64,000 nucleotides of DNA. Source: Anaerolineae bacterium (GTDB lineage Bacteria > Chloroflexota > Anaerolineae > DUEN01). The translations under genes and the position numbers were made by a program. Within the stretch, counting starts at the first letter, position 1. Each line of letters opens with the position of its first letter. Below the pieces are notes generated by a model. The model saw only the letters and a program-made list of their open reading frames with translations. It ran no database searches and had not been told where the DNA came from. This document shows, piece by piece, positions 1 through 64,000 of this stretch. The stretch spans positions 62,001 through 126,000 of the forward strand of contig JANXBS010000008.1 of the NCBI GenBank assembly GCA_025060615.1. The letters run 5' to 3'.

Positions 1-1670
1 TCATAGAGCCAGGCCGAGCGCGCCTCAGCTACTTCGTCTTGGCCGAAGGGTATGTGGATGTGCCGTTCATCCTTACCTTCTCACCCGCTGGTGAACAGCT
101 CGCCTGGAACGGCTTTCTGGCCAATGGCGAGGCAGGGCTCTTGTTGCAGGAGTCGAGCCAGCGCATGGAGGAGGCGATCGGCCAGAGCCGTCTGATCACG
201 CCCGATCCCGTCATCAACCGCGGCTTGGCCTGGGCGGCGATCAACACCCTGCGCGTTCAGCAGCGCTACCGGCTCGGCGCCGGCTTCACCAACGACCCGC
301 CTGGGGATGTGGTGGTCGTGCGGGACGCGGCCTGGTATGGGATGGGAGCCGATTATCTGACGCCCGACTTCGTGGCCGATCTGTACAGACTGATCCAGCG
401 GTACGGCATCTACGAGGGCGGTAAACTCGCCGAGTATATTCGCGCAGTCGCGGGCACGCATGAGGATTATGGCCTCAGTCTGAACGACGACACGCCCCTG
501 TTCATCATCGCTGTCCATCACCACTACGCGCTCCATCGGGATAGGAATCTTTTGCATGATCTCTATCCGGCGGTGCGGGATGCCGCTCACTGGATCATCC
601 AGCAGATCGAAGGCGGACTGGTATGGGCGCGCGCGGAGGGGACCAACGTCTACGGCATCACGAGCTGGCGCAACATCATCCCTGGCTATCGGCTGGACGG
701 CGCGGTGACCGAGATCAACGCCGAGTGCGCGTGGGCGCTGCGCTGCGCTGCCGATCTGGCTGCCGCCATTGGCGATGCCGCCAGCCAGGCCCGCTTCGCG
801 TCAGAGGCACAAGCCTTGACGGAGGCGATCCGCGAACGGCTGCTCTCGCCGGAGACCGGCCTATATCTGCTAGCCCTAGACGACGAGGGCTTGCCGAGGC
901 CCGAGCTCACCGTGGATCAGGTGTTTCCATTACTGGCCGGCATCGCCCCAGCCGATGTGCGCTCTCGAATTATCGAGCGGCTGTGGAGCCCAGCCTGGAT
1001 GTCGCCTTACGGGCTGCGCACGGTAGGCGAGGATGAGCCGACTTACGATCCCCGTTTTGGCTTCGGGCTGCTAGGAGGCATCTGGCCTAACGCGTGGGCA
1101 TGGGCCGCGCTGGCCCATCGTGCTGATCCCGATCGCCTGGTGGATGCGCTGCATCGCCTGTGCCTGCTCTGCGCTCCACCGGCCGAGGGGAAAAGCGATC
1201 GGGTGCCCGGCCAGTTCCCGGAATGGTTGGACGGCGAGACGGGCGAGAACCGGGGGATGATGCTTAGCCCCTGGTTCCCGCCAACGCTTCTCTGGCTGGC
1301 GATGGAGGGGTTGGCCGGCCTGCAGCCGCAGCCGGACGAGCTATGTGTGACCCCTTCGGTGCCGCGCGGGTGGCGCTGGTTCGTGTGTCAGCGCGTGCCG
1401 CGGGGCCCTCGGTTCCTCACGTTCTTTTACCTGGACGGCGTGCTGCACAGCAATCGCCCTATCGCTAGCCCTTTGCCGGTCCAGGTGTACGATCGCATCG
1501 AGCGAGCTCATCAAGAGGAGCGCGCCCTCGTCCTCCAGCGCGGCGAGCAACGTTGGGTGTTCGCCTTCGCCCCAGGCGAAGGATGGGAGGGCCGGGTGCG
1601 CGTGGAAAATCGGTGGGTATCGGTCAGCCTGGCTGCTGGCGAGGCGAGGCTGATCCCGGTGAAAGGGTGA
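1..1670 (+). CDS. Debranching-type / GH63-like alpha-toroid glycosidase, 5' partial
   Basis: The reading frame is open to the left edge (frame begins at base 3), so the gene is cut. A TTG at 39 is only an internal codon and no ribosome site precedes it. About 555 residues remain. The visible part looks like an (alpha/alpha)6 toroid glycosidase of the glycogen-debranching C-terminal/GH63 type: a long helical domain containing HEDYGLSLNDDTPLFI, TSWRNIIPGYRLDGAVTEIN and PRFGFGLLGGIWPNAWAWAA, then a beta-rich C-terminal cap. The role would be hydrolysis of alpha-linked glucosides or related oligosaccharides. The exact substrate cannot be read. No signal peptide is visible because the N-terminus is missing. 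The next gene starts 34 bases downstream on the same strand, so these first genes probably form a sugar-utilisation operon. The fold class is fairly safe, the enzyme name less so. Confidence 0.75.
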   Translation, partial: IEPGRARLSYFVLAEGYVDVPFILTFSPAGEQLAWNGFLANGEAGLLLQESSQRMEEAIGQSRLITPDPVINRGLAWAAINTLRVQQRYRLGAGFTNDPPGDVVVVRDAAWYGMGADYLTPDFVADLYRLIQRYGIYEGGKLAEYIRAVAGTHEDYGLSLNDDTPLFIIAVHHHYALHRDRNLLHDLYPAVRDAAHWIIQQIEGGLVWARAEGTNVYGITSWRNIIPGYRLDGAVTEINAECAWALRCAADLAAAIGDAASQARFASEAQALTEAIRERLLSPETGLYLLALDDEGLPRPELTVDQVFPLLAGIAPADVRSRIIERLWSPAWMSPYGLRTVGEDEPTYDPRFGFGLLGGIWPNAWAWAALAHRADPDRLVDALHRLCLLCAPPAEGKSDRVPGQFPEWLDGETGENRGMMLSPWFPPTLLWLAMEGLAGLQPQPDELCVTPSVPRGWRWFVCQRVPRGPRFLTFFYLDGVLHSNRPIASPLPVQVYDRIERAHQEERALVLQRGEQRWVFAFAPGEGWEGRVRVENRWVSVSLAAGEARLIPVKG

Positions 1671-1704
1671 GCAGTCTGACGAGCCGATTGAGGGAGACGA
1701 CCAC

Positions 1705-2475
1705 ATGCGGGCGGCTCTGAGCGTGTTCTGGCGCTCACTCCAATACTGGGGCGACGAGATCGCCCTATTGGTGCCGTTGAACGCGGCCTGGCTGCTGGCA
1801 GTCCTGTTGATCATCCCCGGTCCACCGGCCACAGCCGCCCTGTTGACGGTGACCAACCGCATGGCCCACGGCGAGCTGGTGAGCTGGCGCATCGCCCGAG
1901 ACGCGTTCCGCCGCTACTTCTGGAAGTCATGGGCATGGGCAGCCATCAACCTGGCCTTTGTCGGCCTGCTCGTGTTCAACCACCTGTACTACTCTGCCCA
2001 TACGAGCGGCACCGTCTTAGTGCTCGTGCGTGCCATGTGGGCTGTGATGGCGCTGGTATGGAGCGCGCTGCAATTCTACTGGTTTCCGCTAATACTGGAA
2101 ATGCCAGGGCATCCTATCATCCTAGCGCTACGCAACGCGGGCCGGCTGGCCCTGCTTAACCCGGGCTTCACTGTCACCCTCCTCATTGTGGTGCTCTTGT
2201 TTACGGCCATTAGCGTTGCGCTCACTGTGATGATGATGTTAATGTGGACCAGCGTCCTGGCCCTCGTGGCCAACCACGCCACGCTGGATCGGCTGGCCGC
2301 CTATCGGGAGATGCGCGCCCTTCTCGGTGAGGAGGCAATGGAGAGGGCATCTCTAGAGGGGATAGATCGGCCCGCCGCGTCGCCGGTGATCACCCCTCGC
2401 CCACCCAAGCGCCGTCCTCGGCGCGCTCGCCAGCGCCAGAGGCATAAGTCGAGCAAGAAGGCAACGAGAGGATGA
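1705..2475 (+). CDS. DUF624 (YesL-like) integral membrane protein
   Basis: 256 residues with about five hydrophobic segments: roughly 20-55 (ending in the family-like PGPPATAALL), 80-95, 108-128, 150-180 and the start of the next helix. A strongly basic Arg/Lys-rich cytoplasmic tail closes the protein (last 30 residues). DUF624/YesL proteins occur in polysaccharide-utilisation operons and often sit beside ABC sugar permeases, but their molecular role is not established. The start ATG has AGGGAG about 10 bases upstream. The gene lies between two glycosidase-type genes with gaps of 34 and 12 bases, which supports one transcript. Family assignment is from the GPxTAAL motif and the topology. Confidence 0.65.
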   Translation: MRAALSVFWRSLQYWGDEIALLVPLNAAWLLAVLLIIPGPPATAALLTVTNRMAHGELVSWRIARDAFRRYFWKSWAWAAINLAFVGLLVFNHLYYSAHTSGTVLVLVRAMWAVMALVWSALQFYWFPLILEMPGHPIILALRNAGRLALLNPGFTVTLLIVVLLFTAISVALTVMMMLMWTSVLALVANHATLDRLAAYREMRALLGEEAMERASLEGIDRPAASPVITPRPPKRRPRRARQRQRHKSSKKATRG

Positions 2476-2487
2476 GTTAGCAAGCCA

Positions 2488-3744
2488 ATGGGTATGAATT
2501 TCACCATCGGCGTCACATACTGGCCGAGACGCAAAGCCACCCGATGGTGGCAGACCTTTGATCGAGGTGAGGTGGAGGAGGAACTGGCTCACGTGGCCGC
2601 CCTGGGTTGCCATCTCGTCCGCATTCCGCTCCTATGGTCCACGGTGCAGCCCACCGCGGATCGGCTGGACCATCGTATACTGGATCGCCTGGGCGAGGCG
2701 TTGGATGCGGCACATGCGGCAGGCCTGCTCGCGGTGGTGGATCTGCAGGTGGGGCCGGCCTGTGGCGCGTTCGATTTCCCTGATTGGGCGATGGACCCAC
2801 TGCCGATCGCAGTGCTGTCGGGGGGATCGCCTGCTTTACCCGTACGCCAGATCGTGCATGGGCGAGAGGAAGCCCGCTATCGCCTGCGTGATCCATTTGA
2901 AGATGAAAAGATGATTCAGGCACAACGTCGGCTATTCCGCGAGGTGATCGGCTTCTACGCCGATCACCCTGCCATGTTCGGATGGAGCCTGGGCCACGAG
3001 CTCGATCGGGCGCGCCCACCGCGAGCAGCCGACGCAGCGAGCGAGTGGTTAGAGCGCCGCACGGCCGAGATCCGGGAGGTGGCCGAAGCCGCCCGGCTGT
3101 TCTGGTACTCTGACTTGGCTGCCTTTGCCCGGCCGACTGGTATGCGTCTCGACGCGGTCGCTGCGGTGCTGGGGACTGTGGCCATAGAGGTGCACCCGGG
3201 GTTGCATTCCCTGGCCGAGCATCCGTTGGATATCGAGCTAGTGCGCTTCACGGTGGCGCTGGCGCGAGCGCTGGCCCTGGAGACGCCGGTATGGGTGACT
3301 GGCTGCGCAGTGCCCACCGTCCCGATCCCTGGCGACCCAGGCACGATGCTGATGGACGTGGTGGATGGCTATGAGCGCGAGGTGTACTTCGCCAGTGAGA
3401 GCGAGCAGGAGGAATTCGTGGAGCAGGTGCTGGAGGCGTTAATCGCTGACGGCGCGGCTGGATGTTGGCTAGGCTACTATGCGGATTTCGAGGAGTCGCT
3501 ATGGGAAGAGCCGCCATTGGATCGGGGTCAGAGGGGGAGGGCGTTGGGAATCGTGCGACGCGATGGCAGCGAGAAGCCGGCAGCCGAGGCGATACGTCGG
3601 GTACGGAAACGGCTGGATATGGGGCAGCTCAATCCTGGGCAGCCGGAGCGACGGCTGGAGATGGATCCCGAAGAATATTGGCGAGAGCCAGGACGACACT
3701 TGCGTCGCCTGTACAATGAATACCGAGAGGGTGGTCACCAGTAA
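2488..3744 (+). CDS. TIM-barrel glycoside hydrolase (GH5/GH42-like)
   Basis: 418 residues. The N-terminus reads NFTIGVTYWPRRKATRWW, followed by a beta-strand/helix pattern (LGCHLVRIPLLWSTVQP, then LLAVVDLQVG) typical of clan GH-A barrels. Residues near 170 read MFGWSLGHELDRA, which fits strand 4 with the acid/base glutamate (usually NE, here HE). The VTGCAVPT and AAGCWLGYYADFEESLW stretches fit strands 7 and 8. There is no signal peptide, so action is cytoplasmic on imported oligosaccharides. The Asn before the presumed acid/base Glu is replaced by His, so either the substrate differs from classical GH5/GH42 enzymes or activity is altered. The gene closes the three-gene carbohydrate cluster. 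Superfamily is fairly sure, family number uncertain. Confidence 0.6.
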   Translation: MGMNFTIGVTYWPRRKATRWWQTFDRGEVEEELAHVAALGCHLVRIPLLWSTVQPTADRLDHRILDRLGEALDAAHAAGLLAVVDLQVGPACGAFDFPDWAMDPLPIAVLSGGSPALPVRQIVHGREEARYRLRDPFEDEKMIQAQRRLFREVIGFYADHPAMFGWSLGHELDRARPPRAADAASEWLERRTAEIREVAEAARLFWYSDLAAFARPTGMRLDAVAAVLGTVAIEVHPGLHSLAEHPLDIELVRFTVALARALALETPVWVTGCAVPTVPIPGDPGTMLMDVVDGYEREVYFASESEQEEFVEQVLEALIADGAAGCWLGYYADFEESLWEEPPLDRGQRGRALGIVRRDGSEKPAAEAIRRVRKRLDMGQLNPGQPERRLEMDPEEYWREPGRHLRRLYNEYREGGHQ

Positions 3745-3791
3745 TTTATTTTGAGTCTCTTGCAAAATCCCAGTCACGAGGAGTTTCATCC

Positions 3792-5579
3792 ATGACCTAC
3801 GGCTTTATCAATCCCGACCGCTGGAACCTCTCTGATCTACTAACATCACCGGAGGCAGCCGATTCGGTGATCGCTGAGCTGGAGCGGCTGACCGGCGAGA
3901 TGGAGGCGCTGCGCGATCGGCTTGCGCCAGACATGGCCGAGGAAGAGTTCCTAGCCGCCCTACGCCAGTACGAGGCGATCACCCTGGCGCTGCATCGGCT
4001 GGGCGGATACGCCTTTCTCTGGTTTTCCGAGAACACCCAAGATCAGAAAGCACTTGCCTTTTTGGGCCGCATCGAACAGCTGAGCGCCGAGATCCAGAAT
4101 CGCGTCCTGTTCTTCAGCCTCTGGTGGAAACAGTTGGACGAGGAGCCAGCCCAGCGCCTGATGCGCAACGCCGGCGATTTTCGCTACTTTTTGGAAAGCC
4201 TGCGCCGCTTCAAACCGCACACCTTGACCGAGCCAGAGGAGAAAATCATCAACCTAAAGGACGTCAACGGCATCAGCGCCGTTGTCACTCTATATGACAT
4301 GATCACCAACCGCTTCATCTTCGAGCTAGAGGTGGACGGTGAAAAGAAGCGGCTGACCCGGGAGGAGCTGTCCGTCTACTTCCGTCATCCCTCACCTGAA
4401 CTGCGCGCGGCCGCATATCGGGAACTATATCGTGTTTATGGCGACCACGGCAGCCTGCTGGGCCAGATCTATGCCTACCGGGTGCGCGACTGGGCTACCG
4501 AACACCTGCAGTTACGTAAATTCAGCTCCCCCATCGCCGTGCGTAACCTGGCTAACGATATCCCTGATGCCGCCGTAGAGATCCTCCTTGAAGTGTGCCG
4601 GGCGAACGTGGGCATCTTCCAGCGCTACTTCCGCTTGAAGGCTCGCTGGCTGGGCATGGACCGCCTGCGACGCTACGACCTTTACGCGCCCATCGCTGCT
4701 GCGGAGAAAAACTATTCATACGGCGAGGCCGTGGATCTGGTGCTGGACACATATCGGGCGTTCTCGCCTGTAATCGCCGAGCATGCCTACCGCGTGTTTG
4801 CCGACCGCCACATAGATGCCCAAGTGCGGCCGGGCAAACGAAGTGGCGCCTTCTCCTACGGCGTGCTGCCCGGTCTCACCCCTTACGTGATGCTCAATTA
4901 CACCGGCAAGGCTCGCGACGTGGCAACAATGGCACACGAACTGGGGCACGCAATCCACTCCTCCTTAGCTGGCCATCACTCCGTCCTCACGTTCCATCCC
5001 TCCCTACCCTTGGCCGAGACGGCATCTGTCTTCGGCGAGATGTTACTCACCGATCGGCTATTACAGGAGGAACAAGATGTGGCTGTGCGCCGCGAACTGC
5101 TGGTCAACGCTTTAGACGATACCTATGCCACCGTGCTGCGCCAGGCCTACTTCGCCCTCTTCGAGCGAGAAGCGCATGAGCTCGTTCAACAGGGTCGAAC
5201 CACTGACGAGCTGAGTGAACGCTATCTGGAGAACTTGCGCGATCAATTCGGGGACGCAGTAGATGTGAGCGAAGACTTTCGTTGGGAGTGGATCTCCATC
5301 CCCCACTTCTATCACACGCCGTTCTACGTTTATGCTTATAGCTTTGGCCAGCTACTGGTCTTAGCCTTGTACCAGCGTTATAAGGCTGAGGGTGAAGCGT
5401 TCAAGCCCGCCTACTTGCAGATCTTGGCTTACGGCGGATCAGAGAGCCCGCAGCGCGTGCTAAGCGAAGCGAGGGTGGACATCATGTCACCTTCGTTTTG
5501 GCAGGGAGGGTTTGACGTCATCGCCGGGATGGTTAACGAGCTGGAGACGCTAGAACAGGTCCCTCAGCCCTCCCTGTGA
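3792..5579 (+). CDS. pepF: M3 family zinc oligoendopeptidase (PepF-like)
   Basis: 595 residues, the usual length of M3B oligoendopeptidase F. The zinc motif HELGH lies at residues 382-386 and the third ligand is Glu409 in LAETASVFGE. Downstream, FYHTPFYVYAYSFGQLLVLALY is the typical M3 C-terminal helix that closes the cleft. The enzyme cleaves short peptides in the cytoplasm and takes part in peptide recycling. No signal peptide is present. The start ATG is preceded by GAGGAG at about 10 bases. It follows the glycosidase cluster by 47 bases and is followed by a long untranslated stretch, so it is probably the last gene of its transcript. Confidence 0.92.
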   Translation: MTYGFINPDRWNLSDLLTSPEAADSVIAELERLTGEMEALRDRLAPDMAEEEFLAALRQYEAITLALHRLGGYAFLWFSENTQDQKALAFLGRIEQLSAEIQNRVLFFSLWWKQLDEEPAQRLMRNAGDFRYFLESLRRFKPHTLTEPEEKIINLKDVNGISAVVTLYDMITNRFIFELEVDGEKKRLTREELSVYFRHPSPELRAAAYRELYRVYGDHGSLLGQIYAYRVRDWATEHLQLRKFSSPIAVRNLANDIPDAAVEILLEVCRANVGIFQRYFRLKARWLGMDRLRRYDLYAPIAAAEKNYSYGEAVDLVLDTYRAFSPVIAEHAYRVFADRHIDAQVRPGKRSGAFSYGVLPGLTPYVMLNYTGKARDVATMAHELGHAIHSSLAGHHSVLTFHPSLPLAETASVFGEMLLTDRLLQEEQDVAVRRELLVNALDDTYATVLRQAYFALFEREAHELVQQGRTTDELSERYLENLRDQFGDAVDVSEDFRWEWISIPHFYHTPFYVYAYSFGQLLVLALYQRYKAEGEAFKPAYLQILAYGGSESPQRVLSEARVDIMSPSFWQGGFDVIAGMVNELETLEQVPQPSL

Positions 5580-5641
5580 TCCATCCCATAGCCACTGACG
5601 GTCTTTCACGATATGACTCTTGCAGAGGCTCGTGTGCCCAA

Positions 5642-5670
5642 TTGACAACCACCTAGCGCGTTCGTATAAT
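5642..5670 (+). promoter_or_regulatory. Consensus sigma-A promoter ahead of the mgtE leader
   Basis: TTGACA at 5642-5647 and TATAAT at 5665-5670 are separated by exactly 17 bases, so both hexamers and the spacing match the vegetative consensus. Transcription should begin near 5677, more than 500 bases before the mgtE start codon. Such a perfect promoter is usually found at stable RNAs or highly transcribed leaders. Confidence 0.85.
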
Positions 5671-5676
5671 TGCCCC

Positions 5677-6208
5677 GTCAACGGCTGCCTGTGGCAGCTT
5701 AGAGGGTAAAAGCCTCCACGGAAAGGCGAACTTTCGGTCAAGCAAACTTATGTACCGAATCTTCTGTTCCCGCCTATTGTGGCTGTGAAAGGCGGGCCCG
5801 AGAGCTTTGCCGGCGTGAGATCGGACATCCAAGAGCTTCAGAGCCGGCTGAAGTCTGCAGGAAAGGCTGCCGTGGACGAGATTTCCTCGCCCGACCGTCC
5901 GGGTGACCGTACCTGGACCAAGCTCCAGCCCCGCTCCCATCAAGGGCGCGCGGCCTGGGGTCGTGACGTGATGAACAACTGCATACGTCGCTTCCCCGCC
6001 GGCTGTAGCGTGCCCTCCACCAGCTTGGCATAGCCTCGCAACTCAGCCCTCCGGGGAAGCGGTCAAGACCATCCTATAGCGAGCAGCGCCAAAGCCTGTG
6101 GTTCCTTCCGGCCTTAGGGCTCCCTATCGCCGCGAGTACGAGGCCTGGCTGCCGCTTCGCAAGGGAGCGATCTCTTCTCCAGCGCAGAGAAGTCCACCGG
6201 AGGGCTCT
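5677..6208 (+). promoter_or_regulatory. Long untranslated leader or unrecognised structured RNA upstream of mgtE
   Basis: About 530 bases between a consensus promoter and mgtE contain no convincing gene. Short perfect stems are dense: CCCGCC/GGCGGG (5769-5774 with 5791-5796), CTTCAG/CTGAAG around a six-base loop (5836-5853), GCAG/CTGC (5856-5869), CGAG/CTCG (5877-5889). A 10-bp long-range stem pairs CGCTTCCCCG (5989-5998) with CGGGGAAGCG (6052-6061). The position upstream of a magnesium channel suggests a Mg2+-responsive leader. However, the conserved core of the M-box riboswitch (GGTGAGGCTCC) is absent, and I do not see the cores of RNase P RNA, tmRNA or SRP RNA. It may be a new leader RNA or a free-standing ncRNA followed by mgtE. 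Confidence 0.5.
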
Positions 6209-7558
6209 ATGGAGCGTCTGCTGATCGAAAGCGCGCTGGATCGCGTGCGCGCGGCACTGGAAAATAACGACTTTGATCAGGCCATCCACATCATTGAGGG
6301 GCTGCGTCCACCTGATCAGGCCGAGGTATTCGCCGAGCTCGAGCCAGAAGATCAGGTCGCATTGCTTCCTCAGTTGGATCCGGCTGACTCCGCCGACATC
6401 TTGGAAGAACTCGAAGAGGAAGAGGCTGCCGAGCTGGCTAGCACGCTGCCCACCAGCACCTTGAGCCGCATTGTGGATGAGATGGAGCCTGACGAAGCAG
6501 CCGACCTGCTAGGCGATATCTCTGATGAACAAGCGGAAGCAGTCCTGGCCAGCCTGGAGGACCCAGACGAGGTCCGCCCGCTGCTAATGCACCCAGATGA
6601 CACAGCCGGTGGCTTGATGACCTCGGAGTTTCTGGCCCTGCGCCGGCGAACCACGGTAGCTGAGGCGCTGGAAGCTGTGCGCCAATGGCATCCTGAAGGA
6701 CACGTGGCCGATCAGCTCTTCGTCATTGACGCCAATCGCGTGTTGCACGGCGTCGTTACACTGCGCCAACTCATCCTGGCCGAACCCCATCAGCGAATGG
6801 TGGACATCATGAACCCTGAAGTGATCAGCGTGCCCGTCGGGACCGACCAGGAGGAATGTGCCCGCCTGATGGACCGCTATGATCTGCTGGCGCTGCCGGT
6901 GGTGGACGAGCATCATCGGCTCTTGGGCGTGATCACGGTAGACGATCTGGTGGATGTACTGCAGGAAGAGGTCACAGAGGATATCCAGCGACTGGGCGGT
7001 GCCCAGCCATTGGGCGGCCCATACCTTGAGACCAATGTAATCCGGGTAGCCCGCAGTCGGATCGGTTGGCTGCTGATTTTGTTCCTGACAGGGACACTGA
7101 CTGGCTCGGTGCTGCGGCTATTCAGCTACGAGCTAGAAGCCGTAGTCGCACTGGCGTACTTTATTCCGCTGCTGATCGGAACGGGTGGCAACGCCGGCTC
7201 TCAGACGATCAGCACGATTGTCCGTGGGCTGGCCGTAGGAGACATCGGCCTAGGCGATGGCCTTCGGGTGCTTTGGCATGAGCTGCGCGTAGGGCTGCTG
7301 CTGGGAATCGTCATGGGCACCGTCGGCTATATCCGGGCATTGACCTGGGGCATCGAGCATCCGGTAGCCATCGCGGTGGCCCTTGCTCTCTTGATGATCG
7401 TCCTATGGGCCAATATCATCGGCTCCGCCCTACCTTTGTTAGCCAGCCGGCTGCGTATAGACCCGGCAATCGTCTCAGGTCCGTTCATGAGCACCCTGGT
7501 GGATGCCACTGGGCTGCTGATCTATCTCTCCGTCGCTAAGGCCATCCTGGGCATCTGA
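6209..7558 (+). CDS. mgtE: Magnesium transporter MgtE
   Basis: Start chosen at ATG 6209 because GGAGGG lies at 6199-6204 and the 449-residue product then matches the usual MgtE length; an in-frame ATG at 6098 would add an unlikely 37 residues. Domains in order: the N-terminal acidic superhelical domain (about 1-130, with repeated Asp/Glu-rich FAELEPEDQVALLPQLDP and LEELEEEEAAELA units), tandem CBS domains (about 135-255, with HPDDTAGGLMTSEFLALRR), then five membrane helices from about 280, including the family hallmark GTGGNAGSQ in the pore region. It forms a dimeric Mg2+-gated channel of the inner membrane, closed by Mg2+ binding to the N and CBS domains. It lies alone behind a long leader that could add RNA-level control. 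Confidence 0.95.
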   Translation: MERLLIESALDRVRAALENNDFDQAIHIIEGLRPPDQAEVFAELEPEDQVALLPQLDPADSADILEELEEEEAAELASTLPTSTLSRIVDEMEPDEAADLLGDISDEQAEAVLASLEDPDEVRPLLMHPDDTAGGLMTSEFLALRRRTTVAEALEAVRQWHPEGHVADQLFVIDANRVLHGVVTLRQLILAEPHQRMVDIMNPEVISVPVGTDQEECARLMDRYDLLALPVVDEHHRLLGVITVDDLVDVLQEEVTEDIQRLGGAQPLGGPYLETNVIRVARSRIGWLLILFLTGTLTGSVLRLFSYELEAVVALAYFIPLLIGTGGNAGSQTISTIVRGLAVGDIGLGDGLRVLWHELRVGLLLGIVMGTVGYIRALTWGIEHPVAIAVALALLMIVLWANIIGSALPLLASRLRIDPAIVSGPFMSTLVDATGLLIYLSVAKAILGI

Positions 7559-7578
7559 ACCGATGATGCATGGTCGGA

Positions 7579-7610
7579 AGCCGAGAGCTGATTGCTTTCA
7601 GCTCCCGGCT
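7579..7610. terminator. Hairpin between convergent mgtE and the nucleotidyltransferase
   Basis: AGCCGAGAGCTGA (7579-7591) pairs with TCAGCTCCCGGCT (7598-7610) with one A/C mismatch and a six-base loop. There is no clear T-run on either side, so it is a candidate terminator for either convergent transcript rather than a textbook one. Confidence 0.5.
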
Positions 7611-7618
7611 CATGGGGG

Positions 7619-8998
7619 TCACCATCCATATCGCTCTGGTCCCCACGGACGCGTGATCAGCTCTTGCTTGACCGTCACCATTGTGCGGTCAGGCAGGTCC
7701 TCGTATAGCACGACGCCGGGGCCAACGATGGAGTAGACGCCAATGCGCCTTCCCGGCATGATGATCGCGTTTACACCAGTGCGACAGAAATCGCCGAAGT
7801 AAGCGGCATTAGAAGCGTGAGCAGGCACCTCTGGCCGCCCTTTAATCCGCCAGACCGTCTCGCCATCATCGAAGCGCAAGTTCCCACAGACGGTGGCCGC
7901 TCCGAAATCCACCGCCTGTCCTGCTACTCCCCAGATCTCGCAATAATGGTAGCAATAGACGGTGTCGAGGGCTACCCCACTGAACTCGGCGCCGTGGCCA
8001 TACACCCCATGGGCCCCTAGCGAGCTGTACTCACCGATCTGGCAGTAATCGCGCACCTTCGTTCCCCGACCGATTACCGCTGGCCCTTGGATGATAGCGC
8101 CGTTGGTTACGCTAGCCCCATCGCCCAGCCATAAGTCGCCGCCCACCACCACTCGACTGCCGATGACGGCATTCTCGCCTAGCACTAGCCGGCCGTGGAT
8201 CTCAGCGCCGTCGTGCACCCGCGCCGAGGGCGGGATCACGTTCCCCTGCAACCGGGCCGTCATATCGTTGATCACGTGATGGTTGGCCTCCAGGATGTGC
8301 CAGGGCTTGTCCAAATCCACATGGTATCCCGACGTTTCCACCGCTAGCACGATCTGCCCCTCATCCACCATCACCTGCAAGGATTGGGCGATCTCTGCCT
8401 CCATCGGCGGCATCCCGCCCACTGGCACCTTGGTGACAAGCCCTGGGTTGTCTCGCAAATAGGTCAGGGCGTCAGGCTGAAAAGCGTAAACCCCACACAG
8501 CCGGTAATGTCCCTCGCGAGCGTGTCCTTCGATGCCGCGCAGCCGGCCATCTTCGGGAAAGGCGATCAGCCAGTCCAGTGGCCGCTCGCCCCCCAGAGGC
8601 TGGATAAGCGCAGCGGCCAACGGCCTCTCCCGCTCAAAGCGTTCGATCAGCTCTCGGAGGTTCTCCTTCGCCGTCACCACATCGCCGGCGATCACTAGGA
8701 AATCATCGTCTAGGCCCTCGGCGCCGGCCAACGCGGCTAGCGCCGTCCCCTCGGGATTCGGCTGGCGGACAAAGATGATCTCGCCGGCGGCGCCGCGCAA
8801 GGCCGCGCGCACGCTCGCCTCGCCAACGCCCACCACCACTGCGACCCGCGTCACACCCAAACAGATCAGGTCGTTTACAAGCCGTCGCACGGCTGGCACG
8901 TTCACAATGGGAAACGCGGCCTTCTGACGCACGACGTTGTAAGGCCAGAACCTAGAGCCCTCGCCTGCGGCTAATACCACGGCTGCTCGAATGGCCAT
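7619..8998 (-). CDS. Sugar-1-phosphate nucleotidyltransferase with left-handed beta-helix
   Basis: Start chosen at ATG 8998 because GGAGGG lies directly upstream; a TTG 15 bases earlier would bury that site inside the gene. 459 residues. The N-terminal domain (about 1-230) has the nucleotidyltransferase signature VLAAGEGSRFWPYN and the KAAFPIVNVP loop, as in RmlA/GlmU/GMP families. The C-terminal domain (from about 255) is built of hexapeptide turns (IHGRLVLGENAVIGSRVVVGG, IIQGPAVIGRGTKVRDY). It should activate a sugar phosphate to a nucleotide sugar. Whether the beta-helix also carries acyltransferase activity, as in GlmU, cannot be decided. It is divergent from the ArsR unit and convergent with mgtE. 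In the usual G-X-G-[ST]-R-[LF] loop it has EGSRFWP, so the nucleotide preference is open. Confidence 0.85.
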   Translation of the reverse strand: MAIRAAVVLAAGEGSRFWPYNVVRQKAAFPIVNVPAVRRLVNDLICLGVTRVAVVVGVGEASVRAALRGAAGEIIFVRQPNPEGTALAALAGAEGLDDDFLVIAGDVVTAKENLRELIERFERERPLAAALIQPLGGERPLDWLIAFPEDGRLRGIEGHAREGHYRLCGVYAFQPDALTYLRDNPGLVTKVPVGGMPPMEAEIAQSLQVMVDEGQIVLAVETSGYHVDLDKPWHILEANHHVINDMTARLQGNVIPPSARVHDGAEIHGRLVLGENAVIGSRVVVGGDLWLGDGASVTNGAIIQGPAVIGRGTKVRDYCQIGEYSSLGAHGVYGHGAEFSGVALDTVYCYHYCEIWGVAGQAVDFGAATVCGNLRFDDGETVWRIKGRPEVPAHASNAAYFGDFCRTGVNAIIMPGRRIGVYSIVGPGVVLYEDLPDRTMVTVKQELITRPWGPERYGW

Positions 8999-9172
8999 GC
9001 GCCCTCCTTCCAAAGCAAGCTCTCTCTCAGCATCCGCCGGAAAGAGCTCGTTTTAACCCTTCATCTGCTTTTGATGTTTGCTCTTGGCCTTATATCTAGA
9101 ACGAGCAGGCCGAACGGCTCATAGCATATGCCACATAGCAGCACAGGTCAAGCTATGGCTCGCTCATGCGCC

Positions 9173-9201
9173 TTGACCCAGCCGGCTAGTTATGTTATAT
9201 T
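9173..9201 (+). promoter_or_regulatory. Promoter of the arsR unit
   Basis: TTGACC at 9173-9178 and TATATT at 9196-9201 are 17 bases apart. The -10 box overlaps the palindrome described separately, so a bound repressor would block it. The expected start site is near 9208, giving a short leader of about 25 bases before GTG 9233. Confidence 0.65.
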
Positions 9202-9209
9202 CGGAATAT
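9197..9209. promoter_or_regulatory. Palindromic operator, probably for the ArsR regulator
   Basis: ATATTC-G-GAATAT is an uninterrupted dyad with six-base arms around one base. It overlaps the -10 region of the arsR promoter. ArsR/SmtB proteins bind AT-rich dyads of this kind at their own promoters. The match is to the style of the site, not to a verified consensus for this protein. Confidence 0.6.
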
Positions 9210-9232
9210 CGAATCATCTGAGGGGGCTACCA

Positions 9233-9637
9233 GTGCTGACCAACGACCCGGTGGCAGCCGAAGGAGCCGCAAGCGTCGCTCACGCGCTAGCCCATCCGAT
9301 CCGCCTGCAGATCCTGGAATTGCTTCGAGACCAAGGGGCTTATGTGATGCACCTGACGGCGGCCCTGGGCCGGCCTCAGGCCAATATTTCCCAACATCTG
9401 GCCGTGCTGCGTGAGGCTGGACTAGTAGTGGACGAGCGCGAGGGGACTACGACGATCTATCGGGTACGGGATCAGAGGGTCTTTGAGCTGGTAGACAGCC
9501 TGAAGGCGTTGGTTCCTGAGATAAGAGCTGACCTGAGCTTTAGATCTCGCCGGGTACGGTTTCGGCAAGGGGGTCGCCTGAACGGTTCGGCACAGAGCTG
9601 CCGTTGCCCGCGTTGTCGAGGGTTTGAGACCGCATAG
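9233..9637 (+). CDS. ArsR/SmtB-family winged-helix regulator with Cys-rich tail
   Basis: Start chosen at GTG 9233 because AGGGGG lies at 9221-9226 and the promoter and operator lie between 9173 and 9209; a longer frame from 9128 would run through them. 134 residues. The winged helix is clear: LAHPIRLQILELLRDQG, then the recognition helix in ALGRPQANISQHLAVLREAGLV, then the wing REGTTTIYRVRD. The tail carries CRCPRC near residues 122-127, which could bind metal. ArsR proteins release DNA on binding metals or on thiol oxidation. The overlapping operator implies autoregulation. The next gene starts 40 bases downstream and is probably co-transcribed. The inducer cannot be named. The classical ELCVC arsenic site is absent from the DNA-recognition helix. 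Confidence 0.85.
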   Translation: MLTNDPVAAEGAASVAHALAHPIRLQILELLRDQGAYVMHLTAALGRPQANISQHLAVLREAGLVVDEREGTTTIYRVRDQRVFELVDSLKALVPEIRADLSFRSRRVRFRQGGRLNGSAQSCRCPRCRGFETA

Positions 9638-9677
9638 GGATTGGAGGCCTTAAAGGCACATGAGGAGGTGAAGCGAG

Positions 9678-9941
9678 ATGTGCCGCCATTGTCATTGGGG
9701 AGAGTTCCGATTTGTTCACGGCCCGGGGCACCATTGGAAGTGGGTCTTCAGTGGGCCACCCTGGGCCTGGCATGTCGGCGTAGGCATGGGTTGGACTAGT
9801 GAAATGGGTTTCATCTGGCCCTTCGGGCCCACGAAAGCCCAACGACGGAGATGGTTGGAGGCCTTCAAGCAGCATCTAGAAGAGCTCCTGGCCGATGTTA
9901 ACGAAGAGCTAAGCAAAATGCAAGGCGAAGCCTCTGTATGA
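9678..9941 (+). CDS. Small Trp/His/Cys-rich protein co-transcribed with arsR
   Basis: 87 residues with a strong ribosome site (GAGGAGGTG, 9662-9670). The N-terminal 50 residues are very unusual: MCRHCHW at the start, six His and seven Trp, and many Gly/Pro, with almost no helix-formers. From residue 52 an amphipathic charged helix follows (KAQRRRWLEAFKQHLEELLADVNEELSKM). The arrangement of a metal-ligand-rich head and a helical tail recalls small DUF5320-like metal-associated proteins, but I do not recognise the family. It sits 40 bases behind arsR and before a strong terminator, so the two form a complete two-gene transcript. The likely role is binding or sensing of a metal or haem under ArsR control. 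This is inference from composition and context. Confidence 0.75.
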   Translation: MCRHCHWGEFRFVHGPGHHWKWVFSGPPWAWHVGVGMGWTSEMGFIWPFGPTKAQRRRWLEAFKQHLEELLADVNEELSKMQGEASV

Positions 9942-9975
9942 ACGCAAGCTTTTCAGCCCAGCCGGCATAGTCAAA

Positions 9976-10022
9976 AAACAAGAGGGGTGGTGAGAGCTCG
10001 CCTCTCTCCACCCTTCTTGTTT
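9976..10022. terminator. Strong intrinsic terminator of the arsR unit
   Basis: A long stem runs from AAACAAGAGGGGTGG (9976-9990) to CCACCCTTCTTGTTT (10008-10022) with one G/T wobble. An inner GAGAG/CTCTC stem lies within it. The A-run before and T-run after allow termination in both directions. Confidence 0.85.
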
Positions 10023-10086
10023 AAGCGCATACGACAGGAGCAGGGCGGCCAACGGTTTCAATGACCTTATCTCAACGGAGCATCAC

Positions 10087-11355
10087 ATGCCCGCGATGAT
10101 CCCCTTCCATGTTTCTCCAGCCAATGAGTATACGATCCTCGACAGCCTTCACGATTCGGTGCGCTTTGCGCGGCATTGCCTAGTCCCCCACCGTGGCCAT
10201 CTGTGCGCTGTCGCCAGCTTCGTAGATCCCGAGGGTAACCCCGTGACTTGGCACGACTTTGGGGTCTTGGAGGGCCCTGGTTGGGCGGCCAACGCGGTCG
10301 GGGGCGCCTTTGAGCTGTATTGGTATGGCCGGCTTATGGCGAGGCCCGATGTGCAACGGGACGCCCTGGCGCTGTTGGACCACGTCCTCGATGACGGATT
10401 CATTGAATGGGACAGCGGCTTCATCTGGGGTTATCGGCATATCCCCAGCGGACGGCTGTGCCTTAATTATAAAGCCCGCAATGATTGGTTTTGCGTGGGC
10501 TCCATGGCTCGGATCGCTCATCAGCTTTTGCGTTTCAGCACATTCTTGCCGGGAGATCACCGCACAAAACGAATGCAACTCGCGGCAGTACGCTGCGCAG
10601 ACTGGATCGCTTGTCATGTGCAGATGGCGCCTAATGGCTGGTTCCCACGCAGGTCTCAAAAGGACGGCAAGCCCTATCCGTGGAAGCCAGAGGGAGGCGA
10701 GGACCCATTCTTCGCTGGCAGCGCTGATGGCCTCTTTGTCCTGGACTTATGGGCCGATCTGACCGTCATGGGTCTGGCGGATTATCGCGCTCAGCTGGAC
10801 GAGCTTTCATCGCGGTTCGTGGCGATGGGCGGCATCTTTGGCTCGATCAACCACGACACCTATGATGCGCACGAATGCGTCTCCTATGCCGTCGCCTTTC
10901 GAACGTTGCGCCGGCTAGCAAGCGTTCTAAGACGCCCTGATCTGGCCGCCTTCGCCATGGAGACGGCCTTGCGAGGATTGGAGCCCTTTATTATGCGAGA
11001 AGACCGTCATGGCGTTGCCACACGTGGGCTTCTGTGGATGGAGCGTTCCTGGGATACAGCCTATCTCTGGGAAAATGCCGAGGCTGCCCAGGCTTACCTG
11101 GAAGCCTATCTAGACACGCGACGGCGTCTCTATCTACGTCGTGCCTTGGATATCCTCCGGGCCATCGCTCGCCATCACCACGGTCCCTACGGGTTTCTCA
11201 CCGAGGGTGTAGACTGGAATAACCACGTGGGTGCCGAGCATCACTTCGACGGCGCCGAGTTCGGCGATATCCGTTATACCGAGCCGCTCCTGAACAACCT
11301 CCACATCGCCGAGCCGACGCTCTTCTACCTGTCAGTTATCTGTGGTTGTGCCTAG
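10087..11355 (+). CDS. Six-hairpin glycosidase-superfamily protein, function unknown
   Basis: 422 residues, cytoplasmic by lack of a signal peptide. ATG 10087 has CGGAG seven bases upstream. Repeating helical hairpins with aromatic-rich loops (GVLEGPGWAANAVGGAFELYWYG, YKARNDWFCVGSMARIAHQLLRF, DPFFAGSADGLFVLDLWADL, WMERSWDTAYLWENAEAAQAYLEAYL) are typical of (alpha/alpha)6 barrels found in unsaturated glucuronyl hydrolases, epimerases and lyases. I cannot assign a specific family or catalytic pair. The protein could be a glycosidase, a sugar epimerase or a non-catalytic relative. It stands alone between the arsR terminator and the S8 protease gene, 75 bases before the latter. Confidence 0.65.
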   Translation: MPAMIPFHVSPANEYTILDSLHDSVRFARHCLVPHRGHLCAVASFVDPEGNPVTWHDFGVLEGPGWAANAVGGAFELYWYGRLMARPDVQRDALALLDHVLDDGFIEWDSGFIWGYRHIPSGRLCLNYKARNDWFCVGSMARIAHQLLRFSTFLPGDHRTKRMQLAAVRCADWIACHVQMAPNGWFPRRSQKDGKPYPWKPEGGEDPFFAGSADGLFVLDLWADLTVMGLADYRAQLDELSSRFVAMGGIFGSINHDTYDAHECVSYAVAFRTLRRLASVLRRPDLAAFAMETALRGLEPFIMREDRHGVATRGLLWMERSWDTAYLWENAEAAQAYLEAYLDTRRRLYLRRALDILRAIARHHHGPYGFLTEGVDWNNHVGAEHHFDGAEFGDIRYTEPLLNNLHIAEPTLFYLSVICGCA

Positions 11356-11430
11356 CTAATCAGCCTTAACGCAACCTGACGGCATTGCGTCATACGCAAT
11401 GCGGAGGCTAAACATCCCGGGAGACGCCTG

Positions 11431-14400
11431 ATGTCACCACTAGTCCAGCTTATTCAAAGGGGCGCTGATAATTTCACGCGCTTCCGGTCCTTTCGCCCTA
11501 TCCGGACGTTCTTTTGGTCGCTGTTGATCTCCTCTTTGCTAATGGGGCTGCTGCTGATTCTCAGCTTACAGCACCTCTCTGCCTCTGACCGCGCCGCTTA
11601 CAGAGAAGCACAGACCGCCGCAGATCGCTGTCAGAATGCTCTGAGCGCGAACCCCGTTGCAGAGCGTAATCGTGATGGAGCCCCGTCCTCTGCACTCTGT
11701 GCCCTGCTCGATCCTACTCTGGCTCGCGCCTTGGCCCAGGCCGGCCCAAACGATCTCATCCCTGTGATCGTCGTCCTGCGAGAACAGGCGGAGCCTGAAG
11801 CGGTAGTTCGCTTGGCAGCGTCCCCGGCTCAGGCCCGTGCGCGTCTCATCGTCAACCTGCGGGCGCTAGCCGATCGCGCGCAGGCCCCCCTACAAGCCTA
11901 TCTGGAAGCCGAACGCGTCGCTGGACGGGTGACGGAGTACATCCCTTTCTGGATTTTCAACGGCCTCACTGTCCGTGCCCGCCCCGAGGTCATTCGAGCA
12001 CTGGCAGCCCGCCCCGAAATCGCTATTATCCGCCTGGATCAATATCGACAGTGGATCCCTACCCCATCTCCTCTCTCTCACCCTTCTCCTGCTCTACAAG
12101 AGAGGGAAGGGAATATCGCTAAAAGCAGTGGAGACGAGGCAAGGACCGAGTGGAATCTCATCCGCATTCGCGCGCCCGAAGTCTGGGCCAGCCTGGGTAT
12201 CTCCGGCACTGGTGTGGTCGTGGCGGGGATGGACACAGGCGCAGATTGGCTTCACCCGGCTCTTCAGGCCAATTATCGAGGCTATAATCCTCGTGGCCCC
12301 GCCCGACATTGGGGCAATTGGTATGATCCTGTCACCAGATCATTGTATCCAATAGACGATCACGGTCACGGCACCCACACTCTGGGCATCGCCGTTGGCC
12401 GAGAGGGGATTGGCATCGCACCAGGCGCCCGCTGGATCGGTGTCAAGGTCCTAGACCGTCGTGGCTATGGTTATGATTCCTGGATTCACGCTGGTTTTCA
12501 ATGGCTCCTAGCCCCTAACAATGACCCTACCTTGGCTCCTGATGTGGTCAACTGCTCTTGGGGAAGTGAGGACGCCACGTCCACCATCTTTCAGAATGAC
12601 CTTCGTGTACTACGTGCCGCCGGCATCTTCGTCGTCTTCGCTAATGGCAATCGGGGCCCCGGGCCGAGGACGGTCCTCTCTCCTGCCTCGCTCCCTGAGG
12701 CCTTCGCCGTCGGCGCCACCGACGGCGAAGATCGTATCGCCTCCTTCTCCAGCCGAGGGCCCTCCCCCTGGGGCGAGATACGACCTCACGTCGTTGCGCC
12801 AGGCGTCGCCGTTCGCTCTGCTCTTCCGGGCGGAGTTTATCACGCAATGAGCGGCACCTCCATGGCGTCTCCCCATGTTGCGGGTTTGGTGGCACTTCTC
12901 CGCTCCGTCAACTCGACGCTGGACATCACCCAAACTGCCTTCCTCATCACCAGCACCGCCATTCCGCTGAGCAGTGCTGTATCCAACAATGACGCCGGCT
13001 GGGGACGGATAGACGCCTTCGCCGCCGTGGCCTCGCTGATGAACGCTGGAGTGGTTCAGGGGATGGTTGTCCGGGCAGGGGATGGGGCTCCCATTCCCGG
13101 CGCAACTGTCACTGCAGCCTTCCACGGCAACGGAGGGGGGGGATCCGCAACAACCGACGGATCTGGCCGCTACCGCCTTTCCCTGGCTCCTGGCCCCTAT
13201 GACTTAACTGTTCGCGCTTTCGGCTATGCATCCACCACTCTCTACGGGGTCATCATCACCCCCGGCGCCACCGTAACGGCCAACTTCGTCCTAACCCCCC
13301 TTCCTACTGGCATTCTGCGGGTTTCTGTGACCGATGGAGCCACCGGCGCGCCTCTCATCGCAACTCTCACAGTGCTGGATACTCCTCTGGAAACGGTCGC
13401 CTCGACAGCCGAGTTTGTCCTACCCGCCGGAATATATGCCATTCGCGCTCGCGCGCTGGGACATTACGTCATCACGACTACCGCTCAGGTAACTCCTGAG
13501 AAGGTCGTCGCGATCACCCTGGCGCTTCCTCCCGCTCCCTCTATCTTACTGGTGGACTCTGGCGCCTGGTACTATGGGAGCCAGATCGCCTACTATCGCC
13601 AGGCACTGGACGACTTGTCCTTGGCCTATGACGAGTGGATCATCCGCCAACCGCCCGACGACACTCCTACCGCCGATGTCCTAGCCCCCTACGATGTCGT
13701 CATCTGGAGCGCGCCGCAGGATGCCCCAGGCTATATCGGCGCGCAAGACGCCATCACGACCTACCTCTCGGCAGGTGGACGGCTCTTCCTGAGCGGGCAA
13801 GACATCGGCTTTCTGGATGCCTGGATGCCGTACTATGAAAAATACCTAAAAGCCCGCCTGGTGGAAGATACCAGCAACCTCTGGACGCTAAAGGGGCTTC
13901 CCGGCGGCCCCTTCTTCAGCCTGACGCTAAGCATCGCCGGTCCAGGCGGAGCCGACAATCAACAATCTCCTGACGTGATCACTCCTGCTGACCTCGACGC
14001 TGCCATCCCCATCCTGGCCTATGCGGAGGATGGCTATGGAGGCATCGCTGCCGGCACCTGCCTGAATTACCGTGCCATCTACCTCTCCTTCGGCTTCGAA
14101 GCCATCCACGACCGGGAGACTCGTCGGGAGGTGATGCGTCGAGCTCTGGATTGGCTGACTGCCCCTGCTCCTGACGTGGGCTTGGAACTACGCGTGGTAG
14201 GGGCAATGCGTACGTCGTACCGACATACCGCCATCGGCCCGCCCGGCACCGTCGTCACCCATAAACTGCGCGTTCGGAATACTGGGCGCGGCTCTACTCC
14301 GGATATTGTGAACCCAATCTTAGAAGGAGCGGATTGGCTCACGCGCTTAAGCGCGTCGTACCTCAGCCTTCCCGCTTGCACTTCAGCTACGTTGACGGTC

Positions 14401-15813
14401 AGCGTCACCGTCCCGACGATCGCGACCTGGAATGCTCATGATGTTCTCACCTTGACTCTCCGTTCCACTATTTCCTCATCCTTGAGCGCGACGGCTATCC
14501 TGACCAGCAAGGCCCCAGCGCCGATCCTCTTAGTGGATGACGACCGCTGGTATGAGCAGGTCGAGAAGTACCGCTCGGCAATGGAGACTGCTGGCCTCCC
14601 TTATGATCTGTGGGAGACCCATGCGGCACTAGGGAGCGGGGGACAGGGCAGCCCACCCGCCGAGATCCTACGATGGTATCCAATCATCGTCTGGTGGACA
14701 GGATATGACTGGTATGAACCAGTGAACGCTCAAGAGGAGCTTGCACTGATGACATATCTGAAGGAGGGTGGGCGGTTATTCCTGACCTCCCAGGATTTCC
14801 TGTACTATCATACTTCCAGTCCCCTCCGCCCCCTTCTAGGCGTGTTAACACACACAGAGGACGTGACGCCGACAGTTGCGATGGTCGTTCCGGAGAACCC
14901 CGTCGGACTCAGAGGGGGTCCCTGGCCGTTGACCTATCCATACCGAAACTTCTCAGACGGATTGGTGCCAACACCGGGGACGGCCGTCGCTTTACGAGAT
15001 GAGATCTGGCGGGGCATCGGCCTAGCTCGCCGAGGTATTCCCAAGAAAGGGTTTGCGCCTCCAGAGGCAACGGTTTTCTTCTCCTTCCCATGGGAGACGC
15101 TGCCAGAAGAAGCACGGTCGGCTGTAATAAGGCAAGTGGTGGGCTACCTCTCTTGGCTAGGGGGATCGTCCTTCTTTGCTGACCGGGGCGCAGCGTCTGC
15201 CGGGGCGACCATCAACTACACCCTTCGCCTGCTGAACGACGGCCCGATACCGATCATTGCGGCCGTCTCCAATGCCTTCCCGTCCGACCTGGGTACGGCC
15301 CCAACACTGGTATGGACGGGGACGCTGTCCCCTGGCGAGCCATTGACCTTCATCCTCCCGGTAACCCTAACGACGGGGCTATCGCCAGGGACCGCCGTTC
15401 CCCACACTGTCCGGATCGCGCTGATAGAACAAGGTATCGTCTTCTCTCGGACAGCAGTGATACGGGTCAATGCGCCAGACTTGGGGGCATCGACGCTGAG
15501 GTGCGAGCCGCGCTCTACAAAGCCTAGGGAGCCGGTCACTTGCATCCTGCGGCTGACCAACACCGGCCCCGTCGACGCGTCGAGGGTGACAGTGCAAATC
15601 ACAGGCACTCTGAGGATTTCCGATGTCCCGTGGACCGGCCCACTCCGGACGGGCGAGACGATCACGCTAACCTGGAAAGTCATCCCATCGGTAGAGGAGG
15701 GGTATGTCGTTGCGTTGATAGAAGATGAGGTAGGAGGACGTTGGGAACGCCCATCATGGGTGAAAGTTCAAGCCTGGCGGGCGTACCTCCCTTTGATTCT
15801 GCGATCGAGATGA
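11431..15813 (+). CDS. Giant secreted S8 (subtilisin-like) serine protease with repeated C-terminal domains
   Basis: 1460 residues. A signal/anchor helix lies at about 25-47, then an inhibitor-I9-like propeptide (about 100-212), then the S8 domain. The triad is Asp268 (AGMDTGADWLHP), His313 (DDHGHGTHTLG) and Ser477 (SGTSMASPHVAG), with the oxyanion Asn in ANGNRGPG. Two carboxypeptidase-regulatory-like beta domains follow (about 535-700). Then come two copies of an alpha/beta domain beginning ILLVD(S/D)..WY (near 707 and 1031), each followed by a CARDB/DUF11-like beta domain. The protein ends in YLPLILRSR. It acts outside the cell, probably on protein nutrients or in surface maturation. Between propeptide and protease lies a low-complexity linker (about 211-235) that looks repeat-derived. 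It is the largest secreted enzyme of the window and is apparently a single-gene unit. Confidence 0.93.
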   Translation: MSPLVQLIQRGADNFTRFRSFRPIRTFFWSLLISSLLMGLLLILSLQHLSASDRAAYREAQTAADRCQNALSANPVAERNRDGAPSSALCALLDPTLARALAQAGPNDLIPVIVVLREQAEPEAVVRLAASPAQARARLIVNLRALADRAQAPLQAYLEAERVAGRVTEYIPFWIFNGLTVRARPEVIRALAARPEIAIIRLDQYRQWIPTPSPLSHPSPALQEREGNIAKSSGDEARTEWNLIRIRAPEVWASLGISGTGVVVAGMDTGADWLHPALQANYRGYNPRGPARHWGNWYDPVTRSLYPIDDHGHGTHTLGIAVGREGIGIAPGARWIGVKVLDRRGYGYDSWIHAGFQWLLAPNNDPTLAPDVVNCSWGSEDATSTIFQNDLRVLRAAGIFVVFANGNRGPGPRTVLSPASLPEAFAVGATDGEDRIASFSSRGPSPWGEIRPHVVAPGVAVRSALPGGVYHAMSGTSMASPHVAGLVALLRSVNSTLDITQTAFLITSTAIPLSSAVSNNDAGWGRIDAFAAVASLMNAGVVQGMVVRAGDGAPIPGATVTAAFHGNGGGGSATTDGSGRYRLSLAPGPYDLTVRAFGYASTTLYGVIITPGATVTANFVLTPLPTGILRVSVTDGATGAPLIATLTVLDTPLETVASTAEFVLPAGIYAIRARALGHYVITTTAQVTPEKVVAITLALPPAPSILLVDSGAWYYGSQIAYYRQALDDLSLAYDEWIIRQPPDDTPTADVLAPYDVVIWSAPQDAPGYIGAQDAITTYLSAGGRLFLSGQDIGFLDAWMPYYEKYLKARLVEDTSNLWTLKGLPGGPFFSLTLSIAGPGGADNQQSPDVITPADLDAAIPILAYAEDGYGGIAAGTCLNYRAIYLSFGFEAIHDRETRREVMRRALDWLTAPAPDVGLELRVVGAMRTSYRHTAIGPPGTVVTHKLRVRNTGRGSTPDIVNPILEGADWLTRLSASYLSLPACTSATLTVSVTVPTIATWNAHDVLTLTLRSTISSSLSATAILTSKAPAPILLVDDDRWYEQVEKYRSAMETAGLPYDLWETHAALGSGGQGSPPAEILRWYPIIVWWTGYDWYEPVNAQEELALMTYLKEGGRLFLTSQDFLYYHTSSPLRPLLGVLTHTEDVTPTVAMVVPENPVGLRGGPWPLTYPYRNFSDGLVPTPGTAVALRDEIWRGIGLARRGIPKKGFAPPEATVFFSFPWETLPEEARSAVIRQVVGYLSWLGGSSFFADRGAASAGATINYTLRLLNDGPIPIIAAVSNAFPSDLGTAPTLVWTGTLSPGEPLTFILPVTLTTGLSPGTAVPHTVRIALIEQGIVFSRTAVIRVNAPDLGASTLRCEPRSTKPREPVTCILRLTNTGPVDASRVTVQITGTLRISDVPWTGPLRTGETITLTWKVIPSVEEGYVVALIEDEVGGRWERPSWVKVQAWRAYLPLILRSR

Positions 15814-15863
15814 CGCCGGATACCGGCAATGGAAATGTAATTGTAATATGGAAAAGAAGTGAG

Positions 15864-16631
15864 ATGAGAATTCCGTCTTTGCGTCGCCTGGCCGAGGTAC
15901 ACACCGTGACCCTCTTCGTCACCTGCATGGTGGACATGCTTTACCCTGAGGTGGGAGAGGCGACGGTGAGCTTGTTGGAGAGCCTCGGGCTGGAAGTGAC
16001 CTTCCCCGAAGATCAGACGTGTTGCGGACAGCCTGCCTATAACGCCGGCTACCGCGAGGACGCTCGCACGCTCGCCTTGCGCTTCCTGGACGTTTTCGAG
16101 GGTGCCAGGGTGATCGTGACGCCGTCGGGATCCTGCGCGGCGATGATCCGGCACGGTTACCTTGATCTGCTAGCTGATGATCCGGTGGCCTTTCCACGCG
16201 CCCGCGCCTTAAGCGAACGAACCTGGGAGTTCAGCCAATTTCTGGTCGAAGGGCTGGGTGCGGTAGATGTGGGTGCGCGCTTCGAGGGCCTAGTGGCTTA
16301 TCACGACTCCTGCCACCTGGCGCGAGCCCTGGGAGTGACGCGACCGCCACGGGAACTGCTCCGGCACGTCCAGGGTGCTCAGCTAGTAGAGCTGCCAGGC
16401 CATGATGAATGCTGTGGATTCGGGGGTCTATTTGCGGTCAAGATGCCCGAGATCTCCTCAGCCATGTTGGCGCGCAAGCTGAACCACATCGCTCGTTGTG
16501 GGGCCAACGTCATCGTCACAAGCGATGTGAGCTGCATGACCCAGATCAACGGTGGGCTCCGCAGGGCACGTATGCCTCAACGCGTTTGGCACCTGGCTCA
16601 CTTCCTCGCGGCACATCGGGCTCTAAAGTAG
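15864..16631 (+). CDS. LutA/YkgE-type (Fe-S) oxidoreductase subunit, CCG domains
   Basis: Start taken at ATG 15864 (weak AAGTGAG site just upstream), giving 255 residues, the usual LutA length; the longer frame from 15741 overlaps the S8 gene. Both cysteine-rich CCG motifs are complete: C..., TCCGQPAYNAG and PSGSC in the first half, and HDSCH, ECCGFGGLF and SDVSCMTQ in the second. The family binds iron-sulfur clusters and works with LutB and LutC in lactate oxidation or as the heterodisulfide-type subunit of glycolate/glycerol-phosphate oxidases. No lutB or lutC is adjacent, which is unusual. The partner must lie elsewhere or be different. Confidence 0.85.
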   Translation: MRIPSLRRLAEVHTVTLFVTCMVDMLYPEVGEATVSLLESLGLEVTFPEDQTCCGQPAYNAGYREDARTLALRFLDVFEGARVIVTPSGSCAAMIRHGYLDLLADDPVAFPRARALSERTWEFSQFLVEGLGAVDVGARFEGLVAYHDSCHLARALGVTRPPRELLRHVQGAQLVELPGHDECCGFGGLFAVKMPEISSAMLARKLNHIARCGANVIVTSDVSCMTQINGGLRRARMPQRVWHLAHFLAAHRALK

Positions 16632-16708
16632 CTACCAAGGGCTTTTTACGATGGCTGCGTTGCTGGCCTCCAGAAAAGGTTTCACAGATGCGCACCCTGT
16701 AATAAGAG

Positions 16709-16746
16709 ACGAGCAGCGAGACCTCAAGCGGGGTCTCGCTGCTCGT
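16709..16746. terminator. Perfect 15-bp hairpin between convergent lutA-like and comEA
   Basis: ACGAGCAGCGAGACC (16709-16723) is exactly complementary to GGTCTCGCTGCTCGT (16732-16746) with an eight-base loop. No T-run follows immediately on the plus strand, though TTTTATTGATTTTTTT lies about 35 bases further. It probably ends transcription from both sides. Confidence 0.65.
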
Positions 16747-16888
16747 GAGCAAAGGAGGAGGAAGAATCGCTCTGAATTTTATTGATTTTTTTGATATTTA
16801 CGGTGAGCCAGATTACGATTCTCCAAAGCTCGCCCTCTAGCGCCGTTTCAGATGCCGATATTCAGCAGCTGCCCACGCCAAGGACTTG

Positions 16889-17476
16889 CTAACGCACGGT
16901 GATCAGGTCTTTGAGTTTGGCAAAGGTCGCCTCGCCAATCCCAGGCACGCGCAGCAAATCCTCTGGCTTTTCGTAGGGACGCCCTTCGATGATCCGTCGA
17001 GCCTTTTCCGGCCCGATCCCCGGCAAGGTGTCTAGCTCCTCCAGGGTGGCTGTGTTGATGTTCACGCGAGGCGAACCCGTTTCACCACCCGCTGGCTGAG
17101 CCGACGGTCCAGAGATCGTGGGCACTTGTGTCGTCTCACCGGCGCGTGGCACATGGATGTGCATCCCATCTGCCAGAGGCAAGGCCAAGTTCACTGCGCT
17201 GGGATCAGCCGCAGCGGCTAGGCCACCAGCGGCACGAATCGCATCGCGCACGATCGAGTTCGGCGGCAGCTCATATACATCTGGATTCTGCACTGCTCCG
17301 CTCACGTACACGCGGATTGGCGACGGCGTAGCGGTGGGCATAGGGCTGGGTGGGGGAATCAGCTCGATTGGGGTACCTAACGGACGGCGCATGGCGAGCA
17401 CCAGCAAACCGCTCAGCAGCCCCCAAGCTAGCGACAGAAACACATAGCCCCGAAACCGAAGCCACCAATCCTGCAC
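16889..17476 (-). CDS. comEA: ComEA-type DNA-uptake protein (SLBB + helix-hairpin-helix)
   Basis: 195 residues with GTG start behind GGAGGAG. A single membrane anchor lies at about 9-28, then a Pro/Thr-rich spacer, a soluble-ligand-binding beta-grasp (SLBB) domain (about 53-110, IRVYVSGAVQNPDVYELP), and a C-terminal (HhH)2 DNA-binding domain (VNINTATLEELDTLPGIGPEKARRIIEGR ... LLRVPGIGEATFAKLKDLI; two HhH loops). ComEA binds double-stranded DNA outside the cytoplasmic membrane and feeds ComEC during transformation. comEC is not in the window. The gene is the last of a minus-strand set with slipin, a phospholipase-D lipoprotein and a small unknown protein. Confidence 0.9.
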   Translation of the reverse strand: MQDWWLRFRGYVFLSLAWGLLSGLLVLAMRRPLGTPIELIPPPSPMPTATPSPIRVYVSGAVQNPDVYELPPNSIVRDAIRAAGGLAAAADPSAVNLALPLADGMHIHVPRAGETTQVPTISGPSAQPAGGETGSPRVNINTATLEELDTLPGIGPEKARRIIEGRPYEKPEDLLRVPGIGEATFAKLKDLITVR

Positions 17477-17538
17477 TTTCTCCTCCAGAGTCCTCGACTA
17501 CAAGTACAAGATGGCGGCTTGATTGTGGCAAAGGGCGC

Positions 17539-17886
17539 TTACTGATCGCTCACCGCTCGCCCGCGAGTAGCACGCGCTCGACGCACCAGATCCGGCAGGT
17601 GTCCCAACACCTGCTGCAGTTCTTCCACAGAATGTACTTCAGTGGCTAAGGTAAAGACTCCTTGCTCTTCCCATGCAGTGCGGTAGGCTAATCCAGCCTG
17701 CCTGATCCGAATAGCCCGAGTCGGCTGTAAGGGCTGGGTAGCGGTAAACAAAAGCCGGCCTGTGCCATCCACTGCCAACGTCCAAGCTCCCCCCTGATCG
17801 TAACGGCTGGCGAAGACCTCACCCTCGCCCGATGTGACCTCCCACCCCGCCCTTTGGAGCAGTTGGGCCATTGCTTCGAGATCCAC
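17539..17886 (-). CDS. Small conserved-looking protein of unknown function
   Basis: 115 residues, GTG start at 17886 with GAGGAG overlapping the stop of the upstream phospholipase gene (gap 12 bases), so translation is probably coupled. The sequence alternates short strands and helices (MAQLLQRAGWEVTSGEGEVFASRYDQGGAWTLAVDGTGRLLFTAT in two parts) and ends in a basic helix. No membrane segment or signal is seen. I do not recognise a family. Codon use and spacing support a real gene in the slipin-PLD-comEA operon. Confidence 0.65.
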   Translation of the reverse strand: MDLEAMAQLLQRAGWEVTSGEGEVFASRYDQGGAWTLAVDGTGRLLFTATQPLQPTRAIRIRQAGLAYRTAWEEQGVFTLATEVHSVEELQQVLGHLPDLVRRARATRGRAVSDQ

Positions 17887-17898
17887 CGCTTCTACTCC

Positions 17899-19251
17899 TC
17901 ACGGCACGATCTCGATTTGTGAAGGGTCATCCACGATGATCTCCGGCCAATCCCGATACTTTTTGACCAGACCAGTGACTCGAATCGTCTTGCCCTTGTA
18001 GTAACGATCTGGGCGGTCTGGCCACTTGTCCCAATCTTCTGGGAAGATGACCACCTTAAAATTACGGTCTCGATTCTGATCCCCCATCAGCCAGATCACA
18101 CGAGGGCTGCGGTAAATCGTCGTCACCGTGAGCTGAATGGTCACCCGTTGGCCGTAGTATTGCTCCGCCTGCGTGTGGTCCACATAGCCGGCCGTGGGTG
18201 TGGGAACTCGCTCGACAGCTTGGGGCCGAGCTTGGTCCCAGTCTGCCTGGAACTGCTGTGATAGCGCCTGAACGATGTAGGGCTCATCCACCAGGATGCT
18301 CAGCTCGCGGTTGAAGTCCAACGAATTGGTGGTCAGGTTGATAGACCCTACTAATGCCTGTCTTCCATCTACTATGAGAGCTTTTGCATGGATATATGGG
18401 CTGTCTAGATAACGGACCTCGGCACCAGCCTGGCGGATTCGCTCGCGGCCTGGCTCGTCGGTATCCTCTTCGAGCGGGAGATGAGGCGAGCCAAGATAGC
18501 GAACGCGTACGCCTCGCTGTGCTGCGGCGATTAGGTGGTCGATGACCTCTTCGTCCTCCAAGTTCTGGTGCTCGAGGTCCAGGCTCATCTGCGCGCTGTC
18601 AATTAATTGCAGCAGAACCTCGCGGGCGCGATCCGGTGCCCAGACCAATCGCGGGTTGGCGTGCTGAACAGGCTGGCGGGCCCAATCCGCCTCGAAGGTT
18701 GCAATGATCTCGGCCACGTCCTCAGGCCGCGCAGTACGGATAAGGTACTCTCGGTTGGCGGTAAAAGATGAAACGGTGAAGTTGGCCGTCATCACCAACG
18801 CATATGCCTCGTCCACCACGAGCGTTTTCTGGTGCAGATAGCGGATGGTGCGCGGGTCCCATTGCACCTGAACTCCTGCCGCCTTGAGTTCGGCCGCCAC
18901 CTGCGCAGTCTGCGCCCCACCGCCAAAGGGGTTCATCTCCAATAAAACGCGAACATCCACGCCGCGGGCTGCCGCGCCTTTGAGCGCCTGGATGATCTCC
19001 TGGTCCGTGATCAGATACATGGCCAAGCGCAACACTCGGCGAGCCTCGGCGATGGCGAACAGGACAGGGGCACGCCCATCCTCCGGCTGGATGAATAACT
19101 CGTAAGGTGGAGGGGCTGGCGTCGCATCGGGGGTTGCCGTAGCAGTAGGGAGCGGAGTAGGCGTCGGCGAGGGCACCGGAGACGCCAGGCGACAGCTGGC
19201 CAGAAGCCAGAGCAGGGCCAACAGAAAGCCAATCCAATGGCGACGGTTCAT
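17899..19251 (-). CDS. Lipoprotein phospholipase-D-like (PLDc_2) enzyme with C-terminal OB-like domain
   Basis: 450 residues. A lipoprotein signal ends at LLASC (Cys20), followed by a Pro/Thr spacer to about 45, so the enzyme is anchored outside the cytoplasmic membrane. Both catalytic HKD motifs are intact: HQKTLVVDEAYALVMTAN (near 145) and HAKALIVDGRQALVGSIN (near 285). The last 90 residues are a small beta-rich domain (VTIQLTVTTIYRSPRVIWLMG ... GKTIRVTGLVKKYRDWPEI in part) resembling an OB fold of nucleic-acid-binding proteins. Substrates could be phospholipids or DNA; PLD-family nucleases (Nuc-like) share this core. The OB-like tail and the comEA neighbour favour an extracellular nuclease. 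That is inference. Confidence 0.85.
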   Translation of the reverse strand: MNRRHWIGFLLALLWLLASCRLASPVPSPTPTPLPTATATPDATPAPPPYELFIQPEDGRAPVLFAIAEARRVLRLAMYLITDQEIIQALKGAAARGVDVRVLLEMNPFGGGAQTAQVAAELKAAGVQVQWDPRTIRYLHQKTLVVDEAYALVMTANFTVSSFTANREYLIRTARPEDVAEIIATFEADWARQPVQHANPRLVWAPDRAREVLLQLIDSAQMSLDLEHQNLEDEEVIDHLIAAAQRGVRVRYLGSPHLPLEEDTDEPGRERIRQAGAEVRYLDSPYIHAKALIVDGRQALVGSINLTTNSLDFNRELSILVDEPYIVQALSQQFQADWDQARPQAVERVPTPTAGYVDHTQAEQYYGQRVTIQLTVTTIYRSPRVIWLMGDQNRDRNFKVVIFPEDWDKWPDRPDRYYKGKTIRVTGLVKKYRDWPEIIVDDPSQIEIVP

Positions 19252-19296
19252 GCGCGTTGCCCTTTTAACAGGAACTCCTTCAGAGAAGACAAAGTT

Positions 19297-20103
19297 TTAT
19301 CGCTTCTCGCCGCTCATCTCCGCGCCGGTGCCATTCGGTTGGATGAACATAGCCTGGAAGGCCCGGAACAGCTCGATGGGTACCGGGAAGATGATGGTCG
19401 AGTTCTTCTCAGTGGCGATCTCAGTCAACGTCTGCAGATAGCGCAACTGAATAGCGGCCGGCTCGCGGGCGATGACTTGGGCAGCCTCAGCTAACTGCTG
19501 CGATGCCTGGTACTCGCCTTCGGCGTGGATGATCTTGGCCCGCTTCTCGCGCTCGGCCTCGGCCTGGCGGGCCATGGCGCGCTGCATCGTCTGCGGCAGC
19601 TCCACGTCCTTAACCTCGACGATGCTCACCTTGACACCCCAGGGTTCTGTGGCCTCATCAATGATTTGCTGAAGCTTTTGGTTGATCCGTTCTCGGTGTG
19701 CAAGCAGCTCGTCCAGTTCTGACTGTCCCAGCACGTTACGCAAGGTTGTCTGGGCGATGTTCCAGGTGGCCCGGCGATAGTCCTCTACGTTCACGACAGC
19801 TGCTGCCGGATCCACCACGCGAAAGTACACCACCGCGTTAACCTTGACGGTGACGTTGTCCCGCGTGATCGCCTCCTGCGAGGGCACATCCAGCGTGACC
19901 ACGCGCAGGTCTACCTTGACCATGCGATCCACAATGGGGATGATGAAGAACAGCCCCGGCCCCTTGGCGCCCACCAGTCGTCCCAAGCGAAAGATCACCC
20001 CCCGCTCGTACTCCTGCACGATCTTGACGGCTGAGCCAAGGATTGCCAGCAAGATGATGAGGAATAAGCCGAAGGTGGAAAACAGACCTAGCAACGCTTC
20101 CAT
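19297..20103 (-). CDS. Slipin (stomatin/SPFH-band 7 family) membrane protein
   Basis: 268 residues with AAGGAGG ten bases ahead of the ATG. An N-terminal membrane hairpin (about 5-28), then the SPFH domain: [38 protein letters not shown], the coiled region [33 protein letters not shown] (read in two parts), and the C-terminal helix [15 protein letters not shown]. This is the p-stomatin/slipin signature. Such proteins form oligomeric scaffolds in membrane microdomains and often pair with NfeD/STOPP proteases. No NfeD gene is adjacent here. It is the first gene of the minus-strand set leading to the PLD lipoprotein and comEA (45-base gap). Confidence 0.9.
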
Positions 20104-20369
20104 TTTTGACTTGCCTCCTTACTTCGCTTTTTCGTGCACTAAATCATCGCTATCCTGACGATTCCCAATTATACCGGACTACTAAGCCAATGCAACTCTA
20201 AAGATGGAGAGCAGATCAAAGGCTGGTGAAAAGTTTTTCCGGATAGGGTAAGCCCCTCTGGGCCCTCCCTGCTTCTTTCATCACGCTAGATACAGCGATG
20301 TCATTATTTCCTTTCCTGTGATAAAATTCATTCATACCATTCGCGAGAAGGAGAAAAGGGCAACGGCAA

Positions 20370-21551
20370 ATGAGCTCATTAACAGAGCGGGTAAAGGCGA
20401 AGGCACGCGCGCTGGGATTTGACCTGGTGGGCATTGCGGCAGCCGGGCCGGCTCCTCACGCCGAGGCCTTGGCCGCATGGCTGTCACATAACTATCACGG
20501 CGAGATGACCTACATGGCCCGCAACGTGGAATTGCGTCAGGATCCACGACGGCTCATGCCCGAGGTGCGCTCGATCATCGTCCTAGGCGTTCGCTACTCC
20601 GCCCCGTATCTACCCGCCGCGGTCCATGCCGATCCCTCACGCGGCCGCATTGCTGCCTACGCCTGGGGGCCAGATTACCATGGGGAGATCAAACCACGCC
20701 TCTTTGCATTAGACGCCTTCATCCGAGAGGAAACGGGGCGTACCACCCTCGCCCGTTGCTATGTGGACACCGGCCCGGTGCTCGAGCGTGACTGGGCGAT
20801 GCTCGCCGGCTTGGGTTTCATTGGGCGAAATACTTGCCTAATCCACCCCAAGCTGGGGTCGTGGCTGTTCCTTGCTGTGATGCTGGTGCCTGAGGAGCTC
20901 AACCCAGATCCATCTCCCGAGCCATTCCTTCTACCCACCGGGCAGCCAGCTTGGCATCTGGGCGATGGACGGATCGGCACTTGTGGCCAGTGCATCCGTT
21001 GCCTGAAAGCCTGCCCTACCCAGGCCTTCATAGATGTGTACGAGCTTGACGCCCGTCGTTGCATCTCCTATCTAACCATTGAACTACGTGGGCCTATCCC
21101 CCGCGAGATGCGCCCGCTGATGCAGAATTGGATCTTCGGCTGCGACATCTGTCAGTCCGTCTGCCCATGGTCGGGTTCGCGCACCCTTTCCACTCCATCT
21201 GCCTCGGAGCTTGAGCAATGGACACCGCCGTTGTTGGAGCTTTTGGCATTAGACGAGACGGGCTTTCGCCAACGGTTTCGCGGCACCGCAATCCAGCGCG
21301 CCAAGCGTAGAGGGCTTTTACGCAACGTGTGCGTCGCCATCGGCAACTGGGGAAGCCCCACAGCGATTCCGGCGCTGGCTCGCGCGCTATACGATCCCGA
21401 ACCGCTGATCCGCGGTCACGCAGCCTGGGCGTTAGGCCGTATTGGAGGGACGATCCCACGCGCGTGTTTGCAAGAGGCGCTCAGCCGAGAGCATGATCCG
21501 TTCGTGATCGAGGAAGTAAGGCTGGCCCTTCATGAAATCTCTTCAGCATAA
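20370..21551 (+). CDS. queG: Epoxyqueuosine reductase QueG
   Basis: 393 residues. The enzyme makes queuosine in tRNA by reducing epoxyqueuosine, using cobalamin and two [4Fe-4S] clusters. The ferredoxin-like motif CGQCIRCLKACPTQAF (near 208) and the second cluster ligands (RRCISY, then CDICQSVCPW near 255-265) are complete. The N-terminal region has the family GFDLVGIAAAGPAPHA and HYHGEMTYMARN-type elements (here HNYHGEMTYM). The C-terminal 80 residues add HEAT-like repeats (AIPALARALYDPEPLIRGHAAWALGRIGG, in parts), typical of the longer QueG form. The gene is divergent from slipin, with 266 bases between them, and appears monocistronic. Confidence 0.93.
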   Translation: MSSLTERVKAKARALGFDLVGIAAAGPAPHAEALAAWLSHNYHGEMTYMARNVELRQDPRRLMPEVRSIIVLGVRYSAPYLPAAVHADPSRGRIAAYAWGPDYHGEIKPRLFALDAFIREETGRTTLARCYVDTGPVLERDWAMLAGLGFIGRNTCLIHPKLGSWLFLAVMLVPEELNPDPSPEPFLLPTGQPAWHLGDGRIGTCGQCIRCLKACPTQAFIDVYELDARRCISYLTIELRGPIPREMRPLMQNWIFGCDICQSVCPWSGSRTLSTPSASELEQWTPPLLELLALDETGFRQRFRGTAIQRAKRRGLLRNVCVAIGNWGSPTAIPALARALYDPEPLIRGHAAWALGRIGGTIPRACLQEALSREHDPFVIEEVRLALHEISSA

Positions 21552-21572
21552 TCCTTGCAGTTATGGTAAACC

Positions 21573-21587
21573 GCCCCTCGCAGGGGC
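21573..21587. terminator. Short hairpin after queG
   Basis: GCCCCT-CGC-AGGGGC is a perfect six-bp stem 20 bases after the queG stop, in the convergent gap with a methyltransferase gene. No T-run follows, so termination is uncertain. Confidence 0.35.
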
Positions 21588-21720
21588 ACTTCTATCAGGC
21601 TAGCGGGCTGGGGGCCTGCACACCTCAGAAGATAATTCGGCGGTCAAGCCAATCAATGCTTGCCAGATGAGGATAGAATTGCCAGCTGTCTCCCGATCAG
21701 TTCATCCGGTAACTGAATAG

Positions 21721-22347
21721 CTAAAGCGAAGCGTCCTCGGACATCGATGGCTTACGCGCCAGCGCCACGTAACGGTCGACGCCATCCAGAATGAAAAAGG
21801 GCTCTAGGCCAGCGTTGCGCAGCAATTCCGCCATTAGTGTAGGATCGGGTACCCGATCCTCCGCGACAACACCACCTGTGTCACGATGCAAGCTGTTGAT
21901 GAACTGCCGGCTGTTGCCGTGGCACACTACCAACACACCACCTGGCACCAGGCAACGTCCTAACGCTGTCAGCGCAGCTTCTTTGTCGTTAAAGTGCGGC
22001 AGCACCGCGTTGCAGATAACCCAATCAAATGTCGCCTGGCGCAGTGGGGGCCGGTGCGCATCCCCTTGCACTAAGAACACCGGATAGCCCTTGGTTGCAG
22101 CGCGGCGCAACATTTCCCGCGAGATATCCAGCCCCACGACATGCCCCTGCTCCCTAGCAGACGCAGTCAACAGCGGAAATAGAACGCCGGTCCCACAACC
22201 GACATCGAGGATCATCGCGCCAGCTAGAATACCCAGGCTTGTGACGATCTCGGCAAGGCGGCTGCGCACCTCATCCGTTTCCAACTCATCCCAGGTCGCT
22301 GCGGCTTGATCGAAGAAAGCCTGTTGATCAGAAATCGGTGCATCCAT
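21721..22347 (-). CDS. Class I SAM-dependent methyltransferase (UbiE/Methyltransf_11 type)
   Basis: 208 residues, full length for a small class I methyltransferase. The SAM-binding motif I is AMILDVGCGTGVLFPLL (near 40-55), the acidic end of strand 2 is VVGLDISREMLRRA, and motif IV/VI are FDWVICNAVLPHF and CLVPGGVLVVCHGNSR. The substrate is unknown. The gene overlaps the end of the upstream truncated methyltransferase by 20 bases, so translation may be coupled. It lies between queG and the znuA unit. A role in metal or quinone metabolism cannot be supported from the sequence. Confidence 0.85.
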   Translation of the reverse strand: MDAPISDQQAFFDQAAATWDELETDEVRSRLAEIVTSLGILAGAMILDVGCGTGVLFPLLTASAREQGHVVGLDISREMLRRAATKGYPVFLVQGDAHRPPLRQATFDWVICNAVLPHFNDKEAALTALGRCLVPGGVLVVCHGNSRQFINSLHRDTGGVVAEDRVPDPTLMAELLRNAGLEPFFILDGVDRYVALARKPSMSEDASL

Positions 22348-22774
22348 CGTCTAAGACACTTCCTCTCGACAGCGCGTACCGTTCAAGTTCCCCTTGTCTA
22401 GTCGGCATCTGATAAAACTCATACATTTCGCCGACCTTAATGCCGGCCCTTGCAAGCAACGCATGCCAGAGCGCCGCATCAAAGCTGGGCCGGATCGGCT
22501 CGATCGAATAGAGTCGACCACCGGGTATCAACACGCGCGCTGCTTCGCACACTACGGCCTCTGCATCCAGGTCGGTTGAATGGTGGTGTAGCACCCACCC
22601 GATCAGCACGGCATCGAAGGTTATATCTGCAAAGGGCAGCCACTCGCCAGTCGCAAGCGCGATCCAGGCTAAGCCAGTCTGTCGTATTAGGTGTACGCCC
22701 AGGCTACCGACCTGTCTCCTGGTACAGCTCAATATGAATACGTCAAGCCACCTGAAGGAACACGGCGGCACCAA
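22328..22774 (-). pseudogene. N-terminally truncated SAM methyltransferase
   Basis: The 148-residue frame holds only the second half of a class I methyltransferase: ATGEWLPFADITFDAVLIGWVLHHHS (motif III-IV, in parts), then AARVLIPGGRLYSIEPIRPS. The SAM-binding glycine loop is absent, and the first 28 residues (with several Cys/Arg/Phe) do not fit the family. No frame upstream to 22862 supplies the missing part. It is therefore probably the remains of a deleted gene, still reading into its intact neighbour by a 20-base overlap. A functional short protein cannot be excluded. Confidence 0.6.
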
Positions 22775-22862
22775 GCATCGCGCGCTCTATTTCCGGCTTT
22801 CTAATCACTGCGGGTTTGTTTTCACACCAGCCTGATGTCGTTGATGCAGCGGGCCAGCAGAT

Positions 22863-23879
22863 TCATTGCAGCGCGTCCACGATAGTTCGCACATTGTAGC
22901 GCATCATCTCAATGTAGGTTGGCGCGGGGCCGCTGGCGTCGGTGATCGAGTGCGTGAACAACTCGGTCACCACCTTGACACCGGCCTCCTGCGCGATCTG
23001 GCGCGCCAACCGGGGATTGCCGCCGGTCTCTAAGAAGATCGCTGGCGCGCCTGTCTCCTTGATACGCTCTATCAGTGCGGCCATCTCCTGTGCCGAGGGC
23101 GAAGCGCCAGTGCTGACGCTAGGGATCACCGTGCCGACGATCGTGAAGCCGTAACGGTCGGCGAAGTACCCGAAGGACTCGTGATTGGTCACCAGCAATC
23201 GACGCTCCGGCGGGATGGTCGCCACCTGCGCCAGGATCCATTGGTGGAGCTCGTTCAGCTCGGCGATATAGGCTGCCGCGTTAGCCACGTAGACCGCCTT
23301 GCCGGCCGGATCGGCCTGGCTCAAGCCATCACGAATGTTCTCTACATATTTGATAACCAACACCGGGTCGAGCCAGAAGTGCGGGTCCCCTTCGCGATGG
23401 TGATGTGCATACTCCTCTTCCTGCGCAGGCTCAGGCGTCGCTTCTCCGGAGTGGCCATCGCGTTCGTGTTCATGTTCATGTGCTATTTCGCTAGCGCCTG
23501 GTTCACGCATGGCAAGGCCGGCCGAGGCCGTGATGACTAGCCGTTCGCCGTCCACATTCTTCAACACCCTCTCCAGCCATCCCTCGAATCCGGCGCCATT
23601 GACGATCAGCACCTGGCTTGCGGCGATCCTGGCCACGTCCTGCGGTGTAGGTTCAAAGGCATGCGGATCTAGGCCAATCGGAATCAGTGAGGCAACCGTG
23701 AGACGGTCGCCGGCTACATTTTGCGCGATGTCGGCTAGGAAGGTCGTAACGGCCAGAACTTGAAGCCCAGGCTGGCCAGAGACAGGCGCAACTGGTGAGG
23801 GCGTGGGCACCACACAGCCCGCTAACACTGCTAGCCCTAGCGCAACGAGGAGCCCCCTCAAAATCCACAAGCGAGTCAT
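22863..23879 (-). CDS. znuA: Zinc/manganese ABC transporter substrate-binding lipoprotein (ZnuA/TroA family)
   Basis: 338 residues. Lipobox VLAGC with Cys22, then a Pro-rich linker. The A-9 cluster family is shown by DPHAFEPTPQDVARI (first His ligand), GDPHFWLDPVLVIKYVENI (second), LVTNHESFGYFADRYGF (third) and the ETGGNPRLARQIAQEAGV stretch. A His/Glu-rich loop (about 133-165, with EHEHERDGH and EEYAHHHREGDPH) precedes the second ligand, typical of zinc-specific members. It captures the metal outside the membrane for an ABC permease. No permease or ATPase gene is adjacent, so the transporter is incomplete here. A Fur-type palindrome lies 20 bases before the start codon, and a Fur-family regulator gene lies just upstream. 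Confidence 0.92.
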   Translation of the reverse strand: MTRLWILRGLLVALGLAVLAGCVVPTPSPVAPVSGQPGLQVLAVTTFLADIAQNVAGDRLTVASLIPIGLDPHAFEPTPQDVARIAASQVLIVNGAGFEGWLERVLKNVDGERLVITASAGLAMREPGASEIAHEHEHERDGHSGEATPEPAQEEEYAHHHREGDPHFWLDPVLVIKYVENIRDGLSQADPAGKAVYVANAAAYIAELNELHQWILAQVATIPPERRLLVTNHESFGYFADRYGFTIVGTVIPSVSTGASPSAQEMAALIERIKETGAPAIFLETGGNPRLARQIAQEAGVKVVTELFTHSITDASGPAPTYIEMMRYNVRTIVDALQ

Positions 23880-23898
23880 GAGTTTTGCCTCCCAGAAA

Positions 23899-23913
23899 TG
23901 ATAACAGTTATCA
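23899..23913. promoter_or_regulatory. Fur-family operator (7-1-7 palindrome) upstream of znuA
   Basis: TGATAAC-A-GTTATCA is a perfect dyad with seven-base arms around one base, the exact geometry of Fur/Zur/PerR boxes. It is close to the Bacillus Fur consensus TGATAATnATTATCA. It lies 20 bases upstream of the znuA ATG, ahead of GGGAGG. The nearby Fur-family gene (24072-24599) is the obvious candidate regulator. Confidence 0.8.
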
Positions 23914-24071
23914 ATTTTTATTCGAATTTTTGCGGCTCGGCATACCCGAACCGCTATATAGAAAACTCATTCTGGATAACAAAGGCCAACCGCCACTAAT
24001 CCGCTGAAAGGCGCGGCTTTGCTTTCGATGTCAGACAATCAAAACGTTCCCAGCAGAGAGGGCGTGCGCCA

Positions 24072-24599
24072 TCAGCCGTCCTGCATCGTCTCGATCTGAC
24101 AGTCGGGGCACAACCCGAACATCTCCAGCCAGTGCTCGCGCACCGAATAACCGGTCTGCGCTTCAACGGCAGCGATAACCGTTTCAATATCACAACCAGC
24201 GAACTCAGCCGCACGACGGCAACGTTGACAGATCACATGATGGCTATGCCGCTGCGCCATGCGATCCACCGTCTGCGACTCCATGTCTTCTTGCTCAATA
24301 CCGGCCGAGCTGAGCACATAGGTGCTACATCCCTCATCCAGGTGCAACTTTCGCACTAGGCCCAGTTCGCTCAAGATCTCTAGCGTCCGGTAAACGGTGA
24401 CCAATCCTAGGCTCGGCTGATGGATGCGCCCTAGGGCTAACAAGCGCGCGGGGGTCGCCTGGCCGCCAGCTTCACACAATGCCTCCAACACCGCGCGCCG
24501 CGCACGCGTGTTGGAATACCCAGCGCGCACAATCACTGCTAATAGATCTTCTACCGTACAGCTTCCAACCCCATATCGGTAATCTCTTTCAATTTTCAC
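24072..24599 (-). CDS. Fur-family metalloregulator (Zur-like)
   Basis: 175 residues. The N-terminal winged helix reads AGYSNTRARRAVLEALCEAGGQATPARLLALGR, then LGLVTVYRTLEILSELGLVRKLHL, which is the Fur recognition helix with the invariant TVYRTL. The dimer/metal half contains RHSHHVICQRCRRAAEFAGCD and LFGLCPDC-type ligands (here MFGLCPDCQIE), so both CxxC pairs of the structural zinc site are present. It represses metal uptake when metal is bound. The palindrome at znuA, 193 bases downstream in the same direction, supports a Zur role. Choice between zinc, iron and peroxide sensing rests on context only. Confidence 0.88.
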   Translation of the reverse strand: MKIERDYRYGVGSCTVEDLLAVIVRAGYSNTRARRAVLEALCEAGGQATPARLLALGRIHQPSLGLVTVYRTLEILSELGLVRKLHLDEGCSTYVLSSAGIEQEDMESQTVDRMAQRHSHHVICQRCRRAAEFAGCDIETVIAAVEAQTGYSVREHWLEMFGLCPDCQIETMQDG

Positions 24600-24833
24600 G
24601 GCGTCATTCTACCACTATTGCCTTTGGCTGTCAATTGATCGAGGGTTTGTGTACCTAGAAGGCGGCTTTCTGTGATATTCGCCTATTGAGGCTAAGATAG
24701 CACACCCATGGCGTTATTGCGAATTACAGCCCCCTCAGTACGCTTATGACAAATGTTGCTCGCGTTCGATTTCCTTAGTCGGAGAAGCTTGCCATATTCA
24801 CTCGCAATATTTCGCCTTTCGCTGCGCAGCGCA

Positions 24834-25460
24834 TCAGGGGTCACACAGGTAATAGGTCATCCGTTGCAAGCTGGCCACGGGATCAATGTTCTGAACTCGT
24901 ACGCCAGGTGGCACGTTCAGCGTGATCGGGGCATAATTTAGGATGGCGCGGATGCCCGATCGCACTAGGATATCCGCAACCTCTTGCGCTGCCGAAGCCG
25001 GCACGGCGATCACGGCGATTTGCCATTCGTGCTCTCGGATCGCTTGCGGCATATCTTTGACGTCTTGCACGACTAGCTGGCCCACCGGTTGATGGATCTT
25101 GGCGGGGTCATTATCGAACACAGCCGCAATCTTGAACCCTCTACCCACGAACCCGCCGTAGTTGGCAATGGCATGTCCCAGGTTGCCCGCGCCCACCAAC
25201 ACGACCTCCCACACCTTGTCCACGTGCAGGATCTCGCGCAGCTTATTGCGCAGGAAAGTGATGTGATATCCTGTGCCCTGTTTTCCGAATTCCCCGAAGT
25301 GGGAAAGGTCCTTACGGATCTGAGCGGAGCTAATGCCCAAGCGATCGCCTAGCTCCTGAGAGGATGTGATCTCTCGACCCTCCGCTGCTAAGTGGTTCAA
25401 CGCTTGCAGGTAAATAGGCAGCCTGCCGATGACAATATCCGGGATTTCATCCTTGGCCAC
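24834..25460 (-). CDS. rex: Redox-sensing transcriptional repressor Rex
   Basis: Start taken at GTG 25460, with AAAGGAGGTGG directly upstream, giving 208 residues, the normal Rex length; a TTG at 25487 would read through the ribosome site. The N-terminal winged helix contains [35 protein letters not shown] (in parts), where [13 protein letters not shown] is the family signature. The Rossmann domain follows with [15 protein letters not shown]. The C-terminal helix ([10 protein letters not shown]) swaps between subunits. Rex senses the NADH/NAD+ ratio and represses fermentative and respiratory genes when NADH is low. It stands alone, divergent from the polyamine gene. Confidence 0.95.
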
Positions 25461-25579
25461 GAACGCCACCTCCTTTCCGACCTGCAAAGGTCTCGTCCTA
25501 AGTTATTCTGTTTTTGAGAACACTTATCTTTTATATTAACACGATCTGAAAAGGCAGGCAACTTTACCCCGTTTGCCGT

Positions 25580-25608
25580 TTGCTTTGGCGCACATTTGCA
25601 TGTATAAT
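25580..25608 (+). promoter_or_regulatory. Promoter of the polyamine fusion gene
   Basis: TTGCTT at 25580-25585 and TATAAT at 25603-25608 are 17 bases apart. Transcription would begin near 25615, which leaves a leader of about 290 bases before ATG 25904. Confidence 0.6.
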
Positions 25609-25614
25609 TGTTCT

Positions 25615-25903
25615 GTATGCCGGCTCGTCTTCGATGAGCCCCAGCAGCGGCGTGTCAAGCGCCACATAGGATGAATTCAACCGAATAGGCAGCCGTTCCA
25701 GCTTAAGGCATACATCGAATGTTAAACGATGATGCCGGGTGAAGGAGCTGTGCTGCCTATTTCTTTGCTGCGAGCAGATGATGCGATGTCGGTGCTGGCT
25801 ACAGCCCTCGGGCACCTTAAGCCGCCTGGGGAGGAAGCAACCTCCTCTAAGTGAAATCTAAGTGGCACGCTAAACCAGATTCCGGGGAAAGGAGGTGACT
25901 TCT
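25615..25903 (+). promoter_or_regulatory. Untranslated leader of the polyamine fusion gene
   Basis: No gene is supported in this stretch. It holds several potential stems: GGCTCGTC-TTC-GATGAGCC near 25623-25641 (one G/T wobble), GGTGC...GCACC near 25790-25816, and GGAGG-AAGCAA-CCTCC near 25830-25850. The length and the stems allow an RNA regulator such as a polyamine- or SAM-sensing leader, but I recognise no known riboswitch core. A minus-strand frame across it shows no coding features. Confidence 0.35.
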
Positions 25904-27412
25904 ATGTTGACCCTGAGACATCCAGAGTTGGCCCGGCTTTTGCGAGCCATCATACGAGAGGGAGATCCCTGGCAAGTGGCCGGCACGGCTGGCCCTCCCT
26001 TTCCACGGGTGGTCGAAGGGATCCATCAGTTGTTGGATATCGGAGCAATTCGCTTCGATGGCCAGCAGCTTATCCTCACAGAGACGGGTCAGGCTTTGGC
26101 CCAGGACCTAGGTGTGACCGTTGTCCCGCGCGCGACCTGCACCGTATGCCAGGGCTCTGGGATCGAGTTGAGCTTTCTAGAGGACATAGGCCGGCGATAT
26201 GAGCAACTGGTCAGGGATCGTCCTCGGCCGTTAGCCACCTACGATCAAGGCTATCTGACGACGGACTCGGTCATGCGGCGAGTGGCCTTGATGATTGCTC
26301 AAGGGGATGTCGAGGGGAAGGACATCGCAGTACTGGGTGACGACGACCTGGCCAGCATCGCCCTGACGTTGACCGGATTGCCTCGCTCAGTAGCAGTCGT
26401 TGAGATTGATCAACGGCTCTGCCAGTTCATCGAACAAAAGGCTCGCTCCGCAGGCCTGCCCATTACGGTATACTGTCGCAGCCTGACCGATCTTCTCCCT
26501 CAGGAACTGCTGAAGCGATTTGACGCGTTCCTGACCGATCCTACCGAGACCGAGCAGGGGCTGCTGCTGTTCCTGGAGAAGGGGTTCATGTGTCTGAAGC
26601 CCGGCGAGGGCCATGCTGGGTATTTCGGGATCACCCGAATCGAGGCCGGTATGGGCAAGTGGCATGTCTGGCAGCGCGAGCTACTCAGTCGCCATGCAAT
26701 CGCCTTTACCCACGTCCTTCCTAATTTCAGCCTCTATGCTAACTGGGAGGAGCCGGAGGAACAGCCCATCCCAGATTTGCCTCCCTTTGCGCATCGCTCA
26801 CCGGTCCCATGGTACCGCTCCACCTTCTGCCGGGTAGAGACGCTATCTGAGTTCCAACCGCCGTCTGATTTTACGATGGAGATCGGCCAAGAACTCTATA
26901 AGGACGAAGAGGTCTTAGATGTGGTCTGGCGCAGCCCAAATGCAGACAAAAGGCCGTTGGGCTCGGCGATGACGTCCACTCCGACGCCTTTCCCCACCAA
27001 CTTGACGCTGGGCCGCCACATCATCGCCGACTTCTGGAAATGTCGGAATCCAGAGCCTTTGCGCTATCTCAAGCAGGTGCTGGAACACGCCGTGCAGCAA
27101 GCGGGGGTCACTTTGTTGAACTTGAAGACCCATCGCTTCGTGCCCGATGGCTTTTCCGCTCTAGCACTGCTGGCCGAGTCTCATATCTCCATTCACGCAT
27201 GGCCTGAGCATGCCTATGTCGCCGTGGATGTCTTCACTTGCGGGAACGCCGACCCGGAGATAGTCATCGAGGCCCTCAAAGAGTACCTCCAACCGACCGA
27301 GTCTACCCAACTCGCCCTAGAACGCGGCCTAGGTCCTTTGCGGGTGACATCCGCCTTACCTCAGGAAGCCGAGGGCGCTCGCTCAGATTCGCCGATTGCG
27401 TTGAGGGCCTGA
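25904..27412 (+). CDS. Fusion of branched-chain polyamine synthase (BpsA/DUF43-like) and S-adenosylmethionine decarboxylase
   Basis: Start at ATG 25904 with AAAGGAGGTGA seven to eight bases upstream; 502 residues. The N-terminal ~350 residues match the BpsA aminopropyltransferase: a winged-helix-like head, a Cys pair (TCTVCQGSG), YDQGYLTTDSVMRRVALM, the catalytic GDDD at 145-148, and FDAFLTDPTETEQGL. BpsA adds aminopropyl groups to spermidine to make branched polyamines. After a short Pro/Thr linker (about 355-365) comes a complete class 1 prokaryotic AdoMet decarboxylase: LGRHIIADFWKC, then LLAESHISIHAWPEHAYVA with the self-cleavage site Glu425-Ser426 and DVFTCGNADP. It would produce decarboxylated AdoMet, the aminopropyl donor used by the first half. 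One chain therefore carries donor-making and donor-using steps. Each half has its key residues. Confidence 0.9.
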   Translation: MLTLRHPELARLLRAIIREGDPWQVAGTAGPPFPRVVEGIHQLLDIGAIRFDGQQLILTETGQALAQDLGVTVVPRATCTVCQGSGIELSFLEDIGRRYEQLVRDRPRPLATYDQGYLTTDSVMRRVALMIAQGDVEGKDIAVLGDDDLASIALTLTGLPRSVAVVEIDQRLCQFIEQKARSAGLPITVYCRSLTDLLPQELLKRFDAFLTDPTETEQGLLLFLEKGFMCLKPGEGHAGYFGITRIEAGMGKWHVWQRELLSRHAIAFTHVLPNFSLYANWEEPEEQPIPDLPPFAHRSPVPWYRSTFCRVETLSEFQPPSDFTMEIGQELYKDEEVLDVVWRSPNADKRPLGSAMTSTPTPFPTNLTLGRHIIADFWKCRNPEPLRYLKQVLEHAVQQAGVTLLNLKTHRFVPDGFSALALLAESHISIHAWPEHAYVAVDVFTCGNADPEIVIEALKEYLQPTESTQLALERGLGPLRVTSALPQEAEGARSDSPIALRA

Positions 27413-27461
27413 ATTCGCCGGCTTCTCGGCGGTATGCCGAGTGAACAACGAAGAGACGTGG

Positions 27462-27498
27462 AAAACACAAGGGCGCGCTTGGTGCGCCCTTGTGTTTT
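27462..27498 (+). terminator. Intrinsic terminator after the polyamine fusion gene
   Basis: AAAACACAAGGGCGC (27462-27476) pairs perfectly with GCGCCCTTGTGTTTT (27484-27498) around a seven-base loop. The T-run ends the plus transcript, and the A-run allows it to serve the convergent minus operon as well. Confidence 0.9.
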
Positions 27499-27532
27499 GA
27501 TAAATCATGTCATCGCGACGAAGAGAGATCAG

Positions 27533-28771
27533 TTAAGCGCCCTTGGACACCTGTTCTGGCTCTAGCAGCCGCAATACTTTTGCGGCAGCCTCTACGATGC
27601 TGTCCATGTCAGCCCGGGTGCCCAGTAGCATATTCTGTCCCAGCCACACCGCTTCCTCATAACAGGCTCGCTCCGCTACCGGGCAGGGGCGATGCAGCCG
27701 CTCGATCTCGCCGAGATCCCGCCCAACCCAGCGCAGGTTATCTGCAGTGCCGCGGCGCACCGCGTTGGTAGCATACAGCGGCACATATCCGGGCGCACAA
27801 GGGATGCCTTCCGCCTTCATCGCCTCGATAAAGGCCTCACGTTTGGCGCCGCGGGCTAGACGAGCGTCGTAGCGGAAGATGAAAAGATGCCACGCGTGCT
27901 GAGTAACCCGAGGATCACGGGCGAGCGGGCGAAGTCCGATCTCGGCCAACTTTTGGCTCAGATAGCGGGCGTTCTCCTCCCGGCGAGCGCTCTGCTCCTC
28001 CAGGCGTGTCATCTGGGCCAGCAAGATCGCCGCCTGCCACTGCGACATCCGATAATTGCCGCCCCAATTCTCGTGCTGATACCACGCCCCCTCGCGGACC
28101 CGTCCCACATTGTGAATAGACCAACAGCGCTCGGCTAACTCGGCATTGTCGGTGAGGATGATTCCTCCCTCGCCGGCGTTCAGATTCTTGCTAGATTGGA
28201 AGCTGAAGGTGCCCATATCGCCAATGGCTCCAACGCGCCGGCCACGCCAGGAGGCAGCATGCGCCTGGGCGGCGTCTTCGATCAGAACGAGTCCGTGGCG
28301 ACGCGCCAGCGCAGACAAAGCGTCTAGATCCGCCGGACAGCCGCCAATGTGGACGGCGATGATCGCTCTGGTGCGTTCGGTGATCTGTGCCTCGGCCGCC
28401 TCAGGCGAGAGGTTGTACGTCTCCGGGTCAATGTCAGCAAAGACAGGCAACGCCCCCAGGGCCAGACAGGCGGTCGCAGTGGCCACGAAAGTGTAAGGCG
28501 GAATGACTACCTCGTCACCTGGCCCCACGCCCGCAGCGCGCAGCGCAATCTCCAGGGCCGCTGTGCCATTGGTCACGCACACGCCATAGCGGGCATCTTG
28601 AAACCTGGCGAAAGCCGCCTCGAACTCAGCGATTTTGTCACCGCCGATCCCCCATCGGCCCGAATGTAACACCTCCAATAGCGCTTGCTCCTCTTCCTTC
28701 CCCCACACCGGCCAGCGAGGGAAGGGCTCGGTGCGGACGGGAGTGCCACCGTGAATTGCCAGCTTGTCCAT
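27533..28771 (-). CDS. DegT/DnrJ/EryC1/StrS-family PLP aminotransferase
   Basis: 412 residues. The PLP lysine is Lys195 in FSFQSSKNLNAGEGG. IEDAAQAHAASWRG contains the conserved Asp that pairs with the cofactor ring. The N-terminal MDKLAIHGGTPVRTEPFPRWP is the form seen in sugar or inosose aminotransferases. It should transfer an amino group to a keto-sugar, either nucleotide-linked or a cyclitol. Last gene of a six-gene minus-strand operon of glycosyltransferases and membrane proteins. An AGAGGTGA ribosome site precedes the ATG. A truncated copy of a related gene lies at 55864. Confidence 0.9.
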   Translation of the reverse strand: MDKLAIHGGTPVRTEPFPRWPVWGKEEEQALLEVLHSGRWGIGGDKIAEFEAAFARFQDARYGVCVTNGTAALEIALRAAGVGPGDEVVIPPYTFVATATACLALGALPVFADIDPETYNLSPEAAEAQITERTRAIIAVHIGGCPADLDALSALARRHGLVLIEDAAQAHAASWRGRRVGAIGDMGTFSFQSSKNLNAGEGGIILTDNAELAERCWSIHNVGRVREGAWYQHENWGGNYRMSQWQAAILLAQMTRLEEQSARREENARYLSQKLAEIGLRPLARDPRVTQHAWHLFIFRYDARLARGAKREAFIEAMKAEGIPCAPGYVPLYATNAVRRGTADNLRWVGRDLGEIERLHRPCPVAERACYEEAVWLGQNMLLGTRADMDSIVEAAAKVLRLLEPEQVSKGA

Positions 28772-28804
28772 ATGTCACCTCTTAACGCGGAAGATGAATT
28801 CGGT

Positions 28805-29797
28805 TTACCAATAGTGTCGCCAATGCTCCTGGTAATACGCGATCGTCCGCGCCAACCCCTCCCGCAAGGGAACAGTCGGCCGCCAGCCTAGCGCTGCCTC
28901 AATGCGCGCATAGCTAGAATAGACGTCGCCGATATCAATGCGCTTGCGCTCCTCCGGCCAGGGCACCAGGCGAATGGAGCCTTGTCCGGCGATCTCGATG
29001 ATCATGCGGGCCAGATCTAATAGGCTGATGGGCTCAAGCCCACCCAGGTTGTACACCTGCCCGTCCGTCTCTGGACAGGCCCCTACACGCAGGAAGGCGT
29101 CTACCACGTCGTCCACGTAACATAGATCCCGGCGCTGTCGGCCATCGCCATAGATCTCGATCTCCTTACCCTCTACTGCCAACCGGATGAACCAGGCGAT
29201 GAACCCCTGCCGATTGTGTTTCATCAGTTGGCGCGGGCCGTAGGTGTTGGTGAGGCGAAGTGAGGTGGTATGCAAACCATAGGCGGTGTGGTAAACGATA
29301 TGGTACCACTCGCCGGCCAGCTTGTTGACCCCATTGATATCCATCGGGTGCTGCAGATGATGCTCATCTAACGGGAGATAGTCCGGTTTGCCATATTGCT
29401 GGCGGGTCCCAGCGTAAACGATTTTGATGTCGGGATTCTCGTGCCGACATGCCTCTAGGATGGACAATTGACTGCGGGCGTTGATCTCCAGGTCCGTGAA
29501 GGGGTCCCGCATCGAGTCCAGATGGCTGACCTGGCCTGCCAGGTTGAAGAGGACATCCTGCCCTTGCACGAGCGCGCGCATTGAGTAAGGGTCTCGTACG
29601 TCGGCAATGTTGACGCGCAGGCGATCCTCGTAGCCGGCGATATTGAACCAGTTGCCGCCGTAGTCAGGGATCAACGAATCCACCAGCAACACTTGCGCGC
29701 CCAGATCCACCAGCCGCCGGCCTAAGTTTGAGCCAATGAAGCCCAGCCCGCCGGTGATCAACACCCGTTTTCCAGCGTAGAAGCTCAAATAGTCCAT
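28805..29797 (-). CDS. NAD-dependent epimerase/dehydratase (extended SDR) lacking the catalytic Tyr
   Basis: Start chosen at ATG 29797 (MDYLSFYAGKRVLITGGLG), 330 residues; the longer frame overlaps the upstream DUF2079 gene. The Rossmann motif GGLGFIGSNLG is standard. The middle region reads YAGTRQQYGKPDYLP, and the expected YxxxK appears as INGVNKLAGEWYH, so the catalytic Tyr position is Asn while Lys is kept. This was checked on the nucleotide sequence and is not a reading error of mine. The family modifies nucleotide sugars in the cytoplasm. The substitution suggests a changed reaction or the use of another residue. Gap of 10 bases to the upstream gene and 33 to the downstream aminotransferase. 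Confidence 0.85.
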   Translation of the reverse strand: MDYLSFYAGKRVLITGGLGFIGSNLGRRLVDLGAQVLLVDSLIPDYGGNWFNIAGYEDRLRVNIADVRDPYSMRALVQGQDVLFNLAGQVSHLDSMRDPFTDLEINARSQLSILEACRHENPDIKIVYAGTRQQYGKPDYLPLDEHHLQHPMDINGVNKLAGEWYHIVYHTAYGLHTTSLRLTNTYGPRQLMKHNRQGFIAWFIRLAVEGKEIEIYGDGRQRRDLCYVDDVVDAFLRVGACPETDGQVYNLGGLEPISLLDLARMIIEIAGQGSIRLVPWPEERKRIDIGDVYSSYARIEAALGWRPTVPLREGLARTIAYYQEHWRHYW

Positions 29798-29807
29798 GCC
29801 CTTCGCC

Positions 29808-32252
29808 TCACCAACTCTCCTGGATCCGCACTGTAGCCAAGCGGATCTCGTTTCCTGCATCGCCTCCGGCCACGTCCCGAACCGGCAGTCGCTCGCCCGT
29901 GACTGGATCGTACAGCCCGATCACGAGTGTATACTCGCCTGTCGGCAGGTCGGCTGGCAATTCCAACCGGTGAGCGTCCGGCTGCCATCCCGTCTGCCAG
30001 CCGGTGGTGGGCGCCGGACCGAACCAAGCTGGAGTCGCATCCGCCTGCGCCACGGTCTGTCCCTCGCCGTCTCGTAGATGTACGAACACGGTATAGTCTC
30101 GTCCAATAGGCTCCACAACACGCCAGAGTAGATCGAACAGCAATGGCTCACCCACCTTCGCCTGCGGCGGCACGCGAGCACCGGCGAGCTCAATCGCCGT
30201 CCCTACGGAAAGAGCATGATCCCCCTTCCAGCGTGCCGGCCAATCCGATTCGGTTAGGAGGCGCAATCGCCGTCCCTCCCGAACGAATGGCGGAAAGACG
30301 GCCCACGTCCCCTCGAACACGCGAGCCCCATAGGAGCTAACCACGGGCAAGCGCACCCTGTTAGGCTGGGAAGACGTTCCGCTAGAGCGCCTGTACACCG
30401 CCACAGCCAAGGCCCACCGATCCGGCAGGAACCACGGCACCGTCTCCACGACGATGATCTCCCCCGGCCGCCAGCGCTCCGGTGGATACCAGAGCGTCGC
30501 CACGGGCGGGCGCTGGGACGGATCCTCAGCTACATGGCCATCAGCGGTCACGAAGAACGGCCATAGGCTGAGACCTTCAGGCAGCGGCTGAAGGGCTTCC
30601 CAATACGTCCGCGCCTGGGTCAGCCGCCGTTTGCCGTCATCGACGATGTCATAGCCGCGAAAGGTGAGCAGACCAGCGAAATCTACGAAGGTAGGATAAG
30701 TCGGTGATTGCCTCCCTCGTGCGAAGGAGAAAAACTCATCGGGAAGCTGGCTGGCACACGTCTGGGCGGGCGGCCCTAAAAGCACATAGCCATCGGCGGC
30801 ATCTCGGATACAGAAACGCCGACTCGCCAGCAGTTCATCAAAGCGGCGACGTAAATCGGCCGGATGCATGTCAGTCGTGCCGTTCACCTCCAGCAACACG
30901 TAAGCTGCGTCGCCCAGTGCTGGGAACTTGTAAATGCGCTCCCGATGGCTGAGGTGTGGATATAACGCGGTGGTAACGCTAACCGGCGCATCACTGGGGA
31001 TCTGACGAAAGAAACGCTCCGCCAGGCGGTGGTGCTCCGTGATCTCAGGCCAGCGAAACTCCCCCCCCAGCGGTGTCCAACCTTTCACTCGATGATATCC
31101 TACGCTCCAGAGCAATAGCCATCCTAACACCAGCCCCAAGGCTAACGCTGGCTGCCAACGCCGGCTAAGTCCTTGGACCGCCCGCGCTGTGCCGACGATG
31201 GCAGCGACGACGAAATAGGGGACGAGCGGCGCTGAGTAATGCAGTTCGCCCGAGTATTGGGCCGGATAGGCGCTGAGCAAGTTGGCCGCCAGGATCGGCG
31301 CGGAGAGGAGCAGCAGCTCGGGCCCTAGGAGCGCCAGCCCACCCACTGAGGCCAGCAGCCCGCCTAGGTAGCGAAGCCGCGCTGGCTCGGTGATGATCGC
31401 CCATACCAGCGCCGGCTTGGTAATCAGGCTGCGAGCGATGTCCGTCGCCGAATCACCTAGCGCGCCGTAGCGCTGAAAGTAGACTGACTGTGCCTCGCCG
31501 TAGACAGGAGCCGCATGTGCCGGGATGATAACGAAGACGGCCACGCCAAACCAGGCGAGCGAGATACACGCCACCACCAAACCCGCCCAACGCCCGCCTG
31601 CCCGCATCATAGCCCATACTCCCAGCAGAAAGCTGAGCAGGGCCATCTCCTCCTTGACGGCAGCAACTACAAGGGAGGCGACCGTAAACCGTACCCACCT
31701 ACCCTGCTCCGTATACCACAACGCCAGCAAAATAGGCAACACAGCCAACGGGGCCGCGTGAAATTCGGCCAAATTAGCCGCCTCAAGAGCCGGGAACAGG
31801 AGATAGACGAGCGCGAAGGCGATCCCCGCTGCGCTCACCCAGCGCTCAGCCACAAGAGCTCGCAGCCGTGCTCGCGCCATCTGGTAAACCGGCCACGCGC
31901 CCAGTGCAATCACAGCCGACTGCAGTACCAGCAGCGCTCGCACGTCGTCCCATACCCAGAAGACCAACGAGACAAGCGCGAAGATCGGCTCCACGTGATC
32001 GGTTAGGCGTGTGCTGATCTGCTCACCCTTGATCTCTTGGACGAAGCGGCCATGGGCTGTGTTCCAGATAGCTAGGTCCATCTGCCCGAGATCAGCCATG
32101 TGCGTCTTCAGCGCCAGATGCGGGCGGATGGAGAGAACGGAAAAGCCCGCGGTGTAGGCCAGGATTAAGCCCCAAAGGACGATCACCGCCCATCTCTGGC
32201 CAGACACCGGTTCAAAACCGGCACTTGGTTTCCGATCCGATCGCTCAACCAT
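29808..32252 (-). CDS. DUF2079 multi-spanning membrane protein (glycosyltransferase-like)
   Basis: 814 residues. The first 400 residues hold about 10-11 membrane helices with the DUF2079 hallmarks near the start: HMADLGQMDLAIWNTAHGRFVQ, then LTDHVEPIFALVSLVFW. These resemble GT-C glycosyltransferases that use polyprenyl-phosphate sugars, with the first loop carrying acidic residues. The C-terminal half is a large extracytoplasmic beta-rich part, with a region near 690-800 (PPQAKVGEPLLFDLLWRVVEP, then YTVFVHLRDGEGQTVAQAD) like sugar-binding jelly-roll domains. Likely role: sugar transfer onto a surface glycan or protein. It overlaps both neighbours' reading frames by a few bases, a sign of tight coupling. 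Confidence 0.8.
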   Translation of the reverse strand: MVERSDRKPSAGFEPVSGQRWAVIVLWGLILAYTAGFSVLSIRPHLALKTHMADLGQMDLAIWNTAHGRFVQEIKGEQISTRLTDHVEPIFALVSLVFWVWDDVRALLVLQSAVIALGAWPVYQMARARLRALVAERWVSAAGIAFALVYLLFPALEAANLAEFHAAPLAVLPILLALWYTEQGRWVRFTVASLVVAAVKEEMALLSFLLGVWAMMRAGGRWAGLVVACISLAWFGVAVFVIIPAHAAPVYGEAQSVYFQRYGALGDSATDIARSLITKPALVWAIITEPARLRYLGGLLASVGGLALLGPELLLLSAPILAANLLSAYPAQYSGELHYSAPLVPYFVVAAIVGTARAVQGLSRRWQPALALGLVLGWLLLWSVGYHRVKGWTPLGGEFRWPEITEHHRLAERFFRQIPSDAPVSVTTALYPHLSHRERIYKFPALGDAAYVLLEVNGTTDMHPADLRRRFDELLASRRFCIRDAADGYVLLGPPAQTCASQLPDEFFSFARGRQSPTYPTFVDFAGLLTFRGYDIVDDGKRRLTQARTYWEALQPLPEGLSLWPFFVTADGHVAEDPSQRPPVATLWYPPERWRPGEIIVVETVPWFLPDRWALAVAVYRRSSGTSSQPNRVRLPVVSSYGARVFEGTWAVFPPFVREGRRLRLLTESDWPARWKGDHALSVGTAIELAGARVPPQAKVGEPLLFDLLWRVVEPIGRDYTVFVHLRDGEGQTVAQADATPAWFGPAPTTGWQTGWQPDAHRLELPADLPTGEYTLVIGLYDPVTGERLPVRDVAGGDAGNEIRLATVRIQESW

Positions 32253-33273
32253 CCGGTGCCGCCTCGACCACTGCCGACGCGCCCACGAGCTCTCGCCGCG
32301 AGCGCGTGGAGCGTCGCCTGTGCCATAGTAGCAAAGCCATGCCCGCGCCCATGACCTCGCCCATGGTCAACCAGATCCGGCCCACCAGCGAGGCGACTAC
32401 AGGGATCGGCGCGGTGAGAAAACCGCTGAGCAGCCACATCATCGCCCCCTCGCGCACCCCCAGCCCGCTAGGTGTCAGCAGGCTAATGTAGCCGATGAAG
32501 TACGCAAGGACGAATGCCATCGCCAGGTGCGGCGTCAGCACCCAGGACAAGGGCGTCAGCGCTCGCACTACCGCGGCGAATCCCAGCCCGGCCAAAGCCC
32601 AGGACGCCCAATAGCCCGGAAGCATCTGTATGATCTGCCGGGTGGTCAGGGTCACGCGCAGCGGTGGACGGCGCAGGAGACGTAGGACCAGGTTGAGCCC
32701 TCGCTCCATCCATCGCGGCCGTATCGCCACCAACAGCGCCCCGACCATCACCGCCAAAGGGATCGTCAGCCGTAACATCTCAATATGGCCAGCCCATGCG
32801 AAGTAAACCGCTGCCAGCGTCACCACGGATGTAGCCGAGAGCGCCTGGTGCACAACCACGCTGGTTAACGTTGCCTCAGCCGGCACGTCCTCTTCCCCAG
32901 CTAGGGCGGCCATGCCAACGAATTGCCAAACGTTGCCGGGGATATATCGCACCAAGTTGGACAGGAACCAGATCATCCCCGCCTGCCGGTACGTCAGCCG
33001 GCCTCCCAGGTTGCACAGGCAGGTACGCCACAACGCGATCTCCAACGCCCAGCTCAATGCCAGCGGCGGAAATCCCAACAGAAACCAGCCGGGCGACAAA
33101 CGCCATGAATAAGCTTGTAGCGCCGACCACTGCCCGTGCAACAACGCAGCGATAAACCCCATCCCCAGCAGCAACGCCAGCGCTGAGACAAGGTTACGCC
33201 AACGGAATCCACGACGATCACTTTCGCCCCTTGCCCTTCTTCTGCCGTTCGTTGCCCATGGTCTATCGTCCAT
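32245..33273 (-). CDS. LPG-synthase transmembrane / UPF0104 (AglD-like) membrane protein
   Basis: 342 residues with about eight membrane helices. Family features are the N-terminal SWRLSPGWFLLGFPPLALSW, YIPGNVWQFVGMAALA, and the C-terminal SLLTPSGLGVREGAMMWLL (the conserved P-x-GLGxREG motif). Proteins of this family are linked to lipid or glycolipid transfer and flipping beside glycosyltransferases, as in AglD-type and MprF-like membrane domains. No lysyl-transfer domain is attached, so lysylphosphatidylglycerol synthesis is not implied. It overlaps the GT4 gene by 11 bases and the DUF2079 gene by 8. Confidence 0.85.
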   Translation of the reverse strand: MDDRPWATNGRRRARGESDRRGFRWRNLVSALALLLGMGFIAALLHGQWSALQAYSWRLSPGWFLLGFPPLALSWALEIALWRTCLCNLGGRLTYRQAGMIWFLSNLVRYIPGNVWQFVGMAALAGEEDVPAEATLTSVVVHQALSATSVVTLAAVYFAWAGHIEMLRLTIPLAVMVGALLVAIRPRWMERGLNLVLRLLRRPPLRVTLTTRQIIQMLPGYWASWALAGLGFAAVVRALTPLSWVLTPHLAMAFVLAYFIGYISLLTPSGLGVREGAMMWLLSGFLTAPIPVVASLVGRIWLTMGEVMGAGMALLLWHRRRSTRSRRELVGASAVVEAAPDG

Positions 33274-34510
33274 GATCAGGCACCTGCCATCGCCTATCCA
33301 GCGAAGTCAATCGGGCAAAGTGTGCCAGGTATCGGCGCGCTAGATGCGGCCATCCTAGTTCGTTCTCGATGCGCGCTCGTCCTGCCGCTCCCATGCGCAT
33401 CCGCATATCTGGATCATCCACCAGTCGGGTCAGAGCCTGTGCCAGCGCGTCCACATCCCCCTCCGGTACGAGCAGGCCCGTCACCCCATCCACGATAGCT
33501 AGCGGGTTGCCAGCCACATTCGATCCCACTACCGGGCGCGCGCAGCTCATGGCGTCGAGGACGCAGACGTTCAACCCGTCGGCCGGCCTACTTACCGACG
33601 GCATGACTAACACATCGGCCAGGTTGTAATAGACGGCAAGCTCGTCCTTGGGCACCGTTCCCACCCAACGCACGCGCTCGACGATGCCCAGCTGCTCCGC
33701 TAGCCGTTGCCAGTTCGCCATTTCATCGCCCTGACCCACCATTACAGCGACCACCGGACGATCACACAATGGCGGCCGCGCCATCGCCCGCAACAGCACG
33801 TCAAATCCCTTCTTGGGCACCATACGCCCCACGGCCAACAATACCACCGCCTGACCAGGAATGTCCAGACGGGCACGCAGCTCGGCTACGCCGGCCAGGC
33901 TTGGGCGTAGCACCTCGGGATCGGTGCCGTAGAGGATCAGGTCAAACTTGCCTGGATCGGCGCCTAGCGCAATCGCAGCGTCGCGCAGTTCGACACTATT
34001 GGCCGTGAGCAAAGCCGCCTGCCGGAAGGCAAGGCGGGCCATCGCCCGAAACCAAGGATTCTGCCCCGCCACCCGCGCGTCAGAGCCAGGAATTGAAACC
34101 ACTAGCGGGATACCCAGCCAGCGACCCACCATTGCGCCGATGAAACCGTTGGGCAACACCCAATGCGCGTGCAACACGTCCGGCCGTTCGCGGCGAGCCC
34201 AACACGACACGACGGCGATGCCCGCTGCGAATAGCGCTGGGCTAAGCAGATAAGCTTCCAACCGCAGCGCTAGGTCAGAGCGCATGGTGCGCATGTACCC
34301 CAGGCGGTGCAGCCGATCCGGCCAGACATAGCGATACAAGTGCAGTCGCACCGGACCATCCAGTGGCCGCTGGTAGGCCGGATCGTAGGGGGCTAGGACA
34401 GTCACCTGATGGCCTTGCCTCGCCCACTCTTGGCACAGCGCCTCGACGAATATGCCGCTAAAATCACCCGGAAACCGGGGGTAATTGTGGGTCAAAACGC
34501 CAATGTGCAT
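33263..34510 (-). CDS. Family 4 glycosyltransferase (GT-B fold)
   Basis: About 415 residues from ATG 34510 (MHIGVLTHNYPRFPGDFSG); a TTG at 34528 is an alternative start and neither has a strong ribosome site. GT-B features are clear: the N-terminal glycine-rich loop PRFPGDFSGIFVEAL, HAHWVLPNGFIGAMV, the linker LLAVGRMVPKKGFDVLLRAM, and the C-terminal nucleotide-sugar site VLVMPSVSRPADGLNVCVLDAMSCARPVVGS (in parts), with an E-to-N-type variation in the usual EGxPxxxLEA motif. It transfers a sugar from a nucleotide donor to a lipid-linked or oligosaccharide acceptor at the cytoplasmic face. Second gene of the operon after GT2. Confidence 0.88.
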   Translation of the reverse strand: MHIGVLTHNYPRFPGDFSGIFVEALCQEWARQGHQVTVLAPYDPAYQRPLDGPVRLHLYRYVWPDRLHRLGYMRTMRSDLALRLEAYLLSPALFAAGIAVVSCWARRERPDVLHAHWVLPNGFIGAMVGRWLGIPLVVSIPGSDARVAGQNPWFRAMARLAFRQAALLTANSVELRDAAIALGADPGKFDLILYGTDPEVLRPSLAGVAELRARLDIPGQAVVLLAVGRMVPKKGFDVLLRAMARPPLCDRPVVAVMVGQGDEMANWQRLAEQLGIVERVRWVGTVPKDELAVYYNLADVLVMPSVSRPADGLNVCVLDAMSCARPVVGSNVAGNPLAIVDGVTGLLVPEGDVDALAQALTRLVDDPDMRMRMGAAGRARIENELGWPHLARRYLAHFARLTSLDRRWQVPDHGR

Positions 34511-34534
34511 TGGGCAAAGAGCAGACAAAGGATG

Positions 34535-35518
34535 CTATCTCTTTTGTTCGAGCCGATCTGACTGCAAGAGCGCCTCTTCCAGGCTAGCGATGTGCTCCTC
34601 CTGATTGACGATCAGCTCGGCCACGAAGCCAATCAGAATCAGCAAGAGGCCGGAGATGGCTAGGCCGCCGGCCAGCCAGAAGATGGGGCGCTTTTGGGTC
34701 TCAAACGCAAGCCACAAGTAAGCTAGGTAGAGGTAGATTAGCCCACTGGCGACCAGCGCGCCAAGCCCCAAGCCACCGAAGAAACGCATGGGCGCCCGCG
34801 AGAAGGTGAGCAAGAACCAGACCACTAGCACGTCGAGCAGCGAAATAGGGATCCGCCCGATGCCGAACTTGGACCGCCCGGCTGGCCGTGGACGATAAGG
34901 GGTCTGCACCTCGCCCACGCGAAATCCCTGGTGAGCTGCGATCATTAAGAGAAACCGATGCCAGTCAGACCTCAACGGCGGTAACGCCTCGATCACCTCC
35001 CGCCGAAACGCTTTGATCCAGTTCATATCGTGGGCCTGCACGCCGAACAACCAGCGGCATGTCCAGTTGTAGATAGCCGAGGCTATCACCTTTCCATCGC
35101 GCCGGCCCTGACGCCAGCCGGCGACCACATCGTACCCCTCGTCGAGTTTGCCAAGCAGGAGAGGGATATCAGTCTCCGGATCGGATTCCAAATCGGCGGG
35201 CAGGAAGATGATCACCTCCCCCTGTGCGGCTCGGAAGCCGGCACGTAAGGCTGCCGTCAGCCCCAAGCCCCGCCGGTGCGAGATCACGCGTAGAAACGGG
35301 TGGTTACTTTGTAATGCCCTTAACTTCTCGCCGGTGCCATCCGTTGAGCCGTCGTCCACCACAATAAGCTCGCCGGTGATGCCCAAATGCCGCAGGGTTC
35401 GCTCCGTCTTCTCGACCACCTGGTCAATAGTAAGCGCCTCGTTGCGGGCGGGGATCAACACGGTCACTTGTGGCCGATCCGGCGAGCTCTTCCCTACTAG
35501 AGAGACATCCCGCCACAT
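34535..35518 (-). CDS. Family 2 glycosyltransferase with C-terminal membrane helices (DPM1/GtrB-like)
   Basis: 327 residues with GGAAGGAG ahead of the ATG. The GT-A domain (about 15-235) starts [25 protein letters not shown], has the DDGSTDGT motif and the metal-binding equivalent in [14 protein letters not shown]. Two to three hydrophobic helices follow ([39 protein letters not shown], in parts, and [25 protein letters not shown]). This is the layout of polyprenyl-phosphate mannose/glucose synthases. It would load a sugar onto the lipid carrier used by GT-C enzymes such as the DUF2079 protein three genes away. First gene of the minus-strand operon. Confidence 0.9.
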
Positions 35519-35564
35519 ATCTCCTTCCCCGGAACAGAAATCCGTACGATTCCCAGCCGATACT

Positions 35565-36364
35565 TGTTAGGGCCATTATATCTCAATAGGTTGTTGTAGA
35601 CATACGCATACCGGTTCAGCGCCTGCGGATTCCCCGGCTCCGGCACAAGGGGCTGGGCATCGTCTTCTCATCAAAGTTCTTCCCCTCGGCCAGCGTGGAC
35701 AGGTGAAGTACCTCAGTCACCGGCGCGTGTACGGCATCTCTCAGCACCCGCTCCCCTCATCCAGCAGGAACTGCTGGCCAAGGGTCGGATCCCCCTTCGA
35801 GGCCCGCACGGTGAAGACCAACGGACGGTTAAAGGCGCGCAGCTTCAAGGCGGCGCCGGGTTCCAGCCACCTCATCGCCCAGGTGAAGGCCCGCCGGGCC
35901 GGGTCGCAGCGCCAGAGGGAAGGCGCACCCGGTGGGGTTACCTCCGAGCCGGTCGGGAGGGTGGCCAGGGACAGGACCTCCTCCAAGACCTGTGCACCTT
36001 AATGTTCCAGCCGCCAGCGCAGCGTCACCGTCTCACCAGGAGGCACTGCCTGCGGCTGCGCAGTGACTTCTAGATGCAAGCAGGACAGATAGAGGTCGCC
36101 AAATAAGGGGGCTGCGGCTCGGGCAGCGGAGGGGGGAGGGGCATCCCCTCGGGGGTGGACAGTGGAGAGAGGAAGAGATCCGGCCCCCTGGCAGATGCCA
36201 TCGCCGGCCCAGGACTCTGGATCAACGGCAAATAGACGGCAGGAAGAGGCATCACCCCAAGCAAAGGCGGCTGCCGTGCATCGTCCAACGGTAGAAACAA
36301 CCCCATCGCCGTGAACAAATAGGGCGAGATACATCAACACCGGCAAGGCATAGGCGACCTGCAT
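35565..36364 (-). pseudogene. Decayed secreted protein with Ig-like and RHS-core remnants
   Basis: No intact gene spans this region, but coherent protein pieces follow each other on the minus strand in changing frames. First, PLPAVYLPLIQSPG (near 36240), the YLPLI motif of exported proteins. Then LEVTAQPQAVPPGETVTLRW, an Ig/DUF11-like domain start, broken by an in-frame TAA at 35999-36001 and continuing in the same frame (VLSLATLPTGSEVTPPGAP ... PLVFTVRASKGDPTLGQQF). A frameshift near 35755 leads to ERVLRDAVHAPVTEVLHL. Finally PEPGNPQALNRYAYVYNNLL (35570-35655), a near-typical RHS-repeat core sequence. The order suggests one former surface protein with an RHS core, disabled by at least one stop and two or three frameshifts. 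Confidence 0.7.
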
Positions 36365-36441
36365 ATCAGTTCAGAACAAGCCGGCTGAGGTGCTTGATGT
36401 GATGAATAGTTTCTGTGGCCTTCGTCAAGGGGTCCCATCCA

Positions 36442-37572
36442 CTACCCTTGCACTCTCGTAAAGACTTGGGCTGAGCCCACCATTCCTCGGATAGCCATGA
36501 CCACCTCTTGTTGCTGCTGTTCGGTCAGCTCCGGATACATCGGCAGCGAGAGGACCTCCTGGCTATACTGCTCGCTAATAGGGAACGTCCCCTTGGCATA
36601 TCCTAGGCTCCTATAGGCCGGCTGCAAATGCAGCGGAACCGGGTAATGAATGCCTACGCCGATGCCACGCGCCTGCAGCGCCTGTGCCACTTCATCGCGG
36701 CGCGGTATGCGCACCACATAGCAATGGTAGACATGCTCTACGTAGGGCAACGCCGTGGGAACGACAACCACCGTGCCGGCTAGCAGCTCTGCGTAGCGAC
36801 AGGCTCGCTCGCGGCGGGCGGCATTCCAGGCATCCAAGTGTGGCAGCTTAGCCCTCAGGATCGCCGCTTGTAGCGCGTCCAAGCGAAGTCCCCACCCTAG
36901 CTCATTGTGAAGATACTTGCTGGAACGGCCGTGGTCGCGCAGCGAGCGGACGCGAGCCGCTAAATCGGCGTCGTTAGTCACCACAGCCCCTGCATCGCCA
37001 TAAGCCCCCAAGTTCTTGCTGGGATAAAAGCTGAAGCAGGCGATATCGCTCAGACTGCCGACGCGCCGCCCCTTATAGCGTGCGCCATGGGCCTGCGCTG
37101 CGTCTTCGATCACCCATAGGCGATGTGCCCGAGCGATGGCTCGGATCTCATCCATCTCGGCCGGCTGGCCATAGAGATGCACCGGGATGATCGCCCGCGT
37201 GCGCGACGTGATGGCAGCCTCGATCCGTTCCGGGCTTAAGTTGTACGTGATCGGGTCAATGTCCACAAATACTGGCCGTGCCCCTGCCTGAGAGATGGCC
37301 TCCGCTGTGGACATGAACGTGAAGGGAGTAGTAATGACCTCATCCCCTGGGCCGATGCCGCAGGCTTTCAGCGCTAGGAAAAGGGCAGCAGTCCCTGAGT
37401 CTACCCCCACTGCGTAGTTTGCCTCGCAGTAGGATGCGAATGCCTCCTCAAAGGCATTCACTTCCGGCCCTAGGATGAACGCGGTGGACTCGACAACGCG
37501 ACGAATTGCCGCGTCGATCTCGTCCTGGATGGATCGGTACTGAGCTTTCAGGTCAACAAGCGGGATTGCCAT
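36442..37572 (-). CDS. DegT/DnrJ/EryC1/StrS-family aminotransferase (WbpE-like)
   Basis: 376 residues. PLP lysine Lys186 in CFSFYPSKNLGAYGDAG, preceded by WVIEDAAQAHGARYKG. The N-terminus IPLVDLKAQYRSIQDEIDAAI and LGPEVNAFEEAFA match the WbpE/WlbC/DesV group, which aminates 3-keto or 4-keto nucleotide sugars. With the nearby Gfo/Idh dehydrogenase (WbpB/WlbA-like) and hexapeptide acetyltransferase (WbpD/WlbB-like), it fits synthesis of a 2,3-diacetamido uronic acid. Only six bases separate it from the upstream ATPase gene, so it ends the operon that carries the two ATPases. Confidence 0.88.
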   Translation of the reverse strand: MAIPLVDLKAQYRSIQDEIDAAIRRVVESTAFILGPEVNAFEEAFASYCEANYAVGVDSGTAALFLALKACGIGPGDEVITTPFTFMSTAEAISQAGARPVFVDIDPITYNLSPERIEAAITSRTRAIIPVHLYGQPAEMDEIRAIARAHRLWVIEDAAQAHGARYKGRRVGSLSDIACFSFYPSKNLGAYGDAGAVVTNDADLAARVRSLRDHGRSSKYLHNELGWGLRLDALQAAILRAKLPHLDAWNAARRERACRYAELLAGTVVVVPTALPYVEHVYHCYVVRIPRRDEVAQALQARGIGVGIHYPVPLHLQPAYRSLGYAKGTFPISEQYSQEVLSLPMYPELTEQQQQEVVMAIRGMVGSAQVFTRVQG

Positions 37573-37578
37573 AAACGG

Positions 37579-38940
37579 CTACTCTTCGAGAGGAGTATGC
37601 GGAGACGAAGCATCCCCTGTCCCTGTGGTCGTACCCGTATTTTGGCGATCGAGCGTTTCCGCCTCCAACAGCGGCTCGATCTCCCAGCGTAGCCGCTCGA
37701 TCTCGCGGCGCGTGATGTTGATCTCGTTAATCAGATCCAGCGGAACGCGCAGTCCGAACTGGCTCCTTTGTCGTTCGAGCTCGCGTAGATTGTCCTGTTG
37801 GATACGCAACTGCTCCTGTAGATAAGCCAGCTCCTGTCGGCGGCCGCGTAACACCAGCTCCTTCGTGCTACGGTCTGTGATCTTGCTTTGAGTTTCGGTG
37901 ACCAGCTCAGCGTAGTGTTCTCGCAGCCAATTGCCCAAAAACTGATTGCCGACGGCCAGTTGCCCGTAAACCTGGCGCAGATATCCCAGCCTGACTAGGC
38001 CATAGACGAAGGCTTTCACCGTGGCTGGCGGCTGATCCACAAGGGCAGAGAGATCGGCCTCGTGCACAAGGCCGCGCTCCGATACCGCCAAAAGGATGCG
38101 GCGTTCCGTCGGCGCAAGATAGCGGAAGTCAATCATGCAAAAGCTGGCCAGCATATCATCCACCGCGAGGTCTGCCTCGGTGGGCATACGGAGCGAATTA
38201 TCCTCCTGCCACAGGCGCTGACATAGCACCTGCATCAAGTACGGGTGACGATTGGTGTGCTCGCATATGGCTTCCACCACCTCGTCGCTGGCCGAGACGG
38301 GCAGATCGCTCTGGGTTTGGCGGATCAAAGCCTGTGATGACTGCCAGTCTAATTCCCACAAGTTACGCAGCCCAAACCCGAACAGAAACGGTGAAGTCGC
38401 CCATTCATCGGCCAGATCATTCACCTCGGTGAGCGCTTTGGTGCTGGTCATGATCACCCGCAGGCTCTGGCCAGCCTGCAGCGCCTTACGCAGCCGCTGG
38501 AGCTCTTGGGCGTCGCGCCGGCCCACGTTGATAAGCGCTTCCGCCTCGTCTATCAGCAGCAAGATCTTGCGGCCTTGGCTTTGAGCAGCCCGCTGGACGA
38601 TGCGCAACAGATCACGCACCTCGGCGTATTCCAGGCTGGATACGTCTATCCCTAGCGCGCTCAGTCGCCCGGCGGCATCCTCAAAAGCGTAATATAGCTC
38701 GCGCGCTAGGTCCGCGCCAGTCTCACATCCCTGCATGTCCCAGAAGATCGGCACATATGGCCCTCCCTGGGCCGAGGTCAGAAACTCGATCTGGCGCAGC
38801 AGTGAGGTCTTCCCCATACGCCGGTTCCCCACGACCCACACGGCATCATCTGGGCTATTGAGCAGGTGATCAATCAGCCGATGGCGACCGTAATGGTGTC
38901 GGCCGATCACATAGTTCCCCACAATATAAGGATTATGCAC
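37579..38940 (-). CDS. Soluble AAA/STAND-type ATPase with winged helix and coiled coil
   Basis: 453 residues, GTG start with GAGG eight bases upstream. It opens NPYIVGNYVIGRHHYGR, a family-like lead-in to the P-loop GNRRMGKTSLLRQ (Lys44). Walker B is KILLLIDEAEAL (near 130) and a sensor-like IMTSTKAL follows. After the ATPase comes a winged-helix-like part (about 275-345, LLAVSERGLVHEADLSALV) and then a charged coiled coil (about 350-435, ELAYLQEQLRIQQDNLRELE). The core resembles archaeal/bacterial STAND or Cdc6-like ATPases. Its lead-in and P-loop match the C-terminal domain of the upstream 1068-residue protein, so the two are paralogous. No membrane helix is present. A role as cytoplasmic partner or output of the sensor is inference. 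Confidence 0.85.
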   Translation of the reverse strand: MHNPYIVGNYVIGRHHYGRHRLIDHLLNSPDDAVWVVGNRRMGKTSLLRQIEFLTSAQGGPYVPIFWDMQGCETGADLARELYYAFEDAAGRLSALGIDVSSLEYAEVRDLLRIVQRAAQSQGRKILLLIDEAEALINVGRRDAQELQRLRKALQAGQSLRVIMTSTKALTEVNDLADEWATSPFLFGFGLRNLWELDWQSSQALIRQTQSDLPVSASDEVVEAICEHTNRHPYLMQVLCQRLWQEDNSLRMPTEADLAVDDMLASFCMIDFRYLAPTERRILLAVSERGLVHEADLSALVDQPPATVKAFVYGLVRLGYLRQVYGQLAVGNQFLGNWLREHYAELVTETQSKITDRSTKELVLRGRRQELAYLQEQLRIQQDNLRELERQRSQFGLRVPLDLINEINITRREIERLRWEIEPLLEAETLDRQNTGTTTGTGDASSPHTPLEE

Positions 38941-39016
38941 ACTTGTACCCTCGATCTCCTCGCTCTCGATTGCCGTCCATTTCTATCCTTCGGCCATTGC
39001 AGGGGCCTGTCGGATG

Positions 39017-42000
39017 TTAGATGATGGCCTCGTACGCCTGTTGAACATCCTTTAGCGTAATCCGGGTACGGCCCGCCTCGATCATCCGGTTGACGGCCTC
39101 CAGGCACAGTTGCTGGATACGATGTGGCCTACCCTCGCTCTTCTCGATGACAAACTGTACAGCATCTTTATCCCATGTGTACACACCTCGTACCGGCTCT
39201 TCGATCAGATCGCGCGCTTCCTCAGGCGTAAACGGCTGCAACCGGATCTCATTGAACAGGTTGTACCAGGGGCTCTCAATACGATCCCACTCCTTGCTGA
39301 TCTGAATGCCAGCGACCACTGCGCCCAGATTGCGGGCGAACGTCTGCATGAAGATGCGGCGGAGCTGTTGCTGCACTAACGGCTCGTAATCATTCATGAT
39401 ATCCATCTCGTCCATCAACAGGATCAGCCGTACCTCCCGACGGTCCTCTCCCTGGGCGAGGGCGTTGAGCAGTGCTCGCAAGTCCGCAGTGAACTCGCGA
39501 TCGCCGTATTCCTCAGGTTTTGCTTGGTCAAAGGTGAGCTGTGGCCGTTGCGGCAGATGGGCATGAGTGGCCGCAAGGATCTCCTCCATCAAGGTGTGGA
39601 AGAAGATCCTCTGAGGCGTTCCCTCGAGGTCCATGTAGATCGGGATGAAACGGTACTCCGGATCGTTCTGGTGAGCGAGCTGGTTGGCGATCTGGTGGAG
39701 CATGGTCGTCTTCCCGATGCGGCGTTCACCGTGAATCATGACGCTGTTGGAGTGCAGGACCTGCAGGATACGCTTCAGCAGCTCACGCCGGCCGAAGAAC
39801 ATATCGGGCCGGCGAATAGGTTCTCCTGAGATGTAGGGATTGAATCTGCGGGCGACAGCCTGGCGGGGCCGGCTACGCGCGTTGTAGTACGTGATGCTGC
39901 CATACCCTAGGCCGACGATCGCCATGAGCGTTACGATCACCAGGAAGCCAAGCCCCACCGGTGAAATCGGCCCTAACAGAGGCACCGTGATCCTCGGGCT
40001 GGGCCTGGGCACGTGGATGACGAGGGTATCCGGCGGCGAATAGTTGAAATCCAGGTCCCGAGCCATCACTTCGAAGGTGTAGGTCCCCGGCGCCAGGCCC
40101 TCGTATACACGCTGCCCCTCACGGGTGACCGACCAATTGCTATCCTTCCCATTCAGACGGTATAGGTACAATAGCTCTCTGGAATTCGTCCACAGGTCGC
40201 CGCCGCGATAGGTGATGGCGATGTTGCCATCGCCGGTCTTCACCTGCCGGCTGATAGGTGGAGCGATGGTGACACTGGCATCCGGGACATTCTGCGATCG
40301 GGCTTCAGCGACTCGCCCGTTGACCCGCTCGATTTTCACCCAAGGCGCTGAACGCTCAGGCCGATGCCAAGAAAGCCCAGAAACCGTCCCCAGCCAGAGG
40401 GCACCATCGCGTGCCTCTACGATGGCGGTGACCTCGTTACTAGCCAGGCCATTTAGCCGCGTGTAGGTCTGCCAACTGCGGCCATCATACCGGCTGAGCC
40501 CGCCTAAGGTGCCCGCCCATAGGCTGCCATCGCTACTCCGATACAGGCTGTACACCCGATCGGCCGCTAAGCCGTCCGCCGTTCCGATGTGAGTCCAGCC
40601 ACTTCCATCCCAATGGCTCAAGCCACCACGCCAATGTCCAAACCACAGCCCTCCTTTGCCATCAGGCACGATCGCGCCGGTGGCGATGCCGTCATCGGCT
40701 AGGCCATTTTGGGTAGTAAAGACTTCGCACCTTGTGCCGTCATATCGGCAGACCCCATCAGCATCGGTACCGAACCAGATCTCGCCGTCCTCCGTGATCA
40801 TGATCGCGTTCACTCGCGGCCCTGGCAGCCCATCCTCCACGTTCAGCGTTTTCCACTCTCTAGTCGCCACATCTAGTGAACTTACCCCGCGAGGGGTGCC
40901 AAACCACATGCGGCCATCAGGCCCCTGTCGGATCGAGATTACGTAGTCATCGGCCAACCCATCTTTCGCCGTGAAGGTCCTCCATGTTTGGCCATCCCAA
41001 CGGCTGACGCCGCCGCCGGCTGTCCCTACCCATATATTGCCGTCCCTGTCCTCGTACAACGACCAGACGAAATCAGACCGAAGGGCTCCGTTCTGGCTAG
41101 AGAACTGAGCCCAATTGGCCCCATCGTACTGCCACACTCCCTGGCCGTTCGTAGCCACCCACAACCGCTGACGTCGGTCCATCGTCAGCGCGTTGATCGT
41201 CGGGTTGCTCAGGTTGCCCACCGGCACAATTCGCCACGATCTCCCCGTGTATAGGCTGATGCCCCCCAAAGTCGCAAACCAAAAGCCGCCGTCCTTGTCC
41301 TCCCAAATATCGCGCACAAAGTTCGCAATCAAGCCGTTATCCGTAGTGAACGTCTCCCATTTGCCGACGACGGGATCGAAGTGCGAGACACCACCTGAGT
41401 TCGTGCCGAACCAGAGATGCCCTTGGCTGTCCTGCAGGATGGACCAGACGAAGTCAGCCCCCAGCCCTTGGGCGGTGGTAAACGTCTGCCACCGTCCGGT
41501 GAAGGGCTCGTAACGACTGACGCCGCTGGCCGTGCCAAACCACAGATCACCTGCATTGCCAACCTGAATGGCGAAAACCCGATCGCCGGCCAGCCCATCC
41601 TCCACGCCAAGCTGTGACCACGTGCCCTTGATAGGATCGAACTGCGTCACGCCTTTCTCGGTGCCGAACCACAACACCTGATTGGGACCAATGGCGATCG
41701 CATTGACGACGTTATGCGAGAGCCCATCGGCCGTTGTGAACGTCGTCCACTCTCCCGTGTTGGGCTCATAGGCGCTCACGCCTTCACTCGTGCCGAACCA
41801 GAGGCGTCCTTGGTGATCGGCCACGATGGAACGGACCTGATCAGCGGCCAACCCTTGGCCACGGGTAAACTGCCGCCATTCCTGAGTGGCAGGTACATAA
41901 CGCACCGCTCCCTGATTGGTCCCAAACCACAGCGCCCCATCTGTTGTCCCATGGATGGCCAGCACACCGCTAGCCAGCGCGGGGATGCCCAATACCGTGG

Positions 42001-42223
42001 TGAAAAAGCCATCGAACCGGCTGACACCCGCGTTGGTCCCAAACCACAGGACACCCGAGCGATCTTGAAAAATGGCGTTCACCGCGTTGTCCACCAACCC
42101 ATCTGAAGTCGTGAATGGATGCCACTGCGTGGCATCCACCTGGGCCTGCATTGGAAGCGCTGAGAGGCTTAAGACCAGGCAAGCAATCACTAAACAGGTC
42201 CAGAGGCGTTTCCGTGAAGGCAT
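39017..42223 (-). CDS. Transmembrane sensor: 14 propeller repeats + Y_Y_Y + TM helix + P-loop ATPase
   Basis: 1068 residues. A signal peptide (about 1-27) is followed by 14 Reg_prop repeats, each with a LWFGT-like core (about 35-630), which would form two seven-bladed propellers. A Y_Y_Y beta-sandwich follows (about 665-740: LLYLYRLNGKDSNWS, YTFEVMARDLDFNYSPP), then one membrane helix (about 755-776). This is the extracellular half of hybrid two-component sensors. The cytoplasmic half is not a kinase: from about 793 it reads NPYISGEPIRRPDMFFGRREL, P-loop GERRIGKTT (Lys838), Walker B LILLMDEMD (Glu939) and a Cdc6/STAND-like lid (LQPFTPEEARDLIEEP, SEGRPHRIQQLCLEA). So an outside ligand, perhaps a glycan, would be sensed and passed to an ATPase. 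It sits between an aminosugar acetyltransferase and a paralogous soluble ATPase. Confidence 0.9.
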   Translation of the reverse strand: MPSRKRLWTCLVIACLVLSLSALPMQAQVDATQWHPFTTSDGLVDNAVNAIFQDRSGVLWFGTNAGVSRFDGFFTTVLGIPALASGVLAIHGTTDGALWFGTNQGAVRYVPATQEWRQFTRGQGLAADQVRSIVADHQGRLWFGTSEGVSAYEPNTGEWTTFTTADGLSHNVVNAIAIGPNQVLWFGTEKGVTQFDPIKGTWSQLGVEDGLAGDRVFAIQVGNAGDLWFGTASGVSRYEPFTGRWQTFTTAQGLGADFVWSILQDSQGHLWFGTNSGGVSHFDPVVGKWETFTTDNGLIANFVRDIWEDKDGGFWFATLGGISLYTGRSWRIVPVGNLSNPTINALTMDRRQRLWVATNGQGVWQYDGANWAQFSSQNGALRSDFVWSLYEDRDGNIWVGTAGGGVSRWDGQTWRTFTAKDGLADDYVISIRQGPDGRMWFGTPRGVSSLDVATREWKTLNVEDGLPGPRVNAIMITEDGEIWFGTDADGVCRYDGTRCEVFTTQNGLADDGIATGAIVPDGKGGLWFGHWRGGLSHWDGSGWTHIGTADGLAADRVYSLYRSSDGSLWAGTLGGLSRYDGRSWQTYTRLNGLASNEVTAIVEARDGALWLGTVSGLSWHRPERSAPWVKIERVNGRVAEARSQNVPDASVTIAPPISRQVKTGDGNIAITYRGGDLWTNSRELLYLYRLNGKDSNWSVTREGQRVYEGLAPGTYTFEVMARDLDFNYSPPDTLVIHVPRPSPRITVPLLGPISPVGLGFLVIVTLMAIVGLGYGSITYYNARSRPRQAVARRFNPYISGEPIRRPDMFFGRRELLKRILQVLHSNSVMIHGERRIGKTTMLHQIANQLAHQNDPEYRFIPIYMDLEGTPQRIFFHTLMEEILAATHAHLPQRPQLTFDQAKPEEYGDREFTADLRALLNALAQGEDRREVRLILLMDEMDIMNDYEPLVQQQLRRIFMQTFARNLGAVVAGIQISKEWDRIESPWYNLFNEIRLQPFTPEEARDLIEEPVRGVYTWDKDAVQFVIEKSEGRPHRIQQLCLEAVNRMIEAGRTRITLKDVQQAYEAII

Positions 42224-42271
42224 GACGACTCCATACCAGATGATGGCAAAAGCCCTTGGAGTGCGGTGTGC

Positions 42272-43015
42272 CTAACTCCGTATTTCATAAGGCCGATCAA
42301 TCAAATCATATGGGCAAGTTAACTCGCGAACGTGCTTGATCACGCGCGCCGGATTGCCTGCAACGACCGCGTAAGGGGGCACATCTTGCGTTACGACGGC
42401 CCCGGCTCCCACCAGCGCGCCTTCGCCGATGGTGATATCCGGTAGGATCGTCGCGTTGGCGCCGATCTTGGCCCCCCGTTTGATGGTAGGGCCCTTTAAG
42501 CATTGCTTCACCTTGGGGCAAAGCGGATGCAGCGCGTTGGTCAACACCACGTTCGGCCCAAGCCAACAGCCATCCTCCAAGATCGAATACTCTGGCACAA
42601 ACGCCTGAGAGTGAATCCGCACCCCATTCCCAATGATCACGTGATGCTCCACCACCGTGCCCGTACCAATACTCACATCATCGCCAATAATGGTATGCTC
42701 CCGCACCATCACGCCATGGCCGGTCTGAAACCGACACCCGATCCGGTTCCCAGCGTAGATGACCGTATGCGATCGGATGATGGAAGCAGCGCCGATGACG
42801 GTCCGTAATTCGCCCGCTTGAAGCCCGCGCGGCGGTTGACCTAAGATCACGAAGTCCTCCACATGAGCCCCTTCACCTAGCTCAACACCGGGGAAAACCC
42901 TGACCCACTCGCTGATCGCCATAGCCTTGAACCTCACTGTAAATTCGTGGGGGATCTCCAGCTTTCGCTCTAAAGTTTGCCCTTTTTTCACAACTTTACC
43001 AGCTTTCTGAGGCAC
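42272..43015 (-). CDS. Hexapeptide-repeat acetyltransferase (WbpD/WlbB-like)
   Basis: Up to 247 residues from GTG 43015; ATG 42922 ([18 protein letters not shown]) is an equally possible start and would remove a 31-residue lead-in unlike the family. The body is a left-handed beta-helix of hexapeptide turns ([21 protein letters not shown] in part, [21 protein letters not shown] in part) and ends with the common [12 protein letters not shown]. The sequence [11 protein letters not shown] and [15 protein letters not shown] fit nucleotide-sugar N-acetyltransferases. It would acetylate the 3-amino group of a UDP-amino sugar using acetyl-CoA. First gene of the minus-strand operon with the sensor ATPase (48-base gap). 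Confidence 0.85.
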
Positions 43016-43029
43016 GTACCTTTGGCCTA

Positions 43030-43059
43030 TTGCACCAATGCGATGGGATAACGTATACT
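43030..43059 (+). promoter_or_regulatory. Promoter of the LysM gene
   Basis: TTGCAC at 43030-43035 and TATACT at 43054-43059, 18 bases apart. Transcription would start near 43066. This places the upstream in-frame start at 43030 inside the promoter and supports ATG 43153 as the true start. Confidence 0.55.
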
Positions 43060-43152
43060 TGTAGTAGGGGACTCGTATCTGCTGCGCCGGTTTTGCCCAC
43101 CCAGCTGCCTTCCTGCTTTGTCCGATTGGGCAGATGGTCCCCTGAGGTCTCG

Positions 43153-43848
43153 ATGAAGGTGTGGTATGCTCGCAGGCTTGCGACGTTCATAGCCTTTTTT
43201 CTCTTCTTGAATCACTTTGGGTTGTTGGCTAGGCCTGTATGGGCTGCACCCGATCACGGCACGTACATCGTTCGAAGAGGAGACACACTTTTCAGCATCG
43301 CTAGACGCCACGGCACCAACGTTGAGACATTACAACGGCTCAACGGGCTGTCCAACCCTAATCAGATTCGGGCCGGCCAGGTCCTTATTGTGCCTGATGC
43401 CGGTGATGGCAATGCACTTGTCGTATCTCAACCACAATCGAACGCTCCTACCTCGTCCACGGGGACAATCCCCAGTACCGGCGCATGCATCTACACCGTG
43501 CAACGAGGAGATTACCTGTACAAGATAGCCCGAAAGTTCGGTATTAGCCCTCTACAACTGGCCAGAGCCAACGGCCTTTCCGGTTCAAGTGGCCTGATCC
43601 CTGGGCAGGTCTTACGCGTCCCCACCAGCCAATGTGGAGCAGCCAACCCACCTCGTGAGTTGGCGTTACAACCATCAAGGCCACCACTATTACCGACGCC
43701 TACTCCGCTCTCAACTGTGCCGCAGCTCGAGCCAGATCTTCCACCAGCGCCGACCCCCATCCCCCAGTTGGACAACGGCAGCCGCGTGAAGATCTCCGAG
43801 CCCACCCCTACGCCCACGCCGCCCATTCGCCCTGAGGTGTACGACTGA
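43153..43848 (+). CDS. Secreted protein with two LysM domains
   Basis: Start chosen at ATG 43153 ([12 protein letters not shown]) with GAGG six bases upstream and a promoter at 43030-43059. 231 residues. A signal peptide runs to about residue 32 ([15 protein letters not shown]). Two LysM domains follow: [28 protein letters not shown] (about 38-82, read in parts) and [28 protein letters not shown] (about 122-166). The tail is Pro/Thr-rich and disordered. LysM binds N-acetylglucosamine polymers such as peptidoglycan. No catalytic domain is attached, so it is probably a wall-binding or surface adaptor. The last 41 bases overlap the end of the convergent dehydrogenase gene. Confidence 0.9.
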
Positions 43849-44875
43849 AAGGCTCCAAGCTCTGAGGCCTGCCACCCTGATCCAGGGAGGCCTGAGCTGC
43901 CTCCAAGATTCGCACAACTTGCAGGCCATTGATGCCATCTGTCTCAGGGCGACGTTTTTCTCTGATGCACTCTATGAAGTGCTGGCATTCCAACCGCAGT
44001 GGCTCAATCAAATCCAGCCGTGGGATTGTAATCATGCCGGAGTGCACGCGATACTGAAACTCCCCGAAGCCAGGCTCTCCTTTGCGATAAACGCCTTTCT
44101 CATACAACTTGACCTTGCCCTCATCTGCCACATCATCGTATACGACCATCTGCTTGCTGCCCACGATGGTCATGCGCCTCACCTTGCTAGGGTCTAGCCA
44201 ACTGACATGGACGTGAGCTAGGATGCCTTTGGGAAATCCCAGGTCCATGAACACGACGTCCTCGATGCCGTCGGTCAGATAGATGGCTCCGCGTGCGCTC
44301 ACCCACTCTGGCTCGCTCTCCAGGAGATAGAGCAAAATCGAGATATCGTGCGGAGCGATGCTCCATAGGGCGTTGATGTCGCTCTGAACACGTCCAAGGT
44401 TCACCCGCGTCGAGTATAGGTAATAGAGGTCGCCCAGCTTCCCTTCGGTGATAAGCTGCTTGATATAGCGCACTGCAGGGTTGTACTGGAACACATGCCC
44501 CACCATCAAGACGCGCTCTTGCTTTTGCGCCAGGAAGATGAGCTCTTGCGCCTCCTGGCTGTTCAGCGTCAGCGGCTTCTCCACCAGCACATGTTTCCCG
44601 CTCTCGAGGGCAGCCCTGGCCAGTGTATAATGAGTGCGGGCCGGCGTGGCGATAGCCATCGCGTCCACGCGCGGATCTGCACAGATGGACTCGAAGTCAT
44701 CTGTCACGCGCGCGGTAGGATAGAGCAGCCTCATCTTATCCAACGCCCGCGAATCCAGATCACAGCACGCTACTAACTCAGCATCAGCGATCTCATGGAA
44801 GTTGCGAGCTAGGTTAGGCCCCCAATAGCCACATCCCACCAGCGCAACCCGCACCGGCTTTCCAGCGTTCCCCAC
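43808..44875 (-). CDS. Gfo/Idh/MocA-family oxidoreductase (WlbA/WbpB-like)
   Basis: 355 residues, GTG start behind AAGGGGTGAG. The N-terminal Rossmann fold begins VRVALVGCGYWGPNLARNFHEI. The active-site motif HVLVEKPLTLNSQEAQEL holds the conserved EKP lysine, and the second catalytic region is WSIAPHDISILLYLLE with the usual H. The form YWGPNLARNF is typical of UDP-GlcNAc-uronate 3-dehydrogenases (WlbA/WbpB). With the acetyltransferase and WbpE-like aminotransferase nearby, a pathway to 2,3-diacetamido-2,3-dideoxy uronic acid is likely. The UDP-sugar 6-dehydrogenase and the 2-epimerase of that pathway are not in the window. Its 3' end overlaps the convergent LysM gene by 41 bases. Confidence 0.9.
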   Translation of the reverse strand: MGNAGKPVRVALVGCGYWGPNLARNFHEIADAELVACCDLDSRALDKMRLLYPTARVTDDFESICADPRVDAMAIATPARTHYTLARAALESGKHVLVEKPLTLNSQEAQELIFLAQKQERVLMVGHVFQYNPAVRYIKQLITEGKLGDLYYLYSTRVNLGRVQSDINALWSIAPHDISILLYLLESEPEWVSARGAIYLTDGIEDVVFMDLGFPKGILAHVHVSWLDPSKVRRMTIVGSKQMVVYDDVADEGKVKLYEKGVYRKGEPGFGEFQYRVHSGMITIPRLDLIEPLRLECQHFIECIREKRRPETDGINGLQVVRILEAAQASLDQGGRPQSLEPFSRTPQGEWAAWA

Positions 44876-44975
44876 GGATTCTCACCCCTTATTGCAGCCG
44901 ATGAGTACGATCGCAACATCTGGATTTTACTACAACTTTTATGTTAGGCAACATGACGGCGATTCACGACATCCC

Positions 44976-47711
44976 TCAGGGATTTTCTGAGAGAAACCGC
45001 ACGGATGCTACTTCCATCGCCATATACGGCTCGGTTAACCCAGGGCCCACTACGATAGTTGCAGGCCTGAACGCCTCCACTGCCTCTATCGCCTCCCCTG
45101 TGGACCATCCCCTAGCGCCAATGAAAGCATGGCTCCAGCGGAAATGGCCACGCAGATCAGCAGTAACGCCCAACTCGCGCAGCGCAGCGACCGCTTCTTC
45201 GGTCAGATTCAACGATGCCTCGTCTTGAACGGCTCCTAATACCCATCGGTCGGGCGGCACTGCCCGCAGCCAGTCAGCCATGGCCTGGCTTTCCTCAGGA
45301 CTGATGTGAGTATCAAACGAGGCAACACGGGTCACCCGACCAGACTCGGGCACCAGCTCCACCAGGTTATACCCGCGGCGGCCGGGTGACCAATCCATCC
45401 CGTTCACGTACACGTGGGCGAAGTTGCCCACCTCCTCCCCAGCGCTGCGGATCACCAGCGTAGCGCCGACTTGACTCCCGTTAGGCAAGGGATGTGGATT
45501 GCCCTGCGTTGCGTGGAGTCCGTATAGCCGGGAGAAGCGCAACCGCACAGGGAGCAGGCCTGCGTTAGCCTGGCCCGGCTCCCATGTGAGGCGGACCCAT
45601 CCCCATGTCTCTGGGACAGGCTGGCGATCCACCACTTTTCCATCTACCATCAGTGCTACTTCCTGGCCAGGCCCCGGTGCACGCGCCAAGAGTGCAATGC
45701 CACGCGTAGACGACGAGACAGGCAATTGCATGCGTACCTGGCGCCGCTGTGCCCATACCGTCGAGGCCGATATATCTGTGGATCGGGCTGGCTGACCCCA
45801 CCCCTCACCCAGCAACAAGTGGCCGATATCGCTGGCCAACTCGATCTCCTGCGTTAGGAGCCTTGGGCTGCGCTCTCCTCTGGCCATGAGAGGATCGACG
45901 CGATACAACGCCAGATCGTCCTCTACTGCGACGAGCTCCACCGGGAAAGACCTCGCCACGTACCGTTCCAGCTCAGCGGGGACCCGCTCACGATGGATGA
46001 CGACGTAGGCGATGTCCAGGATCCTCAAGACTTGGGCCACCTGCTGGCGATGCAGGGCGATCTGCTCAGGCGGGGCTGTGTCCATCTCGGCCTGGATCTG
46101 GGCAAGCCGGTCTCGCAGCGCCTGATGGAGCGGCTCATCAGCGGCATTCACCATTGCGATCAACCGATCCAGCAGCGGAGCTTCGCTGAAGTACTGGAAC
46201 TTGAACTCGGGATTGCGTGAAGTGTTGCCTCCCAGGATCGGCCGATGATGCACAGTCTGGTACCACTGCTCAAACATAATGATGACATCCTTTTTGCCCG
46301 TGACGCGCGCGCCGTTTCGCCAGCCTAAAGGCAACTCCATCACCGAACCAGGGGTGGGATCCGCCTCTACGGCAATCCGGCGATAGATGGCGGGGACGCG
46401 CAGATCGCTTAACGGCAGGGGCACGGCGATATGTTCCAGCGTGAAGAGCAATGACATCATGCCTAGCAACACTTGAGGCCGGAGCATGGGCAGGCGACGA
46501 TGTAACATCGCCAACCCCGGCGCGGCCAACATCGACACGCTCAGCAGCAGCATCACAGCATAGCGGCTGGGGTAACGGTTCCCCTTGAAGAAAGGCAGAT
46601 GATCCACCAGCGCAAACGGCCCAGGCACTCCTATTTCCTGTCCCATCAGGTGAAGCGCAGGCCCCAGCGTGAACAGCCAGAAGGCGAACGCGGCCGTTCC
46701 CCAGAAGGCGGCTATACGTCTCGGGCGCGCCCATAGCCCTAGCAAAGCTAGCGCCATCACGCCATAGCCCAAGTACACGTGCTGCCCTTTGTCATGCGGG
46801 AACGGCATCCGGACGACCAGCGATCCGAAGAGTGGGTGATGCATCAGAGGCACTAGATAGCCCGCCAAGTCGGCCGAAAACACGTCAGCGAAGCCACCGC
46901 CCGAGGTGAAAAAGTCCCCCTCGGCCCACAAGTCGGGCAGCATGTTCGCCAGCATAGGGGCGATCGCCGCAACGAAGATAATGGCCAAGCATGCCAGCCG
47001 TCCGATCCATGCCGGCAATCCCCACCGGAGGCACTCAGTGGTCTGCCACAGCGCGTACAGGGCGATCAGGATCAGCAGAAAAGAGGCGAATGTGGATTCT
47101 GCCCAGGCCTGGAGGCCCAAGAATAGGCCGGCGAGCACGGCATCGCGCAGGCGACCATATGGCTGTCCCATACGCCAGAGGTACAGGACACAAAAGGGGA
47201 TCCACTGGGAGCTGGCGATGTTGAATTGCCCCAGTGCCGCGTAGAAGAGCTTATTGGCGGCGAACGCGTAGATCAGGCCGGCCAGCCAGGCCGCCGCCCA
47301 GAAGCCGAAATCCTGCTTTCGCCGAGGAGCCCAGACCTGCCATGCCAGCAGAAATGCCCCATAGCCGCTGAGGGTAAATGACGACAGCAGCAGCGCGTTG
47401 GACGCCGGCACGAGATCGAACGCGAGCTGCAGGGGCACAGAGAGCAGGCCATTAAGCACGGTGAGCGTGTAAAACGCCAGGTTGACGCCGATGGGCCAAA
47501 ATATCCAGCGACAGTCGAAGGGGTTCGCGTGTCGCTCAATGATAGAGAAGCGAACCCACCATAGGTTCCAGGCTAACGCCGGGTCATCAATGCCATCGCC
47601 GGGGACGTGGGTCGTAAAATGGAGAACAAGCGGATAAGTAAAGAAGAGGCTCAGCAGCCCATAGCTCAATAAGGCTAACGTGTGACGCCGAGCGGGGGAA
47701 CGCAGCATCAC
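44976..47711 (-). CDS. Multi-spanning membrane protein with C-terminal ILEI/FAM3-like domain
   Basis: 911 residues. About 12 membrane helices lie in the first 480 residues, a GT-C-like layout with acidic residues in the first loop (HVPGDGIDDPALAWNLWWVRF). A helical extracytoplasmic part follows (about 480-620). The C-terminus (about 800-900) reads RGYNLVELVPESGRVTRVASFDTHISPEE, then WVLGAVQDEASLNLTEEAVAALRELG and WSHAFIGARGWS (each read in part), which matches the ILEI/PANDER (FAM3) lectin-like fold. Such domains occur in eukaryotic cytokine-like FAM3 proteins and in O-mannosyl-modifying or cell-surface proteins, and sporadically in bacteria. Likely role: transfer of sugars to surface polymers with carbohydrate recognition by the C-terminal domain. 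ATG start; monocistronic. Confidence 0.8.
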   Translation of the reverse strand: MMLRSPARRHTLALLSYGLLSLFFTYPLVLHFTTHVPGDGIDDPALAWNLWWVRFSIIERHANPFDCRWIFWPIGVNLAFYTLTVLNGLLSVPLQLAFDLVPASNALLLSSFTLSGYGAFLLAWQVWAPRRKQDFGFWAAAWLAGLIYAFAANKLFYAALGQFNIASSQWIPFCVLYLWRMGQPYGRLRDAVLAGLFLGLQAWAESTFASFLLILIALYALWQTTECLRWGLPAWIGRLACLAIIFVAAIAPMLANMLPDLWAEGDFFTSGGGFADVFSADLAGYLVPLMHHPLFGSLVVRMPFPHDKGQHVYLGYGVMALALLGLWARPRRIAAFWGTAAFAFWLFTLGPALHLMGQEIGVPGPFALVDHLPFFKGNRYPSRYAVMLLLSVSMLAAPGLAMLHRRLPMLRPQVLLGMMSLLFTLEHIAVPLPLSDLRVPAIYRRIAVEADPTPGSVMELPLGWRNGARVTGKKDVIIMFEQWYQTVHHRPILGGNTSRNPEFKFQYFSEAPLLDRLIAMVNAADEPLHQALRDRLAQIQAEMDTAPPEQIALHRQQVAQVLRILDIAYVVIHRERVPAELERYVARSFPVELVAVEDDLALYRVDPLMARGERSPRLLTQEIELASDIGHLLLGEGWGQPARSTDISASTVWAQRRQVRMQLPVSSSTRGIALLARAPGPGQEVALMVDGKVVDRQPVPETWGWVRLTWEPGQANAGLLPVRLRFSRLYGLHATQGNPHPLPNGSQVGATLVIRSAGEEVGNFAHVYVNGMDWSPGRRGYNLVELVPESGRVTRVASFDTHISPEESQAMADWLRAVPPDRWVLGAVQDEASLNLTEEAVAALRELGVTADLRGHFRWSHAFIGARGWSTGEAIEAVEAFRPATIVVGPGLTEPYMAMEVASVRFLSENP

Positions 47712-47757
47712 TCAAGATCTCCGATCGCTTTCGCATAAGATCGTTCTCACCGCGCGG

Positions 47758-47988
47758 CTAAATCAGCGTTTTCATCTTCAGCATCTTGGCTCCCAGCGCC
47801 TCTAGAGCGCGGGCGATATGGGGTTTGTTCTCTCGCTTCAGTTGTTCCACGGACTGGTTCAGCACTGCAAAAAACGTGCCATCAATAGCCGGCAGGTATA
47901 ACCCGATCAATTGACTAAGCTCCTTCTCGTCTTTAGCCTTCAACAGATTCCGGATCGCCTCGATGGACTCCTCTCGGCTCATGGCCAT
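47758..47988 (-). CDS. Small helical protein of unknown function
   Basis: 76 residues behind a good GGGAGAGGTG site. It is mostly helical and charged (SREESIEAIRNLLKAKDEKEL, read in parts; VEQLKRENKPHIARALEALGA). No membrane segment or metal motif is seen. I do not recognise a family. It lies alone between the ILEI membrane protein and htpG (divergent), with 220 bases of upstream sequence shared with htpG. The strong ribosome site and coding composition support a real gene. Confidence 0.65.
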   Translation of the reverse strand: MAMSREESIEAIRNLLKAKDEKELSQLIGLYLPAIDGTFFAVLNQSVEQLKRENKPHIARALEALGAKMLKMKTLI

Positions 47989-48208
47989 AGTTCACCTCTC
48001 CCTTTCTGCTGTCCCACACCGCTATGGCAACAAACTGAAGTGAAGCAATCATAGCTTGAAAGAGAACGGGCGTCAAATCCATCCTTAGGCTCTTCGGCAT
48101 CTCTAACGTAACGCTAATGCTTCGCTCGCGCTTTTCCAACGAAGCTCAGGCATATTGGCCTTTTAGGCATCTTCAGATGGGCCAGGAACGCTCTGGAGGA
48201 GGAGATCT

Positions 48209-50110
48209 ATGGATGAGGCTACGCAAGCGAACGTTTCCACCGAAACATTCGAGTTTAAGGCCGAAATTCAGCAACTGTTGCACATCTTGGTTCATTCCCT
48301 TTACACCGAGCGCGAGATCTTCCTGCGTGAGCTCATCTCCAACGCCTCGGACGCCCTCCACCGTCTGCAGTTCGAGATGCTGACCACCCGCGACGTGGTA
48401 GACCCGGAGGCCGAGCTGGCCATCCGTGTTGATTTTGACGAGAAAGCTGGCACTCTCACCGTAAGCGACAGCGGCATCGGGATGACGCGTGAAGAGTTGA
48501 TCGAGAATCTGGGCACCATCGCCCACTCCGGCGCAATGGCGTTCCTCAAACGACTGCAGGAAAGCGGTCAATCCGCAGCCGAGATCATCGGCCAGTTCGG
48601 CGTTGGCTTCTACTCCGTCTTCATGGTCGCCGACGAAGTGACGGTCACTTCGCGCTCATTTCGGCCGGAAGCCCAGGCAGTGGCCTGGACCTCCCGTGGC
48701 GACACACGCTACTCTATCCGCCCAGCCGAGCGCGCCCGACGGGGGATCAGTGTGGAGATCAAATTGAAGGAGGACGCGCGCGAGTTCCTCAACGCCCATC
48801 GGCTGGAGGAGATTGTTCGCCGCTACTCCGATTTTGTGCCTTTCCCTATCTATGTGAAGGATAAAGTTGTCAACCGACGCACGGCGCCATGGCGGCAGCG
48901 GCCGCAGGAACTCACACCGGAACAATACCATCAGTTTTACCGACAACTCACGTTGGACACAGCCGATCCGCTGCTATACGTGCATATTTCCGCCGACGCG
49001 CCTGTGCACATCCAAGGCATCCTCTACGTGCCCTCACGGGCTGATCGGGGCCTATACACCGCACGCATGGAACATGGCCCCCGGCTGTACTCGCGCAAAG
49101 TGCTTATCCAGGAGCGCGCCAGCGAGCTCCTGCCGCCTTACTTGCGATTCGTGGAAGGCGTGGTGGATTCCGACGACCTCCCGCTCAACATCTCGCGGGA
49201 GACGGTGCAATCCAATCAGGTGATGTCCCGCATCCGCTCCAACCTGGTGCGCAAGCTGATCAGCGAGCTGAGCACCCTGGCCCAAGAGAATCCCGATCGC
49301 TATCTCACCTTCTGGAAAGAGTTTGGCCCCTTTATCAAAGAGGGGGTGTCCACTGACGCCACCCACCGTGAGTCGTTGATCCCCCTGCTACGCTTCCACA
49401 GCTCGAAGACAGCGGAGGGCGAGTGGATTTCCCTAGCCCAGTATAAGGAGCGGATGAAGGAGGGGCAACAGGCCATCTATTACGTCCTGGGGGAGGATTT
49501 GCGCTCCATCGCCCGCAGCCCACATATGGACTATTTCCGGGCGAACGACTTGGAAGTGCTTTATCTGACCGAGCCGATTGACAGCTTCCTAGTCATGGGG
49601 CTGCGGGAGTTTGACGGGAAACCACTGCGCAACATCGCCGATGCGGGGCTAGAGCTTCCCGAAGCGAAAGCGGCCCAGACGGATGAGGAAACACTGCCAA
49701 TCGAGGCATTCGAGCGGCTGCGCGCGAAGTTTGCGGCCGTGTTAGGCGAGCGCGTGGCCGAAGTGCGCGAATCGAAGTTGCTGCGCGATAGCCCCTGTCG
49801 GTTGGTAATACCCCAGAACACGCCCGGCGCCGACCTGCAACGGGTCTTCCGCATGCTGGAGCGCGACTTCCAGGCGCCGAAGATGATCCTGGAGCTCAAC
49901 CGGGCACATCCGCTGATTCGCGATCTGGGCCGGTTGGTGATAGAGGCCCCGGATGATCCGCTCATCGCTCAGTGCGCCGAGCAGCTATACGAGGGGCAAC
50001 TGCTAAGTGAGGGGATTCACCCCAACCCGGTAGACATGCTGCCGCGCATTGAGGCGTTGATGGCCGCTGCAGCGCACGCCCGGGTGACCGGGCTGGGGCG
50101 AGGCCAATAA
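48209..50110 (+). CDS. htpG: Molecular chaperone HtpG (Hsp90)
   Basis: 633 residues, full length for bacterial Hsp90, with GGAGGAGGAG ahead of ATG. GHKL ATPase motifs are intact: ELISNASDALHRLQFE (Mg2+/ATP Asn), DSGIGMTREELIENLGTIAHSG, and GQFGVGFYSVFMVADEVTV. The middle domain (about 220-485) has PLNISRETVQSNQVM, and the C-terminal dimerisation domain ends at about 615. It folds and matures client proteins in the cytoplasm in an ATP-dependent way. No CIRCE element (TTAGCACTC repeat) lies upstream, so HrcA control is not indicated. Monocistronic and convergent with ribokinase. Confidence 0.97.
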   Translation: MDEATQANVSTETFEFKAEIQQLLHILVHSLYTEREIFLRELISNASDALHRLQFEMLTTRDVVDPEAELAIRVDFDEKAGTLTVSDSGIGMTREELIENLGTIAHSGAMAFLKRLQESGQSAAEIIGQFGVGFYSVFMVADEVTVTSRSFRPEAQAVAWTSRGDTRYSIRPAERARRGISVEIKLKEDAREFLNAHRLEEIVRRYSDFVPFPIYVKDKVVNRRTAPWRQRPQELTPEQYHQFYRQLTLDTADPLLYVHISADAPVHIQGILYVPSRADRGLYTARMEHGPRLYSRKVLIQERASELLPPYLRFVEGVVDSDDLPLNISRETVQSNQVMSRIRSNLVRKLISELSTLAQENPDRYLTFWKEFGPFIKEGVSTDATHRESLIPLLRFHSSKTAEGEWISLAQYKERMKEGQQAIYYVLGEDLRSIARSPHMDYFRANDLEVLYLTEPIDSFLVMGLREFDGKPLRNIADAGLELPEAKAAQTDEETLPIEAFERLRAKFAAVLGERVAEVRESKLLRDSPCRLVIPQNTPGADLQRVFRMLERDFQAPKMILELNRAHPLIRDLGRLVIEAPDDPLIAQCAEQLYEGQLLSEGIHPNPVDMLPRIEALMAAAAHARVTGLGRGQ

Positions 50111-50165
50111 CGAGCCGGCGGAGCGCACGATCAGCACCTGCAAAGCCCAGCACAAAAGGCATTGA

Positions 50166-51104
50166 TCAGGGCTCTTCAGACACCCTCTGAGAGGCCAAAA
50201 ATGCCTCTACTTCCGCTCGGGTGGGCATGGCTGGCAGGGTGCCTACACGGGTGACGGCCAGCGCGCCCGCAGCGTTAGCGAAACGCACTGCCTCTGGCAA
50301 CGGTTTCCCCTCCGCCAGAGCCACCACCAGCGCTCCGCTGAAAGCATCTCCCGCGCCGGTAGTATCCACCACGTTCACCCGAAAGGCCGGGATGTGCTGA
50401 GCGCCCTCGCGAGTCACTAGCAGCGCGCCGGCTGCGCCGCGCTTGAGCACTACCGCCTGTGGTCCCCCGTTTAACAGCTCACGGGCGGCAGCCTCGGCAG
50501 CGGCCTCGTCCTCCACCGGATGCCCCACCAGTGCAGCCGCCTCCAGCGCGTTAGGCGAGATCACCGTCGCCCGGCCCCAGATCTCCGGCCCGAAGGCGCG
50601 CGGCGGGCCCGCGTCTACGATGGCAGGCACGCCATGCGCGTGAGCGGCATTCACGGCCGCGGCGACGGCCGCCGGTGGCACCTCGAAATTGATCAGCACG
50701 GCGTCCAAATGGTCCCAGTGGGGCGCCAGACCTGCCTCTACGTGTTCTGGAGTCAGCCGGTCGTTGGCGCCAATGATGACCAGGATCGTATTCTCTCCTT
50801 CGTCGTCCACCATGACGACCGCCGCGCCGGTTTGTACTTCCAGGTCAATGCTGACCGCATCTGTGTTTACCCCTTCGGCGCGCAGAGCGGCCAGCTCCTC
50901 GCGACCGAAGTAATCATCGCCAATGCGGCCGATCAGGATGGAGCGGGCGCCCAGCCGGGCAGCCGCTACTGCCGCGTTGGCTCCCTTGCCACCGGGGCCG
51001 ATCTTCAGGCGATAGGCCAGGATGTTTTCGCCGCGCGCGGGCAGGCGCGGCGTGAGCACAGCTAAGTCTGTAATGATACTGCCAACCACTGCGATCGTGG
51101 GCAT
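50166..51104 (-). CDS. rbsK: Ribokinase (PfkB family)
   Basis: Start chosen at ATG 51104 with GGAGGTG seven bases upstream; a GTG at 51110 lies inside the ribosome site. 312 residues. PfkB signatures: GPGGKGANAAVAAARLG near 40 and DTTGAGDAFSGALVVAL (anion hole and catalytic Asp) near 250. The ribokinase type is shown by SIITDLAVLTPRLPARGENI and VVMVDDEGENTILVIIGAN. It phosphorylates D-ribose, or a related pentose or nucleoside sugar, with ATP in the cytoplasm. No ribose transporter is adjacent. A 7-2-7 palindrome lies just before the ribosome site and may be an operator. Confidence 0.88.
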   Translation of the reverse strand: MPTIAVVGSIITDLAVLTPRLPARGENILAYRLKIGPGGKGANAAVAAARLGARSILIGRIGDDYFGREELAALRAEGVNTDAVSIDLEVQTGAAVVMVDDEGENTILVIIGANDRLTPEHVEAGLAPHWDHLDAVLINFEVPPAAVAAAVNAAHAHGVPAIVDAGPPRAFGPEIWGRATVISPNALEAAALVGHPVEDEAAAEAAARELLNGGPQAVVLKRGAAGALLVTREGAQHIPAFRVNVVDTTGAGDAFSGALVVALAEGKPLPEAVRFANAAGALAVTRVGTLPAMPTRAEVEAFLASQRVSEEP

Positions 51105-51469
51105 AGGCACCTCCGTTTGTTCTCGTTCGAGAACCTATTGGCTCACAAGTCAAGGAGACTTTTACCTGACAATCCTTCCCCGGACCATTCGGCTTCTCGT
51201 CGGAAGCCTGGCCTAAGAGTATATCGTGAATGGGACTTCTATGCAACGATGATAGATAGGCGTGACCACAGGCCCGCTTAGAAGTTTCGACAACTATAGA
51301 ACTCAAATCGGGTTATGAGCATTATGCAAATTTGCAACATTCCCTGAACGGTAATATTTTATTAAATCGGTCAAGGCACCAGTCCACATTTGTAAGGTCA
51401 GGGTCTTAAAGCCTTTCTTGCCACTTTATTTCCCCAAACGATAACAGAGACAGAAAGGAGAACCACACC
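51105..51469. other. Intergenic region between ribokinase and the beta-helix gene
   Basis: About 365 bases between divergent genes. It contains the ribokinase-side palindrome (51119-51134), an AT-rich stretch (51290-51370) and a weak promoter for the beta-helix gene: TTGCAA at 51332-51337 and TATTTT at 51355-51360, 17 bases apart. I see no gene or known RNA in it. Confidence 0.5.
51119..51134. promoter_or_regulatory. Palindrome upstream of ribokinase
   Basis: GTTCTCG-TT-CGAGAAC has perfect seven-base arms and ends directly ahead of the ribokinase ribosome site. The position suits an operator for a sugar regulator such as a LacI-family protein, or a stem in the messenger. No such regulator is in the window. 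Confidence 0.4.
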
Positions 51470-54331
51470 ATGATCACTGCCAACCCTTATTGGCTCTTTC
51501 GTCTGGCTACGATCCTATTGTTGGCCCTCGCCTTGTTCGTCCTCGGGCCGACCACAGTGGTGCGTGGAGCCACCTATACTGTCAATAGCTTGGCCGATCC
51601 CGGTGACGGCACCTGTGATACGAACGAATGTACTCTTCGCGAAGCGATTACCGCCGCCAATGCCAACTCCGGTTCTGCGGATACCATCAATTTCTCCGTT
51701 ACTGGCACCATCAACCTGAGCTCGCAGCTCCCGGACTTGACGGATACGGCCGGAGTGACGATCAGCGGGACAGGCATCACCCTCGATGGCGGCAATAGCA
51801 TCGCCTATGGCCTGCGCAGCGTCTCGACGCAGAACAACACCATTTCTGGCCTCACCCTGCAAAACTTCACCACGGTCGGAATCGAATTCGTTACCTACAC
51901 GAGTGGCACCGATGGCGGTCATAACTTACAAGATGTCACCGTGACCAACAGCAATATTGGCGTCCGGATTTATAACGGCACTGGCGTGAGCATAAGCGAC
52001 TGCACGCTGACCGATAACAACACTGCCGGCATCGTAATCGAGTGGTACAGCGGCATTCCCAACATCGACATTGATGGGTGTACCATCGGCGGCAACAGCG
52101 GCGACGGCAATGGCATCGGCATTGACATCGCCAACGAAGGCGCCGATGGCATTACCATCCAGGACAACACGATTTCCTACAATACCACCCACGGTATTCG
52201 AATTTTCGGCGGTGCCGATAACACCACTATTGAGGGTAACACCATTACCAACAACGGCAGCAATCAAAACCACTACGGGATTTTTATCACTGGCGCTGGT
52301 ACCAACGGAACCCAGATCGTCAATAACAACACCATCACCTACAATCAGGGCCATGGCATCGCCCTTGTCTCGGGGCCCCAAAACACCGTCATCCGTAGCA
52401 ATACCATTACCAACAACGGCCAAATCATCGTCGGGAGCTATGCAGGCAGCGGTGTCAGCGTTGAAGGCGACGGGACGGATGGGACCATGATTGGTGGCAC
52501 TGACGGCGACCAGGGCAATGCTATCTGTTGTAATAACGGTAACGGCATCATCGTTAAGGGCGCAAGTGCTAATGGACCGGCCGATACAAGTATTATCGGC
52601 AATGCTATCTACCAGAACGGTCAGGCGAGCACCAATGGCGTAGGCATCCACATCGCCGGCGTGGTGGAGGACGGGGGCGATGCCGATAGCTACACCGTGG
52701 TCGTGCAGAGCAATGCAATTTACGCCAATTTCGCCCAAGGTATTCTCATCGAGCACGGCGGGGCCGGTTCGCCGACCAACACGCTCATCGGCGGCACCTA
52801 TGGCAGCCAGGGCAATCTCGTCTACAAAAACGGGCAAGAAGGGGTGCTCATCCGGGATAATGGCAGTAACGGCCACGTAGTGCGAGGTAACACTATCGGC
52901 ATCAGCGTGATGGGCGGCAGCTCATCTGCAGCGGCACCCAACAATAACTCGGGCGTGGCCATCACCAACGGCGCGCAGAACAATCTTATCGAAGGCAATG
53001 ACATCGCCTACAACCGCTACCAAGACTTGCTCCTCTCCGGCAGTGGGACTACCGGCAACGTTGTACAGTATAATTCGATTGACTCTGATAGCAACGAAAC
53101 GCCGCATAACTATGACAACAGCGGTGTAGTGATCACAGGGGCAGCGTCGAACAACACCATCGGACCCTGCAACAGCATTACCGATCACCGTTTCGATGGT
53201 ATCCTCATCCTTGGTGATAACGCTGACAACAACATGGTCAAGGACAACAATAGCAACTGCTTCTCCTGGCCTAGTGATACGGCCGGCATCACCGGCAACG
53301 GCCGTGGTATCTCGATCGTTAACAATAGCGTCAGCGGCGAGGCTTTCGGTCGTGTCGATCCCGCCCATGGCATCCCCGGCCCCGACAACACGACTGTCCA
53401 GAATAACACCATCAGCAGCAACGTTGGCGATGGTGTTTATGTTAAGTTAACCTCTAACACCCTAATCAAGAACAACATCATCAACGGTAATGTGACTCAC
53501 GGCATTCTGTGGGTAGGTTCCACCGGCGGCAGCATTCAGGGCAATACGATTTCGGGCAATGCGAATCACGGGCTGCGCATCGAGCCCCACTACGGCAGTA
53601 GCACGTCGCCCGATACCGCCAGCGATGACCATCTCAACGGCACCTTGCGCATCGGCACCGATTCGCCCAATACCTTTGCCCACAACGGCGGCAGCGGGGT
53701 TTATATCATTGACGACGACATCGGTTACACCGTGAGCCAGATCGCCAGCAATAACAGCTTCAGCGGCAACCAGAACCAGGTGCAACAGGACTGGCTGGGT
53801 GTGGTTGAGCTGTTGGTTTGTAGCGGTGGCTCGTGTATCCCTATCACGAGTGGCCAGACGGTCACCATCATCGCCAACGGCGGTTCGCCGATTTGGAGCG
53901 GCAGCACCTATGATGCTACCGGTTCGAATCCTGCTCTGGGTGTGTGGGGACCAAGTGGTCTCGACTACGACGACGTGGACACCTGGTTCACTATCACCGA
54001 GGCGCTAGTCGGCAACAACGGCGCTCTGGTAAGCTATACACCTCACACCGTCACGACGACGGGAACCTACAATCACAGCGGCACCTTTAGCTACGACGGC
54101 GACAGCACCACCCATTCGGTCAGCCCCGATTACGGGTTACCCTTCAGCAACGACACTGCTTCGAGCTACACCGGCCGCTATCAGATCGCCCAATTAAGGT
54201 TTGCACCCACCGCCATAGAGTTGACGACGCTGACCGCCACTGTGCCGCAACCGTTGACTTGGCGGCGACTAGTAGTGGTGGCGATCCTGAGCGGTCTTGG
54301 CTTCCTTTTAGGGTATCTGAAACGGAGATAG
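51470..54331 (+). CDS. CSLREA-domain right-handed beta-helix surface protein
   Basis: 953 residues behind AAAGGAG. The signal peptide runs to about 33 (LALFVLGPTTVVRGA). The CSLREA domain follows: YTVNSLADPGDGTCDTNECTLREAITAANANSG (about 35-67, in parts). Residues 75-790 are a long parallel beta-helix made of repeated strand units with asparagine turns (NTISYNTTHGIRIFGG, NTITNNGQIIVGS, NAIYQNGQ, GNTISGNANHGLRIE). The last 40 residues contain PTAIELTTLTATVPQP, a membrane helix (VVVAILSGLGFLLGYL) and a basic end KRR, which is a sorting or anchoring signal. Beta-helices of this kind bind or cleave polysaccharides, but no catalytic set is visible. Likely an attached adhesin or polysaccharide-binding protein. 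It is Asn/Gly-rich and less GC-rich than its neighbours. Confidence 0.88.
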   Translation: MITANPYWLFRLATILLLALALFVLGPTTVVRGATYTVNSLADPGDGTCDTNECTLREAITAANANSGSADTINFSVTGTINLSSQLPDLTDTAGVTISGTGITLDGGNSIAYGLRSVSTQNNTISGLTLQNFTTVGIEFVTYTSGTDGGHNLQDVTVTNSNIGVRIYNGTGVSISDCTLTDNNTAGIVIEWYSGIPNIDIDGCTIGGNSGDGNGIGIDIANEGADGITIQDNTISYNTTHGIRIFGGADNTTIEGNTITNNGSNQNHYGIFITGAGTNGTQIVNNNTITYNQGHGIALVSGPQNTVIRSNTITNNGQIIVGSYAGSGVSVEGDGTDGTMIGGTDGDQGNAICCNNGNGIIVKGASANGPADTSIIGNAIYQNGQASTNGVGIHIAGVVEDGGDADSYTVVVQSNAIYANFAQGILIEHGGAGSPTNTLIGGTYGSQGNLVYKNGQEGVLIRDNGSNGHVVRGNTIGISVMGGSSSAAAPNNNSGVAITNGAQNNLIEGNDIAYNRYQDLLLSGSGTTGNVVQYNSIDSDSNETPHNYDNSGVVITGAASNNTIGPCNSITDHRFDGILILGDNADNNMVKDNNSNCFSWPSDTAGITGNGRGISIVNNSVSGEAFGRVDPAHGIPGPDNTTVQNNTISSNVGDGVYVKLTSNTLIKNNIINGNVTHGILWVGSTGGSIQGNTISGNANHGLRIEPHYGSSTSPDTASDDHLNGTLRIGTDSPNTFAHNGGSGVYIIDDDIGYTVSQIASNNSFSGNQNQVQQDWLGVVELLVCSGGSCIPITSGQTVTIIANGGSPIWSGSTYDATGSNPALGVWGPSGLDYDDVDTWFTITEALVGNNGALVSYTPHTVTTTGTYNHSGTFSYDGDSTTHSVSPDYGLPFSNDTASSYTGRYQIAQLRFAPTAIELTTLTATVPQPLTWRRLVVVAILSGLGFLLGYLKRR

Positions 54332-54337
54332 GGCTGG

Positions 54338-54370
54338 GGAGAGGAAGTCATTAAGAATTCCTCTCCTTTC
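54338..54370 (+). terminator. Intrinsic terminator after the beta-helix gene
   Basis: GGAGAGGAA (54338-54346) pairs with TTCCTCTCC (54358-54366) and is followed by TTTCTTT. The stem is nine bp with an 11-base loop. Confidence 0.75.
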
Positions 54371-54561
54371 TTTGCGAATTAATGCTTTTCATCCTAGACC
54401 CGCTGAGCTCGCCACTGTAGCCTTCGCGCTGTGTAGACAGCGAGCCGACGACCTGCTGTCCATTCCTTCGTCTAACGCAACCCAGTCGCAATAAGGGAAG
54501 AGTCGGCCAGCTGCAATCGTATACTCAGCTTTCTGTAAAGTTGCTATCAGGAGAGCTTATC

Positions 54562-55860
54562 ATGACAGAGTTGCTTGCTGGCTTTGGCCGGGCTGACATC
54601 ACTCCTAAGATCGGTTGCCAGCTCGTGGGATATGCCGGACGCTCTAGCGGCGCAACGGGTGTGCATGATCCTTTGTTCTCGCGGGCGCTGGTTCTAGAGA
54701 ATCCAGATGGACGTTGGGCTCTCATCTCGAATGATCTCTGTTATCTCAACGCGGAGACTATTCGGGAGATTCGCGAAAGCATCTACCGTCGCGTGGGCAT
54801 CCCGCCGAGCCATACCTTTGTCGCAGCCACGCATACCCACTCAGGCCCCCATGACCGACATGCCCACAATTGGGATCGACCACTGGCTGAGTTAGTAGCT
54901 AATGCGGTTGAAACCGCCTGTCAAGCTCTTCAACCTGCTCGAATTGGTAGTGGCTTTGGTTTCCTGTACGGTTACTCTATCAATCGACGATGGTTGGATC
55001 GTCCGATAGATCCGGGCATCGCTGTCCTACGGGTAGACGACGCGGCTGGCCGGCCGCTGGGGCTGGTGACGAATTTCGGCTGCCATGCCGTCGTGCTCGG
55101 CTATGACAACTACCTGATCAGCGCTGACTGGCCGGGCTACGCCTGCGCGAAGCTAGAACAGGCTCTCGGCACAGGGGCGATTTGCCTTTTCTTTCAGGGA
55201 GGAGCTGGCGACGTTAACCCCCTGGTGGAAGGTGTGCGCAAGCATTTGCGTAGCGGCCACACTGTCATTGCTGGAGATCTAAGCGCTTACTACGGCTCAT
55301 TGGATGATCCCCAACGCTGGAACATTTATGACCGCGGGGGCGGCACCTTTGAGGAAGCAGCCGAGTTAGGAGAGGCCTTTGCTGACGAAGTGCTGCGGGT
55401 CGCCACTCGCATTTCGACTATGACCCTAGCGGATTCGATCTGGTCAGAACAAGTGACCATCAACGCTGCCGCTGACCCTGATGAGCCACGTCCAGAACCG
55501 CCGGCTTGGTCACGCGCGCTCATCACAGAAGCGCCAACTATAGCTAACCCGTCAGATATCCCGGCCGAGGTCATGGTATTTAGCTTGGATGGCATGGTGT
55601 TGATCGGAGAGCCCGGCGAGCCGTTTAGCCAAACGGCGGTGAACTTTAAAGTCCGATCGCGCGCTCTAGGGTATACCACCCCTGTGCTGGCGGGATACGC
55701 TAACGGATGGCTGGTCTATTTGCCGGAGCCAGAGGCCTTTGACGAGGGAGGATATGAGCCAGGCTGGGCTGTACGCCTGGGCATTAGCCGCCACTTCCAA
55801 ATGCGCGTGTGGGAGGCCATCGAGCCCATCCTACGACAACGAGCTATGAGAAAAGGGTAA
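54562..55860 (+). CDS. Neutral/alkaline ceramidase-family hydrolase, copy 1
   Basis: Start at ATG 54562 with AGGAG eight bases upstream; 432 residues. It has the neutral ceramidase N-terminal fold: LLAGFGRADITPKIGCQLVGYAG, then FVAATHTHSGPHD (first zinc His), NFGCHAVVLGYDN (second zinc His), LFFQGGAGDVNPL, and the C-terminal GYANGWLVYLPEPEAFDEGGYE. No signal peptide is present, unlike secreted true ceramidases, and the protein lacks their C-terminal domain. Members of this group are often linked to sugar or cyclitol metabolism, so the substrate is open. The next two frames follow within 4 and 160 bases, in one apparent operon. Confidence 0.85.
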   Translation: MTELLAGFGRADITPKIGCQLVGYAGRSSGATGVHDPLFSRALVLENPDGRWALISNDLCYLNAETIREIRESIYRRVGIPPSHTFVAATHTHSGPHDRHAHNWDRPLAELVANAVETACQALQPARIGSGFGFLYGYSINRRWLDRPIDPGIAVLRVDDAAGRPLGLVTNFGCHAVVLGYDNYLISADWPGYACAKLEQALGTGAICLFFQGGAGDVNPLVEGVRKHLRSGHTVIAGDLSAYYGSLDDPQRWNIYDRGGGTFEEAAELGEAFADEVLRVATRISTMTLADSIWSEQVTINAAADPDEPRPEPPAWSRALITEAPTIANPSDIPAEVMVFSLDGMVLIGEPGEPFSQTAVNFKVRSRALGYTTPVLAGYANGWLVYLPEPEAFDEGGYEPGWAVRLGISRHFQMRVWEAIEPILRQRAMRKG

Positions 55861-55863
55861 GCT

Positions 55864-56052
55864 ATGAGCCAATTGGCGATTCATGGAGGTCCGCAGGCAG
55901 CCGGCGCATTCAAGATGCCCGAATGGCCCATCCTCACCGATGAAGACCGCCATACGGTTATGGACGCTCTGGAATCGAAAGAAAATGGTGCCGGTCAGCA
56001 GTCAAAGGCGTTAACCGCTTATGACCAAGACCCTTCAGGCTGGAGCGGCTAA
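55864..56052 (+). pseudogene. Stump of a DegT-type aminotransferase gene
   Basis: The first ~40 residues (MSQLAIHGGPQAAGAF, EWPILTDEDRHTVMDALES) are a typical DegT/DnrJ/EryC1 N-terminus, close in style to the gene at 27533-28771. After about residue 40 the sequence loses similarity and stops at 62. The next gene begins inside it (56021). The rest of the aminotransferase, about 340 residues, is missing. A deletion that joined this start to the following ceramidase-family gene is the simplest reading. Confidence 0.75.
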
Positions 56053-57385
56053 GGTAAATATCACGCCGCCGCTAACGATCCCGTATCTAGGCTATGAGCC
56101 ACGTCACGCCTTCTTCGAGGGTATACACGATCCCCTCTATGTCCGCGCTCTGGCCATAGACGACGGGTTGACACAGGCGATCATCCTTGCGGCCGATGCT
56201 ATCGGCTTTAGTAACGAGATCCTTGGCTCAGAACGTAACTTCACAGCAGAGGTGCGGGCGCGTATTGAGCGGAGGACCGGCGTACCCGCCACTCATATTA
56301 TGCTGACCTGCAGCCACGCCCATTCCACTCCAGAGACGATCCATCTGCGCCGTCTACTTGATACACCAGCTGCCGCACCGTGGCTAGAAACACTCATAGA
56401 CCAGTTGACCTCGGCAGCGGTAATGGCGATAAGCCGACGCAGAGCCCACATCCTCAAGATCGGCATAGGCGAGGTGCGTGGGCTGGCACGCAATAGACGT
56501 GTCCTGGGTAAACATGGAGGCGTTTATCCGATTGAAGAACGCCCGTCAAAGGACCAGATCGCTGATTGGGGCATCGTTGATCCGCAAGTTGGTGTGCTCC
56601 TGCTGGAAGACGAACGCGGTGATTCGTGCATCGTGCTAGCCAACTTTGCCTGTCATCCGGTCACCGTGCAAGTACAACCGTTGATCTCGGCGGACTTCCC
56701 AGGCGCGGCGATGGCACTTGTGGAGCGTAATGTACCTGGATGTACGGTAAGCCTATTCTTGCAAGGCGCCTGCGGCGATCTAAATCCCGCACGAGACGAT
56801 AGCCGTGATTTCAAAGACGTAGACCGATATGGCCTGATGTTAGGGGGAGAAGTACTCAAACTAGTAGGCCTCCTGAGCTCACCAGATTACCCGATAAGCC
56901 ATCCGATTGTTGCTGTAAATTCTGTAGTCATCTCGCTTCCTACACGAGATGTACCAGCACGCGACTCGGTGTTGAAGACCTTCGAAGAAGCAGATCGAAA
57001 ACTAGCGATGGCAACAACAGAAGAGGAACGGAAACATTTTGCGAAGGAACGGCGTCAAGCCGAGGAAGCTTTAATCCTTATCGCCCGTAGCGCAGAGCCA
57101 ATTGAAGCGGAAATCCAGGTTATGCGGTTGGGTGATGCTGCACTTGTTGCAATCCCAGGGGAGCTATTTGCCGAGCTTGGCTTGGAGATCAAGCGAAGAA
57201 GCATCGCTCCATATACCTTCATCGTCTGTTATGCCAACGGCTGGATCGGCTATATCCCCACAGAAAAAGCCTGGGGCCAAGGAGGCTACGAGGTAGAGCT
57301 CGGCCCTTGGACACGCGTCGGCCCTATGGCCGGAGTCCTCGTCGTTGAAAAGGCGATTGAGTTGATCCGTGAAGCGATGAAGTAA
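56021..57385 (+). CDS. Neutral/alkaline ceramidase-family hydrolase, copy 2
   Basis: 454 residues. Same fold as copy 1: LQAGAAKVNITPPLTIPYLGYE, HIMLTCSHAHSTPETIH (zinc His), NFACHPVTVQVQ (second His), LFLQGACGDLNPARDD and VCYANGWIGYIPTEKAWGQGGYEVE. An extra charged helix (about 305-345, rich in Glu/Lys) is inserted. No signal peptide. It diverges clearly from copy 1, so the pair is an old duplication or two members of one pathway. The start ATG lies inside the DegT stump and lacks an obvious ribosome site, so expression may depend on read-through from the upstream frame. It ends five bases from the convergent comM gene. Confidence 0.83.
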   Translation: MTKTLQAGAAKVNITPPLTIPYLGYEPRHAFFEGIHDPLYVRALAIDDGLTQAIILAADAIGFSNEILGSERNFTAEVRARIERRTGVPATHIMLTCSHAHSTPETIHLRRLLDTPAAAPWLETLIDQLTSAAVMAISRRRAHILKIGIGEVRGLARNRRVLGKHGGVYPIEERPSKDQIADWGIVDPQVGVLLLEDERGDSCIVLANFACHPVTVQVQPLISADFPGAAMALVERNVPGCTVSLFLQGACGDLNPARDDSRDFKDVDRYGLMLGGEVLKLVGLLSSPDYPISHPIVAVNSVVISLPTRDVPARDSVLKTFEEADRKLAMATTEEERKHFAKERRQAEEALILIARSAEPIEAEIQVMRLGDAALVAIPGELFAELGLEIKRRSIAPYTFIVCYANGWIGYIPTEKAWGQGGYEVELGPWTRVGPMAGVLVVEKAIELIREAMK

Positions 57386-57390
57386 AGGGC

Positions 57391-58914
57391 TTAAACCTGC
57401 CGGCGTGGCCGATACTGGATAGCCTCAGCGATGTGAGTCACCTCGATCCGCTCGCTCCCCGCCAGGTCCGCAATCGTCCTCGCCAGCTTGAGGATACGAT
57501 GATAGGCTCGCGCGCTCATCTGCATCTGGCGCATGGCAGCACCCAGCAAACTGCGGCCCGCCTCATCTATCGGACAAAACTCTCGGATCTCGGCCGGCCG
57601 CATGTCGGCGTTGCACTGAAGTTGGGTGCCCGCAAATCGCCTCCGTTGCCGCTCTCGAGCCGCCTCCACCCGGGCCCGAACCACCGCCGAAGGCTCCCCC
57701 CGCCGAGTGTCAGCCAACTTCTCGAAATCCACCCGCGGCACCTCGACGTGGATGTCAATGCGGTCCAACAGCGGCCCAGAGATACGCTTCTGGTATCGGC
57801 TCACCATGGTAGGTGAGCAGGTGCACTCCTTTACCGGGTCGCCGTAATAGCCACAAGGACAGGGATTCAGCGCGGCAATCAGGATGAAGTTGGCCGGAAA
57901 GCTGAGGGTGCCCGTGGAACGGGCAATGGTGACCACGCGATCCTCCAAGGGCTGACGCAACACCTCCAATACCCGCTGGCCAAACTCGGGCAGCTCATCC
58001 AGGAACAACACCCCTCGATGGGCCAGGGAGATCTCCCCCGGCCGCGGCCAGTGCCCGCCGCCAACAAGGCCGGCATGGCTGATGGTGTGATGGGGCGCAC
58101 GGAACGGCCGATGCCGAATCATCGGCTGATCCGGCGGCAACAGCCCGGCTACGCTATAGATCTTAGTCACCTCCAGCGCCTCCTCAACGGTCATCCGCGG
58201 CAAAATGGACGGCATAGATCGGGCTAGTAACGTCTTGCCTGCCCCTGGCGGCCCACTCATTAGCACGTTGTGGCCGCCCGCTGCGGCGATCTCCAAGGCT
58301 CGTTTCACATGTTCCTGTCCTTTGATATCGGCCAGATCTGTGGCGTAGGATGATGGCTCGTCGCAATCGAGGCTCAACTGACCCTCGTACGGTGGGATGC
58401 GCCGCAATCCCTGCAGATGGGCGGCCAGAGTCGTCAGGTGATCCACTGGAAACACTTCGACGTCCCCAACCAGAGCGGCTTCCGGCGCGTCTACCGCTGG
58501 CACGAACATCCGTCCCAACCCTCGCTCGCGGGCCAGCGCGGCCATGGGCAGGATGCCGTTTGTGTGACGCACGCTGCCATCTAGCGAAAGCTCTCCCACC
58601 ACCAGCGCGTTCTCCACCGCATCGGGCCAGACCTGCTCCGTTGCGATAAGCACCCCCACAGCGATCGGGAGATCATACGCCGGCCCTTCTTTGCGCAGGT
58701 CGGCAGGTGCCAGATTGACGGTGATGCGCTGGTTAGGCCAGCGGAAGCCGCTGTTGCGGATGGCCGAGCGCACACGCTCGCTGGACTCCTTTACGGCGGC
58801 ATCCGGCAAGCCAACGATAGTCAGTCCAGGCAATCCAGAGGAGATATCCACTTCCACCTGGACCAATGCGCCCTCCAGGCCAACCACAGCACAACTGGTC
58901 ACACGAGCGAGCAT
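57391..58914 (-). CDS. comM: YifB/ComM-family Mg-chelatase-like AAA+ ATPase
   Basis: Start chosen at ATG 58914 with GGAGGAG upstream; 507 residues, the usual length. N-terminal Lon-protease-like domain ([25 protein letters not shown] in part, [22 protein letters not shown] in part), then AAA+ domain with Walker [22 protein letters not shown], Walker [14 protein letters not shown], and [25 protein letters not shown], then the Mg_chelatase_C domain ([24 protein letters not shown]). ComM is a hexameric helicase that promotes branch migration of incoming DNA in transformation. With comEA in the window it supports natural competence. Confidence 0.92.
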
Positions 58915-59165
58915 CAGAGGAGCTCCTCCCGGCTGGTACACGTAACAGCGTATCGCGTAAAGGCTCCCCCGTTAGAGGAGAGACCTAAAGGGGCAAAAGC
59001 TACTTCAGAAAGTCCCTGGATAAGGCCTTTCACCCGCTTCCTCTCGCCTGAAAGCTTCTGCTCCTGAAGTCAAGCAAGGCAGGGCAAAAGGCTGAAGAAG
59101 AGCCTTGTGGAGAAAGCGCCCTCCGCACCCCTTCCCTGCGATGAGATTTATGGGATTCAAACCTT

Positions 59166-59175
59166 GTGGTAGAAT
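59166..59175 (+). promoter_or_regulatory. Possible extended -10 promoter for the SDR gene
   Basis: TGGTAGAAT (59167-59175) is an extended -10 element about 30 bases before ATG 59207. No good -35 box is seen, as is usual for extended -10 promoters. Confidence 0.4.
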
Positions 59176-59206
59176 CATCGTATACAGGCGTTCTCGGAGG
59201 CGAAAG

Positions 59207-60214
59207 ATGACCACATTGATCACCGGAGCCACCGGCTTTATCGGTCGGAGGCTAACCCGTGTCCTTTGCCAACTAGGGGAACCCGTGCGCATCCTGGCGC
59301 GCCGATCCAGCAACCTCCGCCCCCTCGCCGACCTCCCCATCGAGATCGTGTACGGCGATCTAGCCGACCTGGACGCAGTGCGTGCGGCAGTACGGGGCGT
59401 ACGTCGTGTGTTCAACTGCGCCGGCATGGTCAGCGATTGGGGCCCCTGGGCCGCTTTTCAGGCCGCTAACATCACCGGCGTAGACAACCTGCTGCGGGCG
59501 ATGCGCAAAGAAACGCGCCTGGAGCGGTTCGTGCATCTCTCCACATCGGACGTCTATGGGTACCCCAACCGGCGCCACGTGACCGAGGATGCCCCGCTGG
59601 TGGATCGCCGGATGCATTACAACAGCAGCAAGATCGCCGGCGAGCGACTGGCCTGGCGTGCCTACCGTGAGCACGGCATCCCTTTGGTGGTGATTCGTCC
59701 CGCTTCCGTCTATGGGCCAGAAGACGTCCATTACGTGGGCGAGATCCTGGCTCTGCTCAAAAGCGGCACCATGATGCTAATTGACGAGGGCCGCCCGATC
59801 GCTGGCCTCACTTACGTAGATAACCTAGTGGACCTGCTCCTGCTGGCCGGCGAGCGACCAGCAGCAGTGGGGCAAGCCTTCAACGCCAGCGATGGCTCTG
59901 CCATCACCTGGCGGGATTTCACCGACCGGCTAGCGGCCATCGCGGGCACACCCTCAGCTCGGTTCTCACTGCCTCACGACCTGGCCTATGCGTTAGGCTG
60001 GATCATGGAACAGCTCTGGCGTATCTTACGCCGGCGCACTCGCCCCCTGCTCACACGCCAGGCCGTCGAGAACATCGGCACCCATCAGGACTTCTCTATC
60101 GCCCGCGCGCAACGGATGCTGGGATACCATCCTCGCGTCGATTTCGACGAGGGCATGGAACACGTCGCCCGCTGGCTACACGACACGCATCGGCCCCTTA
60201 CCACCTCGAGATAA
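59207..60214 (+). CDS. Extended SDR (epimerase/3-beta-HSD-like; candidate ketosphinganine reductase)
   Basis: Start at ATG 59207 with GGAGG six bases upstream; 335 residues. Rossmann motif TLITGATGFIGRRLTRVL, NADP-friendly basic residues RRSSNLRP at the end of strand 2, and the intact catalytic motif MHYNSSKIAGERLAW (Tyr-x3-Lys). The family covers nucleotide-sugar epimerases, 3-beta-hydroxysteroid dehydrogenases and the bacterial ketosphinganine reductase CerR. It lies next to a serine-palmitoyltransferase-like gene (convergent, 56-base gap), so reduction of 3-ketosphinganine is a reasonable guess. A sugar-modifying or other role is as possible on sequence alone. Confidence 0.85.
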   Translation: MTTLITGATGFIGRRLTRVLCQLGEPVRILARRSSNLRPLADLPIEIVYGDLADLDAVRAAVRGVRRVFNCAGMVSDWGPWAAFQAANITGVDNLLRAMRKETRLERFVHLSTSDVYGYPNRRHVTEDAPLVDRRMHYNSSKIAGERLAWRAYREHGIPLVVIRPASVYGPEDVHYVGEILALLKSGTMMLIDEGRPIAGLTYVDNLVDLLLLAGERPAAVGQAFNASDGSAITWRDFTDRLAAIAGTPSARFSLPHDLAYALGWIMEQLWRILRRRTRPLLTRQAVENIGTHQDFSIARAQRMLGYHPRVDFDEGMEHVARWLHDTHRPLTTSR

Positions 60215-60270
60215 CTGAAGGAAAGGGAGCCCCAGGCGCCTCCGACGCGTGACATCCCGCGTTTGACGCA

Positions 60271-61452
60271 TTAAATGACCCCCAGCGCCTTGCCCACTTT
60301 CTCAAAGATGTCCAGCACCTGATCGAGCTGCTCATCGGTATGGGTGGCCATATAGCTAGTGCGTAGCAGTTGTTGTTTAGGCGGCACCGCCGGCGAGATG
60401 ACCGGGTTGACGAACACCCCGGCGTCAAAGAGGGCACGCCACATGGTGAACGTGAGCATGTCGTCGCCGATGATGACCGGGATGATAGGCGTCTGGCTGT
60501 TGCCTGTGTTGTACCCCAGGCTGGTAAGCCCTTGCTTCATCTTACATGCGTTCCGGTGTAGCCGTTCGATGCGCTCAGGCTCGGTGCGCATGACCTCCAG
60601 GGCGGCCAAGCATGCAGCGATGTTGGCAGGTGGCATGCTCGCGCTGAAGATCAGGGAACGGGCGTGATGCTTGATGTAGTGAATGACCGGCTCGTCGCCG
60701 GCGATAAATCCCCCTAACGAGGCAAACGACTTGGAGAACGTACACATGATCAGGTCCACCTGATCAGTGACGTTGAAATGGGCAGAGGTGCCGCGCCCAC
60801 CGCCCAACACTCCGATGGAGTGCGCGTCGTCCACCATCAAGCGGGCATCGTATTTCCGGCATAGCGCGATGATATCCGGCAGCGGCGCGATGTCCCCCCC
60901 CATACTGAAGACGCCGTCCACGATCACCATTTTGCCAGCGTCCTCTGGCACCAGCTGCAAGACGCGCTCCAGATCGGCCATGTCATTGTGGCGAAACCGC
61001 TTCATCTCACCAAAGGAGAGGCGGCAGCCATCCACGATGCTGGCGTGATCATCCCGGTCTAAGATCACCACATCGCCGCGGCCGATCAGGCTGGAGATCG
61101 TGCCCAGGTTGGTCTGGTACCCGGTGCTGAACACCAGCGCCGCCTCCTTGCCGACGAACTCCGCCAGCTCCGCCTCTAAACGCTCATGCAGGGCCAGCGT
61201 CCCGTTCAAGAAGCGCGAGCCGGTACAACTGGTGCCATAGCGACGTATCGCTTCGATGGCCGCCTCCCGGACCTTGGGGTGCGTGGTCAAACCCAGATAG
61301 TTGTTCGAGCCACACATGATCAGCTTGCGGCCTTTATACTCGGCCACCGTCCCCTCGGTCTCATCGAGTGGGATGAAATACGGGTAATACCCCTCCGCGA
61401 TCGCTTTCTTGGCCTCGGTGAACTCATAGCATTTTTGAAACAGGTTCGCCAC
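60271..61452 (-). CDS. Alpha-oxoamine synthase, serine palmitoyltransferase-like
   Basis: Start chosen at GTG 61452 with GGAGGAGG just upstream; 394 residues, the length of bacterial SPT. PLP lysine Lys241 in [31 protein letters not shown] and [15 protein letters not shown] are typical of the family. The combination [27 protein letters not shown] and [11 protein letters not shown] with [12 protein letters not shown] is closer, by my recollection, to soluble bacterial serine palmitoyltransferases than to glycine C-acetyltransferase (Kbl) or BioF. It would condense an amino acid, probably serine, with an acyl-CoA or acyl-ACP. If SPT, it starts sphingolipid synthesis. No tdh or bio genes are adjacent, which weakens the Kbl and BioF options. 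Confidence 0.85.
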
Positions 61453-61528
61453 CGTTCTCCTCCTCCCTTTCCAGGTCGGACACAGAAAGACCTGTGTTTT
61501 CAGAAGTATACACTGGCATGAGCAGACG

Positions 61529-64000
61529 TCAAGGCAATTCAAGGGGCGAAGCAGGAGAACCCAACGCGGCCTCGATCAGAGCCAACGTCAGCCCCTTCGG
61601 GTTGGCTAACGGCTCCTCATCCAATACCGGGCCGATGCACGCTGGACAGCCCGCCGCGCAGCCGCATCGCTCGATCACCTCGCGGCTGGCAACCAACAAC
61701 TCTGGCGCGAGCTCGAACAGGTGCTGAGCGAAGCCGACGCCCGCCGGCACCTGGTCGTACAGCGTGACTGTGGGCTGCCCGGTATGAGGCGAGCGCAACT
61801 CCGTCACCACTCCCAGATCGCGCGCGTCGCACATGAGGTATAAAGCGGCTACACGGGACAGGATGTATGCCAGGCCGCCCAGCCCCGTATGCGTCCTCAC
61901 GGCGCTTTCCGCTAGCCGATGGCAAGAAGGACAAAGGGTAACCAAGTTGTCCAGGCGATTGGCCTCTCGCCGTGCCCAGGCCGGGTCCTGGCCCTTTCGG
62001 CCAGCCTCCAGCAGAAACGCCCGTAAAGGCCGAATGTGATGCACATCGTGCTGGCGCCCTTTGCGCTCTGGCGCGCCGCACCGCACACAGCGGAACCCGT
62101 CCCGTTCACGAACACGCCGACGCAGCGACTCCCATTCCGGGCCGTAATCGAGCAGGTCGCCCATCCATTGCTTGCTTGCCCGCAGCTTCTCCAGTGTCTC
62201 CTCTGGAAAGGCCAGCCAGAAGGCAGTGGTGAGCATCTTTTGCTCGGGCAGGTGGATCTCGCCCCAGCCCAGGTTTTCGTGTGTGTACCGCTTCACCTTA
62301 CAGTAGCCTGTAGCCTGGGCCGTGATCAAGACCTCGCCATGGGCGCGCCGCACGCCGCCCAGCCGACTTTCAGCGTACACCTGTTGTACCCGGACCGACT
62401 GGGCAACGCTGGCCTCGGTGTAGTAGTCCACGTCGGCCGGCCGTACCCACGCCTGGCCCTTCTCCCAGTCCAGCCGCTCGACGAGATAGCTCTGACCCTC
62501 GTGTAGGTACACTGCGCCCTCGTACAGCAGCAACGGGACACTGAAGCGGTCCATCTCGCCGATGGTCTGCACTGGATTGCCCTCATCCGACACTAGGATC
62601 ACAAAGCGATCGGGCGAGGCCGCGCGCAGCGAGACCTGCTTCGCCGGATACGTCTGGCCAATCCAATGCCAGACTTCGGGGCCGGGATAAAGTACCCCCT
62701 CCTCGGCCAGATATTCCAGGATCGGCGTCACATCCTCGACATCGCCAAAGGATTCGCCGCGGCGAAAGGGCAGCTCAAAAGCAGCACAGCGGATGTGGTT
62801 GGTGAGGATGATCAGGTTATCCGGATGGATCAAGGCCTGCTCGGGCGCGCGCTCGAACAGATACTCCGGATGCGCAGCGAGATACTGGTCGAGCACGTCG
62901 TTGCCGGCGACCAACACGGCCAGGGAGAGCGCATTGCGACGGCCGGCGCGGCCTGCTTGCTGCCATGTCGAGGCGATAGTCCCCGGATAGCCAGTCAACA
63001 CCGCTGCATCGAGCTGACCGATGTCTACGCCCAACTCTAGCGCGTTGGTGGCAACCACGGCGCGCACTGTCCCCTCGCGCAGCCCACGCTCGATGGCGCG
63101 GCGCTGGGTGGGCAGGTACCCGCCTCGATAGCCGCGGACGGCCTCCGGTGGCAGTCCCTGGCGACCGGCCACATCCCGCAGATAGGTGAGCAGCACCTCG
63201 GTGGTTAACCGGGCGCGCGTGAAGACGATGGTCTGGACGCCGTGTTGAAGCAGATAGCCGCCGATGCGCTGCACCTCCAGCAACGGGCTGCGGCGAAGCC
63301 CCAGCTCAGCGTTGATCAGTGGTGGGTTGTAAAGGATGAAATGCTTTTCGCCGCTCGGAGAGCCATCCTGATCCACCAGCGTGACGGGCGCCTCAATGAG
63401 ACGGCTGGCCAGTTCGGCCGGGTTAGCGATGGTGGCCGAGGCGCAGATGAACTGGGGATCGCTACCATAGAAGCGGCAGATGCGGCGCAAACGGCGCAAC
63501 ACGTTCGCCATATGCGAGCCGAACACACCGCGGTAGATATGCAGCTCGTCTAGTACCACGTAACGCAGATGCTCAAAGAAGCGGATCCAGCGCGTATGGT
63601 AAGGCAGGATGCCCGTATGCAACATGTCCGGGTTGCTCAGGACCAGCCGAGCTGTCTGACGGATAGCCGATCGCCGCTCGCGCGGCGTGTCCCCGTCATA
63701 GGCAGCCAACCAGTCCAATGGGAGCGCCAGCTCCTCCCACAGCCTGAGCAGGGCAGCCAACTGATCGTTTGCTAGGGCCTTGGTAGGGAATAGATAGAGC
63801 GCGCAGGTGTCAGGATCTTGCAACAAGCGATCCAGGATCGGCAGATGATAGCACAACGTCTTGCCCGAGGCGGCCGGGGTGACGACCACCACATGCCGCC
63901 CCCGAGCGACGGCGGACAGGGCGATGGCCTGATGCACATAAAGCTGGCGAATGCCCTGCCTTTCCAACACATGTCGCAGCCGCGCGTCCATTTGGGATGG
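61529..64000 (-). CDS. MrfA-like DEAD/DEAH helicase (DUF1998) with inserted HNH nuclease domain, 5' partial
   Basis: The frame is open to the right edge and no ribosome site precedes ATG 63991, so the N-terminus is probably cut. About 823 residues are visible. Helicase motifs: [29 protein letters not shown] (Q-motif and Walker A, in parts), [12 protein letters not shown] (DELH box), [10 protein letters not shown], and [22 protein letters not shown] with QQAGRAGRR. The C-terminal MZB/DUF1998 zinc motif [15 protein letters not shown] is intact. Between them (about 630-715) lies a complete HNH domain: [45 protein letters not shown]. MrfA/SftH helicases act in repair of mitomycin-type damage. An HNH insertion would add DNA cleavage. 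Confidence 0.9.

Follow-up and report, generated by a model that had tools for sequence, protein, structure and literature searches.

Mg2+ sensing through the stability of a ribosome on an acidic leader peptide has been worked out in enterobacteria (PMC8092293, PMC11282234, PMC11552253). In Salmonella mgtQ-mgtB, acidic residues early in an upstream open reading frame (uORF) destabilize ribosomes and so raise expression of the Mg2+ transporter (PMC8092293), and the early acidic residues of MgtL act in the same way (PMC11282234, PMC11552253). A further type of leader found upstream of Mg2+ transporter genes is the M-box riboswitch (RF00380). The original report of ribosome destabilization is said to be that of Chadani in 2017.

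Here we describe the region upstream of mgtE in a 64,000-nucleotide stretch of DNA from an Anaerolineae bacterium of the phylum Chloroflexota (the window). We estimate a probability of about 0.6 that this leader attenuates the translation of mgtE in cis, under the control of ribosomes that translate a uORF for a leader peptide. The open-access papers searched yielded no report that mgtE of Chloroflexota has a leader with a uORF, and the excerpt of PMC4833913 has no bearing on mgtE.

A conserved leader precedes mgtE

A sequence-only reading of this DNA had proposed a consensus promoter ahead of mgtE, followed by more than 500 untranslated bases. The promoter was borne out (Table 1), and its spacing of 17 recurs in all four genomes of the family (the window genome and three relatives), with TTGACA as the −35 element in three and TTGACG in one. 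The leader is indeed long, with a promoter-to-mgtE distance of 538 nt in the window and of 299, 270 and 390 nt in the relatives, but it is not untranslated, because it contains a conserved ORF of 53 codons. A DNA search found the leader in 4/4 family genomes, each time upstream of mgtE, and, when extended to 298 genomes of the class, returned these four and no others. The promoter, the uORF, both helices described below and mgtE are common to all four genomes, so that the lack of conservation in relatives considered in the same reading was not observed. The leader as a whole folds with a z-score of −1.90, and 4 of 100 shuffles fold equally well.

Table 1 Features of the mgtE leader in the window
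Feature	Position	Strand	Details
Sigma-70 type promoter, TTGACA-17-TATAAT	5642–5670	+	12/12 consensus matches; layout kept in 4/4 family genomes
Extra 5′ leader stretch	5677–5858	+	Long here; promoter-to-uORF distance much shorter in the three relatives
uORF Shine–Dalgarno-like sequence, AGGAAAGG	5859–5866	+	Read from sequence
uORF, VDEISSPDRPGDRTWTKLQPRSHQGRAAWGRDVMNNCIRRFPAGCSVPSTSLA	5872–6033	+	GTG start, 53 codons and TAG; 49–55% identity to three relatives
S1 helix, 5′ arm	5944–5955	+	Inside uORF; pairs with 6001–6004 and 6008–6015; 12 pairs, duplex −20.7 kcal/mol
Small hairpin in S1 loop (GACGT/ACGTC, ATG/CAT) with conserved AACAACTnCATACG	5965–5989	+	Read by eye
S2 helix, 5′ arm	5989–5998	+	Encodes RRFP/RRSP of the uORF; extendable to 6005; duplex −19.4 (10 bp), −30.0 extended
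S1 helix, 3′ arm	6001–6015	+	Duplex calculation
Anti-Shine–Dalgarno, AGCCCTCCGG	6045–6054	+	10-bp perfect complement to 6197–6206; 2% of composition shuffles reach this
S2 helix, 3′ arm	6052–6061	+	Exact inverted pair; extendable back to 6044 over the anti-Shine–Dalgarno
Stretch separating anti-Shine–Dalgarno from Shine–Dalgarno	6062–6196	+	About 130 nt in the window and one relative, short in the other two
mgtE Shine–Dalgarno, CCGGAGGGCT	6197–6206	+	Anti-Shine–Dalgarno partner in the proposed OFF state; complementarity
mgtE, Mg2+ channel	6209–7558	+	ATG at 6209, 449 aa; Pfam MgtE 2.7e-35, MgtE_N, CBS

The four family uORF peptides share 19 invariant columns, with the pattern M(D/E)E...P..PG...RAA.GR.V..N.IRR.P.G, and a profile search with the peptide found strong matches only in the four mgtE leaders. 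Substitutions at codon positions 1, 2 and 3 number 31, 30 and 52 in codons 2–22, a mild coding signal, and 90, 86 and 109 over the whole uORF. An internal ATG at 5971 lies in the same frame (5971–6033 in the window, MNNCIRRFP...) with a plausible Shine–Dalgarno sequence upstream, and may provide a second, shorter uORF start in the family.

Rfam 15 at the gathering threshold gave no match in the whole window and none in 20 mgtE loci of the class, and searches at E ≤ 10 in 5000–6800 gave chance-level matches only. With these scans empty, and with no Infernal hit of the kind that the sequence-only reading had named as counting against its view, we dropped the idea that the leader is a known RNA. 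That reading was also right that the M-box is missing: RF00380 has no match in the window or in any of the four family genomes, and is present elsewhere, in 21 of the 298 class genomes. RNase P RNA was ruled out as an identity for the leader because the genome's own copy sits elsewhere; it lies outside the window at G000:C14:33970–34381, and its score of 99.4 bits narrowly misses the family cut-off of 100.

Alternative pairings around the mgtE Shine–Dalgarno sequence

The 10-bp long-range pair that had been noticed earlier is exact and corresponds to helix S2 (Table 1). Its 5′ arm lies in the uORF and its 3′ arm overlaps the anti-Shine–Dalgarno (anti-SD) sequence, and a second helix, S1, brackets the S2 5′ arm, which gives the order of an H-type pseudoknot. 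The anti-SD can alternatively pair with the Shine–Dalgarno (SD) sequence of mgtE, with duplex energies of −21.0 to −24.4 in the window. Three features characteristic of the mgtQ kind of leader are present: a conserved uORF with its own SD upstream of the transporter; early acidic codons, the window uORF beginning VDE; and, as pairing potential, mutually exclusive helices of which one masks the transporter SD.

Between 5677 and 6208 there are exactly two 10-mer inverted pairs, 5989–5998/6052–6061 and 6045–6054/6197–6206. Because 98 of 500 dinucleotide shuffles hold at least one such pair and 38 hold at least two, these pairs are weak evidence by sequence alone, and it is conservation that carries weight. 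Counterparts of S1 are present in the three relatives, where S2 has duplex energies of −26.5 to −30.3 and anti-SD/SD of −16.7 to −18.5. Read by eye, an extra T in the S2 5′ arm of the window has its match in an additional A of the 3′ arm. What is conserved in the leader is the uORF, together with helices that would involve the ribosome-binding site of mgtE.

Nested equilibrium folding, which excludes pseudoknots, does not predict a switch: the window SD is paired in 4/4 modelled ribosome states, with a mean unpaired probability of 0.13 across them. The SD stays paired in the nested fold regardless of the state of the uORF, so that a switch would depend on kinetics and the pseudoknot or else have the sign of mgtQ.

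Leaders of similar layout recur across the class

Orthologues of MgtE are present in 143 of the 298 class genomes, and we examined the regions upstream of 90 mgtE matches (30 loci and 60 further regions). Many of these leaders share one layout, comprising a promoter, a uORF such as MDEIKPEDGPPSSRKGHLSRLRPANRIV, S1 (CCTGCCAACC/GGTTGGCAGG), a CCCC strand, and an anti-SD/SD pair. The CCCC strand lies past the uORF stop and pairs with GGGG adjoining CCTCC, and CCTCCGGG/CCCGGAGG pair at the mgtE SD. The class leader thus combines a short uORF, acidic at its start, with S1 and S2 as an H-type pseudoknot and an anti-SD/SD hairpin that competes with S2. Including the window, the uORFs range from 20 to 53 codons.

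A covariance model, R1, was built from 17 class leaders (alignment A2). Of 91 sources, 27 have a match to it below E 0.01, among them the 17 of its own seed. A search of the 298 class genomes placed R1 at E ≤ 0.05 in 45 of them. Among the 51 places listed, 28 precede mgtE (in 27 genomes; 27 assigned by MgtE coordinates and one, G253, by eye from the translation), and 17 of these belonged to the seed; two precede corA, one precedes an ABC permease gene, one has no clear gene and one overlaps another match. The remaining 18, all below 32 bits, were dropped as chance after their sequences and downstream ORFs were viewed. In 390 genomes of the phylum, three match, one of them outside the class and before an mgtE-like gene.

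The two corA leaders (L167:239–342 and L175, from genomes G018 and G081 of one genus) carry a uORF that reads VDDESASRS...RR; corA was identified with Pfam in L167, and in L175 from its resemblance to L167. In both, a considerable distance separates the SD-like hairpin from the start of corA, and something else may lie between leader and gene. At L162:274–376, a full leader copy, whose uORF reads MDDNQLEDGRPSTRKEYLTRLCPANRIS, is followed by an ABC-transporter permease gene. Another copy, on the minus strand at L163:2171–2271, has neither a recognizable uORF start nor a downstream gene and is perhaps decaying. The mgtE genes of six loci (L046, L069, L083, L109, L118 and L120) are unmatched by R1 at E 0.01 and have other RNA sequence upstream; their uORFs have acidic starts, such as MSAEPEDQPDSR, MEDGSQASADP and MMDAEGIQPKRRH.

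To assess acidity, we chose uORFs by SD strength and start codon, blind to composition. At least two acidic residues fall in positions 2–6 in 28 of 84 uORFs (88 loci examined), compared with 2/79 on the reverse strand, 1/63 further upstream, and a mean of 2.6 and maximum of 5 in 20 shuffles. An earlier curated uORF list, in which the search pattern itself forced an acidic start, is not counted as evidence of acidity. Among the 35 elements (of 36) with a called uORF, 26 have an acidic residue at position 3 and 17 have one at position 2.

Pairing was assessed on the 35-row alignment A3, from which two antisense rows were removed before the complementarity test; L163 was removed as well before uORF residues were counted. 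In permutations of duplex energy (n = 33, uncorrected for relatedness), each leader's own partner gives a stronger duplex than permuted ones for S1 (z −5.5, 0/2000) and S2 (z −5.9, 0/2000), and anti-SD/SD gives z −3.2 (2/2000). In the 17-row alignment, S1 and anti-SD/SD together show covariation (0.233 versus 0.183; 0/500 shuffles), and 85.9% of their cells pair, with eight pairs changed on both sides (1/500 shuffles as high). Pair counts for S2 alone on A2 are not above those of shuffles. In the 3 of 17 rows in which A replaces G in the anti-SD, U replaces C in both the S2 partner and the SD partner.

The window leader and those of its three relatives have no match to R1, which for the window was searched up to E 10. 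They nevertheless have the class order of parts (acidic uORF, S1 5′, S2 5′, S1 3′, anti-SD, SD), as judged by reading and pairing of the four leaders, and the window and class leaders both have a conserved AAC-NNN-ATA followed by the CCCC strand. At the ends of their uORFs, two class loci (L038 and L045) resemble intermediates (DNFITWPLAGRP and PNFIIIMPSGR versus NNFIRRSPKG). Profiles of the family and class uORFs align start to start, as a weak match (E 0.0037, probability 9%). The shared layout suggests that the window leader may be a diverged member of the class element, a membership that R1 does not support.

Proposed mechanism and alternatives

The architecture of uORF, S1/S2 and anti-SD/SD is well supported as a prediction; Mg2+ as the cue and the sign of the switch we infer. 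Mg2+ is suggested by the effect of early acidic residues in mgtQ and MgtL, which raise transporter expression, and by the presence of two transporter families downstream. Of 28 class leaders read, 23 have their uORF stop 0–4 nt ahead of the S2 5′ strand and five have it beyond that strand, which a finishing ribosome would therefore cover or have passed. A ribosome reading the uORF to its stop would accordingly unwind S1 and keep S2 from forming; the anti-SD would then pair with the mgtE SD and mgtE would be OFF. Low Mg2+ would favour ribosome fall-off or stalling at the acidic or proline-rich start of the uORF, as in the enteric cases, and early loss of the ribosome would allow S1 and S2 to fold and to capture the anti-SD, turning mgtE ON. 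The ribosome itself would thus be the Mg2+ sensor.

The S1/S2 pseudoknot might instead be an aptamer for Mg2+ or another ligand, that is, a riboswitch that the uORF merely tunes or couples. The combination of an H-type pseudoknot order and a neighbouring SD is known from the SAM-II and preQ1-II riboswitches. Loop letters (A19, T26 and A27 of A2; GAATA) are also conserved despite reading frames that differ between families, and therefore the RNA, not only its codons, is constrained. We consider an aptamer unlikely, given that the conserved loop is short, that the acidic uORF start would go unexplained, and that the Rfam searches of the window and 20 class loci found no known relative; moreover, an S2 helix stabilized by Mg2+ would turn an importer ON at high Mg2+, which is the wrong sign.

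A ribosome-operated switch could also have the sign of mgtQ, in which case a ribosome slowed near the end of the uORF would block S1 and favour S2 (ON), and an untranslated uORF would leave mgtE OFF. This is how the Salmonella leader behaves, being OFF when untranslated and ON with a ribosome on stem 1 (PMC8092293), and nested folding pairs the SD of the window in the untranslated state. The acidic residues here lie well upstream of S1, however, and a ribosome that has reached the stop sits on the S2 5′ strand as well or is already past it, which makes this sign improbable in our view. Far less probable still is an independent structured ncRNA, or a transcriptional or Rho-dependent attenuator, that merely precedes mgtE. 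Such an RNA would fit the consensus promoter, and enteric mgtL does work through Rho (PMC11282234), but the conserved core encodes a peptide and would make contact with the SD of mgtE, and the sole terminator-like site in the leader is weak (two found in the region against a shuffle mean of 1.2).

The sequence-only reading had left a choice between an abundant ncRNA that happens to precede mgtE and a different Mg2+-sensing leader. That reading overlooked both the uORF and the anti-SD. The ncRNA is not supported, the conserved part being made up of a uORF and of helices that would involve the mgtE ribosome-binding site. The sensing leader, with Mg2+ as a putative cue, fits in so far as the leader is conserved with mgtE in 4/4 family genomes and a similar layout occurs class-wide and before corA in two genomes. 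At somewhat less than even odds, we further suggest that Anaerolineae-type Chloroflexota possess a class-wide, unnamed element that evolved independently of enteric mgtL and mgtQ, in which the ribosome, destabilized by an acidic peptide at low Mg2+, would be the sensor and a pseudoknotted anti-anti-Shine–Dalgarno would convert this into translation of mgtE.

Relation to known Mg2+ leaders

In a class distant from the enterobacteria, acidic uORFs are found repeatedly upstream of mgtE, and in two genomes upstream of corA, in leaders whose RNA architecture is different. If the proposal is true, Mg2+ sensing by ribosome stability reaches well beyond its enterobacterial examples and had more than one origin. 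The proposed element, which is compact, makes direct predictions about two acidic codons and one 10-bp helix.

Among described leaders, the M-box shares with this one its position upstream of Mg2+ transporter genes, and differs in that the window and family have no match to its model. The pe20 leader of Mycobacterium tuberculosis is similarly an Mg2+ leader with a conserved uORF and a translational platform, but contains an M-box aptamer, which the Chloroflexota leader does not have (PMC12810186). The mgtE motif SRC-65-1 is also a candidate cis-regulator before mgtE that includes the SD; as described in the excerpt of PMC11109978, the basis of this comparison, it is a riboswitch candidate reported only in Thioalkalivibrio, with no mention of a uORF.

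Leader peptides precede Mg2+ transporter genes in E. coli and Salmonella as well, namely mgtL before mgtA and corL before corA. The mgtL peptide is acidic and proline-rich, and translation of the mgtL and corL uORFs opposes transporter expression; these leaders act through Rho-dependent transcription termination, whereas the apparent target here is the mgtE SD (PMC11282234, PMC11552253). Salmonella mgtQ-mgtB likewise combines an Mg2+ transporter, a short uORF with early Asp or Glu, control at the level of translation, and mutually exclusive stems of which one hides the transporter ribosome-binding site (PMC8092293). Its uORF has 8 residues and lies inside an operon, with the acidic residues on stem 1 itself (PMC8092293), whereas the Chloroflexota uORFs have 20–53 codons at the 5′ end, and their leaders differ in pseudoknot order, sequence, transporter family and phylum. 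The leader would work like mgtQ and mgtL and, as far as tested, is not related to them by descent.

What the first reader, a model, noticed from the sequence alone, without database searches (positions are those of the whole stretch)
25904..27412. Single-chain fusion of branched-polyamine synthase and AdoMet decarboxylase
Seen: one 502-residue frame with a complete BpsA-like half (GDDD at 145-148) and a complete SpeD half with its self-cleavage site Glu425-Ser426. Known: BpsA uses decarboxylated AdoMet, the product of SpeD, and makes branched polyamines in thermophiles. Inference: the fusion channels the donor between sites. SpeD matures by self-cleavage, so processing would leave the BpsA part joined to the SpeD beta chain and release the alpha chain as a separate peptide held in the complex. 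Branched polyamine synthesis suggests growth at high temperature.
Basis: partly seen in the sequence, partly recalled or inferred. Interest (0 to 1): 0.75.

Follow-up and report, generated by a model that had tools for sequence, protein, structure and literature searches.

The report
Branched-polyamine synthase fused to SAM decarboxylase
In a few Chloroflexota bacteria one gene encodes both the enzyme that makes the aminopropyl donor and the enzyme that uses it to build branched polyamines, a two-step enzyme fusion that I could not find described for this pair.

Summary
ATG 25904 to stop 27412 is one open frame of 502 residues: a BpsA half (Pfam BpsA_C, E 4.5e-66) joined to a class 1b SpeD half (AdoMet_dc, E 1.7e-31). 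The motifs GDDD145-148, E425/S426, H431 and C446 are all present.

It is not an assembly accident. All 9 sampled Thermoflexus species (72-75% identity) and 6 genomes of a second Anaerolineae genus (46-48%) carry the same architecture. Both halves evolve under purifying selection. SpeD halves of the fusions form one clade (100/98). A Calditrichota genome shows bpsA and speD in the same frame, separated by one stop codon, the likely pre-fusion state.

Most likely it is a bifunctional enzyme: SpeD makes decarboxylated AdoMet, and BpsA transfers the aminopropyl group by its ping-pong mechanism. BpsA's acidic carrier segment (GQELYKDEE, 328-336) now leads into a disordered linker. Channelling is possible but not shown.

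Two inferences are weak. The fusion also occurs in a lineage that looks mesophilic. The window's genome has no match to spermidine synthase, diamine decarboxylase or agmatinase families, so its acceptor, and hence its product, is unknown.

AdoMetDC-aminopropyltransferase fusions are known. This is a new variant with another transferase family and reversed order.

The parts
25890..25895 (+). Shine-Dalgarno aggagg, 8 nt before ATG 25904
   Evidence: sequence read directly
25904..27412 (+). bpsA-speD fusion ORF, 502 aa plus stop
   Evidence: conserved architecture in 15 other genomes
25904..26911 (+). BpsA half, residues 1-336 (BpsA_C at residues 94-336)
   Evidence: Pfam PF01861 E 4.5e-66; PDB 5xnc E 2.1e-73; Foldseek 5xnc E 2.1e-33
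26336..26347 (+). GDDD motif, residues 145-148
   Evidence: aligned to the GDDD of Tk-BpsA; invariant in fusions and BpsA paralogues
26885..26911 (+). acidic carrier segment GQELYKDEE, residues 328-336
   Evidence: aligned to GQELYDDEE of Tk-BpsA, whose acidic residues carry the aminopropyl group (PMC12979288); lower model confidence here
26912..27001 (+). interdomain linker, residues 337-366
   Evidence: pLDDT below 50 at 341-366; conserved within Thermoflexus, 53% identical between Thermoflexus and window
27002..27331 (+). SpeD (class 1b AdoMet decarboxylase) half, residues 367-476
   Evidence: PF02675 E 1.7e-31, TIGR03330 over cut-off, Foldseek 1tlu E 2.7e-12
27176..27181 (+). predicted self-cleavage site Glu425/Ser426 (Ser becomes the pyruvoyl group); His431 and Cys446 correspond to Tm His68 and Cys83
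   Evidence: alignment to T. maritima SpeD, catalytic residues named in PMC10407285, invariant in A1
27332..27409 (+). C-terminal tail, residues 477-502, disordered and poorly conserved
   Evidence: pLDDT below 50; high dN in this segment

Best explanation
A bifunctional polyamine enzyme. The C-terminal SpeD half cleaves itself at Glu425/Ser426 to form a pyruvoyl cofactor and decarboxylates AdoMet. The N-terminal BpsA half binds the resulting decarboxylated AdoMet at the GDDD site, moves its aminopropyl group onto the acidic segment 328-336, and from there onto a polyamine acceptor, giving N-branched polyamines. After cleavage there are two chains, BpsA-beta (1-425) and alpha (426-502, 77 aa). 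The covalent link fixes the two activities at 1:1 and keeps the donor source next to its user. Shown here: architecture, conservation, motifs, selection on both halves, predicted folds. Inferred from characterised relatives: both activities and cleavage. Speculative: channelling, and the branched nature of the product.
For: Single frame with SD. Both families far over cut-off. Active-site residues kept, including S426/H431/C446 and Pro434, which probably corresponds to the proline that separates AdoMetDC from SpeD-derived arginine decarboxylases. Only SpeD and only BpsA found in the genome. Same fusion in 9 Thermoflexus and 6 other Anaerolineae genomes. dN/dS about 0.1 in both halves. Fused SpeD halves monophyletic. 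AlphaFold2 gives two confident domains joined by a disordered linker, matching 5xnc and 1tlu. In a Calditrichota genome bpsA and speD abut in frame with one stop between, and bpsA-speD-speE run in that order in G088.
Against: No activity is measured. The own genome has no detected source of spermidine, so substrate and product are unknown. The fused BpsAs form a clade on a long branch away from Tk/Tt BpsA, so acceptor specificity may differ. One of the five proposed carrier positions is Lys333 instead of Asp. Channelling has no support beyond the linkage.
Confidence: 0.78

Rival explanations
1. The fusion is the organism's only aminopropyltransferase and has changed or broadened its acceptor: it makes linear spermidine/thermospermine or aminopropylates an imported di- or triamine, with branched products minor or absent.
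For: No spermidine synthase in the window genome except a 522-aa multi-membrane SpeE-like ORF; no SpeA/SpeC/CASDC, OKR_DC, pyruvoyl ADC or agmatinase. Fused BpsAs are a separate clade.
Against: Thermoflexus and most of the second genus carry the fusion together with a true SpeE, so there the fusion need not make spermidine. MAG gaps cannot be excluded, though five absent families at 97.8% completeness is unlikely by chance.
Confidence: 0.25
2. The SpeD half is not an AdoMet decarboxylase but a neofunctionalised arginine or ornithine decarboxylase, supplying agmatine/putrescine rather than dcAdoMet.
For: Such SpeD-derived enzymes exist in bacteria (PMC10407285), and the window genome lacks other diamine-forming decarboxylases of the families tested.
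Against: It is the only SpeD found in the genome, and BpsA needs dcAdoMet. TIGR03330 AdoMetDC over cut-off. Residues around the site match T. maritima AdoMetDC, including the HxWPE proline, although I could not see the figure that marks the diagnostic positions.
Confidence: 0.07
3. Two independent enzymes on one chain after an operon fusion, without catalytic coupling; kept because co-expression and a 1:1 ratio are enough.
For: Long disordered linker, poorly conserved between lineages; pre-fusion operon order exists.
Against: Retention across two genera and the window's lineage suggests some benefit, which co-expression alone could also supply.
Confidence: 0.45

Closest known systems
BpsA, N4-bis(aminopropyl)spermidine synthase (Tk-BpsA 5xnc, Tt-BpsA 6j27; PF01861)
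   Same: Fold, GDDD motif, acidic C-terminal segment
   Different: Known ones are stand-alone and end just after the acidic segment; here the chain continues into SpeD. About 37% identity; N-terminus shorter.
Bacterial class 1b AdoMetDC/SpeD (T. maritima 1tlu)
   Same: Fold, cleavage Ser, His, Cys and substrate-stacking Phe/Trp positions
   Different: C-terminal part of a larger chain, so the beta chain carries BpsA.
AdoMetDC-aminopropyltransferase fusions (Pelagibacter, PMC11107197; delta-proteobacterium and Krumholzibacteria, and animal spermine synthase, PMC12803844)
   Same: Donor-making and donor-using enzymes on one chain
   Different: There SpeD is N-terminal and the transferase is the SpeE family; here SpeD is C-terminal and the transferase is BpsA. 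Cleavage therefore leaves the transferase on the beta chain, not on the alpha chain.
SpeD-SpeDC double-pyruvoyl fusions (PMC10407285)
   Same: Self-cleaving SpeD domain in a fusion
   Different: Partner is an ornithine decarboxylase, not an aminopropyltransferase.

Membership tests
BpsA (EC 2.5.1.128) | BpsA_C domain over curated cut-off | tested here: met
   223 bits vs cut-off 27
BpsA (EC 2.5.1.128) | GDDD motif | tested here: met
   residues 145-148, invariant
BpsA (EC 2.5.1.128) | acidic carrier segment after the catalytic domain | tested here: met
   GQELYKDEE vs GQELYDDEE in Tk-BpsA; four of five acidic positions kept
BpsA (EC 2.5.1.128) | makes branched polyamines by ping-pong transfer | not testable with these tools
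   needs enzyme assay
BpsA (EC 2.5.1.128) | spermidine source in the same genome (SpeE or CASDH/CASDC); a setting, not a defining property of the enzyme | tested here: not met
   no bona fide SpeE, no PF02784 (CASDC) in G000; SpeE is present in 8 of 9 Thermoflexus genomes
Class 1b AdoMetDC/SpeD | TIGR03330 over cut-off | tested here: met
   111.4 vs 75.65 bits
Class 1b AdoMetDC/SpeD | Ser63, His68, Cys83 equivalents | tested here: met
   S426, H431, C446
Class 1b AdoMetDC/SpeD | diagnostic proline separating AdoMetDC from SpeD-type ADC | tested here: inconclusive
   P434 is present in the HAWPE motif; the marked position in the paper's figure could not be seen
Class 1b AdoMetDC/SpeD | self-cleavage and AdoMet decarboxylation | not testable with these tools
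   needs SDS-PAGE and assay
SpeD-SpeE type fusion | SpeE-family (PF01564) transferase, SpeD N-terminal | tested here: not met
   transferase is PF01861 and N-terminal

The most novel reading that the evidence does not exclude
The acidic segment that carries the covalently bound aminopropyl group has become part of the tether between the two catalytic domains, so donor production and covalent aminopropyl relay are mechanically coupled. In the window's organism this one gene is the whole aminopropyl branch of polyamine synthesis, working on imported amines without SpeE.
Probability: 0.2. Interest if true: 0.7.

Novelty: new variant of a known kind. Interest (0 to 1): 0.5.

Why it matters
It shows that nature linked AdoMet decarboxylase to the branched-polyamine synthase as well as to the SpeE family, in reversed order. 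Its relatives belong to Thermoflexus, a genus with a cultured member (T. hugenholtzii). The fusion puts BpsA's covalent carrier segment at an interdomain junction, which makes donor hand-over directly testable. Its presence in mesophile-like genomes, with tandem BpsA copies, questions the view that BpsA marks heat-loving organisms.

Tried and rejected
Frame error or assembly artefact: rejected, 15 other genomes. Upstream GTG 25895 as start: rejected because it overlaps the SD. Riboswitch or other RNA upstream: no Rfam hit at gathering level; weak sRNA hits near 27.4 kb below cut-off taken as chance. Promoter scan: nothing above chance. Shared neighbourhood with Thermoflexus: none beyond the gene itself. 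Foreign DNA by composition: no sign, its GC3 is 0.68, close to its neighbours' 0.67-0.76. Mapping carriers by residue number: the review's numbering and the 5xnc chain differ by two residues at the tail relative to GDDD, so I mapped by the ELYDDEE motif. Own-genome 16S for temperature: none found. Literature searches for a BpsA-SpeD fusion found none, but subscription papers and protein-architecture databases were not searchable, so novelty is not proven.

Full report
What is there. Window 25904-27412 (+) is a single open frame of 502 residues, preceded by aggagg at a spacing of 8 nt. Residues 94-336 match Pfam BpsA_C at E 4.5e-66 and residues 372-475 match AdoMet_dc at E 1.7e-31; the second also passes NCBIfam's AdoMet decarboxylase equivalog. 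By sequence the nearest solved structures are Thermococcus kodakarensis BpsA (5xnc, E 2.1e-73) and Thermotoga maritima SpeD (1tlu, E 1.7e-21). The gene stands alone: a Rex-like repressor gene runs the other way upstream and a DegT-type aminotransferase gene converges on it.

Active sites. GDDD lies at 145-148. Counting from the 1tlu alignment, T. maritima S63, H68 and C83, the residues named as catalytic in PMC10407285, correspond to S426, H431 and C446; F49, S55, W70 and E72 correspond to F412, S418, W433 and E435 (from the alignment; roles of the last four from my own knowledge). All are invariant in the nine fusions aligned. [quoted passage not shown] The matching segment here, GQELYKDEE (328-336), keeps four of five acidic positions and leads straight into the linker; Thermoflexus has RELYEDED or QELYEDED, the second genus DELYQDAE or DELYSDAE. 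The AlphaFold2 model (mean pLDDT 81.5) shows two confident domains with residues 341-366 and 477-502 disordered; Foldseek returns 5xnc and 1tlu for the two parts.

Distribution. Of 396 genomes sampled in the class, the full-length fusion is in the window genome, in 9 genomes of genus g13 (73-75% identity) and in 6 of genus g60 (46-48%). Record titles of a second collection show g13 to be Thermoflexus and g60 to be Anaerolineae genomes from, for example, groundwater. In g60 each fusion is followed by one or two further BpsA-only genes with GDDD. Other class members have BpsA and SpeD as separate genes. The window's own family otherwise lacks BpsA, and nothing around the gene is shared with Thermoflexus, so transfer of the single gene is plausible; its GC3 fits the neighbours.

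Origin. The fused SpeD halves form one clade (100/98) and the fused BpsA halves plus the g60 paralogues form one clade (100/99), with the inner order unresolved. One fusion event followed by BpsA duplication in g60 is the simplest reading. A Calditrichota contig (L069) has bpsA and speD in the same frame with a single stop between them (GERR*AMEHLGRH), and G088 has the order bpsA-speD-speE. Loss of one stop codon from such an operon would make the fusion. Alternatively the Calditrichota stop is a late split or a sequencing error. dN/dS in both halves is near 0.1 between Thermoflexus species.

Metabolic setting. The window genome (97.8% complete) holds no other SpeD or BpsA. The only Spermine_synth match is a 522-aa multi-membrane protein at E 4e-9. 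There is no match to PF02784 (SpeA, SpeC, CASDC), PF01276, PF01862 or PF00491. Thermoflexus genomes tested lack a convincing match to the three decarboxylase families too, but have SpeE in 8 of 9 genomes, the exception being 76% complete, and arginase-family proteins in the 5 genomes tested; a spermidine/putrescine ABC transporter is reported for T. hugenholtzii (PMC8129789). The acceptor in the window organism is therefore probably imported or made by an untested route. I did not test the window genome for a transporter.

Temperature. The IVYWREL fraction is 0.429 for window proteins, 0.444 for Thermoflexus and 0.386 for g60, giving rough growth optima of 67, 81 and 26 C by a published regression recalled from memory; the charged-minus-polar measure is 0.039, 0.095 and 0.017. 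16S G+C is 0.65 in Thermoflexus and 0.58 in one g60 genome. The window organism is probably a moderate thermophile, but BpsA or the fusion alone does not show it.

Mechanism and rivals. The best reading is an AdoMet decarboxylase and BpsA-type aminopropyltransferase on one chain, processed to BpsA-beta plus a 77-residue alpha chain. Channelling is unproven, and simple co-expression is an equally good reason for the fusion; that third rival concerns why the halves are joined and is compatible with the best explanation of what they do. The main functional doubt is the acceptor and product.

Known or new. AdoMetDC fused to SpeE-family transferases is described (PMC11107197, PMC12803844), with SpeD at the N-terminus. 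In the literature I could search there is no BpsA-SpeD fusion; the 2026 BpsA review mentions neither fusions nor Chloroflexota. I rate it a new variant of a known kind.

Noticed in passing
L035:598-2166 (+), L041:1345-2700 (-): Single ORFs that join a pyruvoyl-dependent arginine decarboxylase (PF01862) to a spermidine-synthase-type transferase (PF01564), followed by an agmatinase gene, in G086 (the window's own family) and G052: a second polyamine enzyme fusion, apparently arginine to N1-aminopropylagmatine in one chain.
   Followed up: partly
L069:7466-9049 (+): Calditrichota contig with bpsA and speD in the same frame separated by one stop codon, the probable pre-fusion state.
   Followed up: yes
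L063, L065, L066, L067 downstream of the fusion: One or two extra BpsA-only genes with GDDD in tandem after the fusion, in genomes with mesophile-like composition.
   Followed up: partly
window genome G000: No match for spermidine synthase, diamine-forming decarboxylases (three families) or agmatinase/arginase; it is the only one of 15 genomes tested without the last.
   Followed up: partly
22863-24599: Zinc-uptake ZnuA-type binding protein gene with a Fur-family regulator gene upstream on the same strand, an ordinary metal-uptake pair.
   Followed up: no
27533-38940: Run of minus-strand genes that look like sugar/surface polysaccharide work (DegT aminotransferase, epimerase, glycosyltransferase, DUF2079 membrane protein).
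   Followed up: no
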